This document shows, piece by piece, positions 1 through 64,000 of a DNA stretch of 64,000 bases. The notes beneath the pieces were generated by a model. That model did not search any database and was not told where the DNA came from. It worked only from the letters and a program-made list of their open reading frames with translations. Where the stretch lies: NCBI GenBank assembly GCA_023144005.1, contig JAGLGN010000032.1:5606-69605 (forward strand), given 5' to 3'. The stretch is from a bacterium (lineage in GTDB: Bacteria; AUK180). Every line of letters begins with the position of its first letter. Position 1 is the first letter of the stretch. The position numbers and the translations under genes are program-made.

Positions 1-566
1 CGGCACTTAGGACAGAGCACTACAAACATATCATCTCTTTTGTCAAAAGTAATGCTTCTGCTCGCATCATCGACTATGCCTAATTTCTTCAATTTCTCAT
101 TAAGCAGGCCAAGGTTCGCCGGCTGTTTTTCACCGAGTGAGTCAAGCATCCACAAGATATGATCGCGGGTAGACAGTATCTCTCCACACTCCTCACAAAC
201 AACAAGTTCAAATTCCTTCGCTGTGTGAAGATCATCCCTTGAAAATACCGCGAGTTCAAATTCCGGCACCATCTTGACGCCATCCTTTGTTGTGCATACC
301 CTTTCACATTCGCCGCACATGATACAATGATCTAAATGCCATATGACCTGTCTCTTTTTGCCTTCCGCGTCATTTATTTCTTCGATCGCCTCAGAAGGAC
401 ACCAATTTACACAGCCGCCGCAGCCGATACAACTGTCCTGCGGTTCTGGCTTCCCTTTAAAGCGGGGATGTATCGTAGCGGGCTTAAACGGGTATCTCGT
501 TGTTGCGGGACGGCTGAAAAGGGACTTAACAGCTTCTCTCAACTCTCTTAGTTTTGGCAGCCACAT
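1..566 (-). CDS. 4Fe-4S ferredoxin subunit of Mrp-hydrogenase (HycF/MbhN/NuoI-like), 3' end outside window
   Basis: Partial gene: 188 codons are visible and the C-terminus lies beyond position 1. Two [4Fe-4S] motifs are seen, CIGCGGCVNWCP (about residues 46-57) and CIMCGECERVC (about 81-91). Further on are CEECGE (about 125-130) and CPKC at the very edge, which together look like a four-cysteine zinc ribbon. The ATG follows GGAGAG and sits two bases after the mrpG stop (TAGTATG), so it is the last visible gene of the hydrogenase operon. In Mbh and NuoI families this subunit passes electrons from ferredoxin to the small hydrogenase subunit. It is longer than a typical MbhN or EchF (about 130-140 residues), the extra length being the Cys-rich tail. 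Confidence 0.85.
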   Translation of the reverse strand, partial: MWLPKLRELREAVKSLFSRPATTRYPFKPATIHPRFKGKPEPQDSCIGCGGCVNWCPSEAIEEINDAEGKKRQVIWHLDHCIMCGECERVCTTKDGVKMVPEFELAVFSRDDLHTAKEFELVVCEECGEILSTRDHILWMLDSLGEKQPANLGLLNEKLKKLGIVDDASRSITFDKRDDMFVVLCPKC

Positions 567-567
567 A

Positions 568-897
568 CTATTTACTCTCCTTATCCTTGTACTTGTCGCA
601 AACACTTTTCTTCCAGAGCTTCACTCCGGATTTGTATGCTCCCCGCGCAAGCGCGTGGGCGCCTGTCGGCGAGGTTACAAGAATAAATACCATACATATC
701 AGCGCCTTGACACCAAGCGGGTTGAACCCTACTATGACGACAACGCCGATTAAAACAAAGCAGATCCCCAGGGTAACGCACTTTGTCGCTGCCTGCAGAC
801 GGCAATAAACATCAGGCATACGCAGTAGGCCGATACAGCCGAAGAGATTGAAGAGAACTCCAATACCGATTATTATGTATCCTATTATATTATTCAT
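568..897 (-). CDS. mrpG: Mrp/MBH antiporter subunit G (MrpG/MbhC-like)
   Basis: Small membrane protein of 109 residues with three hydrophobic segments. It carries the MnhG/PhaG signature RMPDVYCRLQAATKCVTLG and then TSPTGAHALARGAY. In the Mrp antiporter and in the MBH hydrogenase this subunit is part of the sodium/proton translocating membrane arm. The ATG at 897 is preferred over an upstream in-frame TTG because GGAGGGG lies just upstream. It slightly overlaps mrpF and is followed at once by the ferredoxin gene. Confidence 0.9.
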   Translation of the reverse strand: MNNIIGYIIIGIGVLFNLFGCIGLLRMPDVYCRLQAATKCVTLGICFVLIGVVVIVGFNPLGVKALICMVFILVTSPTGAHALARGAYKSGVKLWKKSVCDKYKDKESK

Positions 898-1153
898 CAA
901 AACTCTTCCCCTCCAGATGCTTCGCCAGAGCGATAGTGCCCAAAAAGGAGATCAGGGCCCACGCGATGGCGATATTCATATAAAAGTCCTTCCCTGTTTC
1001 AACGGCGATCAAGGCGGTAAATCCCACCACGACTATCCCGAGAATATCAATAGCGACAACCCTGTCAGGAACAGTCGGGCCTCTCGCTATACGATAAAGG
1101 CAAAGAAAGCAGCATATCAGCAACACTACAAAGAATAGCAATTCGATGATCAT
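890..1153 (-). CDS. mrpF: Mrp/MBH antiporter subunit F (MrpF/MbhB-like)
   Basis: A protein of 87 residues with three membrane helices. The segment RIARGPTVPDRVVAIDILG is the MnhF/PhaF family hallmark. It belongs to the MrpE-F-G trio of the cation-translocating module. The ATG overlaps the mrpE stop as ATGA, indicating translational coupling inside the operon. Assignment to the family is firm; whether the ion moved is sodium or proton cannot be read from the sequence. Confidence 0.9.
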   Translation of the reverse strand: MIIELLFFVVLLICCFLCLYRIARGPTVPDRVVAIDILGIVVVGFTALIAVETGKDFYMNIAIAWALISFLGTIALAKHLEGKSFDE

Positions 1154-1635
1154 CCGAACACCTTCATTAAATACTTCTCAAATTTTTCAACAATCTCTTT
1201 GCTTGCAAGATCCACATCATCTGATTTCACATTCAACCAGTGTATATAGATATATTCCCCTTCGATATCCACCGAGAGTGTTCCCGGGGTCAGGGTTATC
1301 GAATTACAGAGAACTGACCTCCCAGACCGTGATTTCAATTTCGTCTTCACCTTCACAATGCCGGGATGTATCGGAAGATCGGGATGCAGGACACGGTACA
1401 TGACGTCCAGATTTGCCAGTATCAAATAATATGTGAATACCGGAATATAGACCAGGAACCAGAACAAGCGGTCTATATGCCATAGCCGTTTGTAGTTCTC
1501 AACAAATTCCTTTCCGAAGAGCAGCGCTACTATCAAAGCAACAAAAAACCCAAGTATCAATGTCTGCAGATCAAGAGGCAGCACCAGAAGGATCCAGATA
1601 ATATACGAAATAAAAAAGAGTGTAAACCTTTTCAT
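1150..1635 (-). CDS. mrpE: Mrp/MBH antiporter subunit E (MrpE/MbhA-like)
   Basis: A protein of 161 residues with two or three N-terminal hydrophobic helices and a soluble C-terminal part containing SRSGRSVLCNSITLTPGTLSV, typical of MnhE/PhaE (Asn-Ser-Ile-Thr-Leu-Thr-Pro-Gly). It is part of the antiporter module attached to the hydrogenase. Starts and stops overlap both neighbours as ATGA. Confidence 0.9.
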   Translation of the reverse strand: MKRFTLFFISYIIWILLVLPLDLQTLILGFFVALIVALLFGKEFVENYKRLWHIDRLFWFLVYIPVFTYYLILANLDVMYRVLHPDLPIHPGIVKVKTKLKSRSGRSVLCNSITLTPGTLSVDIEGEYIYIHWLNVKSDDVDLASKEIVEKFEKYLMKVFG

Positions 1636-3107
1636 TTTATCACCAGCGCCTTATATGTATCGGCATTTAAAATCACTTCAACGGCTGGAGTCAATACCGC
1701 ATCTCGTAATTGAGGGATCAGCAGGAAAGAGGTGGCTAAACATAAGATCGCCAGGATTATCATACTGACAGACATGAAAAATGGTGATTCCTTGATACTC
1801 TTATAACTCTCCTTCAATGACCCGAAAAACGCATATCTTTGCATCTTCATGTAATAGGCAAGGGTAAAAATGCTTCCAGCGATCGCCCAGAACGCAAAGA
1901 TCGTATGCCCCGACTGAATACATGCGATAATTATCAGAAGTTTTGAGAAAAACCCGTTGAAAGGAGGCATTCCCGATATACTGAGCGAGGCGATCAGAGA
2001 CGTTCCTCCGGTTATCGGCATTACTTTGTTCAGCCCACCCATTTCATCAAGATTTCTGGTGCCAAGCCTGTGATAGACCGAACCCGAATTCATAAAGAGC
2101 AGGGATTTAAAGACCGAATGGTTCACCAAGTGGAACAAAGCCGCAAGAATACCGAGTTTCGTTCCCAAGCCGATACCGAGAATAATGTACCCGATCTGGG
2201 ATATTGAACTATAAGCGAGCAGCCTTTTCATATCCATCTGTCCAAGAGCCAGTAACCCTCCCACCATAATGGAGATTAGCCCCATGTAAGCGAGCATATT
2301 TCCCCCGTTGAATCCGAAAATATTGTACATCACACGGATCATCGCATATAGTCCAAGCGTTTTGATCACGACGCCGCTGAGCATTGCGGATATCGGTGCA
2401 GGGGCAGCCGGATGGGCATCCGGTAGCCAGGCATGGAACGGTATGATCGCCGCCTTTACCGAAAATGCGGCAATAAATAGAAAGAGCGTGAACTTCAAGA
2501 GAATATTGAATTCCGAATTTGCGATCGCTTCACTGATATAGGCCATATTCAATACACCGAACTGTGAATATAAAAGGGCTATCGCAAGAAGTATGAAAGT
2601 GGACGCGATCCCGCCCATGACCATATACTTGAACGATGCTTCCAGCTCGTCAGCTTCCGTTCCGAAACCGACCAGAGCATATGACGCTATTGACGCGATC
2701 TCAATAAAAACGAAGAGGTTGAAAAAGTCTCCAGATAGAAGCACTCCGTTCATTCCCGCAAGCATCAGCAGAAAGAGCGCGTAATAATAATTATTAGCGG
2801 TGTAACGCCTCATATAATTAATCGAGAACAATGTAGCTGTAAAAGCTATCAGGTTCACTATGGACAGCATCAATCCGCTGAGACCGTCAAGAACCAGATT
2901 TATTCCCAGTGGAGGAACCCATTTTCCGATCACATACATTCCCGATTTATTAAACATGAATATCGTCATAATAAAAAGTGCCAATGTGATCACATTTGCA
3001 AGGATCTCGCTGATGACACGAACCTTATTCCTGGTCAGCACATTTAAGAACACGACCAGAAACGCGCCGGCAAGCGGTATTAATACAAAATACGGTAGAG
3101 TATTCAT
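1632..3107 (-). CDS. mrpD: Mrp/MBH antiporter subunit D (MrpD/MbhH-like, NuoL/M/N family)
   Basis: A 491-residue polytopic membrane protein of the proton-conducting transporter family (NuoL/M/N, MrpA/D). Visible family features are KAAIIPFHAWLPDAHPAAPAPISAMLSG, with the conserved Lys and the His-Pro segment, and LLAYSSISQIGYIILGIG. In complex I relatives this antiporter-like subunit carries one ion channel. It overlaps mrpC and mrpE by ATGA. With the 583-residue paralogue at 4435-6186 the operon encodes two such channels. Confidence 0.93.
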   Translation of the reverse strand: MNTLPYFVLIPLAGAFLVVFLNVLTRNKVRVISEILANVITLALFIMTIFMFNKSGMYVIGKWVPPLGINLVLDGLSGLMLSIVNLIAFTATLFSINYMRRYTANNYYYALFLLMLAGMNGVLLSGDFFNLFVFIEIASIASYALVGFGTEADELEASFKYMVMGGIASTFILLAIALLYSQFGVLNMAYISEAIANSEFNILLKFTLFLFIAAFSVKAAIIPFHAWLPDAHPAAPAPISAMLSGVVIKTLGLYAMIRVMYNIFGFNGGNMLAYMGLISIMVGGLLALGQMDMKRLLAYSSISQIGYIILGIGLGTKLGILAALFHLVNHSVFKSLLFMNSGSVYHRLGTRNLDEMGGLNKVMPITGGTSLIASLSISGMPPFNGFFSKLLIIIACIQSGHTIFAFWAIAGSIFTLAYYMKMQRYAFFGSLKESYKSIKESPFFMSVSMIILAILCLATSFLLIPQLRDAVLTPAVEVILNADTYKALVIK

Positions 3108-3451
3108 CCCTTCAACCTTTTTATTTCCGTTATATCAAAGGTGCCGAACCTCTCATAGATCCTGATAGCTACTGCTACCATCAAAGCCGTCACAGCAAGG
3201 CCTATTACAATGGATGTCAGCACAAGCGCTTGAGGAAGCGGGTCCACACTGCTGGCAAGAAACTCATCTAATCGCATCGACTTTGTCATTATCGGAGCGA
3301 TGCCATTGTTCTTATAACCGAGAAGGATCAAGAACAAATTGACTGCATTCTCCATAATAATGAACCCGAGCACGATCTTTATAAGGTTCTTTTTGCAGAA
3401 GATCCCGTACAATCCAATAAAAAACAATATTAAGCAGAGAATATAAATCAT
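3104..3451 (-). CDS. mrpC: Mrp/MBH antiporter subunit C (MrpC/MbhG, NuoK-like)
   Basis: A 115-residue membrane protein with three helices. IVLGFIIMENAVNLFLILLGY and DPLPQALVLTSIVIGLAVTAL match the NuoK/MnhC family, which has conserved helix glutamates and the PQALVLTAIVI segment. It is expected to sit between the MrpD-like antiporter and the hydrogenase membrane anchor. It overlaps both neighbours by four bases. Confidence 0.92.
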   Translation of the reverse strand: MIYILCLILFFIGLYGIFCKKNLIKIVLGFIIMENAVNLFLILLGYKNNGIAPIMTKSMRLDEFLASSVDPLPQALVLTSIVIGLAVTALMVAVAIRIYERFGTFDITEIKRLKG

Positions 3452-3930
3452 TTGTCTTTCTCCGTTTTTGATATGTCCTCATCAAGGATGACTTTATGAG
3501 TAGACAGGACATAGAAGACAAGGAACAATCCCGCCATCACCTTGAGTGCTATCGCGACATTAGATATTGGAATCGTTCCGCCGCTTAGAAATGTAAAGGG
3601 TGTGCCGCCAAATTTCTGATGAAGGAAATTCGCAAAGAACCCACCACCGTAATAGATACCCAGCCATGCTACCGCAATAAAGAGCAAAGCACCAAAGGAC
3701 TCTACCAAAGTGGTTCTCGTCCTTGGAAAGAGTTTATCCGTTCTCTCTTTTCCGAAAGAAAGCATGATGAGGATAAAGCTTGCTGCCATTATCACGCCTC
3801 CAGCAAATCCGCCGCCGGGAGTCAGATGTCCGAAAAGAACGATATAACATCCGAATAGAAAGATAAACCCTTCGATCCAACAGCAAACTGATTTAACTAT
3901 TTCACTTAATCCGCTTTTGTTATTAGTCAT
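3448..3930 (-). CDS. mrpB: Mrp/MBH antiporter subunit B (MnhB/MbhF-like)
   Basis: A 160-residue protein with four hydrophobic segments. The motif GHLTPGGGFAGGVIMAASFIL is the MnhB domain signature, and GGTIPISNVAIALKV follows. In the MBH complex this is MbhF. Its start overlaps the preceding MbhD/E-like gene by eight bases. The family call is clear; the ion specificity is not. Confidence 0.92.
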   Translation of the reverse strand: MTNNKSGLSEIVKSVCCWIEGFIFLFGCYIVLFGHLTPGGGFAGGVIMAASFILIMLSFGKERTDKLFPRTRTTLVESFGALLFIAVAWLGIYYGGGFFANFLHQKFGGTPFTFLSGGTIPISNVAIALKVMAGLFLVFYVLSTHKVILDEDISKTEKDK

Positions 3931-4447
3931 TTTTCGCTTTTCTCCTCAGAAGAACCACAGCCCCAAGAATTGCCGTGAACAGAACGGTAGCTTCTCCCAG
4001 TGTATCGTATGCCCTGTAGTCAAGGATCACACTGGTTACAATATTGGCAGACCCGGTCTCCTTCAATCCGTTTGCCAGATAATGGGGCGCTACTTTGCTC
4101 AAATAATTGCCGAACTCAGGCAGAAGATCCATTGCCTTAGAAGCGAACATAAAGAGCAGAAGAAGGAGCACCATACATATGGCAAAGGGGAAGAATTGCC
4201 GGATATTTTTCACCAGATGAACATCCACGGCTATTGTCGCTCTGATCAATATCACAAGCGTCAGAATTTCAATGATAACCTGAATGATCGCAATATCCGG
4301 TGCCCTCAATAAAAGGAAAACAACGGACAGCATGAATCCTACCGCGCCAATCGAAACAACTGAAGACAAAAGATTTTTCGCTTCAAGTGCGATTAATGCG
4401 GCAAGCAACATAAAAAGAATCAAAATATAAATTATTACATGAACCAT
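3923..4447 (-). CDS. MbhD/MbhE-like membrane subunit (DUF4040, MrpA C-terminal type)
   Basis: A 174-residue membrane protein. Residues 1-90 match the MbhD/MrpA-C domain (DUF4040), with LLRAPDIAIIQVIIEIL as the recognisable part. The second half ends in YRAYDTLGEATVLFTAILGAVVLLR, like MbhE. In Pyrococcus these are two genes and in Mrp they are part of MrpA, so here they appear fused as one polypeptide. It overlaps its upstream neighbour by 13 bases and mrpB by eight. Confidence 0.85.
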   Translation of the reverse strand: MVHVIIYILILFMLLAALIALEAKNLLSSVVSIGAVGFMLSVVFLLLRAPDIAIIQVIIEILTLVILIRATIAVDVHLVKNIRQFFPFAICMVLLLLLFMFASKAMDLLPEFGNYLSKVAPHYLANGLKETGSANIVTSVILDYRAYDTLGEATVLFTAILGAVVLLRRKAKND

Positions 4448-6186
4448 ATTACCACCAGTATTATGACTCCGCCTGCAAGTATCCAGGACAGGTAGTTGGA
4501 CAATACACCATTATGCAAATATCTTAGCAATTTAATTATATAAAAAGCCATTGCTTTTAGAACTTCGTAAAGGTCAAAGATCTTCTTCGCCGCCAATCCG
4601 TAAATAAATTTGAAGGGTTGGCCATTCTCAATTCCTTCGTAGAAGTCCGCTCCTGAAATATGCATATCCGGCCTGAGCCCTTCTCCGCCGGCAAAGCCCT
4701 TTACACGGCGGATCTTGATCCTTGATATAAGGAAGATCAATGCTCCGAGGACGAGGCCTACTACGATCAGCAGCATTGCCATTTTCGGATGCCATAGGCC
4801 TGTTAGATCAAGATTTCCATACATTGGTTTGATAAAAAGATCAAAGGCGAATACACCCAGAACAATACAGGAAAGAGCCAGAATGATCTGAGGAAAGACA
4901 AGGGAGAATTTCTCCTTGAACTTTTTCTCTGTTCCTTTTGGATACTTCTTCGCGCCAAGGAATAGCGCATGCATCAGCTTCATAAATGAAGCCAGCGTCA
5001 AGGCGGAGCCGAAGAGGGCGGCGAGCAGACAAAGTATTGAAAGGAACGGATATTGTTCAGCGGTAGCGGCCAATACTCCCTGATAGATCAACCACTTTGA
5101 AAAGAACCCGTTCAATGGAGGAAGTCCGGAAATCGCAAAAGAGGCGATAAGCATACTCGTGAACGTGATCGGAAGGTATTTCGCCATGCCTCCCAATTTA
5201 TCCAGATGATCGGTTTTGCTGACCTTCTCAACCTGACCGGTACCGAGAAAGAGACAGGACTTATAGATCGAATTATTTATCATATGGAAGAGACCTCCGG
5301 CAATACCCAGAGGATTTCCAGTTCCGATACCTAGAACCATGTATCCTACCTGAGAGATCGCATGATAGGACAGAAGTTTTTTCGCCGTATGCTGTGTCAG
5401 AGCCATAAATACAGCGCATATGATCGTTATTGACCCGATAAGCATTACACTTATTTTCACGACCGGAGGAATGGTGACGATAGAGAATATCCTCGCCAGA
5501 AGATAAATACCAAGTAGTTTATCTAAAGAAGCGGGCATAAAAGCTGTCACCGGAGGTGGGGCTTTATCCGCGCATTCCGGTATCCACGTATGAAAAGGCA
5601 TATTTCCCGCTTTGGCAAATGCCGCAGCGGCAATACAGATAAATGCTATCATCGACCAAGTTGAAGAAAGGATGCCGAATGATCCCGTCAGCCGGAATAA
5701 TACAGCAACACCCAGTATCAGGAGAGAATCACTTCCTCCGAGTATGATCAGGGTTTTCTTCGCGGCAAGATTAGCGCCCGAGTTAAATTGCATCATCAGG
5801 TAAAGGGTAATTCCCGAAATACCCCAGAATATGATCAAGACGATCCAGTTCGCGCTCAATATTATGCCGTATGCTGAAGCCAATGTCAGGAAAAAGTAAG
5901 AAAAATACTTATTCAACTTCTTCTTAATGAAACCTGCGGAGTAAATGGAAAGTACCAATCCGAAGAATCCTATAAAGAAAAAGACAAGTTTGGTCAAATT
6001 ATCCCATAAGATCCAAGCTGTATATTTCTCGGGAATGTTCGGGTTGAAAAGCAGGTACACGCCGATCACGATATTAGCGAACGCTAATATCGGTGCAATA
6101 ACTCTCAACGGCTTTTTCCAGTCAGGAGTAATAAAAAGGACAAAGGCTACGATCAGATTAAAAATGATTGGCAGAAAGATATTCAT
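4435..6186 (-). CDS. NuoL/MrpA-like antiporter subunit with C-terminal lateral-helix extension
   Basis: A 583-residue polytopic protein of the NuoL/MrpA/MrpD family. It has KAGNMPFHTWIPECADKAPPPVTAFMPAS (residues about 192-220) and LLSYHAISQVGYMVLGIG. After the transporter core it continues with a soluble stretch and a long C-terminal hydrophobic segment (RYLHNGVLSNYLSWILAGG), resembling MbhI and the NuoL lateral helix that clamps antiporter subunits to the hydrogenase core. It probably combines the roles of an antiporter subunit and MbhI. It overlaps the NuoCD-like gene by ATGA. Confidence 0.85.
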   Translation of the reverse strand: MNIFLPIIFNLIVAFVLFITPDWKKPLRVIAPILAFANIVIGVYLLFNPNIPEKYTAWILWDNLTKLVFFFIGFFGLVLSIYSAGFIKKKLNKYFSYFFLTLASAYGIILSANWIVLIIFWGISGITLYLMMQFNSGANLAAKKTLIILGGSDSLLILGVAVLFRLTGSFGILSSTWSMIAFICIAAAAFAKAGNMPFHTWIPECADKAPPPVTAFMPASLDKLLGIYLLARIFSIVTIPPVVKISVMLIGSITIICAVFMALTQHTAKKLLSYHAISQVGYMVLGIGTGNPLGIAGGLFHMINNSIYKSCLFLGTGQVEKVSKTDHLDKLGGMAKYLPITFTSMLIASFAISGLPPLNGFFSKWLIYQGVLAATAEQYPFLSILCLLAALFGSALTLASFMKLMHALFLGAKKYPKGTEKKFKEKFSLVFPQIILALSCIVLGVFAFDLFIKPMYGNLDLTGLWHPKMAMLLIVVGLVLGALIFLISRIKIRRVKGFAGGEGLRPDMHISGADFYEGIENGQPFKFIYGLAAKKIFDLYEVLKAMAFYIIKLLRYLHNGVLSNYLSWILAGGVIILVVIWFM

Positions 6187-7868
6187 CTCAATTCCCCCCG
6201 TAATCTTTTTGTTTTTTCTTCGGACAATCTAAGCAGTTCTTCCCAATTGTATTTAACATTTCCGTTCTCGACCGCCTGCATTCTTTCGGTGCAGCAATAA
6301 CATGGGTCAACAGCGGCAAGTGTTATTGCGGCATCCGACACATCACCGCCGACAGCCGCCAATTCATTTGAAAGCACATTCATATAAGAAGGAGCCCTTA
6401 TCTTATGCCTTACAGGAGTATTTCCACCATCGCTTCTGACATAATGCCATACCTCTCCACGGGGAGCCTCATATCTTCCGATACCTTCTCCCGGCGGGAT
6501 CTCGCGGACTTCCTCCCAGATATTCCCTTCTTTCAAACCTTTAAGTTTATCGAGACATTGAGTTATTATCTTTACCGATTCATACATTTCAAGAACACGG
6601 CAGACCGTCTTGTCGAAAATATCTCCGTTCTGACATACGATCACATCCCATTCAACCAATTGATAAGCACCATTGAGGATATCTATTTTCCTGATGTCCT
6701 GATCCAATCCGCTTGGGCGGGCAGTGGGGCCTGTAACACAATAATTGATCGCCTCTTCCTTGCTCAATACTCCGATGTTCTTCGTACGGGCATGAATAAC
6801 AGGGTCATCAATTACGGCACCCTTGAAGAGGTCAAAGATCGGGACCAATGACGCCGTCTTCTCCTTCATCGCGTCGATCTCCGAATTGAAAATATCCTTT
6901 CTCACACCGCCGATACGCATCATCGCATAGTGATTTCGGTTTCCGGAGATCTGTTCACAAAGGTCAAGAACTGTCTCGCGGTATTTCCATGCCCACATCC
7001 AGACCGTATTATAGCCCAGGAAATGTCCGGCAAGGCCAAGCCAGAGAAGATGTGAATGTACCCTTTCTAGCTCTGCGATAACGGTTCTGACATATTTCGC
7101 CCTTAAAGGGATCTCCAAACCCAGAAGGTCCTCAACGGCGTTGACATACGCATAAGGGTGAGAACATGAACAGATGCCGCAGATCCTTTCGACCAGAAAT
7201 GTGACCTGATCCCAATGTTTTCCTTCTGCGATCTTTTCTATCCCTCGGTGATTGTATCCGAGATTGATATTGAGGTCAATTACCTTTTCACCCTGAACCA
7301 TAAGTTCGAAGAACTCCGGTTCTTCCTGAAGAGGATGATAAGGGCCGATGGGAATTATTTTTGTTTTCTTGCCGTTCTTTGTTAATTCTTCGATCTTAAT
7401 ATTCGGACGGCGGCAGGAATCTTCTCCCCGGGGCTCTTTTCTTCCGTATTCATAATCCTTTCTTAGAGGGTATACACCTTCCGGCCATGTCGGGTCAAGA
7501 AGTAGCCTGCTGGTATCAGCAGCGCCCGTGAATTCAATACCCAGAAGTTCTCGCATTTCCCTTTCGATCCATGTCGCGCCTTTGATAATATCAGCGATCG
7601 ACGGGATCTGCCCCTTGTCACGGTCTGTAAAAACACGAAGAGAATACACAACGCCCGTCTTATCATCTGAAAAATGATAGAGGACCTCCATATTTTTCAC
7701 ATTGTCCAATCCTGTGGCAATACAGAAACGCAACTCCAATTTCCGGAACAAAAGCTCCGCAGCGGACCTGAGATCCTTCTTATCGATCTCGATATAATGG
7801 CGCTTGGAGCTCTTCTCTTCCCATTTAATGATCTTGCCTTTTAATATGTCTTTTACTTTATTAACCAT
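6183..7868 (-). CDS. [NiFe]-hydrogenase large subunit, NuoC-NuoD fusion (group 4, MbhK+MbhL type)
   Basis: A 561-residue fusion: residues 1-150 are NuoC-like (ATWIEREMRELLGIEF, DPTWPEGVYPLRKDY) and the rest is NuoD/hydrogenase large subunit. Both nickel-binding CxxC motifs are intact: RICGICSCSH in the middle and DPCYCC near the C-terminus. The four cysteines required for a NiFe site are therefore present, so this is a real hydrogenase and not a cysteine-less Nuo or Mbx relative. Only about 40 residues follow the last motif, so an endopeptidase-cleaved tail of the usual kind is not obvious. Electrons would come from the small subunit at 7871-8293. The gene starts two bases after that subunit's stop. 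Confidence 0.92.
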   Translation of the reverse strand: MVNKVKDILKGKIIKWEEKSSKRHYIEIDKKDLRSAAELLFRKLELRFCIATGLDNVKNMEVLYHFSDDKTGVVYSLRVFTDRDKGQIPSIADIIKGATWIEREMRELLGIEFTGAADTSRLLLDPTWPEGVYPLRKDYEYGRKEPRGEDSCRRPNIKIEELTKNGKKTKIIPIGPYHPLQEEPEFFELMVQGEKVIDLNINLGYNHRGIEKIAEGKHWDQVTFLVERICGICSCSHPYAYVNAVEDLLGLEIPLRAKYVRTVIAELERVHSHLLWLGLAGHFLGYNTVWMWAWKYRETVLDLCEQISGNRNHYAMMRIGGVRKDIFNSEIDAMKEKTASLVPIFDLFKGAVIDDPVIHARTKNIGVLSKEEAINYCVTGPTARPSGLDQDIRKIDILNGAYQLVEWDVIVCQNGDIFDKTVCRVLEMYESVKIITQCLDKLKGLKEGNIWEEVREIPPGEGIGRYEAPRGEVWHYVRSDGGNTPVRHKIRAPSYMNVLSNELAAVGGDVSDAAITLAAVDPCYCCTERMQAVENGNVKYNWEELLRLSEEKTKRLRGELR

Positions 7869-7870
7869 AA

Positions 7871-8293
7871 TTATATCTCTCCACGCAATTTCTTAACAAC
7901 CTTGACAACACCGTCAATTATTGCCTCGGGACGAGGGGGGCACCCGGGGATATACGCGGTTACCGGAATTATCTCATCTACAGGGATCACTCTATTGTAA
8001 GAAACCTTGAACATTCCCATTGAAGATGCGCAGCTTCCGAAGGCGATCACCGCGAGAGGTTTTGGCGCCTGATCATAAAGGTCTTTCAAAAATTCGGCAC
8101 CCTTTCTGTTCATCATTCCCGAAACAAGCATCGCGTCGGCATGTTTTATTGAACCGACCAGTTTAACTCCGAAGCGCTCCACATCAAATCTGGGCGTAAG
8201 GACATCAAGTATCTCTATGTCGCAATTATTACACGCCGCAGAAGCAAAATGAAAAACCCAGATCGATTTTGACAATATCTTTAATTTGTTCAT
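7871..8293 (-). CDS. Hydrogenase small subunit, NuoB/MbhJ-like
   Basis: A 140-residue NuoB-family protein. Cluster ligands are visible as CNNCDIE, GSCASS and GCPPRPE, the four-cysteine pattern for the proximal [4Fe-4S] cluster next to the NiFe site. The CxxC arrangement at the first motif is that of hydrogenases, where complex I has CC. The start was placed at 8293, where ATGA overlaps the stop of the NuoH-like gene; a longer upstream reading frame would run deep into that gene and has no support. Partner of the NuoCD-like large subunit. Confidence 0.9.
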   Translation of the reverse strand: MNKLKILSKSIWVFHFASAACNNCDIEILDVLTPRFDVERFGVKLVGSIKHADAMLVSGMMNRKGAEFLKDLYDQAPKPLAVIAFGSCASSMGMFKVSYNRVIPVDEIIPVTAYIPGCPPRPEAIIDGVVKVVKKLRGEI

Positions 8294-9177
8294 AGACCCA
8301 CCACCGCTAATATCAAAGCTACCAGACTCAAAGGAAACAAGATAAACCAGAAGAGTTTCAGGCATTGCTTTACCTTTAACCTGGGATTCGTATTTTCCAC
8401 TAAGATCACAATCACCAGAAGGGCTACGTATTTAAAAACATTAACACCGCCCCAAAATATCGAAGAAATGAAAAACGGCAAAGTGGCAAGCAGGATATAC
8501 TGCCCCATTTTGAAAAATCCCAGAAGCGGGCCGGAATATTCTATATATGCCCCGGCCATGATCTCGGTCTCCGCTTCAGCTATATCAAATGGAACCCTTC
8601 CCAGTTTTGCCTGCATGACAAAGAGTGCGAGAACAGAGGCGATACCTCCCGAGTAAGAATACATCACCGGAGGTTTATTCATGATATTCACCAGGCTCAA
8701 TTCGCCACCGGTCTTGACCCAGATAACGGCGATCGTCATCCAGAACACCAGTTCATATGAAAGGACCAGCTTTATCTCCCTTGAGGCGCCCAAAGAAGCC
8801 AGCGGATTAGCGCTGGCGGCACCTGCGAGGATCAGACATATCGGCGGGATCGTCAGCAGGTAGACAATGACTATCAAGTCGCCCTGAAAAGCTGCATCCG
8901 GAAAGAAAAATGCCATTCCCGCATACATTGCGACCAGAGTGGCACTGACCATGAAGAGGACCGGAGTTGCCAAAAAGGTTAAGAGGTGAGCATTTTCTGG
9001 AACTACACTTTCCTTTGTAAATAATTTCAGAAGATCGTACCAAGGCTGCAGTATAGGAGGGCCTACACGCCATTGGACTCTGGCGGTAACCTTCCTCTCA
9101 ATATATGAAGCGACCATTCCTACGATCAAAGCAAAAAGGAACCCGGGGAAAACAAGGAAATAGAAGATAGTTTTCAT
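8290..9177 (-). CDS. Hydrogenase membrane anchor, NuoH/MbhM-like
   Basis: A 295-residue membrane protein with about eight helices. Early residues IERKVTARVQWRVGPPILQPWYDLLKLF are the NuoH/HycD signature (ERK, RxGP), and PFDIAEAETEIMAGAYIEYSG is the conserved acidic loop facing the small subunit. It would anchor the NiFe core in the membrane and couple it to the Mrp-like arm. It overlaps both neighbours by ATGA. Confidence 0.93.
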   Translation of the reverse strand: MKTIFYFLVFPGFLFALIVGMVASYIERKVTARVQWRVGPPILQPWYDLLKLFTKESVVPENAHLLTFLATPVLFMVSATLVAMYAGMAFFFPDAAFQGDLIVIVYLLTIPPICLILAGAASANPLASLGASREIKLVLSYELVFWMTIAVIWVKTGGELSLVNIMNKPPVMYSYSGGIASVLALFVMQAKLGRVPFDIAEAETEIMAGAYIEYSGPLLGFFKMGQYILLATLPFFISSIFWGGVNVFKYVALLVIVILVENTNPRLKVKQCLKLFWFILFPLSLVALILAVVGL

Positions 9178-9644
9178 TCTGTCAACCCCAATTGCTTTTT
9201 CCAGTGAACCCCTTTCACAAAAAGGCCTTCTTTTATCATGTAAATATTCTCCTCGATATTTTCTTTGAAATCACCGATAGTGATCGCACCTTCGGGGCAT
9301 GATGTTACGCAAATAGGATCCCTTTCAGGGCAGAGATCACATGTGGATGTCTTGAATTCAACCGTCTCAAGCGTATTCACTCCGAACGGGCAGGCTAAAA
9401 GGCATGTTTTACAGGAAGTGCATAGGAAACTTGACCGGTGAAGATCATCATCCTTTTTCAAAGCGTCCGTAGGGCAACTGATAACACAGGGAGAATCTTC
9501 ACAATGGCGGCAATAGACCTTCCGTATCGCCTCTTCGAGTATTGATTTGAAACCCGTTTTCTGATCATGAAGAGGATAATTGCAATCCGCTACGCAATTA
9601 TTACAACTGTAACATTTTTCAAGATCAATTAATATCATTTTCAT
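9174..9644 (-). CDS. CooF/HycB-like ferredoxin with four [4Fe-4S] motifs
   Basis: A 156-residue electron-transfer protein with sixteen cysteines in four groups: CYSCNNCVADC, CRHCEDSPCVISCP, CTSCKTCLLACP and CDLCPERDPICVTSCP. This is the CooF/HycB/DMSO reductase-B type of iron-sulfur subunit. It lies between the HydG-like flavoprotein and the NuoH-like anchor, so it probably wires the soluble NAD(P)H/ferredoxin input to the hydrogenase core. The ATG at 9644 overlaps the HydG-like stop as ATGA; an in-frame TTG six bases upstream is less likely. Confidence 0.9.
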   Translation of the reverse strand: MKMILIDLEKCYSCNNCVADCNYPLHDQKTGFKSILEEAIRKVYCRHCEDSPCVISCPTDALKKDDDLHRSSFLCTSCKTCLLACPFGVNTLETVEFKTSTCDLCPERDPICVTSCPEGAITIGDFKENIEENIYMIKEGLFVKGVHWKKQLGLTE

Positions 9645-10450
9645 TCCCAAATCCCTTCAATGTCCTTGATCAGGCTGTACTTGAAAACCGGACCGTCTTT
9701 ACAAGCAAAATATTTACCTACCCCGCAATGGCCGCATTTACCTATGCCGCAGCTCATATTCTTTTCCATGGAAAGATAAATACTTTCCGGAGCAAAGCCG
9801 AGCTCCAGGAGTTTGAATGTGCCGAATTTCATCATTATAGGCGGGCCGCAAACGACAGCGACACCGTTTTTGGGATTTACGCTATAATCATCAAATAAAC
9901 AGGTCACCACTCCCTCTTTCTCCTTCCAGTCATTATCCGCCGCATCAACGGTCCTGCAGATCTCGGCACCGCGCTTTTTCCAGCTCTCGAACTGATCCTT
10001 ATAAACTATGTCAGCAGGATTTTTCGCGCCGTATAAGAGAGTTATCTTTTCGTACTTGTCTTTTTCATCCAGAAGCGTCAGAAGTAATGAACGCAGTGGA
10101 GCCATCCCGACACCGCCGCCCAGTAAGAGCACTTCTTTCCCTTCAAACTCATTGAGCGGATAAGAAGTTCCCAATGGCCCTCTGATCCCCACAGTATCGT
10201 TTGCTTTCAATTCATGAAGCTTCTCTGTAACTCGCCCGGCCTTCATTATCGTCACTTCAAACGGACCCTTGGCAAATTGAGAAGAGGATGGAGTAAATGG
10301 AGATTCCCCTATCTTCGGCATGGTAAGTTGAATGAATTGACCGGTAGCAAAAGAAAATTTCTTTTCCGGCTCCAGGATAAATGTTTTGATCAGCGAGGTC
10401 TCTTCGATAACCTTAATAACCTTACAATTGATCGTCTTATAAGGATCCAT
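9641..10450 (-). CDS. FAD/NAD(P)-binding [2Fe-2S] reductase, sulfhydrogenase gamma (HydG)/AsrB-like
   Basis: A 269-residue protein of the ferredoxin-NADP reductase superfamily. GQFIQLTMP and SPFTPSSSQ are the FAD-binding part (residues about 35-65), LLLGGGVGMAPLRSLLLTL the NAD(P)-binding loop, and CGIGKCGHCGVGKYFAC a C-terminal [2Fe-2S] site. This set is characteristic of sulfhydrogenase gamma, AsrB and PyrK-like proteins. The start at 10450 has GGAGGCG upstream and follows the HydB-like stop by two bases. It would exchange electrons between NAD(P)H and the iron-sulfur chain of the adjacent HydB- and CooF-like proteins. Confidence 0.88.
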   Translation of the reverse strand: MDPYKTINCKVIKVIEETSLIKTFILEPEKKFSFATGQFIQLTMPKIGESPFTPSSSQFAKGPFEVTIMKAGRVTEKLHELKANDTVGIRGPLGTSYPLNEFEGKEVLLLGGGVGMAPLRSLLLTLLDEKDKYEKITLLYGAKNPADIVYKDQFESWKKRGAEICRTVDAADNDWKEKEGVVTCLFDDYSVNPKNGVAVVCGPPIMMKFGTFKLLELGFAPESIYLSMEKNMSCGIGKCGHCGVGKYFACKDGPVFKYSLIKDIEGIWE

Positions 10451-10452
10451 AA

Positions 10453-11427
10453 TTATTTCGCCTCCGCAACTTTTATCAGCACTTCTTGGAAATCTATCTT
10501 CCCTTGACAGCCGGCAGTGCACCTTCCGCAGCCGGTACAGCCGTTAAAACCCTGCATTTGGGGCCTGTAAACGAATTTACAGGTAAATCTGTGTTTGAAC
10601 CGTTCTATAAGATCTTCCCTGGGATTAGCTCCGCCCGCGACACGCGCATAGCTCTTGAGCTGACAGCTGTCCATATACCTGATCTTGTTCTCATCCCCCT
10701 CTGACAGGAAGAAACAGAAACAACTGGAACAAACATTTGTGCAACTGCTGCAGCTGACACAGGTTTTGCCATATTCCTTAAATACATCGCTGTGCTTCTC
10801 GATCTTGCCCTCAAGGTCCTTGAGATCCAATACTTTGTTCCCGTTGAACTTCTTCAACTCTTCTTCAAAAGAGGTCCTGTGAGAGCTCATCGACTTTTCC
10901 TGTTCGGATCGGGCAGATTCAAAAAATCCGCCGTGGTCTTTTAAGAATTTCGCGCCGGCATCCGAACCAACAGAAACCAGATACCCATTCTCCACAATGG
11001 AGAAGTTCAGATCGAAATTCTCTGTAGCCCACGGCTGATCTCCCAGGACCGTACAGAAACAATCCGGGTGATGTGTGGTACAATCGGCCGAAAAGACAAG
11101 GACATCTTTTCTGAAATGGGGATCTTCGGGATCTTCCAGATAGATCTTCTTCAGAAGGGAAAGTCCTTTTGTGTCACAGCCGCGTGCGCCAAAAATGATC
11201 CTTGGCTTATCCTTTTTCTTTTCAACAAGATTCTCTTGGGGGGAATAGAAAAAGTACTTAAGAGGAAGGACCGTCCTGTGACCTTCGAATGTAAACTCCG
11301 AATCGGCTTCCATTCTTGCCCAATCCCAGCTTTCCTCTTGCCTGCGCGGATAAAAGATCTCGTAGTCGGGGATCAATTTTTTCGTCAGGGCTTTCACTTT
11401 TTCATTACTGATAAATTTTTGTTCCAT
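10453..11427 (-). CDS. 4Fe-4S protein, sulfhydrogenase beta (HydB)/AsrA-like
   Basis: A 324-residue iron-sulfur protein. The N-terminal half has IIFGARGCDTKGL and DCTTHHPDCFCTVLGDQP, typical of HydB/AsrA. Two cluster motifs follow, CVSCSSCTNVCSSCFC (about 233-248) and CTGCGRCTAGCQ (about 300-311). In sulfhydrogenases and anaerobic sulfite reductase this subunit bridges the flavoprotein and the catalytic subunits. The ATG at 11427 shares a base with the stop of the small upstream ORF (TGATG) and has AAGGTG upstream. It is the first large gene of the hydrogenase operon. Confidence 0.87.
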   Translation of the reverse strand: MEQKFISNEKVKALTKKLIPDYEIFYPRRQEESWDWARMEADSEFTFEGHRTVLPLKYFFYSPQENLVEKKKDKPRIIFGARGCDTKGLSLLKKIYLEDPEDPHFRKDVLVFSADCTTHHPDCFCTVLGDQPWATENFDLNFSIVENGYLVSVGSDAGAKFLKDHGGFFESARSEQEKSMSSHRTSFEEELKKFNGNKVLDLKDLEGKIEKHSDVFKEYGKTCVSCSSCTNVCSSCFCFFLSEGDENKIRYMDSCQLKSYARVAGGANPREDLIERFKHRFTCKFVYRPQMQGFNGCTGCGRCTAGCQGKIDFQEVLIKVAEAK

Positions 11428-11543
11428 CACGATTTACACCTTAATAACGTAGTAGTTGGATTAAGAAATGCATGAGTAGCAACCATATTAACAATGTTTA
11501 TAGATGATTTTAGTGGAAAGAATATCTTGAAAAGTAACCTCAC
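11427..11543 (-). CDS. Putative 38-residue leader ORF of the hydrogenase operon
   Basis: A short frame of 39 codons starting with GTG. A strong ribosome-binding site (GGAGG, seven bases before the start) precedes it, and its TGA overlaps the ATG of the HydB-like gene as TGATG. It fills most of the stretch between the predicted transcription start (near 11586) and the first large gene. The peptide begins MRLLFKIFFPLKSS and ends LLRCKS; it is basic and hydrophobic, and I recognise no family. Coding is inferred from the start/stop geometry only; a regulatory leader peptide or a small membrane protein are both possible. Confidence 0.45.
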   Translation of the reverse strand: MRLLFKIFFPLKSSINIVNMVATHAFLNPTTTLLRCKS

Positions 11544-11592
11544 TCTTATTCCTCCAATAGATTATACCTTATTCTATTTATTAACCTGAAGA

Positions 11593-11621
11593 ATAATACC
11601 ACATTCTTTATTCAATGTCAA
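11593..11621 (-). promoter_or_regulatory. Sigma70-type promoter of the hydrogenase operon
   Basis: On the minus strand -35 TTGACA (11621-11616), a 17-base spacer and -10 TATTAT (11598-11593) with TG one base upstream (extended -10). The predicted start of transcription is near 11586. Confidence 0.8.
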
Positions 11622-11848
11622 CCACTTCTTTATATTTGCGCAGTTATTAATCTAGAGCTATCGAGCCGGATATCCCCGTACATTGCTATACTTAGACAAT
11701 ATTGCATTCATAGGCAAGGCTAGCAACTATGTGAATTTTCTCACAAGCGGGATCAGTAGAGGCAAAGAGTCTACACGCACAAGAAAGTGTGTCTGGTCAA
11801 ATGTAAAACGAGGGAGTAAATTGCAGGAAAATATTGTATTTGATCTTG
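11622..11848. other. Intergenic region between ftsY and the hydrogenase promoter
   Basis: About 230 bases without a supported gene on either strand. It must hold the 3' end of the ftsY transcript. A weak imperfect hairpin (ACACAC/GCGTGT arms near 11772-11792) is the only structure I noticed and it has no T-run, so I do not call it a terminator. Confidence 0.5.
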
Positions 11849-12811
11849 TCAGAATATCTTTTCAAGATAGGCAGTGATCTTGAAAGGCGCCAGGTCTTCA
11901 AATCTCTCCCCTGTACCCATGAAAAGAACGGGGATACTGAATTTCCTGAACGACTGCACAAGTATTCCGCCTTTTGCGGTTCCATCCATTTTCGTGATGA
12001 TCAGCCCGGTGGGCTCCGAATTCTTTTTGAAGATGTCTATCTGATTCAAAGCATTCTGTCCGGTGGTTCCGTCAATGATGAGTATGCGTTCATCAGCGGC
12101 TTTACCAGCGGCTTTTTCTATTACACGCTGTATCTTAGTGAATTGATTTATCAAATTTTCATTCGTATGTATGCGTCCGCCGGTGTCCACGATAAGAATA
12201 TCCGAATCTCCGCGCTGCTGAAAGGATTTCACGGCATCAAATATCACCGATCCGGGGTCTGCGCCCGCCTGCTGACTGTACAGCTTGATATCGAGTTTAT
12301 TTGCCCATTGCGCCAATTGCTCCACAGCGGCGGCGCGATATGTGTCTCCCGCTGCAAGGGACACTTTCATTTTTCTTTCTGATATTAGATAATGGGCCAA
12401 CTTAGCGACGGTAGTGGTCTTTCCAACACCATTGACACCCATTACCAAAATAATACTTCCCTTCTCCGGAGAAAATACCCTTTCACTTCCTTTCAGGATG
12501 CGTGAGATCTGGGAGGCCAACTGCTTGGATAAAAGGTCATAGTCCCTGAGCCCTTCAGCGTTATTCTTCAATTCCTCCATGATATCCACAACTGTCTGCG
12601 GACCCATATCCGCCTCAAGCAGCGTCATCTCGATCTTCTCCAGAATGCCCTTTTTGTCTCCTTTGAAAACACCCTTTAATCTCGCGGCTAACAGGCCTTC
12701 TCTGCGGGTGGATGGACGCTCAACGGATCTCCTTTTTAATAGTAAAAGCAGTAGAACAAGCACGAGGACCAAAAAGAAAGAAATCATAGATATTTGAAGA
12801 GGTTGTGTCAC
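11849..12811 (-). CDS. ftsY: Signal recognition particle receptor FtsY, with N-terminal membrane segment
   Basis: A 320-residue SRP-type GTPase. Residues about 8-26 form one strongly hydrophobic helix, followed by basic KRRS. The NG domain has the four-helix N part, the P-loop GVNGVGKTTT, DTYRAAA, DTGG and TKMDG, ending with GTGERFEDL. It receives ribosome-nascent chain-SRP complexes at the inner membrane. Many FtsY proteins bind the membrane through an acidic A domain and an amphipathic helix; here a true transmembrane anchor seems to replace it. It is the last gene of the run that starts at 19994, three bases after smc. Confidence 0.95.
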   Translation of the reverse strand: MTQPLQISMISFFLVLVLVLLLLLLKRRSVERPSTRREGLLAARLKGVFKGDKKGILEKIEMTLLEADMGPQTVVDIMEELKNNAEGLRDYDLLSKQLASQISRILKGSERVFSPEKGSIILVMGVNGVGKTTTVAKLAHYLISERKMKVSLAAGDTYRAAAVEQLAQWANKLDIKLYSQQAGADPGSVIFDAVKSFQQRGDSDILIVDTGGRIHTNENLINQFTKIQRVIEKAAGKAADERILIIDGTTGQNALNQIDIFKKNSEPTGLIITKMDGTAKGGILVQSFRKFSIPVLFMGTGERFEDLAPFKITAYLEKIF

Positions 12812-12813
12812 TT

Positions 12814-15800
12814 TTACTCGAACGCTACTGACATTATTTTAGAGACACCCTCTTCCTCCGAAGTAACTCCGTACAGGACATCCGCAAATTCCATTGAACG
12901 CTTATTATGTGTGATCACAATAAATTGTATATCCTCTGAGAATTTCTTTATCATTGAGAAAAATTTAACCAGATTCACTTCATCCATCGCCGAGTCAACC
13001 TCATCAAAAATACAAAACGGAGTAGGATTCTGAAGGAAAATAGCAAATATAAGAGCAGCGGTGATCAGGGCTTTCTCACCACCTGAAGTCAGACTGAGTG
13101 TCTGAACATTCTTGCCCGGTATATGCACTTGAATATCGACTCCCGTTTCAAGAGGGTCATTCGGCGTTACCATTACTACCTTGGCGTTACCGCCATTGAA
13201 GAGCTCCTTGAAGGTCTTATCAAAATAGACATTGATATTCTCCAAAGAAGCGGCAAATTTTTCGCAAATATCAATATTCACTTTCTCTATCATTTCCATC
13301 AGGCGGTCCTTGGACTGGGAAACATCATCGAAATTTGTCTTCAAGAGCTCATATTCTTCCTGAAATTTACTGTATTCGTCCTGGGCTTCAAAATTGATCG
13401 CGCCAAGTCGTTCGATCTTTCCCGAAAGCAGATCAACTTCTCCTTCAATGGCCGTTATGTCATGGCCGGCGCCGTCCAGTTCATTCAGAAATCCCGAGAT
13501 ATCCGCTCTGTCGTCAAAATATTCCTCCAGATGGGAATATTCTGTTTTTGCTTGGACGATCAGGTCGGTCTTACCCTCTTCAAAGCTAGCCAATTCCTTG
13601 TCAATGCCGTCAAGCTCACTTCTTGAGTTAATAATTTCCCTGCTCAGCTCTTCCTTCGCATCCTCTTTATCCTTCACTTCTTCATTTAGTGAGGATAGTT
13701 GGCTCTCATAACCTTCCAGTTCTTCTGCGTTCTTACCGATCTCGACCAAAAGGTCTTTGATCTCTATCCGCTTATGTTTAATGGATTCCTGGGATTCCTT
13801 GATCTCGCCTTTGTAGAATTTCAGATCCCTGTCGATCTCAAAGAGCAATGTTTCATAATTTGAAATATTGTTATCAAGATTGCCGAGCTCGCTTTCCAGA
13901 AGCCGGATATCACTCTGATTTCTGTCTCTGATCCTTTCATTCTCCAGAAGGTCATTCTCAAGCGCGGTTTTCGAGGAATGGTATTTCTCGTATTTCTCTC
14001 TGATCTCGGTATTTTCACCTCTGACGGTTTCAAGGGAATCCTCGATTTCAGTGAGCTGCTCCACATAATCCTGTATCTCTTTTTCATAGATCTCAATTGT
14101 TTCTTTTTCGGTGGTCTTGTTCTCCTGAAAATTCTTAATGGCTTGCTCAATAGAAATTGTCTCTTCTTTATATCGCGACAGATCAAAGCTGATCTTTTTC
14201 TTTTTCTGCTTTATCTCTTCGATCTCTTCCCGAATTGTAGTCGATCTGGAGAATTTCTTCTGATACTCTTCTTCCAGCTTGATGACTTGTTTTTCCTTCG
14301 CTTTATGCTTTTGTTTTAACTCATTGATCTCTTCTTTAAGTGTCAGCAGGCCGCCTTCGTGAGATCGTTTTCCACCCACAACACGACCATCAGAATGGAA
14401 TAACTCGCCGTTCAAAGTCACTATCCTGAAGCTCTTTCCTCTAAGCTCACCCTTCAGGCGGGTAGCAATATCCATATCTTTCACCACAATAACATTGCGG
14501 ATAAAACGATCAATTATTTCTTTATAAGCGGGTATAGCGGAATAAAGGTCAACAGCCCATCCTACAACACCCCCGATCATAGAAGGCAATTTAAAAGGAG
14601 CGCCATGACTTGGCTGAGAATCCAGAGGAAGGAAGGTCACCCTGCCGCCTTTAATTCTGTTCAGATATTTAATGGCCCTTTTCGCATCGTCTTCCTGATC
14701 AACGATCACATAATGCAGAACAGCTCCGAAGGCAACTTCCAAGGCATGCGCGTGAGCCTTGGAGTAAGAGATCAGATTGGCAACAGCATCATGTATGCCG
14801 GAGATGGAAGTATCGTCCTTCTGCGCGGATTTCTTCATCACATGCCGGACACCGCCGGGGAAAGCCGAGTAATTCTCAAGATTACTTGAAAGTATCTTGA
14901 TCTTCTCATTCAGAGAATCACATTCGACAGAGCTTTTTCCGAAAAGATCCTTCACATCGGCCATCTCATTTTCTGTCCGTAAATTTTCCTTTTCAAGATC
15001 TTCAAGAGTGGAATCAAATTCATCCATCTTGTCTTCGATCCGTTTAAGATCCGCTCTTGCGGCCTCCAGGTCATCGTTAAAATCGGTGATGCGCTTTTCA
15101 AAATTGCCCAGGCGCACTTTCAGATGCTCTATGCTGTTCTCCTTACTTGCCTTGGCGCTGGAAAGAGAGATCTTCTCGTTCTCCACTTCGGAAAGTTTGC
15201 CGGAAAAATTCATATATGTATCTTCGAGGTCAGCGTTCTCCTTCTCAAGATGAGCAAGGTCTTTCTCTAATCCCTTCAATTTATCAATGATCATTTCAAG
15301 GCCGGTTTCTAATTTCTTGCCTTCGGCTGATTTTTCCTTCGTATTGCTTTTCCATTCTTTCAATTGTTCCGCGTGTTTCTTCTTATTATCTTCGTTGCTA
15401 ACTATCCGGCGCTTATCCTCGCTGATCAAGTCTTCCTTATTCGTGATATCCTGTATCATTAATTGCCGCTTATTCTCAAGGCCCGCTATCTGATTGCTGA
15501 TAGACAGCTTTTTATTCACTTCGGCAGATTGAGAATTCCATGCCGATTTGATCTCCTGCTCTCTTTTTGCCCGCTCTTCTTCTTTTAACGAGATGGTCTT
15601 CAGCAGTTCCGCTTTTTTTAAAGAGAGCGGGCTGCGCTTATCATCGTATTGCTTGATATCATCCTCGAATACAAGGTATTTAAGCCCGGAAAAGAGTTTC
15701 TTGATCTCGGCAAGCTTATTTCGGTAATCCATGTATCTCTCATACTTGGATACCGCCCGCTTCAATCCGCCGTATTGCTTATCCTTTTCAGCTATGATAT

Positions 15801-16377
15801 CGGCAATACGCTGAAGATTCTCCTCTGTACGATGAAGTTTTCTCTCCGTTTCAATCTTTTCGATCTTTTCGCCCATGACACCTGCGGCTTCCTCAAAAAT
15901 GATACGCCTTTCTTTCGTTGAGGCCAGGAGGAAATTTTCTATCTTCCCCTGTTCAATTATGGCGTATGAGTTAGAAGTAATACCGGTATCAGCAAAGAGA
16001 GCAACGATCTCTTTCATCTTTGCGCGGCGGTCGTTTATAGTGAATTTTGAACTTTTATCCCTTGAAAATTTTCTGGAAACCACGATCTCGTCAAGGTCCA
16101 TCTTTAACTTCCGGTCGAGATTATCGAACTTCAATTCTACTTCGGCAAATCCTGACGGGTTCATCTTGTCATTGCCCTTGAAGATAACATCCTCCATCTG
16201 GCCGCCTCTGAGGGATTTCGGGCTCTTTTCCCCCAAGGTCCATTTTACGGCGTCCACGACATTGGATTTACCGGAACCATTGGGTCCGATAATGATATTT
16301 ATCCCGCTCTTTAATTCAATTTTAGTTTTTCGCGGAAATGTTTTAAATCCCTTCAGGGCAACTGATTTGAGTTTCAA
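12814..16377 (-). CDS. smc: Chromosome segregation ATPase SMC
   Basis: A 1187-residue protein of canonical SMC length. Walker A GPNGSGKSN is at about residues 32-40. Two long coiled coils flank a hinge (about 500-680, with GGRVTFLPLD and GGVVGWAVDL). The C-terminal head has the ABC signature LTSGGEKAL and Walker B CIFDEVDSAMDEVN. It organises and segregates chromosomal DNA as a dimer with ScpAB, which are not in this window. The start is a TTG with AAGG upstream; no ATG fits before the conserved first strand. The smc-ftsY gene order is found in several phyla. Confidence 0.96.
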   Translation of the reverse strand: MKLKSVALKGFKTFPRKTKIELKSGINIIIGPNGSGKSNVVDAVKWTLGEKSPKSLRGGQMEDVIFKGNDKMNPSGFAEVELKFDNLDRKLKMDLDEIVVSRKFSRDKSSKFTINDRRAKMKEIVALFADTGITSNSYAIIEQGKIENFLLASTKERRIIFEEAAGVMGEKIEKIETERKLHRTEENLQRIADIIAEKDKQYGGLKRAVSKYERYMDYRNKLAEIKKLFSGLKYLVFEDDIKQYDDKRSPLSLKKAELLKTISLKEEERAKREQEIKSAWNSQSAEVNKKLSISNQIAGLENKRQLMIQDITNKEDLISEDKRRIVSNEDNKKKHAEQLKEWKSNTKEKSAEGKKLETGLEMIIDKLKGLEKDLAHLEKENADLEDTYMNFSGKLSEVENEKISLSSAKASKENSIEHLKVRLGNFEKRITDFNDDLEAARADLKRIEDKMDEFDSTLEDLEKENLRTENEMADVKDLFGKSSVECDSLNEKIKILSSNLENYSAFPGGVRHVMKKSAQKDDTSISGIHDAVANLISYSKAHAHALEVAFGAVLHYVIVDQEDDAKRAIKYLNRIKGGRVTFLPLDSQPSHGAPFKLPSMIGGVVGWAVDLYSAIPAYKEIIDRFIRNVIVVKDMDIATRLKGELRGKSFRIVTLNGELFHSDGRVVGGKRSHEGGLLTLKEEINELKQKHKAKEKQVIKLEEEYQKKFSRSTTIREEIEEIKQKKKKISFDLSRYKEETISIEQAIKNFQENKTTEKETIEIYEKEIQDYVEQLTEIEDSLETVRGENTEIREKYEKYHSSKTALENDLLENERIRDRNQSDIRLLESELGNLDNNISNYETLLFEIDRDLKFYKGEIKESQESIKHKRIEIKDLLVEIGKNAEELEGYESQLSSLNEEVKDKEDAKEELSREIINSRSELDGIDKELASFEEGKTDLIVQAKTEYSHLEEYFDDRADISGFLNELDGAGHDITAIEGEVDLLSGKIERLGAINFEAQDEYSKFQEEYELLKTNFDDVSQSKDRLMEMIEKVNIDICEKFAASLENINVYFDKTFKELFNGGNAKVVMVTPNDPLETGVDIQVHIPGKNVQTLSLTSGGEKALITAALIFAIFLQNPTPFCIFDEVDSAMDEVNLVKFFSMIKKFSEDIQFIVITHNKRSMEFADVLYGVTSEEEGVSKIMSVAFE

Positions 16378-16383
16378 CTTACC

Positions 16384-17361
16384 TTAACCAAGCAGCTCCG
16401 TCAATTTCGGCGCGATCTCAAAAAGGTCTCCAACGATCCCATAATCCGCTACATTAAAGATAGGAGCGTTCGAATCCTTGTTGACAGCGATAATATAATC
16501 GGCCGACTTCATTCCGACCTGATGCTGAATAGCACCTGAAATACCAAGGGCAATATACAATTTAGGCATAACGGTCGTACCTGTCTGGCCAACCTGATGC
16601 GCATAAGAGATCCATCCCGCATCAACAGCCGCACGGGAAGCTCCCACAGCAGCGTTCAATTTTGCCGCAAGATCAAAAACGACCTTGAAGTTGGCTTTAT
16701 CCCCGAGGCCGCGGCCGCCGGAAACAATAATATCAGAATCAGCGAGATTAACCATTTCCTCTATGCTTCTTACCGCTTCAATGATCTTCAGAGGCGAATC
16801 ACCGTCAATATAGGTGAATTTCGTAATATTCTTCTCCTTGCTGTATCCGGTCTCTACCTTAAAGACCTTAGGCCTTACCGTTGACATCTGAAGATGCTTC
16901 GGGGTCTTGATGGTAGCCATCAGATTTCCGCCGAAAGCGGGGCGTGTCTGCAGAAGGAGTCCTGTGCCCTCTTCAATATCCAACTCGGTACAATCAGCTG
17001 TCAGGCCGGCTTTCATTGTAATAGCGAGCTTGGGCATCAGCGAACGGCCCTGAGGAGTGGCTCCGGCAAGTACAATACCCGGCTCTTCCTCATTTATCAC
17101 AGCCGCGATATTTCGCAAATAATGAACATCGTTCAATTGCTGAAGTTTCTCATGGTCCAGAAGGATCACCTTGTCAGCTCCGGCTTTGAACAGGCCTTCC
17201 GTCTGAGCGGTATCTATCTTATATCCGGGGACAAGAACTACTACTTCCCCATTGTTCTTTTTTGAGAGCTCTGCTCCTTCCGAAACCAGTTCAAATGTAA
17301 CATGGTGAATACTGCTTTCCCTGCATTCCCCTATAATAAGTATTTTATTCTTTGTGCTCAT
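16384..17361 (-). CDS. etfA: Electron transfer flavoprotein, alpha subunit
   Basis: A 325-residue FAD-binding ETF subunit. It has the N-terminal adenine-nucleotide-like domain and the C-terminal FAD domain, with SGGRGLGDKANF, GASRAAVDAGWISYAHQVGQTG and LYIALGISGAIQHQVGM. ETF accepts electrons from acyl-CoA dehydrogenase, encoded two genes upstream. The ATG at 17361 has AGGAGAG in front; a longer in-frame extension would overlap etfB and lacks support. It forms a heterodimer with EtfB. Whether this ETF is bifurcating is not settled by the motifs I can see. Confidence 0.94.
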   Translation of the reverse strand: MSTKNKILIIGECRESSIHHVTFELVSEGAELSKKNNGEVVVLVPGYKIDTAQTEGLFKAGADKVILLDHEKLQQLNDVHYLRNIAAVINEEEPGIVLAGATPQGRSLMPKLAITMKAGLTADCTELDIEEGTGLLLQTRPAFGGNLMATIKTPKHLQMSTVRPKVFKVETGYSKEKNITKFTYIDGDSPLKIIEAVRSIEEMVNLADSDIIVSGGRGLGDKANFKVVFDLAAKLNAAVGASRAAVDAGWISYAHQVGQTGTTVMPKLYIALGISGAIQHQVGMKSADYIIAVNKDSNAPIFNVADYGIVGDLFEIAPKLTELLG

Positions 17362-17371
17362 CTTCACTCTC

Positions 17372-18163
17372 CTAAGCCAGGTGGTTCTCTTTGATGAACT
17401 TGAAAACACCTTTTACCGTTTCCAGATCATCACCTTCAACCTTGATACCGCCCTTTTTTGGCGGGGGGGTAAATGCTTTTACGACTCGTGTAGGAGAACC
17501 CGTGAACCCGATATTCGCTTCATCGGTATTAAGATCATCTGCGCCCCAGACCGGTATTTCCGCCTTCTTCGCGGCCATCTTGCCGCGGAATGAAGGGATA
17601 CGCGGTTCATTCAATTCCTTGAGGACGGTCATAAGAAATTTCCCTTTGACCTCGATGATATCAAAGCCCTCGCTTCTCATTCTCTCGACCTTCGCATGTC
17701 CGGGTTCGAGCTCATCGATCTTTCTCACATATGTAACAGAGGGTATTTTCAGCCAGGTGGCTACACCGGGACCGACCTGCGCGGTATCTCCGTCGGTCGC
17801 CTGTTTACCTGCTATCAATACATCAAAATCGCCTAATTTTTCAACTGCCTTGGAAAGGATATATGAGGTAGCCCAGGTATCGGAAGCGGCAAATTTCTTA
17901 TCTGAAAGGAGTATGCCCTTATCAATACCCATAGAAATAGCTTCTCTTAATGCGGCATCGGCCTGAGGAGGGCCCATGGTCATGACGACCGTTTCTGTAT
18001 CTCCCCATTTATCCTTGATCTTCAAGGCCTCTTCGATCGCATACATATCGAACGGATTGATGATCGATGGAACACCTTCTCGTATCATGGTGTTCGTAAC
18101 CGGATCGATCTTGAGTTCGGCCGTATCCGGAACCTGTTTTATAAATACTACTACCCTTTTCAT
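17372..18163 (-). CDS. etfB: Electron transfer flavoprotein, beta subunit
   Basis: A 263-residue ETF beta subunit beginning MKRVVVFIKQVPDTAELKID, with NPFDMYAIEEAL, GKQATDGDTAQVGPGVATWL (the nucleotide-binding segment) and PRIPSFRGKMAAKK. It is the partner of EtfA and sits one base after the acyl-CoA dehydrogenase stop, so dehydrogenase and ETF form a single electron-transfer unit. Confidence 0.95.
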   Translation of the reverse strand: MKRVVVFIKQVPDTAELKIDPVTNTMIREGVPSIINPFDMYAIEEALKIKDKWGDTETVVMTMGPPQADAALREAISMGIDKGILLSDKKFAASDTWATSYILSKAVEKLGDFDVLIAGKQATDGDTAQVGPGVATWLKIPSVTYVRKIDELEPGHAKVERMRSEGFDIIEVKGKFLMTVLKELNEPRIPSFRGKMAAKKAEIPVWGADDLNTDEANIGFTGSPTRVVKAFTPPPKKGGIKVEGDDLETVKGVFKFIKENHLA

Positions 18164-18164
18164 A

Positions 18165-19334
18165 TTACTTCCTTAATCTCGACAGCTCCTTGGCTAAATG
18201 TGACGCTATGACCTCTCTTTGGATCTGATTCGTACCTTCGAAGATCTGAGTGATCTTTGCGTCTCGCATCATTTTTTCCACGGGATACTCTTTCATATAT
18301 CCGTATCCGCCGAGAACCTGTACGGCATCGGTTGTAACCTCCATCGCTACATCCGAGGCGAATGTCTTCGCCATTGCCGAATATCCGCCCGTATTTTTTG
18401 CGCCGGAGTCGATCAGCTTGGATACATTGTATATCAGCGCCCTGGCGGCTTCGATCTTTATTGCCATATCAGCGATCATAAATCTGATCGCCTGGAACGA
18501 ATATATCTTACTTCCGAATTGTATTCTCTCCTGTGCATAGCTAAGCGCCGCTTCCATCGCGCCTTGAGCTATTCCAAGAGCCTGTGCGGCAACGCCGGGA
18601 CGGGATTGATCAAAGGTTCCCATAGCAACTCTGAAGCCAGTTCCTTCCCTGCCGATCAGATTTTCAGCGGGGATCTTGCAGTTATTGAATATCAATTCCA
18701 CTGTCTCCGAAGCTCTTATGCCCAATTTGTTCTCTTTCTTACCGATCTCAAGACCATCGGTTTCACTATCGACGATAAATGCGGTCATTCCCCGTATTCC
18801 ACGGGTTGGATCTACGGTCGCGAATACCGAATGCACTCCGGCAACGCCGCCGTTCGTGATCCATTGCTTTGTTCCGTTAAGGATATAATGATCCCCTTCC
18901 TTCGTTGCGGTCGTCCTGACATTGGAGGCATCGGAGCCGGCTTCGGACTCGGTCAGGGCAAAAGCTGCTATCTTCTCGCCGGAAGCTATTGAAGGAAGAA
19001 ATTTTTTCTTCTGCTCTTCACTTCCGTACAAAAGAATGGGAAAAGCTCCCAAAGCGCTGCCCGCGTAAGCAAGAGCGATTCCGCCGCAAACCCTTGAAAG
19101 CTCTTCGGTAACCAGAGACATTTCAAATATTCCCATGCCGAGGCCATCGTATTCTTCCGGAACGAAAACCCGGTAAAGGTCTGACTTAGCCAGAATTTCT
19201 ACGATCTCATTCGGAAAGATCTGCCCTTCATCATACTCTTCTCTAATGGGCAGGATCTTCTCATCGGCGATCTGCTTCGCGATCTCAACTATTGCCTGCT
19301 GTTCTTCGGTCAATTCATAGTTCATCTTAACCAT
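18165..19334 (-). CDS. Acyl-CoA dehydrogenase
   Basis: A 389-residue flavoprotein of the acyl-CoA dehydrogenase family. FAD-binding segments are [17 protein letters not shown] and [29 protein letters not shown] and the C-terminal [34 protein letters not shown] are visible, with the usual catalytic glutamate in the IFEGT segment, as in butyryl-CoA and short-chain dehydrogenases. Three starts are possible (TTG 19346, ATG 19334, ATG 19325); GGGGGAAG favours 19334. Paired with etfB/etfA immediately downstream. Together with the ptb gene at 50077 it points to short-chain acyl-CoA metabolism; chain-length specificity is not readable. Confidence 0.93.
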
Positions 19335-19352
19335 ATCTTCCCCCAAACTTGT

Positions 19353-19994
19353 TTATTTATTCAGAAGTTCTGTAATGAACTTCATCTCGGGCTGCGCGCC
19401 CACAGTAATATTCTCTTCCTTGAGGTCCACGACCTGCTGAGGAACTGAAGACACATTGAATCTTTCGGATAATTCCTGTGCTTCGGTAGCTTCGACACAA
19501 ATCCCGCGAACCTTTTTATTGACAAAGGCGAGCGAATGCGCCAGGACAACAGAGCCCGGGCAATATGGACATGTGGGAGTAACAAAAACATGTATCGTCT
19601 TCTCGGTATCCAGCTCTCCGATCTTCTTTATTCCATTATCGGACAGTGAGCTTTTTCCGGAAGCGAGCATCTTGATCCCTTCGATAAGGCTCCTCGCCTC
19701 ATATCCAAGGGGCGCACCCATGAATTCGATTCGGTAACCTTGATCGTAACCCAGAAAGATATAGGGGAATACATTGATCTGATTCTTCTTGGAAATTTCA
19801 GAATCGCTTGGCAGCACTTCCACTTTTATCTTATCACTGAGCTCCGACAACTCACTTAAAAAATTAATTGTAAATTCCGTATACTCGTTATCTTCAGGTC
19901 CCTTGATCACCTTCACATCCACATCATTCTTGAAGGATGCGAATTCTTTTACCAACTCTTTGTGATCATTTTCGCCTATCAATCTCTCGGCCAT
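19353..19994 (-). CDS. Protein disulfide oxidoreductase-like double-thioredoxin protein
   Basis: A 213-residue protein with two thioredoxin/glutaredoxin folds, as in archaeal-type PDO (Grx-like family). Only the C-terminal fold has an active site, TCPYCPG (C142, C145). The N-terminal fold has no cysteine pair. A cis-proline region is seen as SVPQQVV. It probably works in thiol-disulfide exchange, for example as the alkyl hydroperoxide or ribonucleotide reductase reductant. First gene of the PDO-acd-etfBA-smc-ftsY run. The start has AGGAG upstream. Confidence 0.85.
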   Translation of the reverse strand: MAERLIGENDHKELVKEFASFKNDVDVKVIKGPEDNEYTEFTINFLSELSELSDKIKVEVLPSDSEISKKNQINVFPYIFLGYDQGYRIEFMGAPLGYEARSLIEGIKMLASGKSSLSDNGIKKIGELDTEKTIHVFVTPTCPYCPGSVVLAHSLAFVNKKVRGICVEATEAQELSERFNVSSVPQQVVDLKEENITVGAQPEMKFITELLNK

Positions 19995-20021
19995 ATCTTT
20001 CTCCTAATATAATGATTTGTT

Positions 20022-20050
20022 ATTTTACCAAATTTATTGATTGAATTCAA
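20022..20050 (-). promoter_or_regulatory. Promoter of the PDO-acd-etf-smc-ftsY run
   Basis: Minus strand: -35 TTGAAT (20050-20045), 17-base spacer, -10 TAAAAT (20027-20022), predicted start near 20015, about 20 bases before the ATG. The -35 lies inside a perfect 10-base palindrome (20041-20050). Confidence 0.65.
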
Positions 20051-20073
20051 GATAATCCGCAAGCCAGTTTAAT

Positions 20074-20094
20074 GTGTCATGCGTGGCGTGACAC
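20074..20094. repeat. Imperfect hairpin upstream of the PDO promoter
   Basis: GTGTCA and TGACAC arms with an inner GC/GC pair and a GTG loop. It starts 24 bases upstream of the -35 element. It could be an operator or the end of the arsR transcript; there is no T-run. Confidence 0.5.
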
Positions 20095-20108
20095 GTATCA
20101 CGTGCATC

Positions 20109-20142
20109 ATGTCGCATTGTCGTAATTACGACAATGCGACAT
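20109..20142. repeat. Perfect 34-bp palindrome between the ArsR gene and the PDO operon
   Basis: Two 17-base arms (left arm ATGTCGCATTGTCGTAA) join with no spacer and no mismatch, centred between 20125 and 20126. It begins eight bases after the ArsR-type stop and ends about 60 bases upstream of the PDO -35. No T-run follows on either strand, so it is not a classic terminator. A binding site for a dimeric regulator or a mobile-element scar are alternatives. Confidence 0.85.
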
Positions 20143-20149
20143 TGAACAA

Positions 20150-20431
20150 TTAGTTTCTACTTAATATTTCTTCAACATGTTCTATTATTTCCAGGATTTC
20201 TCTCTTCTTCAAACTGTTTAGCACATTTCTATCCTCCGTAATATAGTACAAAATATCGAGGTCTCTTAATATTTTTAGATGCTTTGATACAGTTGTAGGA
20301 CTTTTCCCTATCAGAGTTCCAATTTCGCCCGTACATACCGCTCGCTTTGACAGCAACTTTATTATTTTATAACGAGTGGGACAACTCAATGCCTTAAAAA
20401 TACTTACTGCTCTTTTCTCTGCTTCTTTCAT
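20150..20431 (-). CDS. ArsR-family winged-helix regulator
   Basis: A 93-residue protein with the ArsR winged helix: KALSCPTRYKIIKLL (helix 1-2), TTVSKHLKILRDLDIL (recognition helix region) and YYITEDRNVLNSL (wing). It dimerises and usually represses its target until a ligand binds. Two cysteines (in SCPT and AVCTGE) could belong to a metal or thiol sensor, but the ArsR-type ELCVCDL motif is absent. GGGGGGA lies eight bases upstream of the ATG. The inverted repeats immediately downstream, in front of the PDO operon, are a plausible target (inference). Confidence 0.85.
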   Translation of the reverse strand: MKEAEKRAVSIFKALSCPTRYKIIKLLSKRAVCTGEIGTLIGKSPTTVSKHLKILRDLDILYYITEDRNVLNSLKKREILEIIEHVEEILSRN

Positions 20432-20497
20432 TATTTAATCCCCCCTTCTATGATCTTAGTAGTTTTCTTTCTTCTATCTTATCTTCTATTCTGAAGC

Positions 20498-20923
20498 TCA
20501 GCGCCTTAACTCTATTAGCTCTCGCAATCTCGCGATATCATTCCGCATTCCCTGCAGCATTTTCGAATCAGCCTTCAGGAGTAATTTCACTCCCGCTGAA
20601 ATAAGTGTCTTTGCAAAACCGGCTGCTATCGAAAGAAGTATAATAAATGCGAATATGCCGATACCGACACGGAAATTTTCGGGGATACTGATATCTACCC
20701 GCCCCGTATCTTGAGTCTTGATCCGGCTTACCATTTCACTTTGGAAATAGTCGACAAGGCCTACTTTTTCAGGTGATTTTATCATACCGATAAGATTGCT
20801 GAAAACCCAGATACCCAGAGCAATGCCGATGCCGATCAGAAGGAAGCCCAGCAGGCGATTTACCCGCGCATTCCTATCTTCACTGGATTCAGTCAAAAGC
20901 TGATTGTCATTTTCAATATCCAT
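20498..20923 (-). CDS. Small membrane protein of unknown function (two TM segments)
   Basis: A 141-residue protein with two hydrophobic segments (about 25-47 and 85-110) separated by an exported or cytosolic loop of about 40 residues, and a C-terminal charged helix. I recognise no family. The ATG at 20923 is chosen because AAGGAG precedes it and a consensus promoter (20940-20968) ends just upstream. It is 66 bases upstream of the ArsR gene and may be transcribed with it. Confidence 0.75.
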   Translation of the reverse strand: MDIENDNQLLTESSEDRNARVNRLLGFLLIGIGIALGIWVFSNLIGMIKSPEKVGLVDYFQSEMVSRIKTQDTGRVDISIPENFRVGIGIFAFIILLSIAAGFAKTLISAGVKLLLKADSKMLQGMRNDIARLRELIELRR

Positions 20924-20939
20924 GTCCGCTCCTTTTCTC

Positions 20940-20968
20940 ATTATACTTGTTTCAGGAAAGTATTTCAA
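20940..20968 (-). promoter_or_regulatory. Promoter of the membrane protein / ArsR pair
   Basis: Minus strand: -35 TTGAAA (20968-20963), 17-base spacer, -10 TATAAT (20945-20940). Predicted start near 20933, ten bases before the ATG at 20923. Confidence 0.75.
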
Positions 20969-21101
20969 GATATGCGCAGCAAGCCTTTGGCAGTACGAAG
21001 TGGTAGTAGAGGAAATGAATAATTGGAAAATGAATAATGGAGAGGGTATTACGAGAAATTGTCAATTGCTTTTATCCACATTAGACGCGATACGTCAAAC
21101 G
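20969..21101. repeat. Intergenic stretch with phrases shared with other repeats in the window
   Basis: Between the ArsC-like stop and the membrane-protein promoter. Contains AGAAATTGTCAATTG and AATGAATAATTGG, short phrases that recur in inverted or variant form at 37277-37320, and CAGTACGAAGTGG, which resembles stretches at 36935 and 63703. No gene seen. Confidence 0.4.
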
Positions 21102-21518
21102 TCACATGTTCAATATCAACAACTGAAATTTCTCGCCAAGCTGCAGGATCTTCTTTCTTATCAAGTCACGGGATTCTGAATACTTCGGCAGGTCACCGCC
21201 CCAGGGGTCTTCAATACCCCAATCCTCAATGATCTTGCCTGATAACTCAGGGCAAGAGATCTCACAACCCATCTTTATCACGATGTCAAACTCCGAGGGG
21301 ATCTCCCGCAAGGATTTTGGAGAGTATGCTGAGATATCTATGCCTTCCTGTCTCATCACTTCAATGGCGTTCACGGCAACTTGCTTTGAGGGTGAAGTGC
21401 CGGCGCTGAATATCTCGACTGATTCTTTATACAATGCCCTGGCGAATCCTTCCGCCATCTGACTGCGGCACGAATTCCCTATGCATACGAATGCTATTTT
21501 CAAATTAGCTTCCTTCAT
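21102..21518 (-). CDS. Low-molecular-weight phosphatase / arsenate reductase (ArsC) family protein
   Basis: A 138-residue protein with the P-loop CIGNSCRSQMAEG (CX5R) at residues about 12-24 and the acid loop DPWGG near the C-terminus. The CxGNSCRSQMAEG form with the later EDPWG and a cysteine pair region (GCEISCPEL) fits the thioredoxin-coupled arsenate reductases better than protein tyrosine phosphatases. An ArsR-type gene is nearby but on a different promoter. Last gene of the unit beginning at 24326; its start overlaps the peptidase stop by four bases. Confidence 0.87.
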   Translation of the reverse strand: MKEANLKIAFVCIGNSCRSQMAEGFARALYKESVEIFSAGTSPSKQVAVNAIEVMRQEGIDISAYSPKSLREIPSEFDIVIKMGCEISCPELSGKIIEDWGIEDPWGGDLPKYSESRDLIRKKILQLGEKFQLLILNM

Positions 21519-22462
21519 TTAGATCTCCGCCCAAAGCGAACAGGTATCATATCTTTGAGAGCGGCATTGAAGAGAGAGAAGGTGTCCTGTCGATAGATCT
21601 TTTTGAGAATATCGTACAATTTCTGATGCTTTCTCTTCATTTTCGCAGGGGCCTCAAAGAAGTATTCGCTGACCACGGAGAAAAATTCCGCCTCATTGGT
21701 TCCCCCGTAGGGATTGATATCGCTACGCCCGGATCTGATACGGCCCAGTTCATCTGCCATTATTTTACGCCAGCTCTCGATCAGGCCGTGGCTGGAAAGC
21801 AGAAAGGAAGGAATGCCGTCAATACTGCCGTCCGCTCCGTCTATCTTATGGACAAACTCGTGTATACCCACATTTGTACCGTCATCTGCATCCTTGAATG
21901 AGGAGTACAGATATGTTCTCGAAAGGATCATCGTCGTACCCCCGTCCACAAGGCCCATTATCCTTCCGCCCTTTCCTTGTTCATAATCCTCATTGAAACC
22001 ACCCGGATAGATCAGGATCTCGTTCAATTTGGAATACTCCCAGCCGGGAAGTTTGAAGATGGGGATAATGGCTCCAGCGGCGGTCAAGACCTTGTCTTTT
22101 TCGTTGATCTCAGTATCCACGGGCGTGATATGCTTCTCTCCGAGAAATATCTTCATCAGAGCCTCAAAACGCTTCTTCTCCTTTATCGGCAAGGCATTGT
22201 AGTATTTCACTTCGCTTTTGAGTATATCATACCATTCTGAAAGCATCTCACCCTTGACCAGGCGCATTCTGCGGCGCGAATTATGCGTAAAAATGAAGTA
22301 CAATACAATAAAGAGCAAGACCGCGGATAAAAGCGCAATAGCAAATCTCGCCGTGACAAAAGTCTCACCGAATCCAAGGGTTATTATGGGAGCGGATATC
22401 AGAAAGGCACCGAATAACGATAATCTCGAAATGAACCAGTTATGCCCCTTGGAATACTCCAT
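21515..22462 (-). CDS. MtfA-like zinc peptidase (M90), membrane-anchored
   Basis: A 315-residue protein with two N-terminal hydrophobic segments (about 10-60). An MtfA/DUF980 domain follows, with HEFVHKID as the HExxH zinc site and NEAEFFSVVSEYFFE supplying the third ligand region. MtfA of Escherichia coli is a soluble zinc aminopeptidase linked to the regulator Mlc; the membrane anchor here is a difference. It shares the TAATG junction with the upstream EEP gene. Confidence 0.88.
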   Translation of the reverse strand: MEYSKGHNWFISRLSLFGAFLISAPIITLGFGETFVTARFAIALLSAVLLFIVLYFIFTHNSRRRMRLVKGEMLSEWYDILKSEVKYYNALPIKEKKRFEALMKIFLGEKHITPVDTEINEKDKVLTAAGAIIPIFKLPGWEYSKLNEILIYPGGFNEDYEQGKGGRIMGLVDGGTTMILSRTYLYSSFKDADDGTNVGIHEFVHKIDGADGSIDGIPSFLLSSHGLIESWRKIMADELGRIRSGRSDINPYGGTNEAEFFSVVSEYFFEAPAKMKRKHQKLYDILKKIYRQDTFSLFNAALKDMIPVRFGRRSK

Positions 22463-23523
22463 TACTTGAACCTGAGCACCGCACTTACGGGGTTATGATC
22501 ACTATTGGTGAAACCAAGATCGTGCCCCTTTACCGAGATCACCTCGATATTTGGAGAAAGTAAAAAGCCGTCAATAACGGTGACAAAGTTCTCACCTTCC
22601 ACATAGGGGGCATCATTATCGCGGCATGTCCAAATGCTCTCATCCACAGCCCAGTGAAAAGTTTCCGGTGTAAAATCATCCGGCAAGAGTACAAGCCATG
22701 CAGGCCATACTTCATCCGGCCGTTTTTCTTCCAATTGCTTCTTTGACAGCAGATGGTTCCAATCGCCTCCGAGAATGAGGTAGGTGTTCTCGTCATATTT
22801 TTCGGCGATATAATCCTTCACATATTTGATCTGATGCTTTCTCACCTTGCCGCCTTTGTCATAAGCGGAGAGATGAAGATTGATCAATATCAGTTTCTTC
22901 CCTTCTGCCATCGGGATAACTGTCTCCAAAAGGCATCGGTCCAGAACAAAGAGCTGTCTGGGGAAATCTTCCTTACCGGGAAGCTGCAGCCGGCGGGAAT
23001 GTTCAAACGGGTATTTTGAAAATGTGCAAAGCCCCGAGTGGACTGAACCCATCGGGTTTTTCATCGGGACGGGAACCCATGAGACCTTGTAATTAAGCGC
23101 GAATACATTATTATACTCGGGAAGGGCGTTGCGGAAACGCTCCAATTGATTCAATTTCCAGCTTCGAGAGGCCTTCACATCGATCTCTTGAATTAAGAGA
23201 ATATCGGGCGAGATCGCCTTGATAAAATCCAGTATGCTCACACAATTTTCAAGCGTCTTCTCATGACTTTCGGACCTGGACATCAGGCCGCCGTCCATAA
23301 AGAAATCCCGGCCCTTATCCAAGCCGCAATACCCAATATTGAAAGTGGTCAGTGCGAAGGTGTCTCCCAAGGTCAATTCTTTCGCCCTTTTTCCGGGAAA
23401 TACTGAAAGATCCGTTACTTCGGGCGGCTTGAAATCCGCTATCACCATGGAGAGCACAAATAATCCAAAGAGTAGGATAGGGATGGAAACACCTATACCG
23501 ACCCATTTCAAAGCTTTTTTCAT
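22462..23523 (-). CDS. Membrane-anchored endonuclease/exonuclease/phosphatase (EEP) family protein
   Basis: A 353-residue protein. One N-terminal hydrophobic helix (about 8-30) is followed by an EEP domain: TFNIGYC, ILLIQEID (metal-binding Glu), INLHLSAYDKGGKVRKHQ, LGGDWNHL and TNSDHNPVSA (catalytic Asp-His). This is the fold of exonuclease III, DNase I and phosphoinositide or sphingomyelin phosphatases. The anchor suggests a surface or periplasmic phosphodiesterase; the substrate is unknown. The ATG overlaps the upstream stop as TGATG. Confidence 0.85.
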   Translation of the reverse strand: MKKALKWVGIGVSIPILLFGLFVLSMVIADFKPPEVTDLSVFPGKRAKELTLGDTFALTTFNIGYCGLDKGRDFFMDGGLMSRSESHEKTLENCVSILDFIKAISPDILLIQEIDVKASRSWKLNQLERFRNALPEYNNVFALNYKVSWVPVPMKNPMGSVHSGLCTFSKYPFEHSRRLQLPGKEDFPRQLFVLDRCLLETVIPMAEGKKLILINLHLSAYDKGGKVRKHQIKYVKDYIAEKYDENTYLILGGDWNHLLSKKQLEEKRPDEVWPAWLVLLPDDFTPETFHWAVDESIWTCRDNDAPYVEGENFVTVIDGFLLSPNIEVISVKGHDLGFTNSDHNPVSAVLRFK

Positions 23524-24326
23524 CACTTATCCCCACCGATCTGAAATTCCTTACCTATGAGTAATGCAAAATACAGATCGTAATACTTGTCTCTGAGAAA
23601 TCCTCCGAGAATGGTAACTACATATGCCCCTTTCGCGAAACCGCTTTGGGGAGTAAAAATGGAGGTTAGCGAAATCCTCTGTGATATATACTTCGAATCA
23701 GGGATATAAAGGTAATAATGCTGCAGTCCCAGCATAATACCCGGATTGAACTTATACAGGAAATATGTTTCATTCTCTAGGTTGACATCCTCTTGCGCCA
23801 TTATTGCATTACTCATCCTTTCAAAAAAATACTTCGAGCGGGTGCCCATATTAAAATAATTGATGGTGAGACTGTGCATGGCTATCATTTTCCCGAATGC
23901 CATCTTCACGGTCGGACAGAGATATGCGTATGTTCCTGTCCTGTTCAGGGGTTCAAGCAGATCCAATGCCGCGTCATCAAAGTCACTATCATATCCCTGA
24001 AGCTCAAGAAACGGGAAGCCCAATACCTCGAAGGCGGCGAATACACCGGCAGACAATGTAATGTCCAAAATGGCGATGGGTTCGATATTCATCCTCACTC
24101 CCAGGTAGTCATAGCTTGGGGTTAACTTATTCTGAATACCGATATCGATCTTTGAATCCTTAAAAAGGATATTATCAGAATCGTAGAGATCGAATCTGAT
24201 AAACAGCCGAGAATCATTCTGTATCCCCGGCGGATACTGAAGGGCGAAACTGGATGTATAATACAATTCGGAGCAAACCGCAGTCTGCAATAATAGCGCG
24301 AGGATAAATAACAACACTTTTTTCAT
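23523..24326 (-). CDS. Secreted or outer-membrane barrel-like protein, unknown function
   Basis: A 267-residue protein with a clear signal peptide (MKKVLLFILALLLQTAVCS). The rest alternates polar and aromatic residues in short strands and ends with a strand-like segment, which suggests a small outer-membrane beta barrel. I recognise no family. GAGGTG precedes the ATG at 24326. First gene of the unit containing the EEP, MtfA-like and ArsC-like genes. Confidence 0.75.
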   Translation of the reverse strand: MKKVLLFILALLLQTAVCSELYYTSSFALQYPPGIQNDSRLFIRFDLYDSDNILFKDSKIDIGIQNKLTPSYDYLGVRMNIEPIAILDITLSAGVFAAFEVLGFPFLELQGYDSDFDDAALDLLEPLNRTGTYAYLCPTVKMAFGKMIAMHSLTINYFNMGTRSKYFFERMSNAIMAQEDVNLENETYFLYKFNPGIMLGLQHYYLYIPDSKYISQRISLTSIFTPQSGFAKGAYVVTILGGFLRDKYYDLYFALLIGKEFQIGGDK

Positions 24327-24343
24327 ATGCACCTCATTGTATT

Positions 24344-24372
24344 ATTATACTGTGAATAGCAGGTACGGTCAA
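24344..24372 (-). promoter_or_regulatory. Promoter of the barrel-EEP-MtfA-ArsC unit
   Basis: Minus strand: -35 TTGACC (24372-24367), 17-base spacer, -10 TATAAT (24349-24344), predicted start near 24337, about eleven bases before the ATG. It is back to back with the plus-strand promoter at 24396. Confidence 0.78.
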
Positions 24373-24395
24373 GCAAATATCCGCTCAATCGGCAG

Positions 24396-24425
24396 TTGAC
24401 TAAATTCACATATTTTTGCTATAAT
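24396..24425 (+). promoter_or_regulatory. Promoter of the inositol monophosphatase operon, nearly leaderless
   Basis: -35 TTGACT (24396-24401), 18-base spacer, -10 TATAAT (24420-24425). The predicted start near 24432 leaves only about four bases before the ATG at 24436, and there is no Shine-Dalgarno sequence. Confidence 0.75.
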
Positions 24426-24435
24426 ATAAGCAAAT

Positions 24436-25212
24436 ATGGATAATGACGTATTCCAATTCGCCTTAAACCTCGTATTAGATGCCGGCAAGCTTTTCAAAGA
24501 AGGCTATCACCACCCCAAAGAAGTGAAGATGAAGGGTCAGCGGGAGATGGTGACCAAAACGGATGAGGATATCGAAAAACTCATCAAGGACCGATTCGCA
24601 GAGAGATTCCCCGATATCATATTTATCGGTGAAGAGAAATCCGCGGACGCTCCATTCGGAAAGGGGCGCAATATTATTCTTGATCCGGTTGACGGTACGA
24701 TGAACTTCATACACAAGATCCCTTTTACGGCGATCTCTCTGGGTTTCTATGAGGACGCAAAGGGGGTCTTCGGAATGGTCTATAACCCCATACTGGAAGA
24801 ATTCTTCGTAGGAGTAGAGGGCGAAGGGAGTTATCTCAACAACGCTCACATTAGAGTTTCCAAAATATCAACTGTCAATGATTCCCTGCTGGCTACTGGG
24901 CTGCCATATGACAGAACAGAACATTCAAATTTGGACCATATCTCAAAGATCGGCCCTATATGCCGTGACATCCGTAGGTTGGGGTCAGCCGCGCTCGATA
25001 TGTGCTATACCGCCAACGGGACATTTGACGGATATTGGGAGCTCGGATTGAAAGCATGGGATGTGGCGGCGGGAGCGATCATCGTAAACAATGCAGGTGG
25101 AAAGATCACTAATTTTAACAATGAGAAGCTGGATCTCTTTGCAGGAGATTTCTTAGCTTCCAATGGAAAGATACATAATGAAATTCATGGACTTATCAAG
25201 GAGGGTTTATGA
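24436..25212 (+). CDS. suhB: Inositol monophosphatase family protein
   Basis: A 258-residue member of the SuhB/IMPase family. The metal-binding motifs are present: GEEK (about residue 70), DPVDGTMNF (about 87-95) and the C-terminal WDVAAGAIIVNNAGG. It hydrolyses inositol-1-phosphate or a related sugar phosphate; family members also act on NADP, FBP or PAP, and the exact substrate is not readable. It starts a plus-strand operon and overlaps the PhoU-like gene by ATGA. Confidence 0.92.
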   Translation: MDNDVFQFALNLVLDAGKLFKEGYHHPKEVKMKGQREMVTKTDEDIEKLIKDRFAERFPDIIFIGEEKSADAPFGKGRNIILDPVDGTMNFIHKIPFTAISLGFYEDAKGVFGMVYNPILEEFFVGVEGEGSYLNNAHIRVSKISTVNDSLLATGLPYDRTEHSNLDHISKIGPICRDIRRLGSAALDMCYTANGTFDGYWELGLKAWDVAAGAIIVNNAGGKITNFNNEKLDLFAGDFLASNGKIHNEIHGLIKEGL

Positions 25213-25853
25213 GCTTTTTCAGCACAGGTAAGATAGAAAAAGAGGTCAAAGAGCTTATTCATCAACACATTGACCTGGTTGATCAATGTTTGATGGATCT
25301 GAACAAAATGCTGGTATCCGCATGCGCGAAAGAGGGACAATGTCCCGAATTCACCATAAGGATACACAATAATGAAACCGCGGCGGATAAGCTGAGACGA
25401 GTAATTCTCCAGAAGATAGAAAAGGGAGCGTTCCTTCCCAATCTGAGGGGAGAATTATTGAAGCTCATCGAAATAATCGATGATGTTGCAAACAGGTCTG
25501 AAACCGTTGGGGATTACTATGTCCTTTATCAACCGGAGTTCACCGACGAAGAGGCAAAGACACTGGTCGAGATCGGCAAGATGACCAAGGTAGCCTTTGA
25601 TCTTCTCAAAGAGGCATACGGAAGCCTTTTCAAGAATTTCAAAAAGACCGTTGAGAAGTGCGCGGAAATAGAATTAATTGAAGAGCAAATTGATACGATC
25701 GAGTGGAGGATACGCAAAGATATCTTCAAGGGAGAGGACCTGGCTATGAATATCCTGAAAAAGGATTATGTGCTCCTTCTTTGCGATATCTCCGACAAGA
25801 TCGAGGACGCCAGTGATATGCTTGAGATAATGGTTGTAAGAAGGAAGGCGTAG
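25209..25853 (+). CDS. PhoU-like protein of the DUF47 family, PiT partner
   Basis: A 214-residue all-helical protein of the DUF47/PhoU-like type (pit accessory protein): ADKLRRVILQKIEKGAFLP, IIDDVANRSE and DISDKIEDASDMLEIMVVRRKA. These proteins sit next to PiT phosphate permeases and are thought to adjust transport. That is the arrangement here: the permease starts four bases downstream. Confidence 0.9.
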   Translation: MSFFSTGKIEKEVKELIHQHIDLVDQCLMDLNKMLVSACAKEGQCPEFTIRIHNNETAADKLRRVILQKIEKGAFLPNLRGELLKLIEIIDDVANRSETVGDYYVLYQPEFTDEEAKTLVEIGKMTKVAFDLLKEAYGSLFKNFKKTVEKCAEIELIEEQIDTIEWRIRKDIFKGEDLAMNILKKDYVLLLCDISDKIEDASDMLEIMVVRRKA

Positions 25854-25857
25854 AATA

Positions 25858-26832
25858 TTGTCTTTTCTAAATATATTACCTAAAATATTACCCGGAACCT
25901 TCCTGGGATGGGGATTGGGGGCAAATGACGCCTCTAATATTTTCGGAACCGCTGTTGCCAACAATATCATCAAGTTCTACCATGCCGCTATACTGGCAAG
26001 TATATTCGTTATCGTGGGATCATTCCTCGAAGGGCCGAAAACCTTTGACACAGTCGGCGGCCTCGCAGCGATCACAAAAGGCGACCTCGCGGCGATCACG
26101 CTTGGCGCCGCGGTCAGCGTAGCTTTCTTCACCTATTTGAAACTTCCCATCTCAACCTCTCAGGCATTGGTCGGCTCGATCCTCGGGATCGGTATAATAA
26201 AAGGTTCTGATATCGACCTCAAGATCCTTTTGAAGATCGTTCTTTGCTGGATCACAACCCCGCTGGGAGCGTTCATCATCGGATTTATTTTATATGCGTT
26301 CATCAAATGGATCTTCTCCAAATTCAATTACGGTGTACTCTTTTACAGCATCTTCATAAAGGTCGGGATCCTGCTCGCGGGCATAATGGGTTCCTATTCA
26401 TTGGGTGCCAATAATGTAGGGAATGTCACCGGTATTTACGCTGTGCATATGAAGATCGCGAATCTGCCTTTCGGCCTTTCCTCAGATCGTTTCTGGGCGC
26501 TTTTGGGCGGCATTTCGATCGCCATAGGCATAATGACCTATTCCAAAAGGGTGATGGAAACCGTTGGCAAGAAGATAACGAACATGCTGCCGATGATGGC
26601 TCTGATCTCTGTTGTGGCACAAAGTATTACCGTTTACATTTACACCAATGTTGGCGTACCTGTATCGACATCACAGGCAATAGTCGGCGCAGTGGCCGGC
26701 GTAGGCGCTGTACACGGTTTTTCAAGCGTGAACTTCAAGTCCATCGGACGGATAGCCATCGGATGGTTGATGACACCTATCGCCGCGGGAGCAGTTGCCA
26801 TAGGAACATATTTCTTGTTTAAACTGTTTTAA
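25858..26832 (+). CDS. pit: PiT-family inorganic phosphate permease
   Basis: A 324-residue membrane protein with about ten helices. The duplicated PiT signatures are GANDASNIFGTAVA near the N-terminus and GANNVGNVTG in the middle, each followed by PISTSQA or PVSTSQAIVGA. It takes up phosphate with a cation. The start is a TTG with AAGGAAGG upstream, the only start before the conserved first helix. It forms an uptake pair with the preceding DUF47 gene. Confidence 0.94.
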   Translation: MSFLNILPKILPGTFLGWGLGANDASNIFGTAVANNIIKFYHAAILASIFVIVGSFLEGPKTFDTVGGLAAITKGDLAAITLGAAVSVAFFTYLKLPISTSQALVGSILGIGIIKGSDIDLKILLKIVLCWITTPLGAFIIGFILYAFIKWIFSKFNYGVLFYSIFIKVGILLAGIMGSYSLGANNVGNVTGIYAVHMKIANLPFGLSSDRFWALLGGISIAIGIMTYSKRVMETVGKKITNMLPMMALISVVAQSITVYIYTNVGVPVSTSQAIVGAVAGVGAVHGFSSVNFKSIGRIAIGWLMTPIAAGAVAIGTYFLFKLF

Positions 26833-26833
26833 A

Positions 26834-27613
26834 ATGGAATTAAAAGATATTCAAAGGGAATTGCCTGAATTTAAAGAGAAGATCGACCTTGTCGGCGTTA
26901 AGAACATCTGCGCTCCCATAAGGATCAAGGACAGGGCGAATAAGGTGCAGAATACAGTGGCGAAAATTGAAATGTCCGTATGCCTGCCTCATCATCAGAG
27001 GGGCACTCATATGAGCCGTTTCACGGAGCAGCTGCACCTCTCTGAAAGGACACTTTCCTATAAGACCTTAAAGAAAACCCTTGAGGACCTTCAGAAAATA
27101 CTGCATGCTGATTCATCCTTCATTATCGTAAGATTCCCCTATTTCATTAAAAAGACCGCCCCTGTATCGAAATCAAAGAGCCTTATGAATTATGATGTGG
27201 AATTCACCGGACGGTTAAAGAATGGGAAATTCTTATTCACTTTGACAGTAAAAGTTCCTGTTATGACACTTTGCCCGTGTTCTAAGGAGATCAGCGAGAA
27301 CGGCGCTCACAATCAGAGGGCATTTGTAACGATCTCCATTGACACCAACAGCTTTGTCTGGATCGAGGACTTGGTCAAGCTTGCCGAAAACAGCGCATCC
27401 GCCCCTCTATATATGACGCTGAAGCGGCCCGATGAGAAATTCATTACCGAGCTCTCCTATAATAATCCTCGATTCGTGGAGGATGTAGTAAGAAAGGTGG
27501 CAGACGGACTGAAGGGGATCAGCAAGATAAGGAGATTTAGAGTAGAGGTTGAGTCTCAGGAATCCATACACAATCATTCTGCTTACGCCTTCATAGAGTA
27601 TGAGAAAGAATAA
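26834..27613 (+). CDS. folE2: GTP cyclohydrolase IB
   Basis: A 259-residue protein of the FolE2 (COG1469) family, the zinc-independent GTP cyclohydrolase that makes dihydroneopterin triphosphate for folate. It shows CLPHHQRGTHMSRFTEQLH, TLCPCSKEIS (the conserved CPCSK) and GAHNQRAFVTI. It starts one base after the PiT stop and overlaps the HAD gene by 14 bases. Confidence 0.95.
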   Translation: MELKDIQRELPEFKEKIDLVGVKNICAPIRIKDRANKVQNTVAKIEMSVCLPHHQRGTHMSRFTEQLHLSERTLSYKTLKKTLEDLQKILHADSSFIIVRFPYFIKKTAPVSKSKSLMNYDVEFTGRLKNGKFLFTLTVKVPVMTLCPCSKEISENGAHNQRAFVTISIDTNSFVWIEDLVKLAENSASAPLYMTLKRPDEKFITELSYNNPRFVEDVVRKVADGLKGISKIRRFRVEVESQESIHNHSAYAFIEYEKE

Positions 27614-28181
27614 AGCCATCGGGATCGATATCGATGCCGTTCTGGCAGATTCTGATCCCGTATTCATCAAAGAACTTCAGCAGATAACCGGCAAGGAGTT
27701 TATCAGAACTAAGGAAACGCCATTCAAATACGAGGATGCCTTCGGTATTGATGAAGACACAATGAACATCTTCTGGGATACCTTTACCCGCAAGAACGGC
27801 TGGATTGATATTCCCGTTCTCTCAGGCGCTGTTGAAGCGGTCAAGCTGCTCCACGAGGAGTATCATATCGCCATTGTTTCAGCAAGGCCGCAGGTCCTGG
27901 AAACACAGACAGTCAAATGGCTAGAGCTCAACAATATCCCGTTCGACGAGATATTCTTCACTGATTTTGAAGATAAGGCACAAAAACTGTCGCATCTTGA
28001 TGAATTGGAATACTTTCTGGAAGACAATCCCATTTTTATAATGGATCTGATAAAACGGGGTGTACATATTCTGCTTTTTGATTATCCGTGGAATCAGAAT
28101 TTTACTGATCCTGGAGTTACAAGGGTCTTCGGTTGGGAGGATGTCTATAAATTGTTCTTCAAGTCCAATCGCGCCAGATAG
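27600..28181 (+). CDS. HAD-superfamily 5'-nucleotidase-like phosphatase
   Basis: A 193-residue HAD protein. Motif I is GIDIDAVLAD (nucleophile D10 and acid D12), motif II is IVSARP, and EDNPIFIMDL is close to motif IV. The layout resembles 5'(3')-deoxyribonucleotidases of the NT5C/YqfW type. Its last 37 bases overlap the convergent pgsA gene, so the two transcripts are antisense at their ends. Confidence 0.8.
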   Translation: MRKNKAIGIDIDAVLADSDPVFIKELQQITGKEFIRTKETPFKYEDAFGIDEDTMNIFWDTFTRKNGWIDIPVLSGAVEAVKLLHEEYHIAIVSARPQVLETQTVKWLELNNIPFDEIFFTDFEDKAQKLSHLDELEYFLEDNPIFIMDLIKRGVHILLFDYPWNQNFTDPGVTRVFGWEDVYKLFFKSNRAR

Positions 28182-28696
28182 TCGATAAACGAATAGAGAG
28201 TTACACCGAAAAGCATCCAATTGGCGATGGTCAGGGATATTCCCTTCCAGCCGATCATCATTGCGGCATCTCCCGCTGAATCAACCACAAGCAAAAGAAT
28301 GAATATGATAGCTATCATCTGAACGGTTGTCTTTATCTTCCCTGAAAGCATTGCGGGTATCACTTTTCCCTTGGCGGATATGACCATTCTTAATCCGGTA
28401 ATAGTGAATTCCCTGAAAAGAATGAAGATCACGATCCATGCCGGAGTGATACCGTACTTGACGAAAAGGATCAATGCTGAAAAGACCAGGATCTTATCCG
28501 CCAGCGGATCGGCGAATTTACCAAAATCAGATACGGCATTGTATTTTCTGGCTATCAAACCGTCAAAAAAGTCGGTGACCGCGGAAATGATAAATGCGGC
28601 GCCGGCAAATGTGAATGCTTCTATCTCGAATAAATAAACAAAGAGCGCTGCCAGGATTATCCTGACGGCAGTCAAAATATTTGGTACTTTTTTCAT
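28145..28696 (-). CDS. pgsA: CDP-diacylglycerol-glycerol-3-phosphate 3-phosphatidyltransferase
   Basis: A 183-residue CDP-alcohol phosphotransferase with the motif DFFDGLIARKYNAVSDFGKF continuing into ADPLADK, that is D-x2-DG-x2-AR-x8-G-x3-D-x3-D, which holds the divalent metals. It has about six membrane helices and starts MKKVPNILTAVRI as PgsA does. It makes phosphatidylglycerol-phosphate in the inner membrane. Coupled to rimO by ATGA; the rimO-pgsA order is common. Confidence 0.93.
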   Translation of the reverse strand: MKKVPNILTAVRIILAALFVYLFEIEAFTFAGAAFIISAVTDFFDGLIARKYNAVSDFGKFADPLADKILVFSALILFVKYGITPAWIVIFILFREFTITGLRMVISAKGKVIPAMLSGKIKTTVQMIAIIFILLLVVDSAGDAAMMIGWKGISLTIANWMLFGVTLYSFIDYLARLDLKNNL

Positions 28697-29982
28697 GTTC
28701 TTCCTCTGAATTCCCCATCTTGAATATACAATTTCGCTTTGATGAATTTTCCGGGTGTCATCCGTTTGCCCGTAACTTTTATATTAAGGTCCACACCGGG
28801 AGAATCCCTGAAGGTCCTACCCTCATATCCTCCCTTTGCTTCGCGGTCAATGACCACTATTTCCTTTTTCCCGACGGGGAAGGTTTCATAAATATTTTCG
28901 GTCTGTATCTCTTCCAGCAGAGAGAGCCTCTTTTCAATTTTATCAAGGGGAACGGGCTGAAGCGAAAGAGAGTCGGTAATATTATTCTCATCGCTGAAAG
29001 GGAAAAAGACTGCCCTTTCAACCCTGTTCTTCCTCAGGAAATCAGCAAGTTCTTTAAAATCATCTTCACTCTCACCGGGAAATCCGATAATCAGATTAGT
29101 CCGCAAAATGCCTCCCGCTGAACGGATAAGGGGAAGGGAATCGTAAAACCCCTTATTCAAGGATGGGCGGCCCATGAAACGAAGCAGCCTTTCCGATACA
29201 TGCTGTATTGGAATATCAAAATACGGAATAATAGTTTTCATTTCCAGAAATCTTTCAACCCATGCGGGATCAATATCTGCGGGGTTGAGGTAATGCACCC
29301 TTATCCAGGTAAATCCCATCTTATCCAGCTCCTCAAGCAATTCAAGCAGGCGTGATCCGCCGAAAAGGTCTTTGCCGTAATCGGTGGTGTCCTGCGCGAT
29401 GATGATGAGCTCGCTTATACCTTGCTTAAGCAATTTCCCGGCTTCTGCCAGGATATCATTGATACTCCTGCTTCTTAAAGGGCCTTTGATATGCGGGATG
29501 AGACAGTATGTGCATTTATGAGAACAACCCTCGGCGATCTTCAGATACTCGTAATGAGCTCCTGTCAGCAGAAGCCGCTCCGCACCCGGATATTGATTGT
29601 TCTTTTCTCCGAAGATAAAACGCTTTCTCTCATTATAGAATTGTTTAGGAACATCATAATGATCTATTCCTCTAATAAGATCAACATCCTTGAATATCTT
29701 CTTATCCCTGCCGAAACGCTCCGCCATACATCCGCTGACAATGATCTTTAATTGGGGATTTGTCTTTTTTAATTCAAGATATTCTTCTATCACATCCTCT
29801 GCCTCTTTAATTGAACTTTCGAGGAATCCGCAGGTATTGATGACTATATGATCGGCTTCGTAGGGGTCGAAGGTGATCTCATAATTTCCATCCATGATAG
29901 ATGAAGCCGCAAGTATTTCAGAATCTACCAGATTTCTTGGACATCCCAGGGAAATCAGGAATACCTTCTGCTTTTTTTTCAT
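28693..29982 (-). CDS. rimO: Ribosomal protein S12 methylthiotransferase RimO
   Basis: A 429-residue radical-SAM methylthiotransferase. The N-terminal cluster cysteines are in SLGCPRNLVDSE, NTCGF and SGCM. The radical-SAM CxxxCxxC is CSHKCTYC, followed by IPHIKGPLRSRS. A C-terminal TRAM domain is present. SLGCPRNLVDSE is diagnostic for RimO as opposed to MiaB. It modifies the conserved aspartate of ribosomal protein S12. ATGA overlaps on both sides. Confidence 0.96.
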   Translation of the reverse strand: MKKKQKVFLISLGCPRNLVDSEILAASSIMDGNYEITFDPYEADHIVINTCGFLESSIKEAEDVIEEYLELKKTNPQLKIIVSGCMAERFGRDKKIFKDVDLIRGIDHYDVPKQFYNERKRFIFGEKNNQYPGAERLLLTGAHYEYLKIAEGCSHKCTYCLIPHIKGPLRSRSINDILAEAGKLLKQGISELIIIAQDTTDYGKDLFGGSRLLELLEELDKMGFTWIRVHYLNPADIDPAWVERFLEMKTIIPYFDIPIQHVSERLLRFMGRPSLNKGFYDSLPLIRSAGGILRTNLIIGFPGESEDDFKELADFLRKNRVERAVFFPFSDENNITDSLSLQPVPLDKIEKRLSLLEEIQTENIYETFPVGKKEIVVIDREAKGGYEGRTFRDSPGVDLNIKVTGKRMTPGKFIKAKLYIQDGEFRGRT

Positions 29983-30629
29983 AGGGAGAAATACTTTTTC
30001 AGTTTCCCCTCAGTAACTTTCTTCTTTTTATATGATTCTATGCGGAAATGAAGTATCCTTCCGTCGGTGCCGGTAAATACCACTTCCTTCAACTTAAAAT
30101 TCTTCTCATCAATGAGAAATTCAATGGAGGAGAACGGAAAATTCTTATCCATGGGTTTGATCTTAACAAGGACGATCCCGTCCGAACTCCTGAAGACCTC
30201 TTTATGGAATTGCTCCCATTTCTTCTTGGAAGGGATGATATAGGTAAGAGAATCATCTTCCAGTTCGAACTCCTTTCTAACCCTCTTGCCGCTCTCTTCG
30301 GTTTCATAATGCAAGGCGTCTCCGTTTGAAACATAAATATCACTTGTAGAATTCTTCATTTCCAATCGGAATTTTTTTGAATTTAAAAGATATATCCCCT
30401 TGCCGTTCATTTCACTCCACTTCTCTAAAAAAGGGATCCACACCCGCTCGGAGAAACTAAGGAATACTGTATCATTGCTGTTAAATACAGCATATAGGGA
30501 ATGGAGAAAAAGTGATGAGTCCTTTTCTTTCATCGGAACAAAGGTATCATTGTATAATGTGAATCCGAAATTCAGCAATGCGGCGATCACCAAAAGGATC
30601 AGAGAAAATCTTTTCTCATATCGTACCAT
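29979..30629 (-). CDS. LolA-like outer-membrane lipoprotein carrier family protein
   Basis: A 216-residue protein with an N-terminal signal or anchor segment (about 6-25) and a LolA-like unclosed barrel pattern: KFRLEM, DIYVSNGDALHYE and a C-terminal part with KLKEVVFTGTDGR. Similarity is weak, but lolA directly after ftsK is a recurring gene order. The ATG has GGAGGAAAA upstream and lies within the end of ftsK (31-base overlap). Confidence 0.7.
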   Translation of the reverse strand: MVRYEKRFSLILLVIAALLNFGFTLYNDTFVPMKEKDSSLFLHSLYAVFNSNDTVFLSFSERVWIPFLEKWSEMNGKGIYLLNSKKFRLEMKNSTSDIYVSNGDALHYETEESGKRVRKEFELEDDSLTYIIPSKKKWEQFHKEVFRSSDGIVLVKIKPMDKNFPFSSIEFLIDEKNFKLKEVVFTGTDGRILHFRIESYKKKKVTEGKLKKYFSL

Positions 30630-32797
30630 TTTTCCTCCGTGATGAGCATTTCCCTTTTGCCCGATTTGTCCTTTTGTGAAACGATGCCGTTCTGCTCCAT
30701 CAAGTGGATCAGCCGGGATGATCTGTTGTATCCTATAGATAGAACCGTCTGAAGGTAAGATGTCGAAACCTTTCCTGCCTCCAGCAGAGCTGATACCGCC
30801 GGGACAAAAAGCTCATCGTCCACCTCTTTAGTTCCAGCGTCAAGGCCGTTCAAAGCCGCTTCGGTAACATACTCCTCTTCCCAATCAAAGAATTCCTGCT
30901 GATCCAGCGAGGCCCAGTATTGAACTATTCTCAAGGTCTCTTCATCAGCGGGAAAAGGAGCCTGCGCTCTGACGAGATCACTGGAGCCCGGGGGAAGATA
31001 AAGCAGATCGCCTTTTCCTAAAAGTGCTTCTGCGCCGTTCTTGTCAAAGATCGTTCTTGAATCGACTTTCGAGGCAACCCGGAAGGAGATCCGAACAGGG
31101 AAATTGCTCTTAATGACCCCGGTGATAACATCCACCGAAGGCCTCTGTGTAGCTAATACAAGATGTATACCAACTGCACGCGCCAATTGCGCTAAACGGG
31201 CTATGGAAGACTCTACATCGCCTCTGGCGACCATCATGAGATCAGCGAGCTCATCAATGATCACGACTATATAGGGGAATTTCTTCAATTCCTGATCTTC
31301 CTTGGAATGTTTTTCAACATAAGCATTATATTTGGTAATGTGATTGAGGCCGTAATTGGCCATCTCACGGTATCTGAACTCCATCCGGCGAACCATTTCC
31401 TGAAGCTTCTTTGCAGCAGTCTTTGGTTCGACCACAATATCTCCGAGTATATGCGGTAATTTACTGAATTTGGTCATCTCGACCCTCTTCGGATCTATGA
31501 GCAGCATCCTCAGGTCATCCGGAGTGAATTGCATCAGCAGAAAATCGATAAGGGCTTTTATCATCACGGATTTGCCTGAACCGGTTGACCCCGCGATGAG
31601 CAGATGCGGCATATCATTCAGGCAGCCGGCGATATGCGAGCCGTCGATCGTGCACCCGATACCGAAAGCCAGCCCTTTACATTTTTTCAGAGGGCCGCCC
31701 ATGAATTCACTCAAGGCAATTGTCCGCTTATTCTCGTTCGGTATCTCAATGCCTATTGCCTGTTTTCCCGGGATGGGGGCGATTATTCTCACCGGTGATT
31801 TTGCGAGGGCGTAGGAGATATCATTTTCCAGAGAAGTTATCTGACTGACCCTTTGTCCCGGCGATAGCGTTATCTCATAACGGGTAACCGTGGGCCCGGT
31901 AACATAAGAGGCAAGCGTTGCTTCCACACCAAGGAGGTTCAATTTTTCAATGAGTATCTCCCCCAATGCCTCAAGAGCATCCACATCGTTCTTCAGATTA
32001 CCCTTGGAAACGGGATTTAGGATCGACGCGGGGGGCGGCTTGATCTGTCCGGCGCTCATGACAGGAATGGGGATCGCCTCTATTTTTTTCTGAGGTGCTT
32101 TCGCAGTTTTCTTCTCGGATACTTTTGCTTTCTTCTTCTGGGGAGCGGGTTTACTGCTCAATTTTTTCTCTTTTCTTTTTATTCTTTTCTGCTTTTCCTT
32201 TTCCACTGTTTTTTCAAGAGATTTCCGCTTTCTCTCTCTTCTGAGTGCAATGAGATTGAACACCTTGTTCTTGAGTTTTTGAACGAATTTCCGAAAAAGG
32301 AAATTCGTCATTGTAAATATCGCGCCAACAGTGAGCAGTACGGCAACGATGATCGCGCCGAGTTTGCCGGCCGTCTTAATAAGGATGCGCACAGAGAACC
32401 ACCCCAAATACCCTATCTTGAAAAGTATGTCCTGAGTCGGCTTGGCATTACCTACAACACTCTTTGAAATGAAAAGGCCGAATATTATGGAGAAGGCGAA
32501 CATAAAGAGAAATACTCCATAAAAACTCTTAAAATTCCTATCGCTGCTGTCAAAAAGCCGAATGCCTATATATATCAGCATCAATGGTATCAGAAGGCTT
32601 GACCAGCCGAAAGCGACCTTCAGGCCGAAGGCGATGACCATACCTATCTGTCCGATCACCGAATAATCCTTCGCAACATTTGTTACCAACGGGTTTTTGG
32701 CGGGATTATATGTTACAAGGCTGAATCCCACATATATGGCCAGCAAAAATATGATTATGCCGATAAGTTCGAATTTTTGTTCTTTTTTTATGTTCAT
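30599..32797 (-). CDS. ftsK: DNA translocase FtsK/SpoIIIE
   Basis: A 732-residue protein. Four or five N-terminal membrane helices (about 12-170) are followed by a Lys-rich linker (about 180-240) and the motor domain. Walker A is GSTGSGKSV, Walker B IIDELADLMM. The C-terminal gamma winged helix (SYLQTVLSIGYNRSSRLIHLME) reads KOPS-like sites. It pumps chromosomal DNA through the closing septum. ATGA overlap with uppP. Confidence 0.96.
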   Translation of the reverse strand: MNIKKEQKFELIGIIIFLLAIYVGFSLVTYNPAKNPLVTNVAKDYSVIGQIGMVIAFGLKVAFGWSSLLIPLMLIYIGIRLFDSSDRNFKSFYGVFLFMFAFSIIFGLFISKSVVGNAKPTQDILFKIGYLGWFSVRILIKTAGKLGAIIVAVLLTVGAIFTMTNFLFRKFVQKLKNKVFNLIALRRERKRKSLEKTVEKEKQKRIKRKEKKLSSKPAPQKKKAKVSEKKTAKAPQKKIEAIPIPVMSAGQIKPPPASILNPVSKGNLKNDVDALEALGEILIEKLNLLGVEATLASYVTGPTVTRYEITLSPGQRVSQITSLENDISYALAKSPVRIIAPIPGKQAIGIEIPNENKRTIALSEFMGGPLKKCKGLAFGIGCTIDGSHIAGCLNDMPHLLIAGSTGSGKSVMIKALIDFLLMQFTPDDLRMLLIDPKRVEMTKFSKLPHILGDIVVEPKTAAKKLQEMVRRMEFRYREMANYGLNHITKYNAYVEKHSKEDQELKKFPYIVVIIDELADLMMVARGDVESSIARLAQLARAVGIHLVLATQRPSVDVITGVIKSNFPVRISFRVASKVDSRTIFDKNGAEALLGKGDLLYLPPGSSDLVRAQAPFPADEETLRIVQYWASLDQQEFFDWEEEYVTEAALNGLDAGTKEVDDELFVPAVSALLEAGKVSTSYLQTVLSIGYNRSSRLIHLMEQNGIVSQKDKSGKREMLITEEKWYDMRKDFL

Positions 32798-33588
32798 ATA
32801 AAAATAACCGTTACCAATCCTGCTATTATAGCATAGATCCCGAAAAGATAGTATTTTCCTGAGTTCACTAAATTGCGAAGTAATTTAAGAGCAAAATATC
32901 CCGAGATCAAAGCGGCCAGAAAACCAATGATCATCTGACTCATCGGCAAGGATTGAGCACCGCCTGCGCCGGATATGGTTTCCAGAATAAAAGCGCCGCC
33001 GATGGCGGGAAGTGACAGTAAAAATGAAAAATTGAATGCCTTTTCGGGAGAAAGGCCTGAAATGCCCCCAGCCAAGATAGTCGCACCCGATCTTGATATA
33101 CCGGGTATCGCGGCAAAGCCCTGCATCAGTCCTACAAATGCTCCGGATGCCGGATTCGCGGTCTTGATACTGTTTTTGTTCTTTGTAAGAAAGACTTGTG
33201 CAAGAATATTGATACCGCCGGTGAATAATAATGCCCACCCGGCAACCTTAGGAGTAGAGAACATATCCATCAGGATCTTCTTGAAAAATATTATGAACAC
33301 CGCAGTAACCAGTGTTCCCAGTAAAAGGGAATGTAGCAGAGCGGCTTTCTTTGAAAAGGGGTTCTTGAACATCAGCAGTACTTCCCAGATCTGCTTACGC
33401 ATGAAGATCAGAACCGCGAGTAATGTACCCATATGGAGAACTATCCCGAAGTACACATTACCGGAAAACTCGTTTCCCATTAGAGATTGTATGATAGAAA
33501 GATGTCCCGATGATGATATCGGTAGGAATTCGGTCGCCCCCTGCACCAATCCCAGGAGCAGGGAGTAAACCGATCTGAGTACGCTCAT
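32794..33588 (-). CDS. uppP: Undecaprenyl-diphosphatase UppP (BacA)
   Basis: A 264-residue polytopic membrane protein with the family motifs GATEFLPISSSGHL near the N-terminus and PGISRSGATI in the middle. It recycles undecaprenyl pyrophosphate, the lipid carrier of cell-wall synthesis. The ATG directly follows the stop of the TPR gene. Confidence 0.96.
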   Translation of the reverse strand: MSVLRSVYSLLLGLVQGATEFLPISSSGHLSIIQSLMGNEFSGNVYFGIVLHMGTLLAVLIFMRKQIWEVLLMFKNPFSKKAALLHSLLLGTLVTAVFIIFFKKILMDMFSTPKVAGWALLFTGGINILAQVFLTKNKNSIKTANPASGAFVGLMQGFAAIPGISRSGATILAGGISGLSPEKAFNFSFLLSLPAIGGAFILETISGAGGAQSLPMSQMIIGFLAALISGYFALKLLRNLVNSGKYYLFGIYAIIAGLVTVIFI

Positions 33589-34947
33589 TTACTTATTGAG
33601 CACTCCGCTTTTTTCAATATTGGATACTATTTCAGCGATGTATTTATCATTCTTTCTCTTGAGAACCTTTTTTGCCCAATAATAGGCCTTCTTATGGTCT
33701 TTATTAGAATAATAAGCCACGGTGATACCCATCATGGAAGGAAGGAAGCGGCCGTCCAGACTAAGAGCTTTCTTGAAATACTGAATGGCTTTCTGAAAAT
33801 TCGGTGTCTTCTTGCTCATATAACACTTACCAAGATTATGAAGAACGCTTATATCGGCTTTTTTGAGCATCTCTACTCTTGCGTAATAATTTATTGCCTG
33901 ACTGTATTTTTGAAGGTCCATATAGGCGTCACCGATATTTACTAAAACCAGATAGTCGCTTCCGCCGTATTGCTCCGCGATCTTGAATTGTTCCATGGCA
34001 GCCTGTTTCTTACCCATCTTAAAGAGCGCTTTACCCGCGCCGAGATAACCTATGGCGTTAGTATCGTCCTTTTCAATAACCTTGTCAAAGAGCCCCTTGG
34101 CCTTTTCATATTCGCCGTTATCCAGAGCATCCTGGCCGAGCCAGGTAAGCACTTGAGCATCTTCACCGCCCATTTTCTCCAGCTTCGCCATTTCCTTTAA
34201 AACGAGTTCTTTTTCACCCATGGTGCTCAGAACATTGATCTTAAGCTTGATGAGGTTCATATTCTTTGAGTCTTTCTTCAGCCGCTTCGAAATGGTCTTC
34301 AGGGCTTCGTCGAATCTTTTTGTTCTCTGATATATCTGTATCAGCTGAGTTGACATGGTCTCTTCGAAATCCGGATGCACCATAGCGTTCAGGGCAGCAT
34401 TTTCTGCCTGCGTCCAATTCTCTTCCTCAAAGTAGATAATATAAAGATTGTAATAGATCGAGGCCTGATTCTTCTTGACTGATTCCTCTTTCTCCATATC
34501 GGATTCTTCGGTTTTCAATCCCTTATCGAAATACTTCTTGGCCTGTGACTTGAATTCCTTCTTTTGAGCGTCAATCTTGGAAGCGGTTGACTTTCTCAAA
34601 TAAGAGGTACCTATCTGTAGATATGCATAGGTGGTCGGCGTCTGAGCAAGGGATTTGACATACCATTCTATGGCACCATCGACATCGTCCACACGGTATT
34701 CCATATTGGCAAGGCTGTAATAGGCACTCACAAATTCCGGGGATGACTTGACAACCTTCTTGAAATACTTCGCTGCTTCTTCGAATTTAGCCGATCTATC
34801 TTCATCGGAAAGGCCGTTAGTTGTATCTAAAGCCTCGGTTTCGGCCTTTTTTGCACGCTTCCAATAGTTAGCGGAGAGTTCTCCCCAACCGTAAACTACC
34901 GAAAAGCTAAATAATGTAACAAGCAAAACTGCGATGATCTTTTTCAT
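33589..34947 (-). CDS. Secreted TPR-repeat protein
   Basis: A 452-residue protein with a signal peptide (MKKIIAVLLVTLFSFSVVYG) and about nine tetratricopeptide repeats across the rest, for example EFVSAYYSLANMEYRVDD and AIGYLGAGKALFKMGKKQAA. It probably acts in the periplasm as a scaffold; its partners are unknown. AAGGAG precedes the ATG. Second gene of the COX24-TPR-uppP-ftsK-lolA-rimO-pgsA operon. Confidence 0.85.
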   Translation of the reverse strand: MKKIIAVLLVTLFSFSVVYGWGELSANYWKRAKKAETEALDTTNGLSDEDRSAKFEEAAKYFKKVVKSSPEFVSAYYSLANMEYRVDDVDGAIEWYVKSLAQTPTTYAYLQIGTSYLRKSTASKIDAQKKEFKSQAKKYFDKGLKTEESDMEKEESVKKNQASIYYNLYIIYFEEENWTQAENAALNAMVHPDFEETMSTQLIQIYQRTKRFDEALKTISKRLKKDSKNMNLIKLKINVLSTMGEKELVLKEMAKLEKMGGEDAQVLTWLGQDALDNGEYEKAKGLFDKVIEKDDTNAIGYLGAGKALFKMGKKQAAMEQFKIAEQYGGSDYLVLVNIGDAYMDLQKYSQAINYYARVEMLKKADISVLHNLGKCYMSKKTPNFQKAIQYFKKALSLDGRFLPSMMGITVAYYSNKDHKKAYYWAKKVLKRKNDKYIAEIVSNIEKSGVLNK

Positions 34948-34958
34948 CCTACAACTCC

Positions 34959-35054
34959 TTAGTAGGCTTTCTTTTTATGTCTATTTGCCCTTCTTTTCTT
35001 TCTTCTTTTGTGTTTTTTGACCTTCAAAAGCTTTCTTCTGCGTCCTGACGGCAT
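34959..35054 (-). CDS. AURKAIP1/COX24-domain ribosomal mini-protein (bS22-like), 31 residues
   Basis: A 31-residue, extremely basic protein starting MPSGRRRKLLKVKKHKRRKK and ending with RHKKKAY. The MPSG(K/R)(R/K)R start and the lysine/arginine blocks match the tiny COX24/AURKAIP1-domain proteins annotated in Bacteroidota and related to mitochondrial mS38 and mycobacterial bS22. It would bind 16S rRNA in the small ribosomal subunit. A very strong AGGAGG precedes the ATG. It leads the envelope/division operon, eleven bases before the TPR gene. Confidence 0.85.
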   Translation of the reverse strand: MPSGRRRKLLKVKKHKRRKKRRANRHKKKAY

Positions 35055-35086
35055 GGCGTCCTCCTGTATAAAAATATTAATTATTC

Positions 35087-35115
35087 ATTATACAGTATTT
35101 ACACCCTGTTTTCAA
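35087..35115 (-). promoter_or_regulatory. Promoter of the COX24-TPR-uppP-ftsK operon
   Basis: Minus strand: -35 TTGAAA (35115-35110, overlapping the peptidase stop codon), 17-base spacer, -10 TATAAT (35092-35087). Predicted start near 35080, leaving a leader of about 26 bases with AGGAGG. Confidence 0.78.
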
Positions 35116-36875
35116 TCAATAAAGGCAAATTTCAAGACCTTTTTAAAGAGCCCACCTGATTTCTCTGCCTTTATATAAACAAGATATATGCCAGATGCTA
35201 AAGAAGTGCCATCAGGGCGTAACTTATCAACGATAAAGGAGTCCTCTACCACATTTGAAGTGCTTGTTTTCGGCGGGAAAGTGTAGATAATACTGCCATC
35301 GATAGAATATATGGAACAGTTAAGCAGCCAACCCTCTTGAGGAACCTCCAGCGCGATAACCGTATTACTCCCGAAGGCGGGATTAGGAACGATCTTCACA
35401 GCTATTTCCTCACTTTCGAACGGCTGCATTTCAATATTTATCTCCTGTGGTGTCTGATCGATGGAGAAAGGGTGAAATACCGTTTGATAACCCGGTTTGG
35501 AGACCATAAGAGTATAGTCCCCTGCTGTCAGCCCCCAGTAATAATTACCAGCGGTATTTGAATACCTATTTCTCACCAGTGAATAATTGTACAGCTCTGT
35601 TATCTTCAGGGTTGCTCCGGAAATGGGTAATCCTGTCTCAGCATCGGAGATACAGCCGTAAATGTGCCTTGAACAGATCTCTTGCGCGAAGCTTAGAAAT
35701 CCTTCATACTGCTCAGGCAAATAGGCCTCAACAACCGACCAGGACGGGTGAAAGCCCAATGATGAGGGGCCGGCCTCGACCGTGAATGCAAGTGTGCCGA
35801 GTTCACCATAAAGCCAATCATCGGAATCACCGGCTGCAGGATACAGGAACACACTCATATAGGGATCATACTTCTCACTGCTGGAATATTTATCCATCAC
35901 CGCTGACATTGAGGAGGCGATCTGAGATAGCCGGCCGTGATCGGGAGTATAAACATAATCGTAGCCGAAAGGAAAGAGGATCATCTCGCCATAAGTGTGA
36001 AAAGACAAAGAGGCGATCGGATTAAGTTCTGTCGCAAGGTCTCTGACCGCGATATTCTCATATTCAGTAAACGGGCCGGTGCCGGGAAAAACATCGCTTG
36101 TAGAATCAAATTCCACACCGGATTCACCCCAATGCCAGTCATAATTTCTATTGGGATCAACACCGTCATCGATAGCGGCATATGATTGATCGGAATTATT
36201 ATCCCTTGTATTCTTTCTCCAGAAAGAGTCAAGTCCGCTGTAAACCACTTCAAGGCCGTCCGGATTGACCATTGGAACAAACCATAACGCATAATTGTCC
36301 ACAAGAGCGGAAAAGAAGGTATCCCCCTCACTGATGTCATTCAGAAGATTTTCCATGATGTAGAGGACGATCTCCGTCGTTTCCAGCTCTCTGGCGTGAT
36401 GCTCGCCCATGATCAGGATATTGAATTCCTCCTCATCCACAGAAGGATTGTCCGAGATCCTCAATGCCCATATGTCACGAGAGGTATAGCTTGCGTTATA
36501 CCCTGTACCCTTGACCTTCTCCCAGGAATCTCCGATATCGTAGATCTCCACATAAGCGGGATAAGAATCCTTCAATGCCTCGATACGCAGCAAAGCAGTA
36601 TCATAGGAGGAATATCCCGTGATCGAGCGGTTGATGGCGATCACCTCAAATCCCGAAGAACCGCAAAGCGCCGCGTACTCCTCTATCTGTGATTCATTCA
36701 ACACAACATCGACCGACGAGGGAATTACCATTTGAATGTCCCAGCCCTTGATCGGCGGGTCAAGAGGGTCGTTGAAGCGGACGAGTACCTGCTCCGCTCC
36801 GATACTCACCGTGATAATAAATAGAATAAGGACAAAAAATGGTACCCGGCCTATATTTTTTACTTTTTTCTCCAT
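35112..36875 (-). CDS. Secreted M14 zinc carboxypeptidase with C-terminal sorting-type domain
   Basis: A 587-residue exported enzyme. A signal segment (about 10-27) is followed by an M14 domain with zinc ligands H160 and E163 (HARE) and H293 (SFHTYGE) and catalytic E367 (FTVEAGP). A carboxypeptidase-regulatory-like domain (about 410-490, GCISDAETGLPISGATLKI) follows. The last 90 residues (KIVPNPAFGSNTVIALEV to ASGIYLVYIKAE) resemble the type IX secretion C-terminal domain found in FCB-group bacteria. Single gene with its own promoter. Confidence 0.88.
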   Translation of the reverse strand: MEKKVKNIGRVPFFVLILFIITVSIGAEQVLVRFNDPLDPPIKGWDIQMVIPSSVDVVLNESQIEEYAALCGSSGFEVIAINRSITGYSSYDTALLRIEALKDSYPAYVEIYDIGDSWEKVKGTGYNASYTSRDIWALRISDNPSVDEEEFNILIMGEHHARELETTEIVLYIMENLLNDISEGDTFFSALVDNYALWFVPMVNPDGLEVVYSGLDSFWRKNTRDNNSDQSYAAIDDGVDPNRNYDWHWGESGVEFDSTSDVFPGTGPFTEYENIAVRDLATELNPIASLSFHTYGEMILFPFGYDYVYTPDHGRLSQIASSMSAVMDKYSSSEKYDPYMSVFLYPAAGDSDDWLYGELGTLAFTVEAGPSSLGFHPSWSVVEAYLPEQYEGFLSFAQEICSRHIYGCISDAETGLPISGATLKITELYNYSLVRNRYSNTAGNYYWGLTAGDYTLMVSKPGYQTVFHPFSIDQTPQEINIEMQPFESEEIAVKIVPNPAFGSNTVIALEVPQEGWLLNCSIYSIDGSIIYTFPPKTSTSNVVEDSFIVDKLRPDGTSLASGIYLVYIKAEKSGGLFKKVLKFAFID

Positions 36876-36899
36876 TTCTAAATTACCCTCATCTGTGGG

Positions 36900-36927
36900 A
36901 TTATACCATAAGCGATGCGAGAATCAA
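36900..36927 (-). promoter_or_regulatory. Promoter of the M14 carboxypeptidase
   Basis: Minus strand: -35 TTGATT (36927-36922), 16-base spacer, -10 TATAAT (36905-36900) with TG one base upstream. Predicted start near 36893, about 18 bases before the ATG. Confidence 0.7.
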
Positions 36928-37357
36928 AAAAAAAGTACGAAGTACGGGGTGCGATGTACGAGGTGAAAACGAAAACAATATCCACATCCGTAACCGGAAA
37001 AACATTATTTCGTTGCTTTCAATAAAATCACCCATTAAAACAATAGAACACCGGAGCGAAGGAAGATATGGGACATGTCGTACGCTGCAGGCGTTCGTCT
37101 GTCCCGATGTAAAAGTTCAAAGCAAAGAGTTGACAGGAAGCGAAGCGTGTAAACTCTTTGCCCCGTTAGAATCAAGTACTAACCTTATCCACAACTTCCT
37201 TTTCTGCAATTCTCCATTCTTCCTTTCCCCCTGTTCCACTGGGTCCACTTGTACCTGGGTCCACTGCGAAGCGCCATTGTCAATTGTCCATTGTCAATTT
37301 CTCAATTATTCATTCTCCCCTCTGCACCTATCACCTCTTTTCTGCACTTACTCTCTG
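36928..37357. other. Non-coding, repeat-containing intergenic region
   Basis: No supported gene. It contains simple GTACGAAGTACGGGG-type phrases (about 36935-36964), a segment with GGGACATGTCG and CTGTCCCGATG half-sites (about 37069-37115), and a block at 37221-37272 that is shared in inverted orientation with 63577-63627. It ends in short CAATTGTC/CCATTGTCAA iterations (37277-37303). Confidence 0.6.
37221..37272 (+). repeat. Dispersed intergenic repeat, copy 1 (inverted copy at 63577-63627)
   Basis: About 50 bases containing GGGTCCACTTGTACCTGGGT and CCACTGCGAAGCG. The reverse complement of 63577-63627 carries the same order of phrases with small changes. Neither copy is in a gene. Confidence 0.7.
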
Positions 37358-37386
37358 TTGACACCCCCGCACTCATTCAGTATAAT
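37358..37386 (+). promoter_or_regulatory. Perfect consensus promoter of the leaderless PAS-GGDEF gene
   Basis: -35 TTGACA (37358-37363), 17-base spacer, -10 TATAAT (37381-37386): twelve of twelve consensus bases. Only five bases separate TATAAT from the ATG at 37392, so the start codon is at the expected +1. Confidence 0.85.
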
Positions 37387-37391
37387 AACAC

Positions 37392-38309
37392 ATGGCTGAT
37401 AAAACATTTCCGAGCACATATTTCGAAAAGATCATCGAGAATATCTCCGGGGGAGTGTATATAGTGAATACCTCCCGCAAAGTAATCTATTGGAATAAGG
37501 GAGCAGAAGCGATCACCGGCTTTTCCAATGAGGAAATGATGGGTAAGGAATGTGCGTTCGTCGGTGATAAACTTATCAACGGTCACGGGGAAAAACCCTG
37601 CGATGATAAATGTCCGTTCAATATCACCAGCAAAGCAACTGAAAGGCGCAAAGGAGATGAGCTTTTTTTCCTGCACAAAGCAGGACATAGGATCCCTGTT
37701 ATCGTTAGATCGATACCCCTTTTGAATAAAGATGGGGAAGTTGAGGCGATGGGAGAGTATTTCTTTGATAATTCTATCTTTGTTCTCGCTTTGGAACAAC
37801 TTGAGAAATTTCACAATGACTCTACCGTTGACAAATTAACCGGCATCGGGAACAGGAGATACGCCGAATCTCATCTCAAATATCTTTCCAAGAGAAACCT
37901 TTCTTTGAATGACCCCTTCTCTCTTTTATTTGTGGATATTGATGACTTCAAAAAAATAAACGATGTATTCGGGCATGAAACAGGTGACAAGATACTTCAA
38001 ATGACCGTTAATTCGCTCAAGAGCGGATTAAGAGGAACTGATCTCTTGTTCAGGTGGGGAGGTGAGGAATTTCTCATTATTCTTCCATCCACTGAATTAG
38101 AAAGGATCAAGAGCATTGGCGAAAGATGCAGAATGCTGGTTGAGAACTCTTCTATTGAACATGAGGGACAGCGGATATCTGTCACCGTTTCTCTCGGGGG
38201 CACGCAATATATTTCCGGCGAGGACTCTCTTATTGCTGTTGACAGAGCTGATACATATCTTTATTCCAGTAAGAAGGACGGAAAAAACATCACCACCATT
38301 GGGAAATAG
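37392..38309 (+). CDS. PAS-GGDEF diguanylate cyclase
   Basis: A 305-residue protein. A PAS sensor domain (about 8-125) includes a cysteine-rich loop (C54, C70, C74 in PCDDKCPF). The GGDEF domain (about 140-305) has an intact GGEEF (223-227) and an inhibitory-site RxxD (RGTD, 214-217) exactly five residues upstream. It should make cyclic di-GMP and be product-inhibited. The cysteines could sense redox or bind a metal (inference). No Shine-Dalgarno sequence; the mRNA is predicted to be leaderless. Confidence 0.92.
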   Translation: MADKTFPSTYFEKIIENISGGVYIVNTSRKVIYWNKGAEAITGFSNEEMMGKECAFVGDKLINGHGEKPCDDKCPFNITSKATERRKGDELFFLHKAGHRIPVIVRSIPLLNKDGEVEAMGEYFFDNSIFVLALEQLEKFHNDSTVDKLTGIGNRRYAESHLKYLSKRNLSLNDPFSLLFVDIDDFKKINDVFGHETGDKILQMTVNSLKSGLRGTDLLFRWGGEEFLIILPSTELERIKSIGERCRMLVENSSIEHEGQRISVTVSLGGTQYISGEDSLIAVDRADTYLYSSKKDGKNITTIGK

Positions 38310-38316
38310 TAATATG

Positions 38317-38541
38317 GGGACGATGGTTGCAGAAGTTGCAACCTCACCCCCAATATTCTCGTACTGCCCCTTTATTTACATACTTATCACCCTTTCCACT
38401 TGACATTATGATATTTCTCCATGCATTTCATACAGCCTCGTACCACACTCAACATATATCTATTCGGCCCAGTATAATATGAATTACATGACCCGTAACA
38501 TAAGAATATTCATACTGTGCAACTTTTGCAACCACCGTCCC
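38317..38541. mobile_element. Putative 225-bp MITE-like element with 24-bp terminal inverted repeats
   Basis: The left end (38317-38340, GGGACGATGGTTGCAGAAGT...) and right end (38518-38541) are inverted copies matching at 22 of 24 bases. The interior has no gene. The short size, inverted ends and intergenic position fit a non-autonomous element. No clear target duplication was found. Confidence 0.65.
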
Positions 38542-38596
38542 TATTTTTCCATAATTGACTTTTTCCATCTGATACTATAAACTTTTATGTGGGCAT

Positions 38597-41500
38597 ATGA
38601 AAAAAGACGAACAAAACATCGGCAAGAGCTTCTTAATAGATGATCTTCCATCTCCCTATATGTTGATCAAGAATGAAAAGGTTTCTTCTATGAATGAGAT
38701 CGCCCATTCGCTCACGGGATATGCATCTACCACAGAACCGGTGCCCCTTTCTGAAATATTCGAAGAGGCGGACCTCGCCATTCTACTTAATAAAATAAAC
38801 TCAATAGAGCCCAAGGACTTCAGGAGAATGGACGCGATACTGCTGACAAAAGGGAAAAAGAGGATACATGTCGAATTATTTCTCTCAAGGCCTCACAAGG
38901 AGAAAGCCATCCTATGCTGCCTGAATCCTGTTGAGAAAAGGTATGATTTTCAGAACAAGCTCTTTGAGAGGGAGAGGCAATTCGCCTCATTGCTGAAAAA
39001 TCTTCCGGGGATCGCCTATCGGTGTAAGATCGATGAATACTGGACAATGGAGTTTCTTTCAGAAGGCTGCTATGAAGTTACAGGATACACTCCTGAACAG
39101 CTTATTGAAAATAACGAGCTCGCGTACGCTGATCTGATCAGCGAAGAAGACAAGGAATATGTGAGTAGAACAGTGCTTTCTTCCGTAGAGAAAAGAGAGA
39201 TGTTCACCCTGGTTTATAGAATAAAGACCGCTAAGGACGAGATTAAATGGGTTTGGGAAAAAGGTCAATCATTTGAAAATGAAAAGGGCGAAAAAAGACT
39301 GGAAGGGTTTATTTCAGATATTACCGACCGGATAAAATACGAAAAGGAATTTCAAGAGAGCCGTACCCTCTACGAGCAACTTGTTGAGACATCTCCCGAT
39401 GCCATCATCCTCCTGCATCCCGAGGGAATAATAAAGATGTCCAATTCCAAGACAGCGGAGCTTTTCGGATATGCGGATCCAAACGCTTTTGTAGGGAAGT
39501 CGATCTACGATTATGTTTACCCCGAATACAAATTCCCTTTGGAAAAGTGTATTTCCAGCACAATGATCACAAATGAGCCAGCCGAGAAGGAACTCATCTT
39601 TAAAAAGGGAAATGATGTGATTTTCTGGGGAGATGTCAGAGCATCCGTGATCCGGGATAATCACGGAAATGTTCAAATGATAACCCTTATCATTAGGGAC
39701 ACTACCGAGCGGAATATCACGGATGAGAATCTGAGAAAGAGCCGCGAGAAATACAAAGCGGTCCTTGCCGCTGTTCCCGATCTTATCTTCCTGATGGACA
39801 ATGAAGGTACGTTTCTCGATTACAAAGCGGAGATCGGGCAGGATCTGATACAAAAACCCGATTATTTCATTCATCGCAATGTCTATGAGGTCGTTCCTAA
39901 ATATATTGCCGATCTGACACTGGCACACATCAAAAAAGCGGTGAAAACCAATAAGATGCAGAAGTATGAGTATATGCTTATAAACGCCAATGGGCAGAGA
40001 GAGGATTTTGAATCCAGAGTTGTCCCTGCGGGCAGAGGTGAATGCCTCGCTATTGTCCGAAATATCACCGAAAGAAAAAGGGCTGAGAGAGAGTTGATCT
40101 CTGAAAAAGAAAGATTGGACATTACCTTGAGTTCGATCGGTGATGGAGTGATCTCAACCGACACCAAAGGCAATATTACTCTTATCAACAAGGTAGCGGA
40201 AAAAGTATTGAAAGTGCGGAAAACCGATGTTATGGGACATCCTATCACGAAGTACTTCAAATTACTGCGGTCGCGCGATAAAAAGCCTCTTTCACCGCCG
40301 CCTTTCAAGGCGGTCCTTGTAGACAAAAAAGCGATCGATTACACCGAAAATATCCTACTTTCCTTCACGGATGCTGAACCCATACAGATCGGTTTTTCAC
40401 TCTCGCCCGTTAAGGCAACAGACGGCACATTGATCGGCTCCGTTCTGGCTTTCCGCGATATTACCGATATCCTTCAGATGCAGAATGAAATGGTCAAATC
40501 ACAGCGTTTAGAATCCTTGGGAGTCCTCGCGGGAGGTATCGCGCATGATTTCAAGAATATCCTTACCGTAATATCCGGAAATATACAATTGGCAGAGATG
40601 TTCTACGATAAAAAGGAACAGACCCTGGAAATATTGAGAGAGGCCTATGATGCCTCGGACAAAGCGGTCGAGCTCACTCAGCAGTTCCTCACCTTTTCCA
40701 AGGGCGGCGCACCCGTCAAAAAGGCGGCTTCTCTCTTCGAATTACTGGAAGAATCCATCACCTTCACTTCAAGGGGTTCGAGCATCACACCCAAGATAAA
40801 AGCCGTGGATGGACTATGGAATGCCGAGGTAGATTCCGGGCAGATCAGTCAGGTGGTAAATAACCTGGTTCTCAACGCCATTCAGGCGATGGGCGATAAT
40901 GGTAAATTGACAGTAAGCGCATCCAATGTCAAGTTTAAAAAGGGAGAGCATCACACCCTGCCCGCAGGCAATTATATTAAGATCGATTTTGAAGACAACG
41001 GCCCCGGGATCCCCGAAAAGACATTGGCCAAGATTTGGGACCCGTATTTTACAACAAAGGACGCGGGTAATGGCCTGGGACTTTCATCATGCTACTCAAT
41101 CATCTCAAAGCATGAAGGACATATTTCAGTAACTTCTAAAGTCGGGAAGGGAACCACCTTTACGATTCTGCTGCCGGCACTTGGGAAATCAGGAAAGATC
41201 AAAAGCATGCGTTCCGCAGAGGAATTGAAAAGAGGCAGCGGAAGGATACTTCTGATGGATGATGAAGAAGGGATCAGAGATCTTACTAAACGAATGTTGG
41301 CAGGATTGGGGTATTTCGTCACCGCTGTTTCTGACGGCGACAATTTATTAAAAGAATACAACAAGTCGGTAAAGCAGAAAAAACCTTTTGACCTTTATAT
41401 AATGGACCTTATTATTGCCGGGGGAATGGGCGGCAAGCAAACTATGAAGAAGTTACTGGTAAAAGACCCAAAGGCGAAAGTCATTGTAGTAAGCGCATTT

Positions 41501-41614
41501 TCAAGAGACGATTCAATTACCAATCATAAGGCACTCGGATTTGCGGGAAGCCTCAAAAAGCCATTCAAACTCGAGGAGATGGCGGAGCTCGTTTTCCAAA
41601 TTATCAATTCATAG
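38597..41614 (+). CDS. Multi-PAS hybrid histidine kinase with C-terminal receiver
   Basis: A 1005-residue soluble-looking sensor kinase with no membrane helix. An N-terminal PAS-like segment and four recognisable PAS domains (about 115-245, 255-375, 380-500, 505-635) precede the kinase core. The H-box is GGIAHDFKNIL (H650), the ATPase has NLVLNAIQAMGD, EDNGPGIPE and GNGLGLS. A receiver domain (about 885-1005) has MDDEE, phospho-acceptor D937 and LKKPF. No output protein is adjacent, so its partner is unknown. A weak promoter (TTGACT 38555, TATAAA 38576) lies upstream. Confidence 0.92.
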   Translation: MKKDEQNIGKSFLIDDLPSPYMLIKNEKVSSMNEIAHSLTGYASTTEPVPLSEIFEEADLAILLNKINSIEPKDFRRMDAILLTKGKKRIHVELFLSRPHKEKAILCCLNPVEKRYDFQNKLFERERQFASLLKNLPGIAYRCKIDEYWTMEFLSEGCYEVTGYTPEQLIENNELAYADLISEEDKEYVSRTVLSSVEKREMFTLVYRIKTAKDEIKWVWEKGQSFENEKGEKRLEGFISDITDRIKYEKEFQESRTLYEQLVETSPDAIILLHPEGIIKMSNSKTAELFGYADPNAFVGKSIYDYVYPEYKFPLEKCISSTMITNEPAEKELIFKKGNDVIFWGDVRASVIRDNHGNVQMITLIIRDTTERNITDENLRKSREKYKAVLAAVPDLIFLMDNEGTFLDYKAEIGQDLIQKPDYFIHRNVYEVVPKYIADLTLAHIKKAVKTNKMQKYEYMLINANGQREDFESRVVPAGRGECLAIVRNITERKRAERELISEKERLDITLSSIGDGVISTDTKGNITLINKVAEKVLKVRKTDVMGHPITKYFKLLRSRDKKPLSPPPFKAVLVDKKAIDYTENILLSFTDAEPIQIGFSLSPVKATDGTLIGSVLAFRDITDILQMQNEMVKSQRLESLGVLAGGIAHDFKNILTVISGNIQLAEMFYDKKEQTLEILREAYDASDKAVELTQQFLTFSKGGAPVKKAASLFELLEESITFTSRGSSITPKIKAVDGLWNAEVDSGQISQVVNNLVLNAIQAMGDNGKLTVSASNVKFKKGEHHTLPAGNYIKIDFEDNGPGIPEKTLAKIWDPYFTTKDAGNGLGLSSCYSIISKHEGHISVTSKVGKGTTFTILLPALGKSGKIKSMRSAEELKRGSGRILLMDDEEGIRDLTKRMLAGLGYFVTAVSDGDNLLKEYNKSVKQKKPFDLYIMDLIIAGGMGGKQTMKKLLVKDPKAKVIVVSAFSRDDSITNHKALGFAGSLKKPFKLEEMAELVFQIINS

Positions 41615-41617
41615 ATT

Positions 41618-41645
41618 TTGAGAATTCCATGTTTTCTGTTAAAAT
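41618..41645 (+). promoter_or_regulatory. Candidate promoter of the leaderless membrane protein gene
   Basis: -35 TTGAGA (41618-41623), 16-base spacer, -10 TAAAAT (41640-41645), with the ATG at 41651 close to the predicted +1. AAGG lies directly in front of the ATG, too close for a normal Shine-Dalgarno. Confidence 0.5.
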
Positions 41646-41650
41646 TAAGG

Positions 41651-42232
41651 ATGAAAGAAAAGCATAAAAAGAGACTTAGAACTTACACATATATTGCCAT
41701 ATTAATATCATTTATTGTTCTGTGGATCTTCTTCAGGGAGGAAGCCATTCTATACGGCCTTTCATGCATATTTTTCTTTTCTCTGATCTTCGAAAAGGAC
41801 AAATTATGGGCATGGATACCCGCATTCATAATATCATGGGTATGGGTATACCTCGCCAGAGAAATGTATATGGGATACTCCGGGTTCAAATACAATATAT
41901 ACGGGGTTTCTCTCTTCCCTATTCTGGCCTGGCCCACACTTCTCATGCTGGGATACTTCGTTCTTTTCTCTGCTGTCAAGGCCAAGAATCAACTCTTCAG
42001 ATGGCTCAAGATGTGTATTGTCTGGGCTGTGGGACTTATAATAATCGAAAGTGTGGGTTACAATCTCCTCGGGGTTCATCTGTCTCAAGGAACTCAATAC
42101 GCGGGGTGGCCTATATTGAATTGTTTCCATTCTCCCGCCTGGATGCAAGTATCATATTTCAGTGTCGGTTTTTTCTTTTATGGAAGCATTGCATATTTTG
42201 AAAAACGGCTCAGGGACAAATCAGTGTCCTGA
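41651..42232 (+). CDS. Polytopic membrane protein of unknown function
   Basis: A 193-residue protein with about six hydrophobic segments and a basic start (MKEKHKKRLRTYTY). The conserved-looking region GWPILNCFHSPAWMQVSY lies near the last helix. I recognise no family with confidence. The ATG at 41651 is preferred to an upstream frame start because a -10-like element ends six bases before it. Its last codons and stop lie inside the inverted-repeat arm at 42223-42240. Confidence 0.7.
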   Translation: MKEKHKKRLRTYTYIAILISFIVLWIFFREEAILYGLSCIFFFSLIFEKDKLWAWIPAFIISWVWVYLAREMYMGYSGFKYNIYGVSLFPILAWPTLLMLGYFVLFSAVKAKNQLFRWLKMCIVWAVGLIIIESVGYNLLGVHLSQGTQYAGWPILNCFHSPAWMQVSYFSVGFFFYGSIAYFEKRLRDKSVS

Positions 42233-42366
42233 TTCATAAATACAATGACAATGGCTGATGCTATTTTTTCAGCATGAGAGGAGCAAGGGACTCCACACTC
42301 AATGTTCGTTGAAATTGACTCAAAGCCCGGCACTACACTGCTACCATCTTTATGAATCAGGACACT
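42223..42366. repeat. 144-bp inverted-repeat element between convergent genes
   Basis: Perfect 18-base arms AGTGTCCTGATTCATAAA (42223-42240) and its reverse complement (42349-42366). Inside is a short hairpin ATGCT...AGCAT around T6 (about 42257-42277). The left arm encodes the last codons and TGA of the upstream gene; the right arm ends two bases before the stop of the Lnt-like gene. A related left end occurs at 63544. A MITE or a bidirectional terminator are the two options. Confidence 0.75.
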
Positions 42367-42368
42367 AC

Positions 42369-43445
42369 TCAGAAAGAAGAGGTATAAATTCCGACTCCCA
42401 TATTCCTGTAATATTGTGCACCCCGCTTCATCGCTATTCGAAATGTTTTACCCCAAGATAGCGGGATCCTCTGTGTAACGATAACGATATCACCCTTTTT
42501 TACTGAGAAATACGCATCCGTAAAGAGCATATCCTGGCAAACAAATAGGTGATACTTGCGCTCATCCATGTAGAACTGCCTTGCCATTTTTTCCTTTGGA
42601 GAATCCTCCACAAATATTATGGGGTGATGTTTATTGGTATAAATGGCGGATTCTTCGGTCATAAGAGCGGCATGAGATTCCTTGCCTACATTATAGCCAT
42701 ATGCCAAAAATTTGTTATTATCCCAGAAACGATTCAGGTTATTTATCATGAATTGCTGCAACGGCCTCATATCCCTTGGGAAAAAATACTCATTCAAGAT
42801 AATTCCATCATGCTTTTTCATAGAATTCAGCAGAGGTAATATTTCACCGTGCAGGATTTCCGGCGACGCGGTTTTCAAGAACGGATATCCGTAATTGATC
42901 ATCTTCTGCGGGATAAAAAGAAAGAATGAGACCAAGATCAACATGGGTACATATCCCCTTCTGAATGAAGTGAATGAAAGAAAAACAGACAGGATCAAAG
43001 AAGCCCAGATCGGATTAAGTGAAACTCCTCTCGGAAAGAGTTCAACCATCGGAAAAGTAATATTGAAAGCTGGAAAATAGCCTGTGAACTCAAGGATGTA
43101 CTGTACCACCGGGATGCCTATGATAAAGATAATAAGATAGATCCAGCGGCCCCGCATTAATAGAAGAAATGGTATCAGATACAATATAAGAGCGGCGAAA
43201 AAGGGAATGAAATAGTAAATACCGAGAACCAGAATTCCTTGAAATGTTATCCCTAGAATGGTGAAGAAGATGAAAAGCACCATATGAAGTTGTCGTAGCC
43301 GCCTCACAAAATAAAGAGCTATCGTGAAAAATAAGAGATACAGGATTCCGTCAAAATGAAATAAAAATCCAGCGGCAGCCCCTGAAAGAGCTGCCGCGAT
43401 AAATGTCAGTAAATTCTTAAAGCGCGGGTCAACGCTTACCGTCAT
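42369..43445 (-). CDS. Apolipoprotein N-acyltransferase (Lnt)-like protein, short and diverged
   Basis: A 358-residue protein with about seven hydrophobic N-terminal segments (1-190) and a nitrilase-like C-terminal domain. The Lnt catalytic triad appears to be present as E219 (ILNEYFFP), K272 (YTNKHHP) and C303 (FVCQDMLF). Known Lnt proteins are around 500 residues with wider spacing between these residues, so this is an unusually compact relative. It would add the third acyl chain to lipoproteins in the inner membrane. Last gene of the 63.5-42.4 kb run; overlaps the SPFH stop by 17 bases. Confidence 0.6.
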   Translation of the reverse strand: MTVSVDPRFKNLLTFIAAALSGAAAGFLFHFDGILYLLFFTIALYFVRRLRQLHMVLFIFFTILGITFQGILVLGIYYFIPFFAALILYLIPFLLLMRGRWIYLIIFIIGIPVVQYILEFTGYFPAFNITFPMVELFPRGVSLNPIWASLILSVFLSFTSFRRGYVPMLILVSFFLFIPQKMINYGYPFLKTASPEILHGEILPLLNSMKKHDGIILNEYFFPRDMRPLQQFMINNLNRFWDNNKFLAYGYNVGKESHAALMTEESAIYTNKHHPIIFVEDSPKEKMARQFYMDERKYHLFVCQDMLFTDAYFSVKKGDIVIVTQRIPLSWGKTFRIAMKRGAQYYRNMGVGIYTSSF

Positions 43446-44382
43446 TGATCAGGCCTTCAAGATTCATGATCGTGGTCTGATCGGCAACTATGACCTTAAT
43501 ATTGCCTGACAATTTATTCACATAAAGCCAGTTTGAATATCCGGGATTTGCCTTGATAGCCTTTCCGATAGCGCGGATCTTTGCGACCTCGCCTCCGGCT
43601 TCTATCTCTTTTCTTTTAGCTTCCAGTTTCTCCTTTTCATTGATATACACCATCTTTTGAGCCTGCTGTTCCGCTATTTGCTTTTCTTCGATCGCTTTTT
43701 CGAATAGTTTCGGAAATGCGATATCTCTTAAAAGAAGCTTCTCGACGATAAAGCCACGCTGAGCAAGCTCTTGTTTCAGATCTTCAAAAAGAAAATTTTG
43801 GACCTCGGCTCTCTTTTCAGAGTAAAGTTGCATAACCTTGTATTGAGCAACTGTATTGCGGATAAGAGAACGGATAGCGGGACGGATTATCTTACTCTCA
43901 TAATGTTTTCCGATCGTTGTATGCATTTCCGCCAATGTTTCCGGGTTGATACGATACCAGACAGAAAGATCAACTCCGACCTGCAGTCCCTCTTTTGTAG
44001 GCGACCATACGGAATCATCCCCATGCATCCTTCCTTCGCCTTTTGCAATCGACATAGTGTAATCCTGTATTCGCACATCATATTTGTCCAGTTTATAAAT
44101 GAACGGAAATATTATGTGAAAGCCCTGCTCCATCGTGGAAATACTTCCCTTGACAGAGAAGCGGTTGAACTTCACGACCTGGTCTCCCGGATGAACGATC
44201 ACGATACCCTGTGAGACAAGAATAAGCAAAATGACCAGAATAAATGCGATCAGGCCCCAACCTGATTTAAATTTCTGAGAGAGTCGCTTGCCCTCTTTGT
44301 CGAACCAGACCTTCTTCGGTAAGGCAAGATTTAATGCAATGATAATAATGACAACAAAAATGATAAAGATGATCAAACCCAT
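43429..44382 (-). CDS. SPFH/prohibitin-domain membrane protein
   Basis: A 317-residue protein. Two hydrophobic segments lie near the N-terminus (about 1-18 and 41-62), followed by an SPFH/Band 7 domain: GFHIIFPFIYKLDKYDVR, VWYRINPETL, ALAQRGFIVEKLLLRDIAFP and a charged coiled coil (EKEKLEAKRKEIEAGGE). Such prohibitin-like proteins form membrane-associated rings that organise proteases and lipids. GGAGG lies eight bases before its ATG, within the end of the small upstream ORF. Confidence 0.88.
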   Translation of the reverse strand: MGLIIFIIFVVIIIIALNLALPKKVWFDKEGKRLSQKFKSGWGLIAFILVILLILVSQGIVIVHPGDQVVKFNRFSVKGSISTMEQGFHIIFPFIYKLDKYDVRIQDYTMSIAKGEGRMHGDDSVWSPTKEGLQVGVDLSVWYRINPETLAEMHTTIGKHYESKIIRPAIRSLIRNTVAQYKVMQLYSEKRAEVQNFLFEDLKQELAQRGFIVEKLLLRDIAFPKLFEKAIEEKQIAEQQAQKMVYINEKEKLEAKRKEIEAGGEVAKIRAIGKAIKANPGYSNWLYVNKLSGNIKVIVADQTTIMNLEGLINDGKR

Positions 44383-44383
44383 C

Positions 44384-44527
44384 TTATTCCTCCTTTTTCA
44401 TCAGCTCAAAAAGCAATGAATTTTCTTCGTTATATCCGTTCACGCCAAGATATACTGCTGAATATCCCTCTCGGGAATATGCATCTATCTCGGTGTACAC
44501 TAATGTATTGTTCAATGTACGGTTCAA
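44384..44527 (-). CDS. Putative 47-residue protein between HD-GYP and SPFH genes
   Basis: A small frame starting with TTG that overlaps the HD-GYP stop as TTGA and has GGAGGAG just upstream. It ends one base before the SPFH ATG. The translated peptide contains VYTEIDAYSREGYSAVYLGV and ends ELMKKEE. It fills the gap exactly, as expected for a coupled operon gene, but there is no recognisable family. A shorter start at an internal GTG is possible. Confidence 0.5.
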   Translation of the reverse strand: MNRTLNNTLVYTEIDAYSREGYSAVYLGVNGYNEENSLLFELMKKEE

Positions 44528-46347
44528 TTCTCCTCCATTTTCAACATATTCAAGAGCTTCAGCTGCAAATTGGATTTTGCCGTCTCGCCATGTTCCGAAT
44601 ATATCTCCGCAAGCAAAGCTCTGAGTTCTATTTCCAAATACACAAAACGGTCCTGTTGTGAAATTGCCGCTGCATCCTCAACAAATCTGATCGCAGTATG
44701 AAGGTCTTTTTTCCTGTAAAGCTGGCCCATAAGGTGATAGTATTCTATCAGGCATCGTGGATCTTTCAGAGTTTTTGGATCCACCTGATCTAATTTTTTC
44801 TCCATCTTCTCCATATTGCCTTCCTGAAGGTCGATCGTAGCAAGCGCCAATATGATCTCAGAGGTAGGATCAAACTGTTTCTTAAGATCAGAAATAATAG
44901 GTCTTGCCTTTCTCAATTTTCCCCAACGGATAAAATTCTTCGCCCTTTCCAGATTTACCAGATATATCCCTCTTTTTATCTCTAAATTGCGAGATGTTCT
45001 CAAATTCATAAGGAAGTTCTGCTCGGCAGCCTCATAGCGCCCCATCACGCTGAGAAGTTTTCCTTTGCCGCCGTGAGATATGGACAAGCCATAGGAATCG
45101 TCCAGATCATGTTTCAGGTCAAGAGAAAGATCATAATATTTCAAGGCCTTATTAAAACCGCCAAGATCGAATTGTATCCTGGCTTGAACATCATACATCT
45201 TGGCTAAGTTCAGAGAGATCTCCTCATAGAGCTGGTAATTCTCATCCAGAAGCTCAAAGTACTTTAAGCCGATGGAGTAATTCTTATCATGCACCAGCAT
45301 CAATGTGCCTGACAATTCCTTGTATATCTCTTCACAATAGGCCATCTCAACCAATGCCGCCTCTTTCTTATTCAGCTTCCAATAGCTCATCGCCAGATGC
45401 CTCAATGCGCGGGCGTGCTCCAGAGGAGATATATGCCGATTCGACAGGATCATCTCCGAAATATTGATCACCTCATCAAATTCCTTCTTATAATAGTGGT
45501 AGAGCGCGTTTTCATTCAAGAATTTATCATTGATGGCGATCCCGTACTCGCTGGATAACTGCTCCAGTTTCCGTATCGTCAAAAGGGACTGGTCTAATTG
45601 CTTCATCTTATTGTGGATCTCGAGCATTTTCAATTCAATTGAATACTTTCTTTCGGGGTCTTTAAATTTTTTCTCCGCTCTTTTAAATAGCTTAACCGCC
45701 TCTCCCCAGGCATTGGTCTCGAATCCCCTGCTGAAATTCATCCCTTTTAAGAACTCTATTTCACCTTCTTTAAATAGAATTACGAAGGCATCAACAAGCT
45801 TAGGGTCGTACAATGTGCCTTTATGGGCGATCAGCTCTCTAACGGCATCTGAATCGCGCTTTCTGCGGCGATAGACCCTATTTGTGGTCATCGCGTCATA
45901 GGAATCACAAATGCCGATTATTCTCGATACTAAGGGAATATTTTCTCCGGTCAGACCGCCCGGATAACCGCTGCCGTCCCATCTCTCATGATGATGCTTG
46001 ACAATGATATTGACTTCCTGTAGAAGGGGGTGTTTTGAAAGGATGTGCTGCGCATAGATAACATGTTTTTCCATTTCTAATGTCTCTTCTCTGCTTAAAA
46101 TCCCTTTTTTCTTCAATACATGCTCCGAGATCTTTGCCTTACCGACATCGTGAAGCTGAGAAGCAAGATATACGGTGGATATTTCATTTTTAGAAAGGCC
46201 GATGTACTCGGCTACTTTAACCGCATAGAGTCTTACGCGGTCTGAATGTCCGGAGGTATATTTATCTTTCGCGTCAATGGATTCTGTCAGATATTTGACC
46301 GCTAGAACGAAAAGGTCCTGAACATTGAAGTTTAAAATATTCCCCAT
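44524..46347 (-). CDS. HD-GYP phosphodiesterase with C-terminal TPR domain
   Basis: A 607-residue protein. Residues about 1-205 are an HD-GYP domain with H34 (SGHSDR), H66-D67 (LHDVGK), HHHERWDGSGYPGGL (118-132) and DSYDAMT, all metal and GYP residues intact. It should hydrolyse cyclic di-GMP. The remaining 400 residues are helical TPR-like repeats, probably a protein-binding platform. The ATG lies six bases after TATAAT of a strong promoter, so the mRNA is predicted to be leaderless. It is the degrading counterpart of the cyclase at 37392. Confidence 0.92.
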   Translation of the reverse strand: MGNILNFNVQDLFVLAVKYLTESIDAKDKYTSGHSDRVRLYAVKVAEYIGLSKNEISTVYLASQLHDVGKAKISEHVLKKKGILSREETLEMEKHVIYAQHILSKHPLLQEVNIIVKHHHERWDGSGYPGGLTGENIPLVSRIIGICDSYDAMTTNRVYRRRKRDSDAVRELIAHKGTLYDPKLVDAFVILFKEGEIEFLKGMNFSRGFETNAWGEAVKLFKRAEKKFKDPERKYSIELKMLEIHNKMKQLDQSLLTIRKLEQLSSEYGIAINDKFLNENALYHYYKKEFDEVINISEMILSNRHISPLEHARALRHLAMSYWKLNKKEAALVEMAYCEEIYKELSGTLMLVHDKNYSIGLKYFELLDENYQLYEEISLNLAKMYDVQARIQFDLGGFNKALKYYDLSLDLKHDLDDSYGLSISHGGKGKLLSVMGRYEAAEQNFLMNLRTSRNLEIKRGIYLVNLERAKNFIRWGKLRKARPIISDLKKQFDPTSEIILALATIDLQEGNMEKMEKKLDQVDPKTLKDPRCLIEYYHLMGQLYRKKDLHTAIRFVEDAAAISQQDRFVYLEIELRALLAEIYSEHGETAKSNLQLKLLNMLKMEEN

Positions 46348-46353
46348 GACTAG

Positions 46354-46382
46354 ATTATAATATAATTAGGTGTTAATTTCAA
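46354..46382 (-). promoter_or_regulatory. Promoter of the leaderless HD-GYP gene
   Basis: Minus strand: -35 TTGAAA (46382-46377), 17-base spacer, -10 TATAAT (46359-46354). The ATG at 46347 is at the expected +1. Confidence 0.8.
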
Positions 46383-46390
46383 CACAGAAA

Positions 46391-46466
<76 letters not shown>

Positions 46467-46475
46467 ATCCCATTT

Positions 46476-46991
46476 TTAGTATTCTATTATAGTGAATATC
46501 TCCAGATTGTCAAGTTTTTTCCGGGCTTCCAGGAATTTTAATTCCACTAAGAACAAAGCCCCGACCACACTTGCACCATTTTTTTCGATCATTTTCTTCA
46601 CAGCACCTACGGTTCCGCCTGTAGCAAGAAGATCGTCTATGATCAAGAATCGATCACCTTTATTTATGGCATCTTTGTGCATCTCCAATGTGTCTTCCCC
46701 GTATTCAAGGGAATAACTCTCAGAAATGGTCTCAGCGGGGAGCTTCCCTTTCTTTCTCACGGGAATAAAGGGTTTGTCCAAAAGATACGACAGTGCGCCG
46801 CCAAAGATAAATCCCCTGGATTCGATCGAAGCCAATTTATCATACTCAACATTTGCCAGAACATCTTTCATGGCATCAATTGCCTTTTTAAAACCCGCAG
46901 GATCCTTCAGCAGAGTAGTGATATCTTTGAATACTATACCCTTTTTCGGGAAATCCGGAACATCTCTGATCAAAGATGATAATTCTTCCAT
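46476..46991 (-). CDS. apt: Alternative internal product: stand-alone adenine phosphoribosyltransferase
   Basis: An in-frame internal start inside the sigma-APRT frame. The ATG at 46991 with AAGGAG six bases upstream would give a 171-residue APRT of normal length, starting and ending as the family does. APRT salvages adenine to AMP using PRPP. Whether this, the fusion, or both are made cannot be decided from sequence. Confidence 0.7.
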   Translation of the reverse strand: MEELSSLIRDVPDFPKKGIVFKDITTLLKDPAGFKKAIDAMKDVLANVEYDKLASIESRGFIFGGALSYLLDKPFIPVRKKGKLPAETISESYSLEYGEDTLEMHKDAINKGDRFLIIDDLLATGGTVGAVKKMIEKNGASVVGALFLVELKFLEARKKLDNLEIFTIIEY

Positions 46992-47819
46992 ATGCCTCTC
47001 CTTTTCAATATTTAAATTGCTTTGTATTATTCCTACACCCTTATTGATGATCTGTCTAACCCTTTCTTTCGAAAGGCTCATAATGGTCCCAACCTCATCA
47101 AGAGTTCGAAAGGCATGGCCATCCAGCCCAAAACGCAATGAAATGGCCTGCTTAACTTTCGGTTTTAAGGATGAGATCATCTTCGACACATATTCACTCT
47201 TATCCTTTCTGTCCTCTTCTTCGTAAAATGAGGCGCTGTCGCGGGAAAGCGTGAGATAATTAATGAAATCCTCGCTATCATTATCTATCTTGAATGACAT
47301 CGAATATTCATTTTGAACAATATTTAATTGATGCAGAAACTTCTCTTCTTCCATGTCAAATTGCTTTGCGATCTCTTTCGTTGTTGGTTTTCTCTCATGC
47401 TCGTGAAAGAACTCGTCGATATAATTCATAACTTTCACGCGAAAATCAAGAATATATATCGGGATCTTAACTATTCGCGCGTTCTTATCGATGAAATTGA
47501 TTATATACGCCTTGATCCAAAAATATGCGTATGTAGAAAATTTGAAATGCTTCTCAGGTTTAAAATGATCGATGGCTTTGAGCATGCCGGAAACTCCTTC
47601 AGAAAGGATATCCAATTTACTGATCCCCCGCAATCTGAAGTACTTCTTTGCGACCATTATTACAAGTCGTTGATTATGAAGGATGATTTTTTCTCTAAGA
47701 GCATGATCACCTGTCTTCTTGTACTCTACAAAATACTCATACTCTTCTTCGGAAGTGAACGGTTTGTAATCCTTCAATTCACGAAAATATATTTTTAAGA
47801 GCTTATCTTCAATATCCAT
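46476..47819 (-). CDS. Sigma-70 family factor fused in frame to adenine phosphoribosyltransferase
   Basis: One open frame of 447 residues. Residues 1-276 are a complete sigma-70 factor without region 1.1: region 2 (LVIMVAKKYF, FSTYAYFWIKAYI), region 3 (RKPTTKEIAKQF) and region 4 (RTLDEVGTIMSLSKERVRQI). Residues 277-447 are a full-length APRT (MEELSSLIRDVPDFPKKGI, PRPP loop FLIIDDLLATGGT). No stop codon separates them. Directly before the internal ATG (46991) is AAGGAG, which in the sigma frame encodes Glu-Lys-Glu-Arg-His. Free APRT could therefore also be made by internal initiation. An NlpD-like gene lies just upstream, as beside rpoS in Proteobacteria. Confidence 0.9.
   Translation of the reverse strand: MDIEDKLLKIYFRELKDYKPFTSEEEYEYFVEYKKTGDHALREKIILHNQRLVIMVAKKYFRLRGISKLDILSEGVSGMLKAIDHFKPEKHFKFSTYAYFWIKAYIINFIDKNARIVKIPIYILDFRVKVMNYIDEFFHEHERKPTTKEIAKQFDMEEEKFLHQLNIVQNEYSMSFKIDNDSEDFINYLTLSRDSASFYEEEDRKDKSEYVSKMISSLKPKVKQAISLRFGLDGHAFRTLDEVGTIMSLSKERVRQIINKGVGIIQSNLNIEKERHMEELSSLIRDVPDFPKKGIVFKDITTLLKDPAGFKKAIDAMKDVLANVEYDKLASIESRGFIFGGALSYLLDKPFIPVRKKGKLPAETISESYSLEYGEDTLEMHKDAINKGDRFLIIDDLLATGGTVGAVKKMIEKNGASVVGALFLVELKFLEARKKLDNLEIFTIIEY
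46486..46513 (-). promoter_or_regulatory. Promoter of tRNA-Arg inside the apt coding end
   Basis: Minus strand: -35 TTGACA (46513-46508), 16-base spacer, -10 TATAAT (46491-46486). Both elements lie in the last codons of apt. Predicted start near 46479, about 13 bases before the tRNA. Confidence 0.75.
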
Positions 47820-47825
47820 ATTTTC

Positions 47826-48566
47826 TCATGGTAAGAACAGTAGAGGGTTCAGCGGAAGCTTCTTTTTTCTCACTTCGAAGTGAAGGATCTCGCCGCTCAC
47901 CTTAGCAACTACCTGTCCGGTAACGATCTTCTCACCCTTTTTCACTTTAACTTCCTCGCAGGGATAGTAGAAGACGTAATATTCGGCATCGACCTGAAAT
48001 CCGACCATTAAGCCAATACCCTTAAGGAAGTCCAAATATGTTACCACCCCGTTATTTACGGCTATGATCTCCTTTGTCCGGGGTTTGATATCTATTCCAT
48101 TATTATTCGTGAAGATCCCTAATTCTTCATTGTATATCCTGCCGAATTTCCGGATCACGCTTTTTCTGTCAACATTATGTAAAGGCCATGACCTCAAGAA
48201 AGAGTCTCCCCCGTTGGAAAGCTTTGCGCCGGGCAAGGGCTTCTCGGCAGTTGAAAATGACCCGGCGCCTGGAATACGCAAGACCTGCCCCACTGATATT
48301 TTCGTGGCATCTTCAATAGAATTGAACTCCGCGATATCCTCTATGGGCACCTTGAAATTCTTACTGATACGGTAGAGGGTCTCCCCTTTTCTCACCTTGT
48401 GAACCGCATAGTTCTTGTCTGGAATCACAATCTTCTCAATTTCCTCTCTGGCTTCTTTTTTTGCCGCCAGAATTGTTGTCTTATTATTTTCAGTGACCAT
48501 TGATCTTCCGATCAGGGAACATGAAGAAAAGACAAGGGGAATAAATAGAAGCGCAGCTAAATTCAC
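47826..48566 (-). CDS. LysM-M23 lipoprotein, NlpD/EnvC-like
   Basis: A 246-residue lipoprotein: signal peptide with lipobox FSSC, a LysM domain (VRKGETLYRISKNFKVPIEDI, about 58-100) and a C-terminal M23 domain. The M23 zinc site is degenerate: the usual first His before GIDI is Asn (NNNGIDI), while HFEVR is kept. It is therefore probably non-catalytic, like NlpD and EnvC, which activate cell-wall amidases. The GTG start overlaps the LOG-like stop. It stands immediately upstream of the sigma factor gene, the nlpD-rpoS order. Confidence 0.87.
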   Translation of the reverse strand: MNLAALLFIPLVFSSCSLIGRSMVTENNKTTILAAKKEAREEIEKIVIPDKNYAVHKVRKGETLYRISKNFKVPIEDIAEFNSIEDATKISVGQVLRIPGAGSFSTAEKPLPGAKLSNGGDSFLRSWPLHNVDRKSVIRKFGRIYNEELGIFTNNNGIDIKPRTKEIIAVNNGVVTYLDFLKGIGLMVGFQVDAEYYVFYYPCEEVKVKKGEKIVTGQVVAKVSGEILHFEVRKKKLPLNPLLFLP

Positions 48567-49027
48567 TTTTTTCTGGAACTGAATATTTTTTCTGCCTCGG
48601 TGATCGCACCCTGAGCTTCATTGACTTTGATCACTTTGTCATCCACATCCCACGAGCTGATCGAGATCACAGGCTTATTGATCTTAAGAGCCATCGCGAT
48701 CTCCGATAATGTTCCCAAACCCCCGCCGACGGCAATAACGATATCGGCAGTTCTAACGATGATCGCATTCCTCGCCTGCTGCATTGAAGTTAAGATGGGA
48801 ACTTGGATATGCGGATTCGCATCTTTCTTATCGGATCCGGGTAATATCCCAATCGTAAGGCCGTCCTTGCTTCTGGCACCTTTCGCTACACTTTCCATGA
48901 CGCCGCCAAGGCCGCCGCACACGAGGATCCAGCCCTTCTCAGCGATCAAAGCACCTAAATCTTCGGCGATTTTCTCATATTCTTTTAGGGGAACGCTGTT
49001 TCCGACAACTCCGATTATCTTGCTCAT
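48563..49027 (-). CDS. LOG/TIGR00725-family nucleotide-binding protein
   Basis: A 154-residue Rossmann protein of the lysine-decarboxylase-like/LOG superfamily, TIGR00725 type: GVVGNS, CGGLGGVMESVAKGA, TSMQQARNAIIVRTADIVIAVGGGLGTLSEI. Relatives hydrolyse cytokinin-type nucleoside monophosphates, but many bacterial members have no proven substrate. GGAG precedes the ATG. Downstream of tRNA-Pro in the same direction. Confidence 0.87.
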   Translation of the reverse strand: MSKIIGVVGNSVPLKEYEKIAEDLGALIAEKGWILVCGGLGGVMESVAKGARSKDGLTIGILPGSDKKDANPHIQVPILTSMQQARNAIIVRTADIVIAVGGGLGTLSEIAMALKINKPVISISSWDVDDKVIKVNEAQGAITEAEKIFSSRKK

Positions 49028-49043
49028 AGTTTTACTCCATAAA

Positions 49044-49119
49044 TGGTCGGGGTGACTGGATTCGAACCAGCGACCTCTCGGCCCCGAACCGAGCGCGCTA
49101 CCAACTGCGCTACACCCCG
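49044..49119 (-). tRNA. tRNA-Pro (anticodon CGG)
   Basis: A 76-base tRNA including encoded CCA. The acceptor stem is CGGGGTG/CACCCCG. The anticodon arm is CTCGG-TTCGGGG-CCGAG, anticodon CGG. The T loop is TTCGAAT. Its first ten bases overlap the end of the preceding coding region, whose TAG stop is tRNA positions 8-10. Confidence 0.97.
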
Positions 49120-49637
49120 ATCTCTTTCAAAAAAAATCCAGCATTTTTGATTATACCAATATCAATTAAATAAGTCAATAAACCCACTGCTATTGAGGCA
49201 ATGAAGACACCCAAAGCAATAAAGACAATTGACTTCTTCTTATCCAATTTCAAAAAGAAATATATAAGCGCTCCCGTCCAGGCGCCACTGCCCGGTAATG
49301 GGATGGATACAAATAACATCAGACCGACAAACTCTAATTTCTGGACCAGAGCCGATTTGGTTAAGGCCTTTTGCCTTAATTTCTCTAATATATTGTTCCC
49401 GCCGTTGATGCCTTCGATCCACTTTGAAACAGGATCCAAAAGTAAGACAACCGGAAGAATGACTGCCAAGTTTCCTGTCAACGACAGTAACACTGTTTTT
49501 ATAATACCGAATTTGAACAGGAAAACACCTAAAGGGATCCCTCCCCGCAGTTCAAAGATCGGAAGCATCGAAACGAGAATAACTATGGCTTCGCCTGACA
49601 ATCCGATCGAAGCGAGATAATCAACAATTGGCTGCAT
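49110..49637 (-). CDS. Small multidrug export-family membrane protein (COG2426)
   Basis: A 175-residue membrane protein with four or five helices of the 'small multi-drug export' family: LPIFELRGGIPLGVF and SIPLPGSGAWTGALIYF are the signatures (relatives of the DedA superfamily). The transported substrate is not known. The TAG stop is contributed by the overlapping tRNA-Pro gene, so tRNA 5' processing would cut the mRNA upstream of its stop codon. Confidence 0.88.
   Translation of the reverse strand: MQPIVDYLASIGLSGEAIVILVSMLPIFELRGGIPLGVFLFKFGIIKTVLLSLTGNLAVILPVVLLLDPVSKWIEGINGGNNILEKLRQKALTKSALVQKLEFVGLMLFVSIPLPGSGAWTGALIYFFLKLDKKKSIVFIALGVFIASIAVGLLTYLIDIGIIKNAGFFLKEIGV
49150..49178 (-). 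promoter_or_regulatory. Promoter of tRNA-Pro inside the upstream coding end
   Basis: Minus strand: -35 TTGACT (49178-49173), 17-base spacer, -10 TATAAT (49155-49150) with TG one base upstream. Predicted start near 49143, about 24 bases before the tRNA. Confidence 0.75.
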
Positions 49638-49642
49638 AAAGT

Positions 49643-50080
49643 CTATTTCTTAAAAGGTACCAGGGGTTCTACTCCTCGTTCAAAAAACAGAAGCTTATAA
49701 AGGCGAACCCTCTTTTTACCCATCTCCCAGATCGCTACTCGGATATTAAGTTCTTCATCCATAAAATACATGATGATGTATCCAGTGTCTTTGACACTTT
49801 CCGCATTTATCAATGTACCCCATTCATATGGGATAGCGGGATTCTTGGATTCTATCTTATCCTTCTTCGCTTTTGCCTCAATTTTCTCTTTCAAGGCCGG
49901 CTTTCTTCCTTTCGGCAGGGGTTTGATCTGCTCCTGTTCGGTTTCAACCGGCTCTGGAACGGTTTCGGCAACAGAAGTTGTCTGTATCGTATCCTTTGGG
50001 GCTACAGGGGTTTCTTCAGCATACACTCCTATGGTTAGGAGCATTAAAAACATTATCGCAAATATCACTTTGCATTTCAT
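49643..50080 (-). CDS. Secreted protein of unknown function
   Basis: A 145-residue protein with a signal peptide (MKCKVIFAIMFLMLLTIGVYA), a Pro/Glu/Lys-rich linker (about 25-80) and a small C-terminal domain of about 65 residues (YEWGTLINAESVKDTGYIIM, then RVRLYKLLFFERG). No family recognised. ATGA overlap with ptb. Confidence 0.75.
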   Translation of the reverse strand: MKCKVIFAIMFLMLLTIGVYAEETPVAPKDTIQTTSVAETVPEPVETEQEQIKPLPKGRKPALKEKIEAKAKKDKIESKNPAIPYEWGTLINAESVKDTGYIIMYFMDEELNIRVAIWEMGKKRVRLYKLLFFERGVEPLVPFKK

Positions 50081-50985
50081 ATACTTCTCCTTGAGGCCAG
50101 GTGCACTCCCAGTAGAATGGAGTTGAATTTGGCCTCTGCGTCATCGGCCCGTGAAAGCAGAATTATTGGTATCCTCGCCCCCAATATCACTCCGCCGGCA
50201 CGTACTTTAGCAAAATATAATATCGCTTTGGCGGTCATATTACCCGCCTCCACATTAGGCGCAAGCAGAATATCCGCGCTACCTGCCAGGAAGGTATCCA
50301 CACCTTTATGCTCTGCGGACCTCTTTGAAATTGCAATATCTATACCAAAAGGACCGTCAACGCGAATATCCTTTCGCGCCTTAAAATGCCTCTTCAATGA
50401 CTCGGCATCAAGTGTTGATGGTATTTTTTTTGAAACTTTTTCAGAGGCGGAGAGCAGGGCGACCTTGACCCGTCTGGACCCGAAAGAATGCATCAATTCC
50501 GATCCATTCTCAATAATGGCGATTTTCTGTTCCACATCTGGAAAAGGGACAACGCCGCCATCTGTTATAATCGTGAATTTCTTGGCTAAGGGGTTCTCAA
50601 ACACAAAACAATGCGTTATCAGACTGCTCTTTCTGAGCCCGGTATCTTTGGAAAGAACTCCCTTCATGAACAGAGGAGTAGGTATCAGGCCCTTCATCAA
50701 AAGAGAATCGGATTTTTCCTTTACCTGATCTGTGCTTTTTGCGATCGTATCTTCATCGGAATCACTATTAATTATCCGAAACATCAGAGGAGGTATATCC
50801 TCTTTTTTCAGCAATGAAATGATCTTGCGCTTATTCCCGACAAGAACTCCTTTGCAGATACCCCTCTTTACAGCTTTAAACAATCCCTTTAATGGCTCTT
50901 CATCATGAGCGGCAACCAAAATAACATCCAAAATATTCTTACTTCCTCTGACCGTGCGCTCAAGTTCCTTGAAATTCCTGATCAT
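50077..50985 (-). CDS. ptb: Phosphate butyryltransferase-like enzyme
   Basis: A 302-residue phosphate acyl/butyryltransferase. Family segments are ITDGGVVPFPDVEQKIAIIEN, DGPFGIDIAISKRSAEHKG, ADILLAPNVEAGNM and GGVILGARIPIILLSRADD. It exchanges butyryl-CoA with phosphate to give butyryl-phosphate, usually followed by a butyrate kinase, which is not in this window. Together with the acyl-CoA dehydrogenase/ETF genes it suggests short-chain fatty-acid fermentation or branched-chain acyl-CoA handling. Starts directly after the panD stop. Confidence 0.87.
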   Translation of the reverse strand: MIRNFKELERTVRGSKNILDVILVAAHDEEPLKGLFKAVKRGICKGVLVGNKRKIISLLKKEDIPPLMFRIINSDSDEDTIAKSTDQVKEKSDSLLMKGLIPTPLFMKGVLSKDTGLRKSSLITHCFVFENPLAKKFTIITDGGVVPFPDVEQKIAIIENGSELMHSFGSRRVKVALLSASEKVSKKIPSTLDAESLKRHFKARKDIRVDGPFGIDIAISKRSAEHKGVDTFLAGSADILLAPNVEAGNMTAKAILYFAKVRAGGVILGARIPIILLSRADDAEAKFNSILLGVHLASRRSI

Positions 50986-51342
50986 CTACTTCTCCTGAAT
51001 TCTGCTTATCCGATTCTTTTCATCCAAAAAGATCTTTGTCGGAAAATGGCCCTTCATTTCATTTTTATCTAATTGACAGAATGAAAATATGATCACGCTA
51101 TCTCTCTTTTTACCCAATAAAGCTGTGCCTCCATTGAGGATGATCACGCCTTTATCTCCGGGAATGGCATATGTTTCAAAGCGGTTCCCATTACTCACAT
51201 TGACAACCAGGACCTTTTCATATTCGTCAATACCTGCCTTTTCCATCAGGTCTTTATCAATAGTAATACTACCATCATATCCTACCTGTGAATCAGTTAC
51301 AACTCCCATATGAAGTTTGGAATACAGATATGTCTTTTTCAT
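50986..51342 (-). CDS. panD: Aspartate 1-decarboxylase
   Basis: A 118-residue pyruvoyl enzyme for beta-alanine in pantothenate synthesis. The self-cleavage site is GYDGSITID, with Ser after Gly forming the pyruvoyl group; NGNRFETYAIPG and LNGGTALLGKKRD (normally LNGAAA) follow. Complete length. ATGA overlap with the clostripain gene, an unrelated function. Confidence 0.93.
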   Translation of the reverse strand: MKKTYLYSKLHMGVVTDSQVGYDGSITIDKDLMEKAGIDEYEKVLVVNVSNGNRFETYAIPGDKGVIILNGGTALLGKKRDSVIIFSFCQLDKNEMKGHFPTKIFLDEKNRISRIQEK

Positions 51343-52778
51343 TTAGCCACCTTTGCTAATTTATAATTATAGGTCTCTCTCCTTACCGGAGAAAATATCG
51401 AAATGATATAGATCCCATCCGGATATTTACTGAGGTCAACATCCCATTTGTTCGTTTCAAAATCAGATCGGTTGATGAAACGGCTGCCCGCTATCGTGAA
51501 TATCCGCACCGTATCGTTCGAATAAAGCCCCGAGATCGAGAAGATGCCCGTGCAGGGATTTGGAGATATTTCAAAACCCTCCGAAGAATTCTTATAAAAT
51601 AGTATCTCGTCCCATAAGAGATCAGAAGAGGTCAATGATTCCAAATACGCGGGATCATTTATATAATTGATCGTTATGCCGGTTGACGGGACCTCTTTAT
51701 AAGAAGAGGTCAGGTGCTCTCCTAAAGATGTTGATACAAATATCTCATATTGTAAAAGAGCATCAGAAGCAGAGGTATTAACCATCAGCGAAAAAGAAGC
51801 GGTATCCTCTGAGATAGCTCCAAGAACATTTCCCATATCTGAATTTCCTCGATTGTTCCATAGTTCGTATTCATGCAAAACATCCATAAGCCGGTCCTTA
51901 TTCAGGCGATCGGTATCGTTGAGGGGTAACTCCATGTCTGACAGGAGCGCTGAGCAAAAAAGATTAAATGAGCTAACGATAGCTGGATAGGCGGACATAC
52001 GAAGCAGTGACATTGAGTTCCACTCAACAGAAGCGGCATTGTCCTCATAATGCCGATAGAATTCCCGGCAGAAGGATAATCCCAATTCCTCGGGGGATAT
52101 CACTCCATCTTCATCAAATACTGCATTTATTACGGGAGAATAATTCCATCCATAGGATGAGAGATAATCCTCATTCGCGGCAATAAAACCGGCATATCCG
52201 TTTACTTCAGATGCAAGGGTCATGGTAGAACTGATACAGGCGTCGATACCCAGAAGCGATAAGATAATGCCCGAGTCAGATAATGCCTGCCTCATTTCCC
52301 CGCCGGCGATAGATAGAGAATCCGAGTTCGTTTCATCAATACTGAGATCCGATCCCGAAAAACGGTACCAGGAATTTCCATGATCCCAGAGGATCAAGGC
52401 GTAATTGTCTGCGGGAAATGATGATACTGACCATTTGATGAAATCGCTTAATACCGCAGGCGAACCCATGTTTACTTCTCCGAGAGAAAGAATCGCGTTT
52501 TCAGGAGAAGGGGTCATATCGGTGGTCATGTAAAACCTTCTGGCATCCGACCAATCGCCGTATGCGTTGTCATATCCGGGGTGTCTGTCAAATTGACAAA
52601 CGATATTCACATTGGGTGAAGTTCCGATCGCGGAGGAAATCTCCATAAAATCCGTTATAGCGTATTCCTCAAGATTATTATCCCCGTTCAAATAGATCAT
52701 GACCGTCCAATTATCGGAAAAAGCATTCATGGCAAAAGCCATTAAAAGTACAAGCAGAAAAAGACCGGCTCGGATCAC
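51339..52778 (-). CDS. Secreted clostripain-family (C11) cysteine peptidase with sorting-type C-terminus
   Basis: A 479-residue exported peptidase: signal peptide (about 1-21), then WTVMIYLNGDNNLEEYA typical of C11. The catalytic dyad is H133 (LWDHGNSW) and C181 (GIDACISS). The last 80 residues (FEISPNPCTGIFSISGL to PDGIYIISIFSP) form a type IX-like C-terminal sorting domain like that of the M14 peptidase at 35112. GTG start overlapping the upstream stop. Confidence 0.87.
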   Translation of the reverse strand: MIRAGLFLLVLLMAFAMNAFSDNWTVMIYLNGDNNLEEYAITDFMEISSAIGTSPNVNIVCQFDRHPGYDNAYGDWSDARRFYMTTDMTPSPENAILSLGEVNMGSPAVLSDFIKWSVSSFPADNYALILWDHGNSWYRFSGSDLSIDETNSDSLSIAGGEMRQALSDSGIILSLLGIDACISSTMTLASEVNGYAGFIAANEDYLSSYGWNYSPVINAVFDEDGVISPEELGLSFCREFYRHYEDNAASVEWNSMSLLRMSAYPAIVSSFNLFCSALLSDMELPLNDTDRLNKDRLMDVLHEYELWNNRGNSDMGNVLGAISEDTASFSLMVNTSASDALLQYEIFVSTSLGEHLTSSYKEVPSTGITINYINDPAYLESLTSSDLLWDEILFYKNSSEGFEISPNPCTGIFSISGLYSNDTVRIFTIAGSRFINRSDFETNKWDVDLSKYPDGIYIISIFSPVRRETYNYKLAKVAK

Positions 52779-54682
52779 TTTTGGACCTTAACCACCGTAG
52801 GTTCATACCCGAATTCCATCATCATATCAGAAAATGGTGCTGCTTCGCTGGCCGAAGAATACGGGCCGGAATAGAGGATATAATTACTGCCGCTTTTTGA
52901 AATATAGAGTTTCTCAACGCCATAACTCTCCATCTCATCTTTCATATCATCAACAGTTGCCCTTGTCCCGGAAACGATCTTTATCTTGTATTCATAAACC
53001 ACTTTCTTGGCGGCAGCAGCACGACGGGCCTCATCTTCCTTGCGTTTTTTCTCCGCTGCGGCAGCGCGCCTTCTGTCATCGGCCGCTTTTTTATCTCTTG
53101 CCGCCTTGGCATCAGCGGCTTTCCTTCTGTCCAATTCCGCCTGAGCGTCAGTAGCTTTCTGTCTGTCCAGTTCCGCCTGAGCATCTAATTCTGCCTGTCT
53201 GTCCAGCTCCGCCTGAGCATCTAATTCTTTTTGCGTGTCCAGCTCCGTCTTAGCATCTAATTCTGTCTGTTCATCAAGCTCCGCCTGAGCATCTAATTCT
53301 GTCTGCCTTTCGAGTTCAGCCTGCCTTTCAGCTTCCGCTTTCTTTAGGGCTTTCTTATCTACTTTCGGCTTAGCTTCTTTCTTGATCTTCGGTGTTGAGG
53401 GGCCCGCAGGAAATCCGCCCTTCATAATAAGATATACGTTCGTGGCAAGCAGGATCACAATAAGGCCCATGAAGATATTTCTGAAGAGAATGCTTTGAAA
53501 ATAGAACTTTCTGGCCCCTTCCTTGATATCCTCGAAATCCTCTCCGGCATAAGTATCATTGTATATTCTTGAATGCAGGTATTTCTTTACCTTCTTGTCT
53601 CTCAGTCCCTTTTCCAGTTTTTTCCTTTCCTCGTCCAGGATCTCACTAAAACCAGAGTATTCCTTTCTCACTTTTTCGAGTTGGCCCATATCCTTATCAA
53701 GATCTTTTTTTAGATTGACGATCTCGCCTTTTTCCTTGGCAATATCAATCTTGATCGTTTTTACTTCTTCCAGCATTTCCTGGTACTTGGAATAGAAGTT
53801 CTTCATCCCGTCGAGAAATTTATCGTATGTACCTTCAAGTGGTTTCAACTTCTTATTGTATCCGTCGATAACGCCCAAACGCTTCTGAATCTCTGATTTT
53901 ACCGCATTGAAGTTCTGAACGATCTTCGTAATGCCGTTTTTCAATTCCTCTAATTTATCTTTCAATAATCGGTTCTGCTTCCCCAACTTCTCTATTTCAG
54001 GAGAGATCACATCCTTTTCCAAATACGAAGGCTCTACGCCGGTATTTTGCTGTACCTGGGATGGCTGATAAGTCTGCTGTTGTGCCGGAGCCGGAGTCTG
54101 CTGCATCATTTGAGCTGTTTTATCCACAGTGGTCGGCTCTTCCGAATCAAAACCCAATATGGCATCGATATCATCATCATTGAATCCGGCATTGGCAGCG
54201 GGCGGTGGTTCCTCTATATGCGATATTACTTCTGTCTTCATCGATTCTGCCGCAGAATTTGACGGATAATATTTCTTCAGGGCTTCGCTCAATGAGTGTT
54301 CTGATGTCACCAGAGGGTCAACCTTCAATCCTGTCATTGACTCTATCTTCGCCTTCAGGCTTTCATCAAGAGGGTCGATCATAACTATTGACAGGTTCGA
54401 TGCAAATTTATCCACTGGAAGTACTTTATTGGCAAGGCAGAAATCTTGCGGCATTATTTGAAGGACATTATCCGGGACATGGAAATTATTCAGATCAATG
54501 GTAGAAACTCCGAATTTATCGGTAAGGAATTTAAGAAGGATATCTTCTGTGATATATCCTAACTCCACCAGTATAGAGCCAACCTTCTTGCCGGATTGTT
54601 TCTGCACCTTCAATGCCTGCAAAAGCTCTTCCTTTTTTATGATGTTATTAATAACCAGCAGTTCGCCTAATTTCAATGCCAT
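52775..54682 (-). CDS. MshEN-coiled coil-TM-AELDxQ repeat-SPOR protein
   Basis: A 635-residue protein of mixed architecture. Residues 1-140 are a MshEN/GspE-N domain: KLGELLVINNIIKKEELLQAL and KVGSILVELGYITEDILLKFL are the tandem motifs that bind cyclic di-GMP in MshE-type proteins. A linker with DDDIDAILGFD (169-179) leads to a coiled coil (230-370) and one TM helix (about 402-420). About 90 residues of AELD[RA]Q-type repeats with Ala/Lys/Arg follow (TolA-like), and then a SPOR domain (about 560-635). No secretion ATPase domain is present. The topology puts the cyclic-di-GMP sensor in the cytoplasm and the peptidoglycan-binding domain in the periplasm. Confidence 0.85.
   Translation of the reverse strand: MALKLGELLVINNIIKKEELLQALKVQKQSGKKVGSILVELGYITEDILLKFLTDKFGVSTIDLNNFHVPDNVLQIMPQDFCLANKVLPVDKFASNLSIVMIDPLDESLKAKIESMTGLKVDPLVTSEHSLSEALKKYYPSNSAAESMKTEVISHIEEPPPAANAGFNDDDIDAILGFDSEEPTTVDKTAQMMQQTPAPAQQQTYQPSQVQQNTGVEPSYLEKDVISPEIEKLGKQNRLLKDKLEELKNGITKIVQNFNAVKSEIQKRLGVIDGYNKKLKPLEGTYDKFLDGMKNFYSKYQEMLEEVKTIKIDIAKEKGEIVNLKKDLDKDMGQLEKVRKEYSGFSEILDEERKKLEKGLRDKKVKKYLHSRIYNDTYAGEDFEDIKEGARKFYFQSILFRNIFMGLIVILLATNVYLIMKGGFPAGPSTPKIKKEAKPKVDKKALKKAEAERQAELERQTELDAQAELDEQTELDAKTELDTQKELDAQAELDRQAELDAQAELDRQKATDAQAELDRRKAADAKAARDKKAADDRRRAAAAEKKRKEDEARRAAAAKKVVYEYKIKIVSGTRATVDDMKDEMESYGVEKLYISKSGSNYILYSGPYSSASEAAPFSDMMMEFGYEPTVVKVQK
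53090..53340 (-). repeat. Degenerate 18-bp coding repeats (AELDxQ)
   Basis: About twelve in-frame, imperfect copies of an 18-base unit encoding [AT]ELD[RAET][QK], inside the MshEN-SPOR gene. Such tracts tend to change in copy number and probably encode a rigid periplasmic helix. Confidence 0.8.
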
Positions 54683-54691
54683 AATTTACCT

Positions 54692-55621
54692 CTAATTAAA
54701 ATCCAGATTTCTCTTATCAAAAATGTCCTTAACATATAGTACAAATTCTTCGCGGCCTAATTTGACCTTCTCGATAATATCTCCGTAGTAACTGCTCAAA
54801 TGATGATGTTTCAAAGATCTTTTGAGCTCCTCCTCCGCAAGTTTATGGGAGGGGTCCACGATATGGAGAAGGGCAATATAATAAAGGGAATATGATATCG
54901 ATTCAAATATTCCATAGACATGAGAGACTTTTCTAAGGGTACTCTTGTACAATTTATCATGTTCCTGTTTCAGACTCAAAGAGCTTTCATAATACTTCAG
55001 CGCATTATCAAGATCGTTTTTCTCAAAGAAAATATCCCCCAACTTGATAACGATGGTCCGGGAGATATTCTCTTCAGCGAATTTTTCATAAAATCGTATT
55101 TCTTCGTCAGAAAATGATGCGAATTCCTCCTTCTTCAGATTCTTGATCCGGGAATTCACATAATTGTTGTACTGCTCTTCAGAAAGCGTTTCCTTCAGGC
55201 ATTCATGCGAGTTGAGAACATTTAGAAATGCGTAAAAATTATTGAAGTCGGAACGGTAAAAATAATCGAGATACTTCTCCAATATATTAGGGTCGTCCAT
55301 TGGAACAACCTTCAGTACACTGTCCAGAAGAGCAAATATCTCTTCAGTGCCGGGGCGGGAGATATACTTAAGGAAGTATGTGTAGAATGATTTATTGTCA
55401 ACTCCCTGTGGAAGGGAATTATTGTCTTTGATGTAATTCAGGACAATATTGAATATCCCCGTATCCTCCATATAATATGATTGGGAAACTATGAATTTAC
55501 TTGTGTCATATTTGTTCTTTCTGCTCAATACCACGATAGTGATTATGATAAAGAGAGTAAGGACGATGACAATTATCAGAGTTTCTATATTAATTCTTCC
55601 CTGAGAGAAATTCCTCAACAA
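54692..55621 (-). CDS. Membrane-anchored TPR-like protein of unknown function
   Basis: A protein of up to 309 residues with one N-terminal membrane helix (about 12-33) and a helical C-terminal part with a TPR-like stretch (IKLGDIFFEKNDLDNALKYYESS). The only in-frame start candidates are a TTG at 55621, overlapping accC by 32 bases, or non-standard codons just before the helix (AGGGAAG lies nearby), so the exact start is uncertain. Directly upstream of the MshEN-SPOR gene and possibly its partner. Confidence 0.7.
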   Translation of the reverse strand: MLRNFSQGRINIETLIIVIVLTLFIIITIVVLSRKNKYDTSKFIVSQSYYMEDTGIFNIVLNYIKDNNSLPQGVDNKSFYTYFLKYISRPGTEEIFALLDSVLKVVPMDDPNILEKYLDYFYRSDFNNFYAFLNVLNSHECLKETLSEEQYNNYVNSRIKNLKKEEFASFSDEEIRFYEKFAEENISRTIVIKLGDIFFEKNDLDNALKYYESSLSLKQEHDKLYKSTLRKVSHVYGIFESISYSLYYIALLHIVDPSHKLAEEELKRSLKHHHLSSYYGDIIEKVKLGREEFVLYVKDIFDKRNLDFN

Positions 55622-56945
55622 AATGGGTGTTATAATTACCCTGCAAAAAGGCGGGAGTGTTGACCAATTCCTTCAAAAAGGAAATATTCGTATTTATCCC
55701 GTCAATATAAAATTCATCCAGAGCGCGGTTTAATCTGTTGATGGCTAAATATCTGGTCTCTCCGTATACGATCAATTTGGCTATCATTGAATCATAATGC
55801 GGCGGTATCTCATATCCAGCATGCACAAATGTATCGATTCTTATTCCAAATCCTCCAGGGAGATTGAGCTTTTTGATCTTTCCTGGACTAGGCATAAAGC
55901 CCTGGGAAGGATTCTCGGCATTGATCCTCACTTCGATCGCGTGGCCGCGGAGATTGATATCCTTCTGCTTAATTTTCAGTTTTTCTCCGTCAGCGATACG
56001 GATCTGCTTAGCGATCAGGTCCATCTCGCTCCTCATTTCTGAAACAGTATGTTCAACCTGAATGCGTGTATTCATCTCCATAAAATAGAAATTCAAGTCC
56101 TTGTCAACGATAAACTCCATGGTACCGGCACTGTTGTATTTCACTTCTCTGGCACCCTTGATGGCCATCTCCAGAATCGCTTTTCTCTTCTCGTCATCAA
56201 GGATAGGAGAAGGAGATTCTTCCACGATCTTCTGGTGGCGGCGCTGCATAGAACAGTCCCTTTCGCCAATATGAACGATATTACCGTAATTATCTCCAAG
56301 AAGCTGGACCTCAATATGATGAGGGTTCTCTATATATTTCTCAACATATACGGATGCGTCATTAAAGGCATTTTGCGATTCACTCTTTGCCATCTCGAAA
56401 TTGTTTTTCAGTTCCCCGTCATTGCGCACAATGCGCATGCCTTTCCCGCCGCCGCCTGAAGAGGCCTTTATTATTATGGGATATCTTATCTTCTTAACGA
56501 TCTTCTTCAAGTCCTCAAAAGAGTCAATATTTCCCTTAGAGCCGGGGACCACAGGGACACCGGCACTGGTCATTGTCTTTCTTGCTTCCGACTTATTTCC
56601 CATCAAACCGATTATGGAAGAGGAGGGGCCGATAAAGATGATATTACTCTCTTCACAGATCTTGGCAAATTCCGCATTTTCGGCAAGAAATCCATAGCCC
56701 GGATGGATCGCATTGGCACCGCTTATCTCCGCGGCGGTAATAATGGAAGGGATCTTCAAGTAACTGCTCTTTGAAGCAGGAGGGCCTATGCATATCGCTT
56801 CATTGGAAAATGCGACATGCGGAGAATTCTTATCTGCCGTAGAGAATACGGCAACTGTCGGGATCTTAAGGTCTTTACAGCTCCTTATCACCCTTAAAGC
56901 GATCTCGCCTCTATTGGCTATCAGAACCTTTTTGATCTTTGCCAT
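55590..56945 (-). CDS. accC: Acetyl-CoA carboxylase biotin carboxylase subunit
   Basis: A 451-residue ATP-grasp enzyme: KVLIANRGEIALRVIRSC at the start, HPGYGFLAENAEFA, ASSGGGGKGMRIV (ATP-binding loop) and MEMNTRIQVEHTVSE. It carboxylates the biotin of AccB, encoded two genes upstream. The ATG at 56945 follows the dnaB-like stop (TAGAATG). Complete length. Confidence 0.96.
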   Translation of the reverse strand: MAKIKKVLIANRGEIALRVIRSCKDLKIPTVAVFSTADKNSPHVAFSNEAICIGPPASKSSYLKIPSIITAAEISGANAIHPGYGFLAENAEFAKICEESNIIFIGPSSSIIGLMGNKSEARKTMTSAGVPVVPGSKGNIDSFEDLKKIVKKIRYPIIIKASSGGGGKGMRIVRNDGELKNNFEMAKSESQNAFNDASVYVEKYIENPHHIEVQLLGDNYGNIVHIGERDCSMQRRHQKIVEESPSPILDDEKRKAILEMAIKGAREVKYNSAGTMEFIVDKDLNFYFMEMNTRIQVEHTVSEMRSEMDLIAKQIRIADGEKLKIKQKDINLRGHAIEVRINAENPSQGFMPSPGKIKKLNLPGGFGIRIDTFVHAGYEIPPHYDSMIAKLIVYGETRYLAINRLNRALDEFYIDGINTNISFLKELVNTPAFLQGNYNTHFVEEFLSGKN

Positions 56946-56946
56946 T

Positions 56947-58692
56947 CTACTCAAAACCCTCGATCTTCATCATATTGTATTCCTGAAGCAGATGCGCGAA
57001 TTCACCCCAAAGTATTCTACTTTTAATAAGCTTCTTAATAATATTCTGAAGCTTGGCGTATGTGTGTGTCTCTTCAAGGTTCTTGAAACCGACTTCAATA
57101 AGTTTGTTGATCTCAACAAAGAAAAGGTATTGGATCACATTGGACATTCCCGGAGGCGAATCCCTGTTCTTGTCAATATGAAGATTGATCACATCGATCT
57201 TGGGTATTTTCTCACTCGGGATGCTCTTTGCCTTAGCGATCTCCCTCAACTGCTGCATCATTTCCTGTGTATCTCCCCAATCCTTGGTGAGTATCATACC
57301 AACATCAAGATCATATTCAATATCTCCGGAACCGGTGGTATTATGCATTGTAGGGCGCTCATAACTTTCTTTTTCATCAAGCTTACACCCTTCCCTGTCC
57401 AAGGAAGAGATCGCCCAGATCGGACAGTTCAAGGAAAGTGAGAGTTCAGAAAGGCCCGAAGATATCCTATTGATCCTGGTCTGAGGATCGGTGATATGAG
57501 ATTCCAGAGGCATCTTCTGAAGATAATCTATGAAGATCGCTATCTCATCTGTCTCAAATTCATGGAGGACATTGTAGGCATGAGATTCTATCCTTTCAAA
57601 ATTCTCTCTCTGACCGCCTTCGATCAGGAAAATATAGTTCATGAAAGCTTCTGTTGAATGCCATCCCTTTATGAATTTATTCTTGATAAGTTTATCTTCC
57701 ATGATATTCTTGGTCTGGAGCACGGTGGGATTCACCAAACTCTCTTTGGATAGAATTCTCAAAGTAAGAACGCGCTGCGTCTGTTCCCAGGAATAGTAAA
57801 GAACGGGGATCTTGTTTTGTGCAGCGACATGAGAGGCTATGGCAAGAGAGAAATTGGTCTTGCCCCTTCTGGGCGCGCCCAATAAACCGTAATAGAATCC
57901 CTTTCTCAAGCCGGAAAGTACCTTATTGAGTGTATTGAAGGGTTTTATGGAGTAACCCATCACTCCGTCCAGCAATTCTTCTTTTCTCGTTCTGATCTCA
58001 CTCTCCAATTCGTACAGATTGTATTTCATGGGCATGATAACTTCATGGAATTGCATCTTCTGCAGAGAGATCAGCTGATGCCCCAGTTTACCGGCAAAAT
58101 CAGCGACATCGATCTTATTTGATGATGTGGAGAGAAGATATTCCTCTATTTTTTCGCGAACTTCTTTCAGCTTATCCTTACCAGCCCTCATCTTCATGAT
58201 CTCAATATAAGTCATTACCTGCGAAAGCTGCGGTGGATCCACATTCCTTAATTTGGTGTAGAATTTCTGCATCTCAATGGTATAATAGTTACGAGGGATC
58301 AGTTCGTTCTTTATGGATTCATAATCAATGACCGAATCCTCTCTTTTACTGTCAAAGAACTCAAAGATGACATTACAGACTATTCTCGACAGTTTCGATC
58401 TCAGCAGAAACGGCTTGAAACCCTTTTCGATGGCGGTGGAGATCAGGAACCTATCCTGCAGGAAACCGGCGAGGATCTTTATTTCCTCTTCTTCATAGCT
58501 CTCCGTTTCCTCCGGGGATAAATATTCCTCTTCTTCCTCTATGATCGGCCTCTGCTCCTCTTTCTTTAAAACAGGAGCTTCTTCCTTCTTCTCTTCCTTT
58601 GCTTCACCCTTCTTAAGGGGATTATCCTTAATGAATTCCGCAAATAGATCTTCCGGATTGACCTTCTTCTTGTTATCTTTCTTCTCTTCCAT
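56947..58692 (-). CDS. DnaB-like RecA-fold helicase/ATPase
   Basis: A 581-residue protein. The N-terminal 70 residues are Lys/Glu-rich and disordered. A DnaB N-terminal-like helical domain follows (about 70-200), then a DnaB C-terminal RecA domain with Walker A GAPRRGKT (272-279), Walker B IAIFIDYLQKM and SGDIEYDLDVGMILT, the DnaB SGxIEYDAD-like motif. Differences from replicative DnaB are the charged head, the altered Walker A and the location between accB and accC. It could be a second, specialised helicase or a non-helicase DnaB relative. Confidence 0.82.
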   Translation of the reverse strand: MEEKKDNKKKVNPEDLFAEFIKDNPLKKGEAKEEKKEEAPVLKKEEQRPIIEEEEEYLSPEETESYEEEEIKILAGFLQDRFLISTAIEKGFKPFLLRSKLSRIVCNVIFEFFDSKREDSVIDYESIKNELIPRNYYTIEMQKFYTKLRNVDPPQLSQVMTYIEIMKMRAGKDKLKEVREKIEEYLLSTSSNKIDVADFAGKLGHQLISLQKMQFHEVIMPMKYNLYELESEIRTRKEELLDGVMGYSIKPFNTLNKVLSGLRKGFYYGLLGAPRRGKTNFSLAIASHVAAQNKIPVLYYSWEQTQRVLTLRILSKESLVNPTVLQTKNIMEDKLIKNKFIKGWHSTEAFMNYIFLIEGGQRENFERIESHAYNVLHEFETDEIAIFIDYLQKMPLESHITDPQTRINRISSGLSELSLSLNCPIWAISSLDREGCKLDEKESYERPTMHNTTGSGDIEYDLDVGMILTKDWGDTQEMMQQLREIAKAKSIPSEKIPKIDVINLHIDKNRDSPPGMSNVIQYLFFVEINKLIEVGFKNLEETHTYAKLQNIIKKLIKSRILWGEFAHLLQEYNMMKIEGFE

Positions 58693-58707
58693 AATGATTT
58701 CTCCTGT

Positions 58708-59139
58708 CTACTCGATCTCAAAAATAGGCTGGTCGTATTCCAGACTTTCGCCGCTCTCGACCAGAACCTTAACGATCTTCCCGCTCATTTCGGCTTTGAT
58801 CTCATTGAAGATCTTCATCGCCTCGATTATACAAACAACGGTGTCGTCATTGATGGTATCCCCCACCTTCACATAATCAGGTGATTCCGGAGAAGGGGTA
58901 CTGTAAAAAGTGCCCGGCATCTTTGCTTTAATAAAACGGGCATTTGAAACCGGTGCTTCAACGACTTGGGGAGTCGGCCCTGACTGGATCAATACCTCGG
59001 CCGGTTTTGACAGTACCTCGCCGTGGGTTATCAGATCACGCTTCAGGCTGAATTTAACACCTTCCTGTTCAATGGTAAGTTCACTGATGTCCGAATCTTT
59101 TAGCATCTGAATGATCTTTTCAATATCATCTATCTTCAT
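58708..59139 (-). CDS. accB: Biotin carboxyl carrier protein of acetyl-CoA carboxylase
   Basis: A 143-residue protein: N-terminal helical segment, a linker, and the biotinyl domain MPGTFYSTPSPESP...VVCIIEAMKIFNEI with biotin on K109 of EAMKI. Complete. Lies between efp and the DnaB-like gene; accC follows the latter. Confidence 0.95.
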   Translation of the reverse strand: MKIDDIEKIIQMLKDSDISELTIEQEGVKFSLKRDLITHGEVLSKPAEVLIQSGPTPQVVEAPVSNARFIKAKMPGTFYSTPSPESPDYVKVGDTINDDTVVCIIEAMKIFNEIKAEMSGKIVKVLVESGESLEYDQPIFEIE

Positions 59140-59148
59140 ATACTCTCC

Positions 59149-59706
59149 CTAAACTCTTTCAACATATGAATTGCTCCTTGTATCAACTTTTATATTGTCC
59201 CCTTCATTTATGAAAAGAGGAACCGTAACTACAAGGCCGGTCTCCAAGGTCGCAGGCTTACTTCCTCCGGAAACAGTATTCCCCCTGATACCCGGCTGGG
59301 TTTCCGCAACTTTCAAAGCAACATGGATCGGGGGTTCCACCATGATTATCCGCTCTTGATAGAAATAACCGGTGATCTTGCCGCCCGCAATAATATAATT
59401 GGCGGTGTTACCGATAACTTCATCATTTAAAAGGTATTGCTCATAGGTCTGTGTGTCCATGAAAACATAATTATCGCCATCGTGATAGGAGTATTCCAGA
59501 TCCCTTCGCTCCACCACAGCGGCCTCAACTTTTTCGCCGGATCGGAATGTTTTTTCGATCACCGCGCCCGTCAGGAGATTCTTCAACTTACTTCTAACAA
59601 ATGCTCCACCCTTTCCGGGTTTTACATGCATGAACTCAACAACGGTAAAAAGGACATCCTTCATCTTGATGACCATGCCGTTTTTGAAATCATTCGATGT
59701 AGTCAC
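59149..59706 (-). CDS. efp: Elongation factor P
   Basis: A 185-residue, three-domain EF-P. Loop HVKPGKGGAFVR carries K32, the position that is modified in other EF-Ps. GSKPATLETGLVVTVPLFIN and DTRSNSYVERV end the protein. It relieves ribosome stalling at proline runs. The pepP-efp-accB-accC order is common in bacteria. No modification enzyme gene (epmA, earP) is in this window. Confidence 0.96.
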   Translation of the reverse strand: MTTSNDFKNGMVIKMKDVLFTVVEFMHVKPGKGGAFVRSKLKNLLTGAVIEKTFRSGEKVEAAVVERRDLEYSYHDGDNYVFMDTQTYEQYLLNDEVIGNTANYIIAGGKITGYFYQERIIMVEPPIHVALKVAETQPGIRGNTVSGGSKPATLETGLVVTVPLFINEGDNIKVDTRSNSYVERV

Positions 59707-59715
59707 AACTACCTC

Positions 59716-60807
59716 CTAAATTATGGTCAGTTCTTTTGTTATCCCGGAGGACAATGCGACAGCACCGCCATCCGTGATCAAAAGATCGTCTTCAATTCGA
59801 ACGCCGAATTCATTTGGCAAATAGATCCCTGGTTCGTCAGTGAACACCATTCCCGGCTTAAGCCGCCCTCTTGCCGCGCGAGGCGAAAGCCAGGGTTGTT
59901 CATGAACCTCAAGCCCCAGGCCATGACCAAGGCTATGCGTAAAATATTTTCCGTATCCGGCTGATACGATCTCTTTTCTGGCGATCTCATCAACTTTCTT
60001 AAAGGATACATCCTTTTTGACTTTCTCTATAACGCTCTGATTAGCCCTTAGGACTGTGAGGTAAACCTCCTTCATCTTCTGAGTCGGTTGGCCCAGAAAA
60101 AAGGTACGGGTGATATCAGCATTGTAATGTTCATAAACAGCGCCGAAATCCAGAAGGATGATCTCTTTTTCCCTGCATTTAACATCACGGCTCGGTACAC
60201 CGTGAGGCAAAGAAGCTCTGGGGCCGAAAAGGCTAATTATCTCAAAGCCGGAACGCTCACCGCCCGCAGACTTGATCTGATATTCAAGTTCTGCTTCAAG
60301 ATCCTTTTCGGAAATGCCCGGCTTCACAGATTTTATTGTTTCATAGAACGCCTTTTCTGCGATTTCAACCGCTCTCGTTATCTTTGCTATTTCTTCATTG
60401 TCCTTGATCACCCTCAAAGGTGAAAGTAGGCCGGGAACCGGTTTCATCTTGATCTTTGAAAAGACCTTCCTCAGATTTCTGTAGCCGCTGTATGTGATCC
60501 GGTCGGGATCGAATATCACATTTTTCGGAGAAAGCTTTGACATTCTTTCCGCAATATCAGAGAATGCGGCCGCATAAGTTGAAGCAAGGATGACCTTGGC
60601 CTCTTGAATGCCCTTTTTGGCATCCTCAATATAGCGGGAATCGATATGAAGCTCGGCGTGATCAGGAAAAACAGCTAAAATGCCGTCTCCATCTTCACTG
60701 GAACGGAATCCCGTTAAATAAGTCCGGGAAACATTGTCCCTGAAAATAAATAACGAGTCCGGATAAAGCTTCCGGAGTTTGTCCAGGCGTCTCCTATAGT
60801 ATACCAT
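59716..60807 (-). CDS. pepP: Xaa-Pro aminopeptidase (M24B)
   Basis: A 363-residue metallopeptidase of the M24 'pita-bread' fold. Metal ligands are seen in LLDFGAVYEHYNADITRTF (two Asp), SLGHGLGLEVHE (His), FTDEPGIY (Glu) and VRIEDDLL (Glu). It removes N-terminal residues before proline. Overlaps the upstream gene by 14 bases and is followed by efp. Confidence 0.94.
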   Translation of the reverse strand: MVYYRRRLDKLRKLYPDSLFIFRDNVSRTYLTGFRSSEDGDGILAVFPDHAELHIDSRYIEDAKKGIQEAKVILASTYAAAFSDIAERMSKLSPKNVIFDPDRITYSGYRNLRKVFSKIKMKPVPGLLSPLRVIKDNEEIAKITRAVEIAEKAFYETIKSVKPGISEKDLEAELEYQIKSAGGERSGFEIISLFGPRASLPHGVPSRDVKCREKEIILLDFGAVYEHYNADITRTFFLGQPTQKMKEVYLTVLRANQSVIEKVKKDVSFKKVDEIARKEIVSAGYGKYFTHSLGHGLGLEVHEQPWLSPRAARGRLKPGMVFTDEPGIYLPNEFGVRIEDDLLITDGGAVALSSGITKELTII

Positions 60808-63454
60808 TGGTTTTTACTTTTTCCGAAAGGAACCTCATTATAGGAATAATGCTGGGTGAATGGATAAATGCCTCGCCTGCGAGGACAAGATATCCATATG
60901 TATCCTTGATGAAAAATGTTTTAATCCCACCAAGCGTAGCAGTGCCTTCCTGAACATCTTCGGCTGAAAGCAGAGAAGCCATCTCATTCTTTTTCTGCTG
61001 GATCTCCGCGAAAAGTGCGGCAAATTTATTGATATCAATATCGGAATCTCCTGTATCTGAAGAAATGATCAAACCGTCTTCGCTGACGATAAATACCATA
61101 TTCACTCCCTCAAAACCTTTGAGCTTAGACATGAGATCTTCGATAGATTCCAACTTTCCTCCAACTCTATTGGCCAGATACATAGGAATGGCAGAGACAG
61201 CCGTCTGCGGGCTGGATATAACAGCAGCGGGCTCTTCAACTGATTCCTCTTGCTGTATCTCGTCTACTATTTCTTCCTCGGCCTCAACTTCAAGCGATTC
61301 TTCCTCGACATCGTCCTCAGAAACCTCTTCTTCCACTTCCTCTTCTTCCACTTCCTCTTCTTCCACTTCCTCTTCTTCTTCTTCTTCTTCTTCTTCAGAA
61401 GAGTCGTCATATGATTCCTCTGCTTCTTCTTCCGCTTCTTCCTCTGGTTCTTCTGTCATCGTATCCTCAAGAAGCTCACCGGGTTTCTGATCGGGAGAAT
61501 ATATTACGGTTTCTTCAGATTCGCCGCCTTCAAAATCATCATCTTCATCAGATTCAGATGCCGCGAAGATCGAATCCAAGGCCTCATCAACCTCCTCTTC
61601 ATCATCTTCGTCCACCGTATCTTCATCTTCGGTTTCCTCAAGGTCTTCGTCCTGGGTATCTTCGATTATATCGCCCTCGGGAGAAAGCTCCTCTTCCAGA
61701 GTAACTTCATCATCATCAGAGGCGGCGAACACATTTTCCTCGTCCTCATCATCCTCGGAAACTTCCGCTTCCTCAGAAAGCTCAAGTTCTTCTTCGTCAC
61801 CGTCTTCTTCAGCAGCAATTTCTTCGGAGGGCTCTTCTGTGGCCTCCTCGTCATCAGTTTCATCTTCGTCTGTGACTTTGTCAAAGAGATCCTCATCGTC
61901 GGCATCCTCATCCTCGGATTCTTCGCTTGCGAAGATATCTTCCTCTGCTACTTCTTCTTCTGTTACTTCTTCTTCTTCAACTACTTCTTCATCCTCTTCC
62001 GGTTCTTCTTCTACTGATTCTTCGTCTGCCGTTTCTTCCTCTATTTCTAACTCTTCGTCTACTTCTTCATCCTCTGTTTCTTCTTTCGGTTCTTCTACTT
62101 CCGATTCTTCTTCCGCCGGTTCTTCCACATCCGCTTCTATTTCTTCATCTGATCCGAATATATCCTCTAAAGCGTCATCTTCTTCAGAAACTTCATCCTC
62201 TTCTGAAAAGAGATCTTCCGCTTCAACACTCTCTTCTTCAGAGGATCCGTCAGCTTCGTCTTCTCCAAAAAGAGCGTCTACATTCTCTTCCGCTTCTTCT
62301 TCCACTTCTGTATCGGAGGGCTCTTCGTCCTCTATAATATCTTCAATATCTCCTGCTGACACTTCTGCTGAATCTTCATCCGCTCCAAAAATATCCTCGA
62401 TATCATCTTCTTCGCTATCCTTTGACTCTTCAGCCGTATCGGGAGAAGCAAAAATATCATCTTCCGCGTCTTCACTTGAACCTTCACCGAAGATATCATC
62501 GAATGCTTCGTCAGAAGAGGGGGCTTCGGGAGTGGATGAGAAGACATCCTTTTTTGAATCATCCGAACTTTCGGGATCTGCTCCAAAGATATCATCAAAT
62601 GCGTCGTCGCCTTTACCGGCCGCGTCCTTATCGCCGCTATCGGTTTCAGTATCGTCCTGATCTGTAACATCATCACTGGCTTCTTCTTCGAAAATATCGC
62701 CGAAGTCACCTTCCTCGGATGCGGCCTGCTCTTCCTTTGGGGCTTCATCAGAACCAAAGATATCGTCAAAACCGCCATCGGCATCCGCAGCTTCTTCCGG
62801 TTCATCACCTTCATCAAAGAGGTCAGCGAATTTATCCTCTACATCATCACCCTCGGCTTCGTCTCCCTCATCCTCAGGTGATTCAAGGTGCTGCAGCATA
62901 TCTTTCGCCTCTTCGTTATCAGCGTCATTGCTCAATATTTTCTCCAGGATCTCCTTTGCCTTATCTTCTTTACCCTTCTCCTCGTACAATCGGGCATTGG
63001 CAACGGTGTAGATCTCGGCATCTGAGGATTCTTCGGGTTCATCGCCCTTTTCAGAAACCTTTGCGCGGAGTTCCTTCAATTCCTCTTCAACCAGCTCATC
63101 ATCCGGATTCTCTTCATAAATAACCTCAAGATGCTTCAAGGCATCTGAAAGGTTGCCCATCTCTTTATAGACACGGGCGATCTGTTGATTCGCCATGTAA
63201 TGGGTGGGTTTATTCTCAAGGATCTTCAGGAATACCTCTTCCGCGTCTTCCAATTGGGCAGCTTCTATCAGCACCTTTCCCTTGACAAGCATTGTCTTAA
63301 GATCACCGGGAAATTCTTCCAGGCATTCATCGGCATACTTAACAGCATTTTCATAATCTTCGCCTTGTCTGTAGTTTTCAATAAGCTTTGAGTAATTTCT
63401 CGGAGAGGGGTCTCCCCTTACAAGGTCGAGCAGATTTTGGAGTTCTTCGTTCAT
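60794..63454 (-). CDS. Very acidic TPR-DIFG repeat-roadblock protein
   Basis: An 886-residue protein in three parts. Residues 1-200 hold about four TPRs (YENAVKYADECLEEFPGD, NLSDALKHLEVIYEENPDD). Residues 200-750 are almost wholly Asp/Glu/Ser/Ala/Val, with about fourteen short motifs of the type [FIL]-x-D-[IL]-F-[GA]-[SAE] (FDDIFGSDE, FDDIFGADP, FDDIFGEG, IEDIFGADE, LEDIFGSDE, EEDIFASEE). The last 120 residues (AIPMYLANRVGGKLESIEDL, MVFIVSEDGLIISSDTGDSD) form a roadblock/LC7 domain as in MglB. I know no family with this whole architecture. First gene of the 21-kb minus-strand run; AGGGGG precedes the ATG. Confidence 0.85.
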   Translation of the reverse strand: MNEELQNLLDLVRGDPSPRNYSKLIENYRQGEDYENAVKYADECLEEFPGDLKTMLVKGKVLIEAAQLEDAEEVFLKILENKPTHYMANQQIARVYKEMGNLSDALKHLEVIYEENPDDELVEEELKELRAKVSEKGDEPEESSDAEIYTVANARLYEEKGKEDKAKEILEKILSNDADNEEAKDMLQHLESPEDEGDEAEGDDVEDKFADLFDEGDEPEEAADADGGFDDIFGSDEAPKEEQAASEEGDFGDIFEEEASDDVTDQDDTETDSGDKDAAGKGDDAFDDIFGADPESSDDSKKDVFSSTPEAPSSDEAFDDIFGEGSSEDAEDDIFASPDTAEESKDSEEDDIEDIFGADEDSAEVSAGDIEDIIEDEEPSDTEVEEEAEENVDALFGEDEADGSSEEESVEAEDLFSEEDEVSEEDDALEDIFGSDEEIEADVEEPAEEESEVEEPKEETEDEEVDEELEIEEETADEESVEEEPEEDEEVVEEEEVTEEEVAEEDIFASEESEDEDADDEDLFDKVTDEDETDDEEATEEPSEEIAAEEDGDEEELELSEEAEVSEDDEDEENVFAASDDDEVTLEEELSPEGDIIEDTQDEDLEETEDEDTVDEDDEEEVDEALDSIFAASESDEDDDFEGGESEETVIYSPDQKPGELLEDTMTEEPEEEAEEEAEESYDDSSEEEEEEEEEEVEEEEVEEEEVEEEVSEDDVEEESLEVEAEEEIVDEIQQEESVEEPAAVISSPQTAVSAIPMYLANRVGGKLESIEDLMSKLKGFEGVNMVFIVSEDGLIISSDTGDSDIDINKFAALFAEIQQKKNEMASLLSAEDVQEGTATLGGIKTFFIKDTYGYLVLAGEAFIHSPSIIPIMRFLSEKVKTNGIL

Positions 63455-63484
63455 ATAGGCCCCCTAAAAGGTTTATTATTATTT

Positions 63485-63513
63485 ATTATATACGATATCA
63501 TGCGACAAGTCAA
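63485..63513 (-). promoter_or_regulatory. Promoter of the roadblock-pepP-efp-acc run
   Basis: Minus strand: -35 TTGACT (63513-63508), 17-base spacer, -10 TATAAT (63490-63485). Predicted start near 63478, about 24 bases before the ATG with AGGGGG between. Confidence 0.8.
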
Positions 63514-63543
63514 GTATTACAGGGATATTTCCCTTTATTTTCT

Positions 63544-63578
63544 AGTGTGCTCTAATTCATAAATCCGATGACAATGAC
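63544..63578. repeat. Repeat end related to the 42223-42366 element
   Basis: AGTGTGCTCTAATTCATAAA followed by ATGACAATG matches the left end of the 144-bp element (AGTGTCCTGATTCATAAA, then ATGACAATG) with a two-base insertion and few changes. The opposite arm is not found in the remaining 420 bases. Confidence 0.6.
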
Positions 63579-63627
63579 GCTTCGCAGTGGACCCAGTGGA
63601 CCCAGGGACAAGTGTACCAGTGGAGAA
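63577..63627 (-). repeat. Dispersed intergenic repeat, copy 2 (inverted relative to 37221-37272)
   Basis: The reverse complement reads CCACTGGTACACTTGTCCCT, GGGTCCACTGGGTCCACTG and CGAAGCG, the same phrases as at 37221-37272. Confidence 0.7.
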
Positions 63628-63658
63628 GGAATATTGTGAGAACCGGTAAGTATTATAT

Positions 63659-63793
63659 TTGTCATTCTGAAAGAGCGGTAGCGACTGAAGAATCCATCTC
63701 TTCGAGGTACGGGGTACGAAGTGCGCAGTGGGGAAAAGTCGGGATGAAATAAAACTGGATCCCACGGTCGCCAACTCCCTCTGGATGACACTC
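63659..63793. repeat. Inverted pair of about 35-bp repeats
   Basis: GTCATTCTGAAAGAGCGGTA at about 63661 and the reverse complement of about 63757-63791 (GTCATCCAGAGGGAGTTGGC) are diverged copies of one unit in opposite orientation. Both resemble common intergenic palindromic repeats in bacteria. Confidence 0.5.
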
Positions 63794-64000
63794 TCCACTT
63801 CTATATTTTCCCTCCCGCATCCGCTCAACGGGAGCCCGGCAGCGCCGGGCGACCAACCCAAAAGAGTTTTGAACCATTTAAGCGACATTGACATTTTTAA
63901 CGGCAGGAATGAATGGTGGCGAAGCCGAAAATATCCAATTGTCTGAGTGAGCGTTCGTTAGAGCTTTTAGAGGCGGGAACGAATGTTCGAGGAAAAATGA
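63794..64000. other. Non-coding right end of the window
   Basis: No gene supported. Contains GGGAGCCCGGCAGCGCCGGGCG (a GC-rich CCCGGC/GCCGGG hairpin near 63833-63849) and unrelated AT-rich sequence. Confidence 0.5.

Follow-up and report, generated by a model that had tools for sequence, protein, structure and literature searches.

A single bacterial gene joins an RpoS-like sigma-70 factor in frame to a complete adenine phosphoribosyltransferase (APRT). With a probability of roughly 80%, this is a true gene fusion conserved in its lineage and equipped with two translation starts, which arose when the sigma gene of an ancestral operon lost its stop codon. In the window (the whole stretch of DNA analysed, 64,000 nucleotides), translation of positions 46476-47819 on the reverse strand gives 447 amino acids with no internal stop. 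An earlier note on this DNA had claimed a sigma factor in frame with a complete APRT, and both the unbroken frame and the Pfam and TIGR01090 matches, which lie above their cut-offs, bear this out. The features of the locus are as follows.

46476..47819 (-): sigma-70/APRT fusion gene, 447 codons plus stop; fusion conserved in loci L004, L005 and L006
47826..48566 (-): LysM-M23 (NlpD-like) gene, directly upstream, its stop 6 nt ahead of the sigma ATG; synteny in G002-G006
Directly upstream of sigma region 2 (-): region 1.2-like segment, about aa 8-36; RpoS alignment starting at aa 9
47475..47684 (-): sigma region 2, aa 46-115 (Pfam Sigma70_r2)
47253..47435 (-): sigma region 3, aa 129-189 (Pfam Sigma70_r3)
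47037..47177 (-): sigma region 4, aa 215-261 (Pfam Sigma70_r4)
46992..47027 (-): linker, aa 265-276, a portion of a predicted single helix (aa 251-282)
46998..47003 (-): AAGGAG ribosome-binding site, codons Lys273-Glu274; identical in all four fusions
46989..46991 (-): internal APRT ATG, Met277, 6 nt after AAGGAG
46479..46991 (-): APRT domain and predicted free APRT, 171 aa; above the TIGR01090 cut-off and matching APRT structures such as 4lza
46611..46649 (-): PRPP-binding motif FLIIDDLLATGGT, aa 391-403, from sequence and aligned to solved APRTs
46391..46466 (-): tRNA-Arg(CCT), 9 nt past the fusion stop; conserved neighbour
44524-46347 (same strand): HD-GYP-type (HD_5) phosphodiesterase-like domain, then TPR-like repeats, just downstream of tRNA-Arg

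Domains and predicted structure

Curated Pfam cut-offs are exceeded by the three sigma models (PF04542, PF04539 and PF04545 for regions 2, 3 and 4) and by Pribosyltran (aa 301-426). The APRT equivalog TIGR01090 is matched over its entire length (aa 280-447 against model positions 1-169 of 169), with 214.6 bits against a cut-off of 185.85. The nearest solved structures are E. coli RpoS for the sigma part and the APRT 4lza for the APRT part, and region 1.2 is considered present because the RpoS alignment begins at residue 9. The RpoS equivalogs TIGR02394 and NF004207 give 157 bits, far under their cut-offs of 378.7 and 394, and the sigma part is therefore named RpoS-like, not RpoS. Judged from its sequence, it is an RpoS-like group-2 sigma-70 factor with regions 1.2 to 4, and it retains every region required for core and promoter binding, the binding itself being predicted. 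Alignment with 4lza and 4m0k showed that the PRPP-binding and flexible-loop motifs are intact; the APRT part, with its active-site motifs kept, is apparently an intact enzyme. We infer that sigma and APRT activities both persist in the fusion.

Two AlphaFold runs were made, one on a faulty alignment (sigma rows misplaced on APRT) and one on a sound alignment. Both models contain a single helix (residues 251-282) in which the recognition helix of sigma region 4 and the first helix of APRT merge. In the sound run the pLDDT is 73-78 over residues 261-290 and the pTM is 0.48, with the linker nearly unaligned (two rows), and a rigid helical junction between sigma region 4 and APRT is thus predicted with moderate confidence. 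A structure search with the AlphaFold model returned APRTs at the top, followed by sigma-S chains.

Two starts and two predicted products

The earlier note had observed that the APRT ATG and a ribosome site persist at the junction, and this turns out to be true of all four fusions: AAGGAG-N6-ATG stands at the junction in every fusion, with N6 varying (AGGCAT, TTGATA, TGGCTC). Within residues 266-277 of the linker, only K273, E274 and M277 are invariant, and these are the positions whose codons form the ribosome site and the start. From the Lys and Glu codon usage of each gene itself, the chance that all three independent lineages would carry AAG GAG is about 0.005 (0.21 x 0.13 x 0.18), which suggests that the DNA signal is under selection, and hence probably the making of free APRT. 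By calculation, ribosome-site pairing is much stronger for the internal start (-7.8 to -9.3 kcal/mol) than for the sigma start (-2.6 to -4.6 kcal/mol). Other internal start codons equal or beat the junction ATG in this energy in G004, and some come near it elsewhere, so that pairing energy alone is not unique to the junction ATG.

The predicted products are a sigma-APRT protein of 52 kDa and a free APRT of 19 kDa (calculated masses 52.0 and 19.0 kDa, about the 50 and 19 kDa given previously). As the frame is read, a sigma chain lacking APRT cannot be a normal translation product, because there is no stop between the domains. Ribosomes starting at the sigma ATG would run on into APRT, and each sigma molecule would bear an APRT, whereas those starting at the internal ATG would yield the free enzyme. 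Free APRT is probably the more abundant product, given that the ribosome site of the sigma start is weak and that, in the window's genus, the LysM-M23 stop lies 6 nt ahead of that start (translational coupling). Both products presumably accumulate. As APRTs form dimers, the partner of sigma-APRT would probably be free APRT in most cases, held to sigma region 4 by the predicted continuous helix. The earlier note had offered a lost stop codon or a dual product as alternatives; the either/or falls away, and both together are favoured, since sigma and apt are still two genes in the sister family and the fusions have kept the internal start. It is improbable that proteolysis parts sigma from APRT once the fusion is made: exposed linkers can be cut as a general point, but this one is unconserved save for its ribosome-site codons, and no conserved cleavage site is visible.

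The window genome encodes one RpoD, three sigma factors of ECF size and the fusion, with no other RpoS-like sigma, and its only apt copy is that within the fusion. The fusion is therefore probably the sole RpoS-like sigma of the organism and, together with its internal product, the sole source of APRT.

Conservation and origin of the fusion

The phylum, an uncultured one, was sampled by seven genomes, two of which (G005 and G006) belong to a sister family. The fusion is unbroken in four of the four assembled loci of the window's family (the window genome G000, and G001, G003 and G004). Its identity to the window fusion is 99% in G001, the second genome of the same genus, and 54% and 55% over all 447 residues in G003 and G004, which represent two further genera; the comparison thus covers only three independent fusion lineages. 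No linker indels exist among the family fusions. G000 and G001 differ at 34 nucleotides of the gene, 31 of these differences being synonymous and the three replacements all falling in sigma; at the larger distances identity is 70-72% for APRT and 44-47% for sigma. The contig that carries the fifth family locus (G002) stops within region 4, and a search of that genome's contigs found no apt elsewhere, which is consistent with the remainder of the locus being unassembled. The earlier note had proposed a search for the fusion in related genomes and had named, as evidence against it, two separate genes in all relatives or a sequencing error at the junction. In fact the gene is fused in G001, G003 and G004, and separate genes are confined to the sister family and more distant lineages. 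Although the window genome (38 contigs, 96% complete) and its relatives are all assemblies in multiple contigs, apparently from metagenomes, an assembly or sequencing error is ruled out for practical purposes, because the same in-frame junction recurs, with different linker codons, in assemblies at 54-55% identity. A recoded stop is excluded as well, the frame containing no stop of any kind.

In the sister family, sigma and apt are separate and adjacent; the sigma stop is TGA, and the apt ATG follows 4 or 6 nt on. In G006, the apt ribosome site AAAGGA overlaps the sigma stop, and such an overlap, minus the stop, would give the arrangement seen in the window. Outside the phylum, many unrelated genomes also have sigma followed by apt; the distance from stop to start is mostly 0-45 nt, and one or more stops are always present. 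Where a match spans sigma and APRT in a single frame, it is free of stops only at the loci of the window's family. No further sigma-APRT fusion was found in about 740 distinct genomes searched, or among the best viral-contig matches; in these searches a fusion would appear as one long stop-free match, detectable only if it scored above the cut-off. One candidate, L034 (WOR-3; APRT 63% identical), was rejected, the gene upstream not being a sigma factor. Because the sister family and other phyla keep separate adjacent genes, the sigma-apt pair is, on comparative sequence evidence, a long-standing operon that fused only once, later and within this family, when the sigma stop was lost. The ancestral operon would have consisted of an nlpD-like gene, an RpoS-like sigma gene and apt, and the stop would have been lost in the ancestor of the family.

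Separate RpoS-like sigma and apt neighbours are present in several distant phyla (L008, L051-L056, L233-L242, L248 and L249). Adjacent pairs often share a frame with one stop between them, the same-frame excess coming partly from the match-finding method. At L240 (G689) the sigma stop TAA abuts the apt ATG in the same frame, with a gap of 0, so that an independent fusion is one codon change away. No explanation for the pairing across phyla was found in the literature searched.

The gene order is conserved throughout the family (small hypothetical protein, small multidrug-export protein, tRNA-Pro, SLOG-family protein, LysM-M23, sigma, apt, tRNA-Arg), and the same neighbourhood is partly retained in the sister family. 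The NlpD-like LysM-M23 gene upstream of sigma recalls the classical nlpD-rpoS arrangement. tRNA-Pro(CGG), at window positions 49044-49119, sits between two protein genes of the cluster, and the position of tRNA-Arg is retained even in the sister family (tRNA loci checked: L243, L244 and L246); this suggests that the tRNAs are embedded in a protein operon.

Role of the tether and comparison with known systems

What the tether does for sigma is a separate matter, on which we give even odds to a passive role, a clearly smaller share to gating by APRT ligands or dimer state, and a smaller one again to something else. Under a passive fusion, the stop would have been lost by drift when APRT was already made from its internal start, and the tether would be neutral to sigma. 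The sigma end and apt start already lie close together in the outgroups, the sister family having a gap of 4-6 nt and L240 one of 0 nt, and the linker residues are variable outside the ribosome site. Neutral simulation near the observed divergence gave a chance of about 0.11-0.22 that the linker would stay stop-free in three lineages, so that selection for the fused state is not significant from the open linker alone. Against passivity stands the retention of the fusion in all assembled family loci, at about 55% identity and with no indel, though point mutations could have restored a stop.

A possible but less likely alternative is that the APRT domain acts as a sensor of PRPP, adenine/AMP or ppGpp and alters the exposure of sigma region 4 or the dimer state, in which case purine or stringent status would set the choice of promoters. 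Such a connection, already suggested in the earlier note, is plausible by analogy. In the Bacillus PurR protein, a PRT fold on a transcription factor serves as a sensor, reading PRPP versus ppGpp to control DNA binding (PMC8789054), and in ECF41 the domain that follows region 4 can control the sigma factor to which it is fused (PMC3426412). The predicted rigid helical junction and the retained PRPP motif would also suit gating. However, every other lineage seen manages with separate genes, and a complete catalytic motif suits an enzyme as well as a sensor. The fullest form of this proposal, a stress-type sigma with its own sensor, in which fused and free APRT together would read PRPP, adenine or ppGpp and set the amount of sigma available to RNA polymerase, we regard as rather doubtful.

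Neither of these known systems has the composition of the present gene. PurR likewise combines a transcription protein with a type-I PRT fold (PMC8789054), but it is a repressor whose PRT domain lacks enzymatic activity, whereas the window protein is a sigma factor carrying, by sequence, an apparently intact enzyme. The ECF41-like sigmas share an extra folded domain after region 4 (PMC3426412), which the frame, the Pfam matches and the AlphaFold model all place in the same chain here. They are small, without region 3, and have another type of extension, in contrast to the group-2 sigma of the window, in which Pfam detects region 3 and not only the regions 2 and 4 of the ECF type, and which is followed by a complete salvage enzyme with a second, internal start. 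RpoS-type group-2 sigma-70 factors have regions 1.2 to 4 in common with the window protein, which differs in lying far below the RpoS equivalog cut-offs and in its fusion to APRT. The window APRT, like apt of other organisms, is full length and above the TIGR01090 cut-off, but it is also translated as the C-terminal domain of sigma. No description of a sigma-APRT fusion was found in the open-access full-text literature, in agreement, to that extent, with the earlier note, which knew of none. Both halves are of known kinds; what appears to be new is that a single gene with two starts unites them.

Promoter selection is physically joined to a purine-salvage enzyme in one conserved gene of this family. 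The recurrence of the sigma-apt pair in distant phyla hints at an older functional link between RpoS-like sigmas and adenine salvage, and the fusion offers a ready system for asking whether the ligands of an enzyme gate a sigma factor.

Follow-up and report, generated by a model that had tools for sequence, protein, structure and literature searches.

An acidic TPR-roadblock protein with repeated MglB tail-like motifs in Candidatus Mcinerneyibacteriota, a possible docking platform of the MglA/MglB polarity module

The MglB helix and the locus

The tail of MglB is already known to regulate the polarity switch MglA, a Ras-like GTPase, as one helix that docks in a pocket of it. In Myxococcus xanthus, residues 147-157 of MglB form the MglA-bound helix, in which D154 contacts K185 and F157 contacts K181, and L64 and I67 of MglA are within interacting distance of it (PMC6785124; PDB 6IZW). 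A Glu-rich helix of RomR can functionally replace the MglB helix on MglA (PMC6785124). MglB has one copy, at its extreme C-terminus, whereas the protein described here has about 15 internal copies of a similar motif in a long disordered region.

The gene was found in a 64,000-nucleotide stretch of contig JAGLGN010000032.1 (GCA_023144005.1), which we call the window. Its features are collected in Table 1. It is the first gene of an operon that also contains pepQ, efp, accB, accC and a gene for an MshEN-domain protein, and a ribosome-binding-like AGGGGG lies just upstream of the ORF. The sequence-only reading had described an acidic region between a TPR head and a roadblock tail, and the ORF, the Pfam domains and the composition agree with this layout. 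TPRs cover residues ~20-180 (Pfam TPR_19, E=3.7e-15), and for the head (1-191) AlphaFold2 predicts a TPR fold with pLDDT mostly 87-97, apart from a linker at 138-146. The acidic region (191-765) has 293 D/E among its 575 residues (51%), with 1 R and 10 K, and pLDDT is mostly <50 in the parts that were modelled. Robl_LC7 matches residues 771-836 (Pfam E=8.1e-6; 25.9 bits, cut-off 23), and the best structural match of the roadblock tail is M. xanthus MglB (Foldseek, 6h5b_C, E 7.1e-7, TM 0.79 on target).

Table 1. Features of the acidic protein gene and of the MshEN-domain protein, in window positions
Feature	Residues	Position	Strand	Remarks
Promoter, sigma-70-like		63485..63513	minus	TTGACT-17-TATAAT, 11/12 matches; directly upstream of the gene
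ORF of the acidic protein		60794-63454	minus	886 aa, ATG start; TPR / acidic disordered / roadblock
TPR head	1-191	62882..63454	minus	Pfam, AlphaFold2; 11 predicted helices, high confidence
Acidic low-confidence (disordered) region	192-765	61160..62881	minus	composition, motif statistics, pLDDT
Motif 1, FADLF	209-213	62816..62830	minus
Motif 2, FDDIF(G)	229-233	62756..62770	minus
Motif 3, FGDIF	251-255	62690..62704	minus
Motif 4, FDDIF(G)	286-290	62585..62599	minus
Anchor 5, KKDVF	301-305	62540..62554	minus	degenerate
Motif 6, FDDIF(G)	318-322	62489..62503	minus
Motif 7, EDDIF(A)	331-335	62450..62464	minus
Motif 8, IEDIF(G)	352-356	62387..62401	minus
Motif 9, VDALF(G)	392-396	62267..62281	minus
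Motif 10, AEDLF(S)	412-416	62207..62221	minus
Motif 11, LEDIF(G)	429-433	62156..62170	minus
Motif 12, EEDIF(A)	504-508	61931..61945	minus
Motif 13, DEDLF	520-524	61883..61897	minus
Anchor 14, EENVF(A)	572-576	61727..61741	minus	degenerate
Motif 15, LDSIF(A)	626-630	61565..61579	minus	predicted short helix (H15-22 of model)
Roadblock/LC7 domain	766-886	60797..61159	minus	Pfam, Foldseek, profile search
MshEN-domain protein, single motif DDDIDAILGF	169-178	54149..54178	minus	same operon

Motif statistics, conservation and occurrence elsewhere

The motifs occur far more often than chance allows. D[IL]FG is found 5 times in the acidic region (0.007 expected from shuffles), [DE][IL]F[GADESK] 11 times (shuffle mean 0.54, maximum 4 among 5000) and Φ..[ILV]F 9 times against 0.43, a count reached in 0/3000 shuffles. 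A strict form of the motif occurs 6 times in these 575 aa and 0 times in the 19,102 aa of the other window proteins. About 14 motifs had been claimed; this holds for a relaxed motif (15 [ILV]F anchors), but [FIL]xD[IL]F[GA], the pattern as written, matches five. They had also been called regularly spaced, which the spacing of 13-75 residues (CV 0.63, P=0.22 against random placement) does not bear out, although spacing is more regular in the orthologues of G004 (CV 0.29) and G005 (CV 0.39).

Pooling 69 instances gave the consensus Φ-[DE]-D-[IL]-F-[GAS]. The position at -4 is hydrophobic in 59% of instances against a background of 17.8% (p=1.4e-14), -3 is acidic in 70% and -2 in 84%, I/L/V stands at -1 and F at 0, and G/A/S follows in 70%. 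Hydrophobic residues are nearly absent from -3, -2 and +1. Around the [ILV]F anchor of other window proteins there is no excess at -4 (0.35 vs 0.33).

Orthologues in five genera of the little-known phylum Candidatus Mcinerneyibacteriota, one of them at class distance, keep the repeats while their number and positions change. The sequence-only reading would have failed had the motifs been lost while acidity stayed; instead they are conserved. The motif count lies above every shuffle in 6/7 orthologue pieces, and motifs are retained even where the linkers defy alignment. Only motif 1 keeps its place throughout the family orthologues, where it reads [VI]EDKF[AST]DLF. Between the two closest genomes, G000 and G001, conservation of the motif residues does not significantly exceed that of the remaining region (5/90 vs 30/455 changes, p=1.0). 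The region is Glu-rich and variable in length, with gaps between these two genomes. Some motif copies in G002 and G005 resemble local duplications. No relative turned up when the whole protein was scanned against the genomes of 84,980 species. A TPR-head alignment held only class members and generic TPR proteins, and so did a set of 60 relatives.

The similar motif noticed in the MshEN-domain protein (DIDAILGFD) is real. It forms a conserved island inside a variable linker (DDDID[AS]ILGFD), with DDDIDSILGF, DDIDSILGF and MDEIDTILGF in other genera. The SPOR domain ascribed to the same protein went undetected by Pfam at E<=0.01. Beyond the window proteins the motif was searched for with DNA patterns, and this non-exhaustive search found no second motif-rich protein. 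Loose patterns were swamped by chance matches and codon bias. Acid-flanked matches mainly resembled the ESELFGY/H motif of sigma-54 activators, and the in-frame matches checked lay mostly within apparently folded proteins. DDEFDDLFG was found in a Myxococcus-like protein beyond an apparent membrane segment, out of reach of MglA; thus, the string alone is not specific. An MshEN-type protein of a Myxococcus-like genome has a similar string.

MglA docking and other possible partners

The mglA gene is present in 7/7 genomes of the class, and each of the four family genera with a complete operon has a roadblock gene on either side of it. In the genome studied here, mglA and its two roadblock genes are on contig C22, and the acidic protein gene is not next to mglA. 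Both MglB paralogues of this operon end in the motif (LDDIF and LENLFNW). Three roadblock proteins were found in the genome, and each of them carries the motif. Wherever the tails of the two paralogues were read, they end in LDDIF, LDDLF or IDDLF and in L[EDN][NKD]LFNW. MglA is 69-81% identical between genera and matches M. xanthus MglA (E=2.8e-76). The pocket that receives the MglB helix is conserved in it: positions 181/185 are K/K or K/R in the sequences with a full-length alpha5 (the one from G006 is truncated there), I67 is invariant and position 64 is F or L. K68, R53 and Q82 are kept as well. PilB/PilT-type ATPases (type IV pilus) are encoded in all genomes.

The consensus matches the M. 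xanthus MglB helix (I-D-N-L-F-S) register for register, with the acidic flank N-terminal; motif 8 with its flank reads EDDIEDIF, and M. xanthus MglB reads DDDIDNLF. MglB tails of other lineages include ...DDDIDNLFSE, DEDIENLFSE and EERLDQIFGD. Differences exist at -2, where the acidic protein has D and foreign tails mostly N, and after F, where the acidic protein usually has G/A/S. A position matrix made from foreign tails placed only 2/15 sites above threshold because of this N; the matrix, which used a disordered-region background, was badly normalised and badly designed, favouring N, H, K and hydrophobics, and we do not count it as support.

From this resemblance we infer that the motifs may bind MglA directly. 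With about 15 copies of an MglB tail-like motif, the protein may be a scaffold gathering many MglA molecules, and we give even chances to its being a multivalent docking platform of the MglA/MglB polarity module. Multivalent docking sites, as first suggested, thus stand as the best reading, and the link from the roadblock domain to MglA is strengthened by the mglA operon and the MglB tails. The sequence would also be compatible with the condensate-forming scaffold that the sequence-only reading named beside docking sites. On contact, each repeat of the form Φ-[DE]-D-[IL]-F-[GAS] would fold into a short amphipathic helix, like the one at the MglB C-terminus, and dock in the allosteric pocket that alpha5 and the beta2-beta3 loop of MglA form. 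This pocket is basic, and the acidic residues around each motif would strengthen the attraction electrostatically. Some 15 weak sites per chain could concentrate or buffer MglA. Since nucleotide exchange is stimulated by the MglB helix, such an array might in addition shift MglA towards its GTP form. The roadblock tail may supply dimerisation or recruit the MglB paralogues. Through its TPR head the protein could be tethered to a fixed partner, e.g., type IV pilus or envelope machinery. The stoichiometry, the clustering, the effect on exchange, the role in polarity and the partners of both end domains are what we infer here. That a tandem array of helices resembling the tail of the GAP binds many copies of one Ras-like GTPase at once, yielding a polar MglA cluster with raised nucleotide exchange, we propose only tentatively. 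To our knowledge, no multivalent small-GTPase hub of this kind is known in any bacterium.

It is rather unlikely that the repeats dock instead on the TPR head or on a dimer of roadblock domains (those of MglB1, of MglB2 or of the protein's own tail), in which case the scaffold would self-associate in a condensate-like manner and make no direct contact with MglA. The motif in all three roadblock proteins would fit this, as would the confident prediction of the TPR head as a peptide-binding type of fold, but the M. xanthus tail motif binds MglA and not the roadblock dimer. In the AlphaFold2 model of residues 1-300 the motifs are unstructured and of low confidence, so no intramolecular docking, and no confident docking onto the TPRs, was seen. 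A comparable helix, short, acidic and amphipathic, is formed by the N-terminal motif of FliM, and by analogy with the FliM/FliN helix (EIDALL type) the repeats could dock another partner, such as a CheY-like receiver domain. The MshEN-protein variant DDDIDAILGF resembles the FliM-type motif. We consider this quite improbable, as no link from the acidic protein or its operon to receivers was seen and the motif stands at the C-terminus of each MglB paralogue encoded with mglA. Next in order, and also quite improbable, is an array acting as a sink or competitor, which would occupy the helix pocket and exclude MglB tails, turning MglB from GAP plus exchange factor into GAP only without clustering MglA. 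Many copies would out-compete a single tail, and the factors postulated to keep these activities of MglB apart (PMC11016934) would fit, but the first step of such a sink is common to multivalent docking. Low-complexity drift without specific binding, to which the Glu-rich, length-variable region (gaps between G000 and G001) and the duplication-like copies in G002 and G005 might point, is very improbable given the counts above every shuffle in 6/7 pieces, the enrichment at -4 (p=1e-14, with none around this anchor in the other proteins of the window) and the persistence of motifs between unalignable linkers.

Comparison with known polarity systems

If the motif has indeed been multiplied on a separate scaffold that docks MglA, members of this phylum would base their polarity on capturing a Ras-like GTPase multivalently, parallel to eukaryotic hubs that capture their partners via short linear motifs. 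The motif would then be a search term for MglA partners generally, and the MshEN protein of the same operon already has one conserved copy.

RomR is like the acidic protein in being a disordered polarity protein, with its Glu-rich helix that replaces the MglB helix, but RomR contains a receiver domain and just one such helix; the acidic protein is without a receiver domain (no Response_reg match in Pfam). SgmX of M. xanthus directs type IV pili (PMC7519303). SgmX and Bd2492 of Bdellovibrio are cytoplasmic TPR proteins shown to bind MglA and have TPRs in common with the acidic protein. SgmX differs in that TPRs lie at each of its ends, and descriptions of it mention no roadblock domain. Binding of MglA-GTP and localisation of PilB mark effectors of this type; here, genes for PilB/PilT-type ATPases are present. 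MglB and MglC share the Robl_LC7 domain; unlike in these proteins, the roadblock is here the last domain, fused to TPRs and the acidic array. The gene is also outside the mglA operon, unlike those of the two true MglB paralogues elsewhere in the genome. Family orthologues end straight after the roadblock fold, with (N/D)GIL, and have their motifs N-terminal to it and none as a tail. The local MglBs carry the motif at their C-termini, the same place as the MglA-binding helix of M. xanthus MglB.

Architecture and operon of the gene for a proposed scaffold

The protein under study, here called the scaffold after its proposed role, has TPR repeats at its head (TPR_19 in Pfam, E=3.7e-15) and ends with a Robl_LC7 (roadblock) domain (Pfam, 25.9 bits against a cut-off of 23). 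Both Pfam matches agree with the layout proposed in a sequence-only reading, an acidic stretch between TPR and roadblock domains. The acidic region (residues 192-765) spans ~575 residues, with 293/575 D/E and a single arginine. The TPR head is of the generic peptide-binding superhelix type. The nearest solved structure to the roadblock tail is Myxococcus xanthus MglB, the roadblock partner of the Ras-like polarity GTPase MglA.

The scaffold gene opens its operon, and its ATG is directly preceded by a purine-rich, ribosome-binding-like stretch. The family orthologues share a conserved C-terminal [ND]GIL*, which may reflect the coding overlap with pepQ rather than protein function. A 491-base query containing the upstream repeat (63470-63960) matched the window's genome at 46 places; many of these matches are 88-97% identical, and several sit at the ends of contigs.

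Features of the scaffold operon and related loci
Feature	Positions	Strand	Remark
Scaffold ORF	60794-63454	minus	886 residues
Promoter-like site TTGACT-17-TATAAT	63513-63485	minus	upstream of scaffold gene
Scaffold gene end/pepQ start	60794-60807		14-base overlap
Dispersed intergenic repeat	63742-63953		~210 bp, just upstream of scaffold gene
DnaB_C-domain protein	56947-58692		120.7 vs 385 bits, far below NCBIfam DnaB cut-offs
Island [NK]P[ED][DE]LFAEF	58633-58656		DnaB-like ATPase N-terminus, all genera including G005
MshEN-type protein, L269	G034:C32:137500-141500	minus	LDDLDYLFGQ in linker
Zinc-ribbon protein, L268	G034:C29:167500-171500	plus	DDEFDDLFG C-terminal to apparent membrane segment

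The window's genome (2.67 Mb, 96% complete) belongs to a class with only seven genomes in the data used. Full or split orthologues occur in the same operon in five of the others (G001-G005); no match was found in G006, a genome 72% complete. The operon holds pepQ, efp, a DnaB-like ATPase and accC. Contigs that extend far enough also show a small TPR protein, an MshEN protein and a clostripain-like peptidase, and in G005 accB was read as well. The DnaB_C-domain product, conserved within the accC/efp operon of every genus, is by its sequence a divergent DnaB-like ATPase. The island at its N-terminus lies within a variable charged stretch and is possibly another docking motif.

Motifs of the acidic region

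The region is rich in short motifs of a hydrophobic residue followed by [DE]-D-[IL]-F-[GAS]. The earlier count of about 14 DIFG motifs holds for the 15 [ILV]F anchors listed, but D[IL]FG itself occurs only five times, against 0.007 expected from shuffling. The looser [DE][IL]F[GADESK] occurs 11 times against 0.54. The spacing, read earlier as regular, is not significantly so in this protein (CV 0.63, P=0.22); it is tighter in the orthologues of G004 and G005.

We pooled 69 anchors from diverged orthologues, excluding G001. The consensus has acid at -3/-2 (mostly E then D), I/L/V at -1, F at 0 and G/A/S at +1, and position -4 is hydrophobic in 59% of the anchors (p=1.4e-14). The [ILV]F anchors of other window proteins have no such excess (0.35 vs 0.33), so ordinary helices do not account for the motif. 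The residues follow the i, i+3, i+4 pattern of a short amphipathic helix. At the LDSIFAA copy AlphaFold2 placed a low-confidence helix, leaving the rest of the region unfolded. As rival readings, the motifs could dock on the roadblock or TPR domains of the scaffold itself, or on a receiver domain in the manner of FliM.

From genus to genus the TPR head keeps 54-60% identity, and at class distance 34%, while the acidic region is barely alignable. Acidity kept with motifs lost, the outcome that the sequence-only reading named as its refutation, is not what the orthologues show, since motifs remain in excess in 6/7 pieces tested, differing in number and place. Acidic repeats arising by drift are a rival reading to be set against this excess. 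In the closest pair of genomes (95% identical), changes are not significantly rarer at motif residues than in their surroundings (5/90 vs 30/455); the case for conservation is therefore carried by the distant comparison.

The MshEN protein does carry the single similar motif noted earlier. DDDID[AS]ILGFD is kept in three genera, within an otherwise variable linker, and a fourth has MDEIDTILGF. The linker string of the MshEN-type protein at L269, in a Myxococcus-like genome, parallels DDDIDAILGF of the window's protein. The zinc-ribbon protein at L268 in that genome, which we take to resemble GltJ, also has DEIGAVF in a cytoplasmic linker.

MglA, MglB tails and a proposed role

The search for an mglA gene gave candidates in 7/7 class genomes. 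Six are clear; in G005 the candidate is only a long frame with a weak match to Arf. In the four family genera with a complete operon, mglA is flanked by two roadblock genes, then a DUF4388 gene. Both roadblock proteins carry the scaffold's motif at their C-terminal end: the first ends in ...IDDLDDIF*, VDDLDDLF* or IDDIDDLF*, the second in ...SDEDLENLFNW* and relatives. In class MglA, positions 181/185 are K/K or K/R in the sequences with a complete alpha5; I67 and K68 are kept, as are the catalytic residues R53 and Q82.

The MglB tail is a helix bound in an MglA pocket to which alpha5 contributes K181 and K185, and the beta2-beta3 loop L64 and I67. The helix promotes nucleotide exchange, correct polarity depends on it, and the acidic helix of RomR can stand in for it (PMC6785124, PMC11016934).

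By analogy with this tail, the acidic array would capture many MglA molecules at once via the helix pocket. The roadblock tail would add dimerisation or recruit MglB, and the TPR head would anchor the array somewhere in the cell. We infer MglA binding, exchange, clustering and the anchor of the scaffold in this way. In a rival reading the array competes with MglB tails. Type IV pilus polarity is a known output of MglA. It is a plausible target of the scaffold because the class genomes carry several PilB/PilT-type ATPases. The motif string by itself is no proof of MglA binding, since a Myxococcus-like protein has a similar string beyond its apparent membrane segment, on the far side. Most scaffold copies were missed by a position matrix built on MglB tails of other lineages.

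The M. xanthus MglB tail reads ...SDDDIDNLFS, and MglB-type tails from many other lineages read ...DDDIDNLFSE, DEDIENLFSE or EERLDQIFGD. Aligned on the F, MglB D150-D151-D152-I153-D154-N155-L156-F157 corresponds to scaffold E-D-D-I-E-D-I-F at residues 349-356; the likeness is a match to a five-residue motif. The combination of such parts as a multivalent array was found neither outside Candidatus Mcinerneyibacteriota in database searches nor in the literature searched. The TPR, the roadblock, the MglB-type docking helix and MglA are all of known kinds, and it is their combination as a multivalent array that may be new; a more radical reading is also conceivable.
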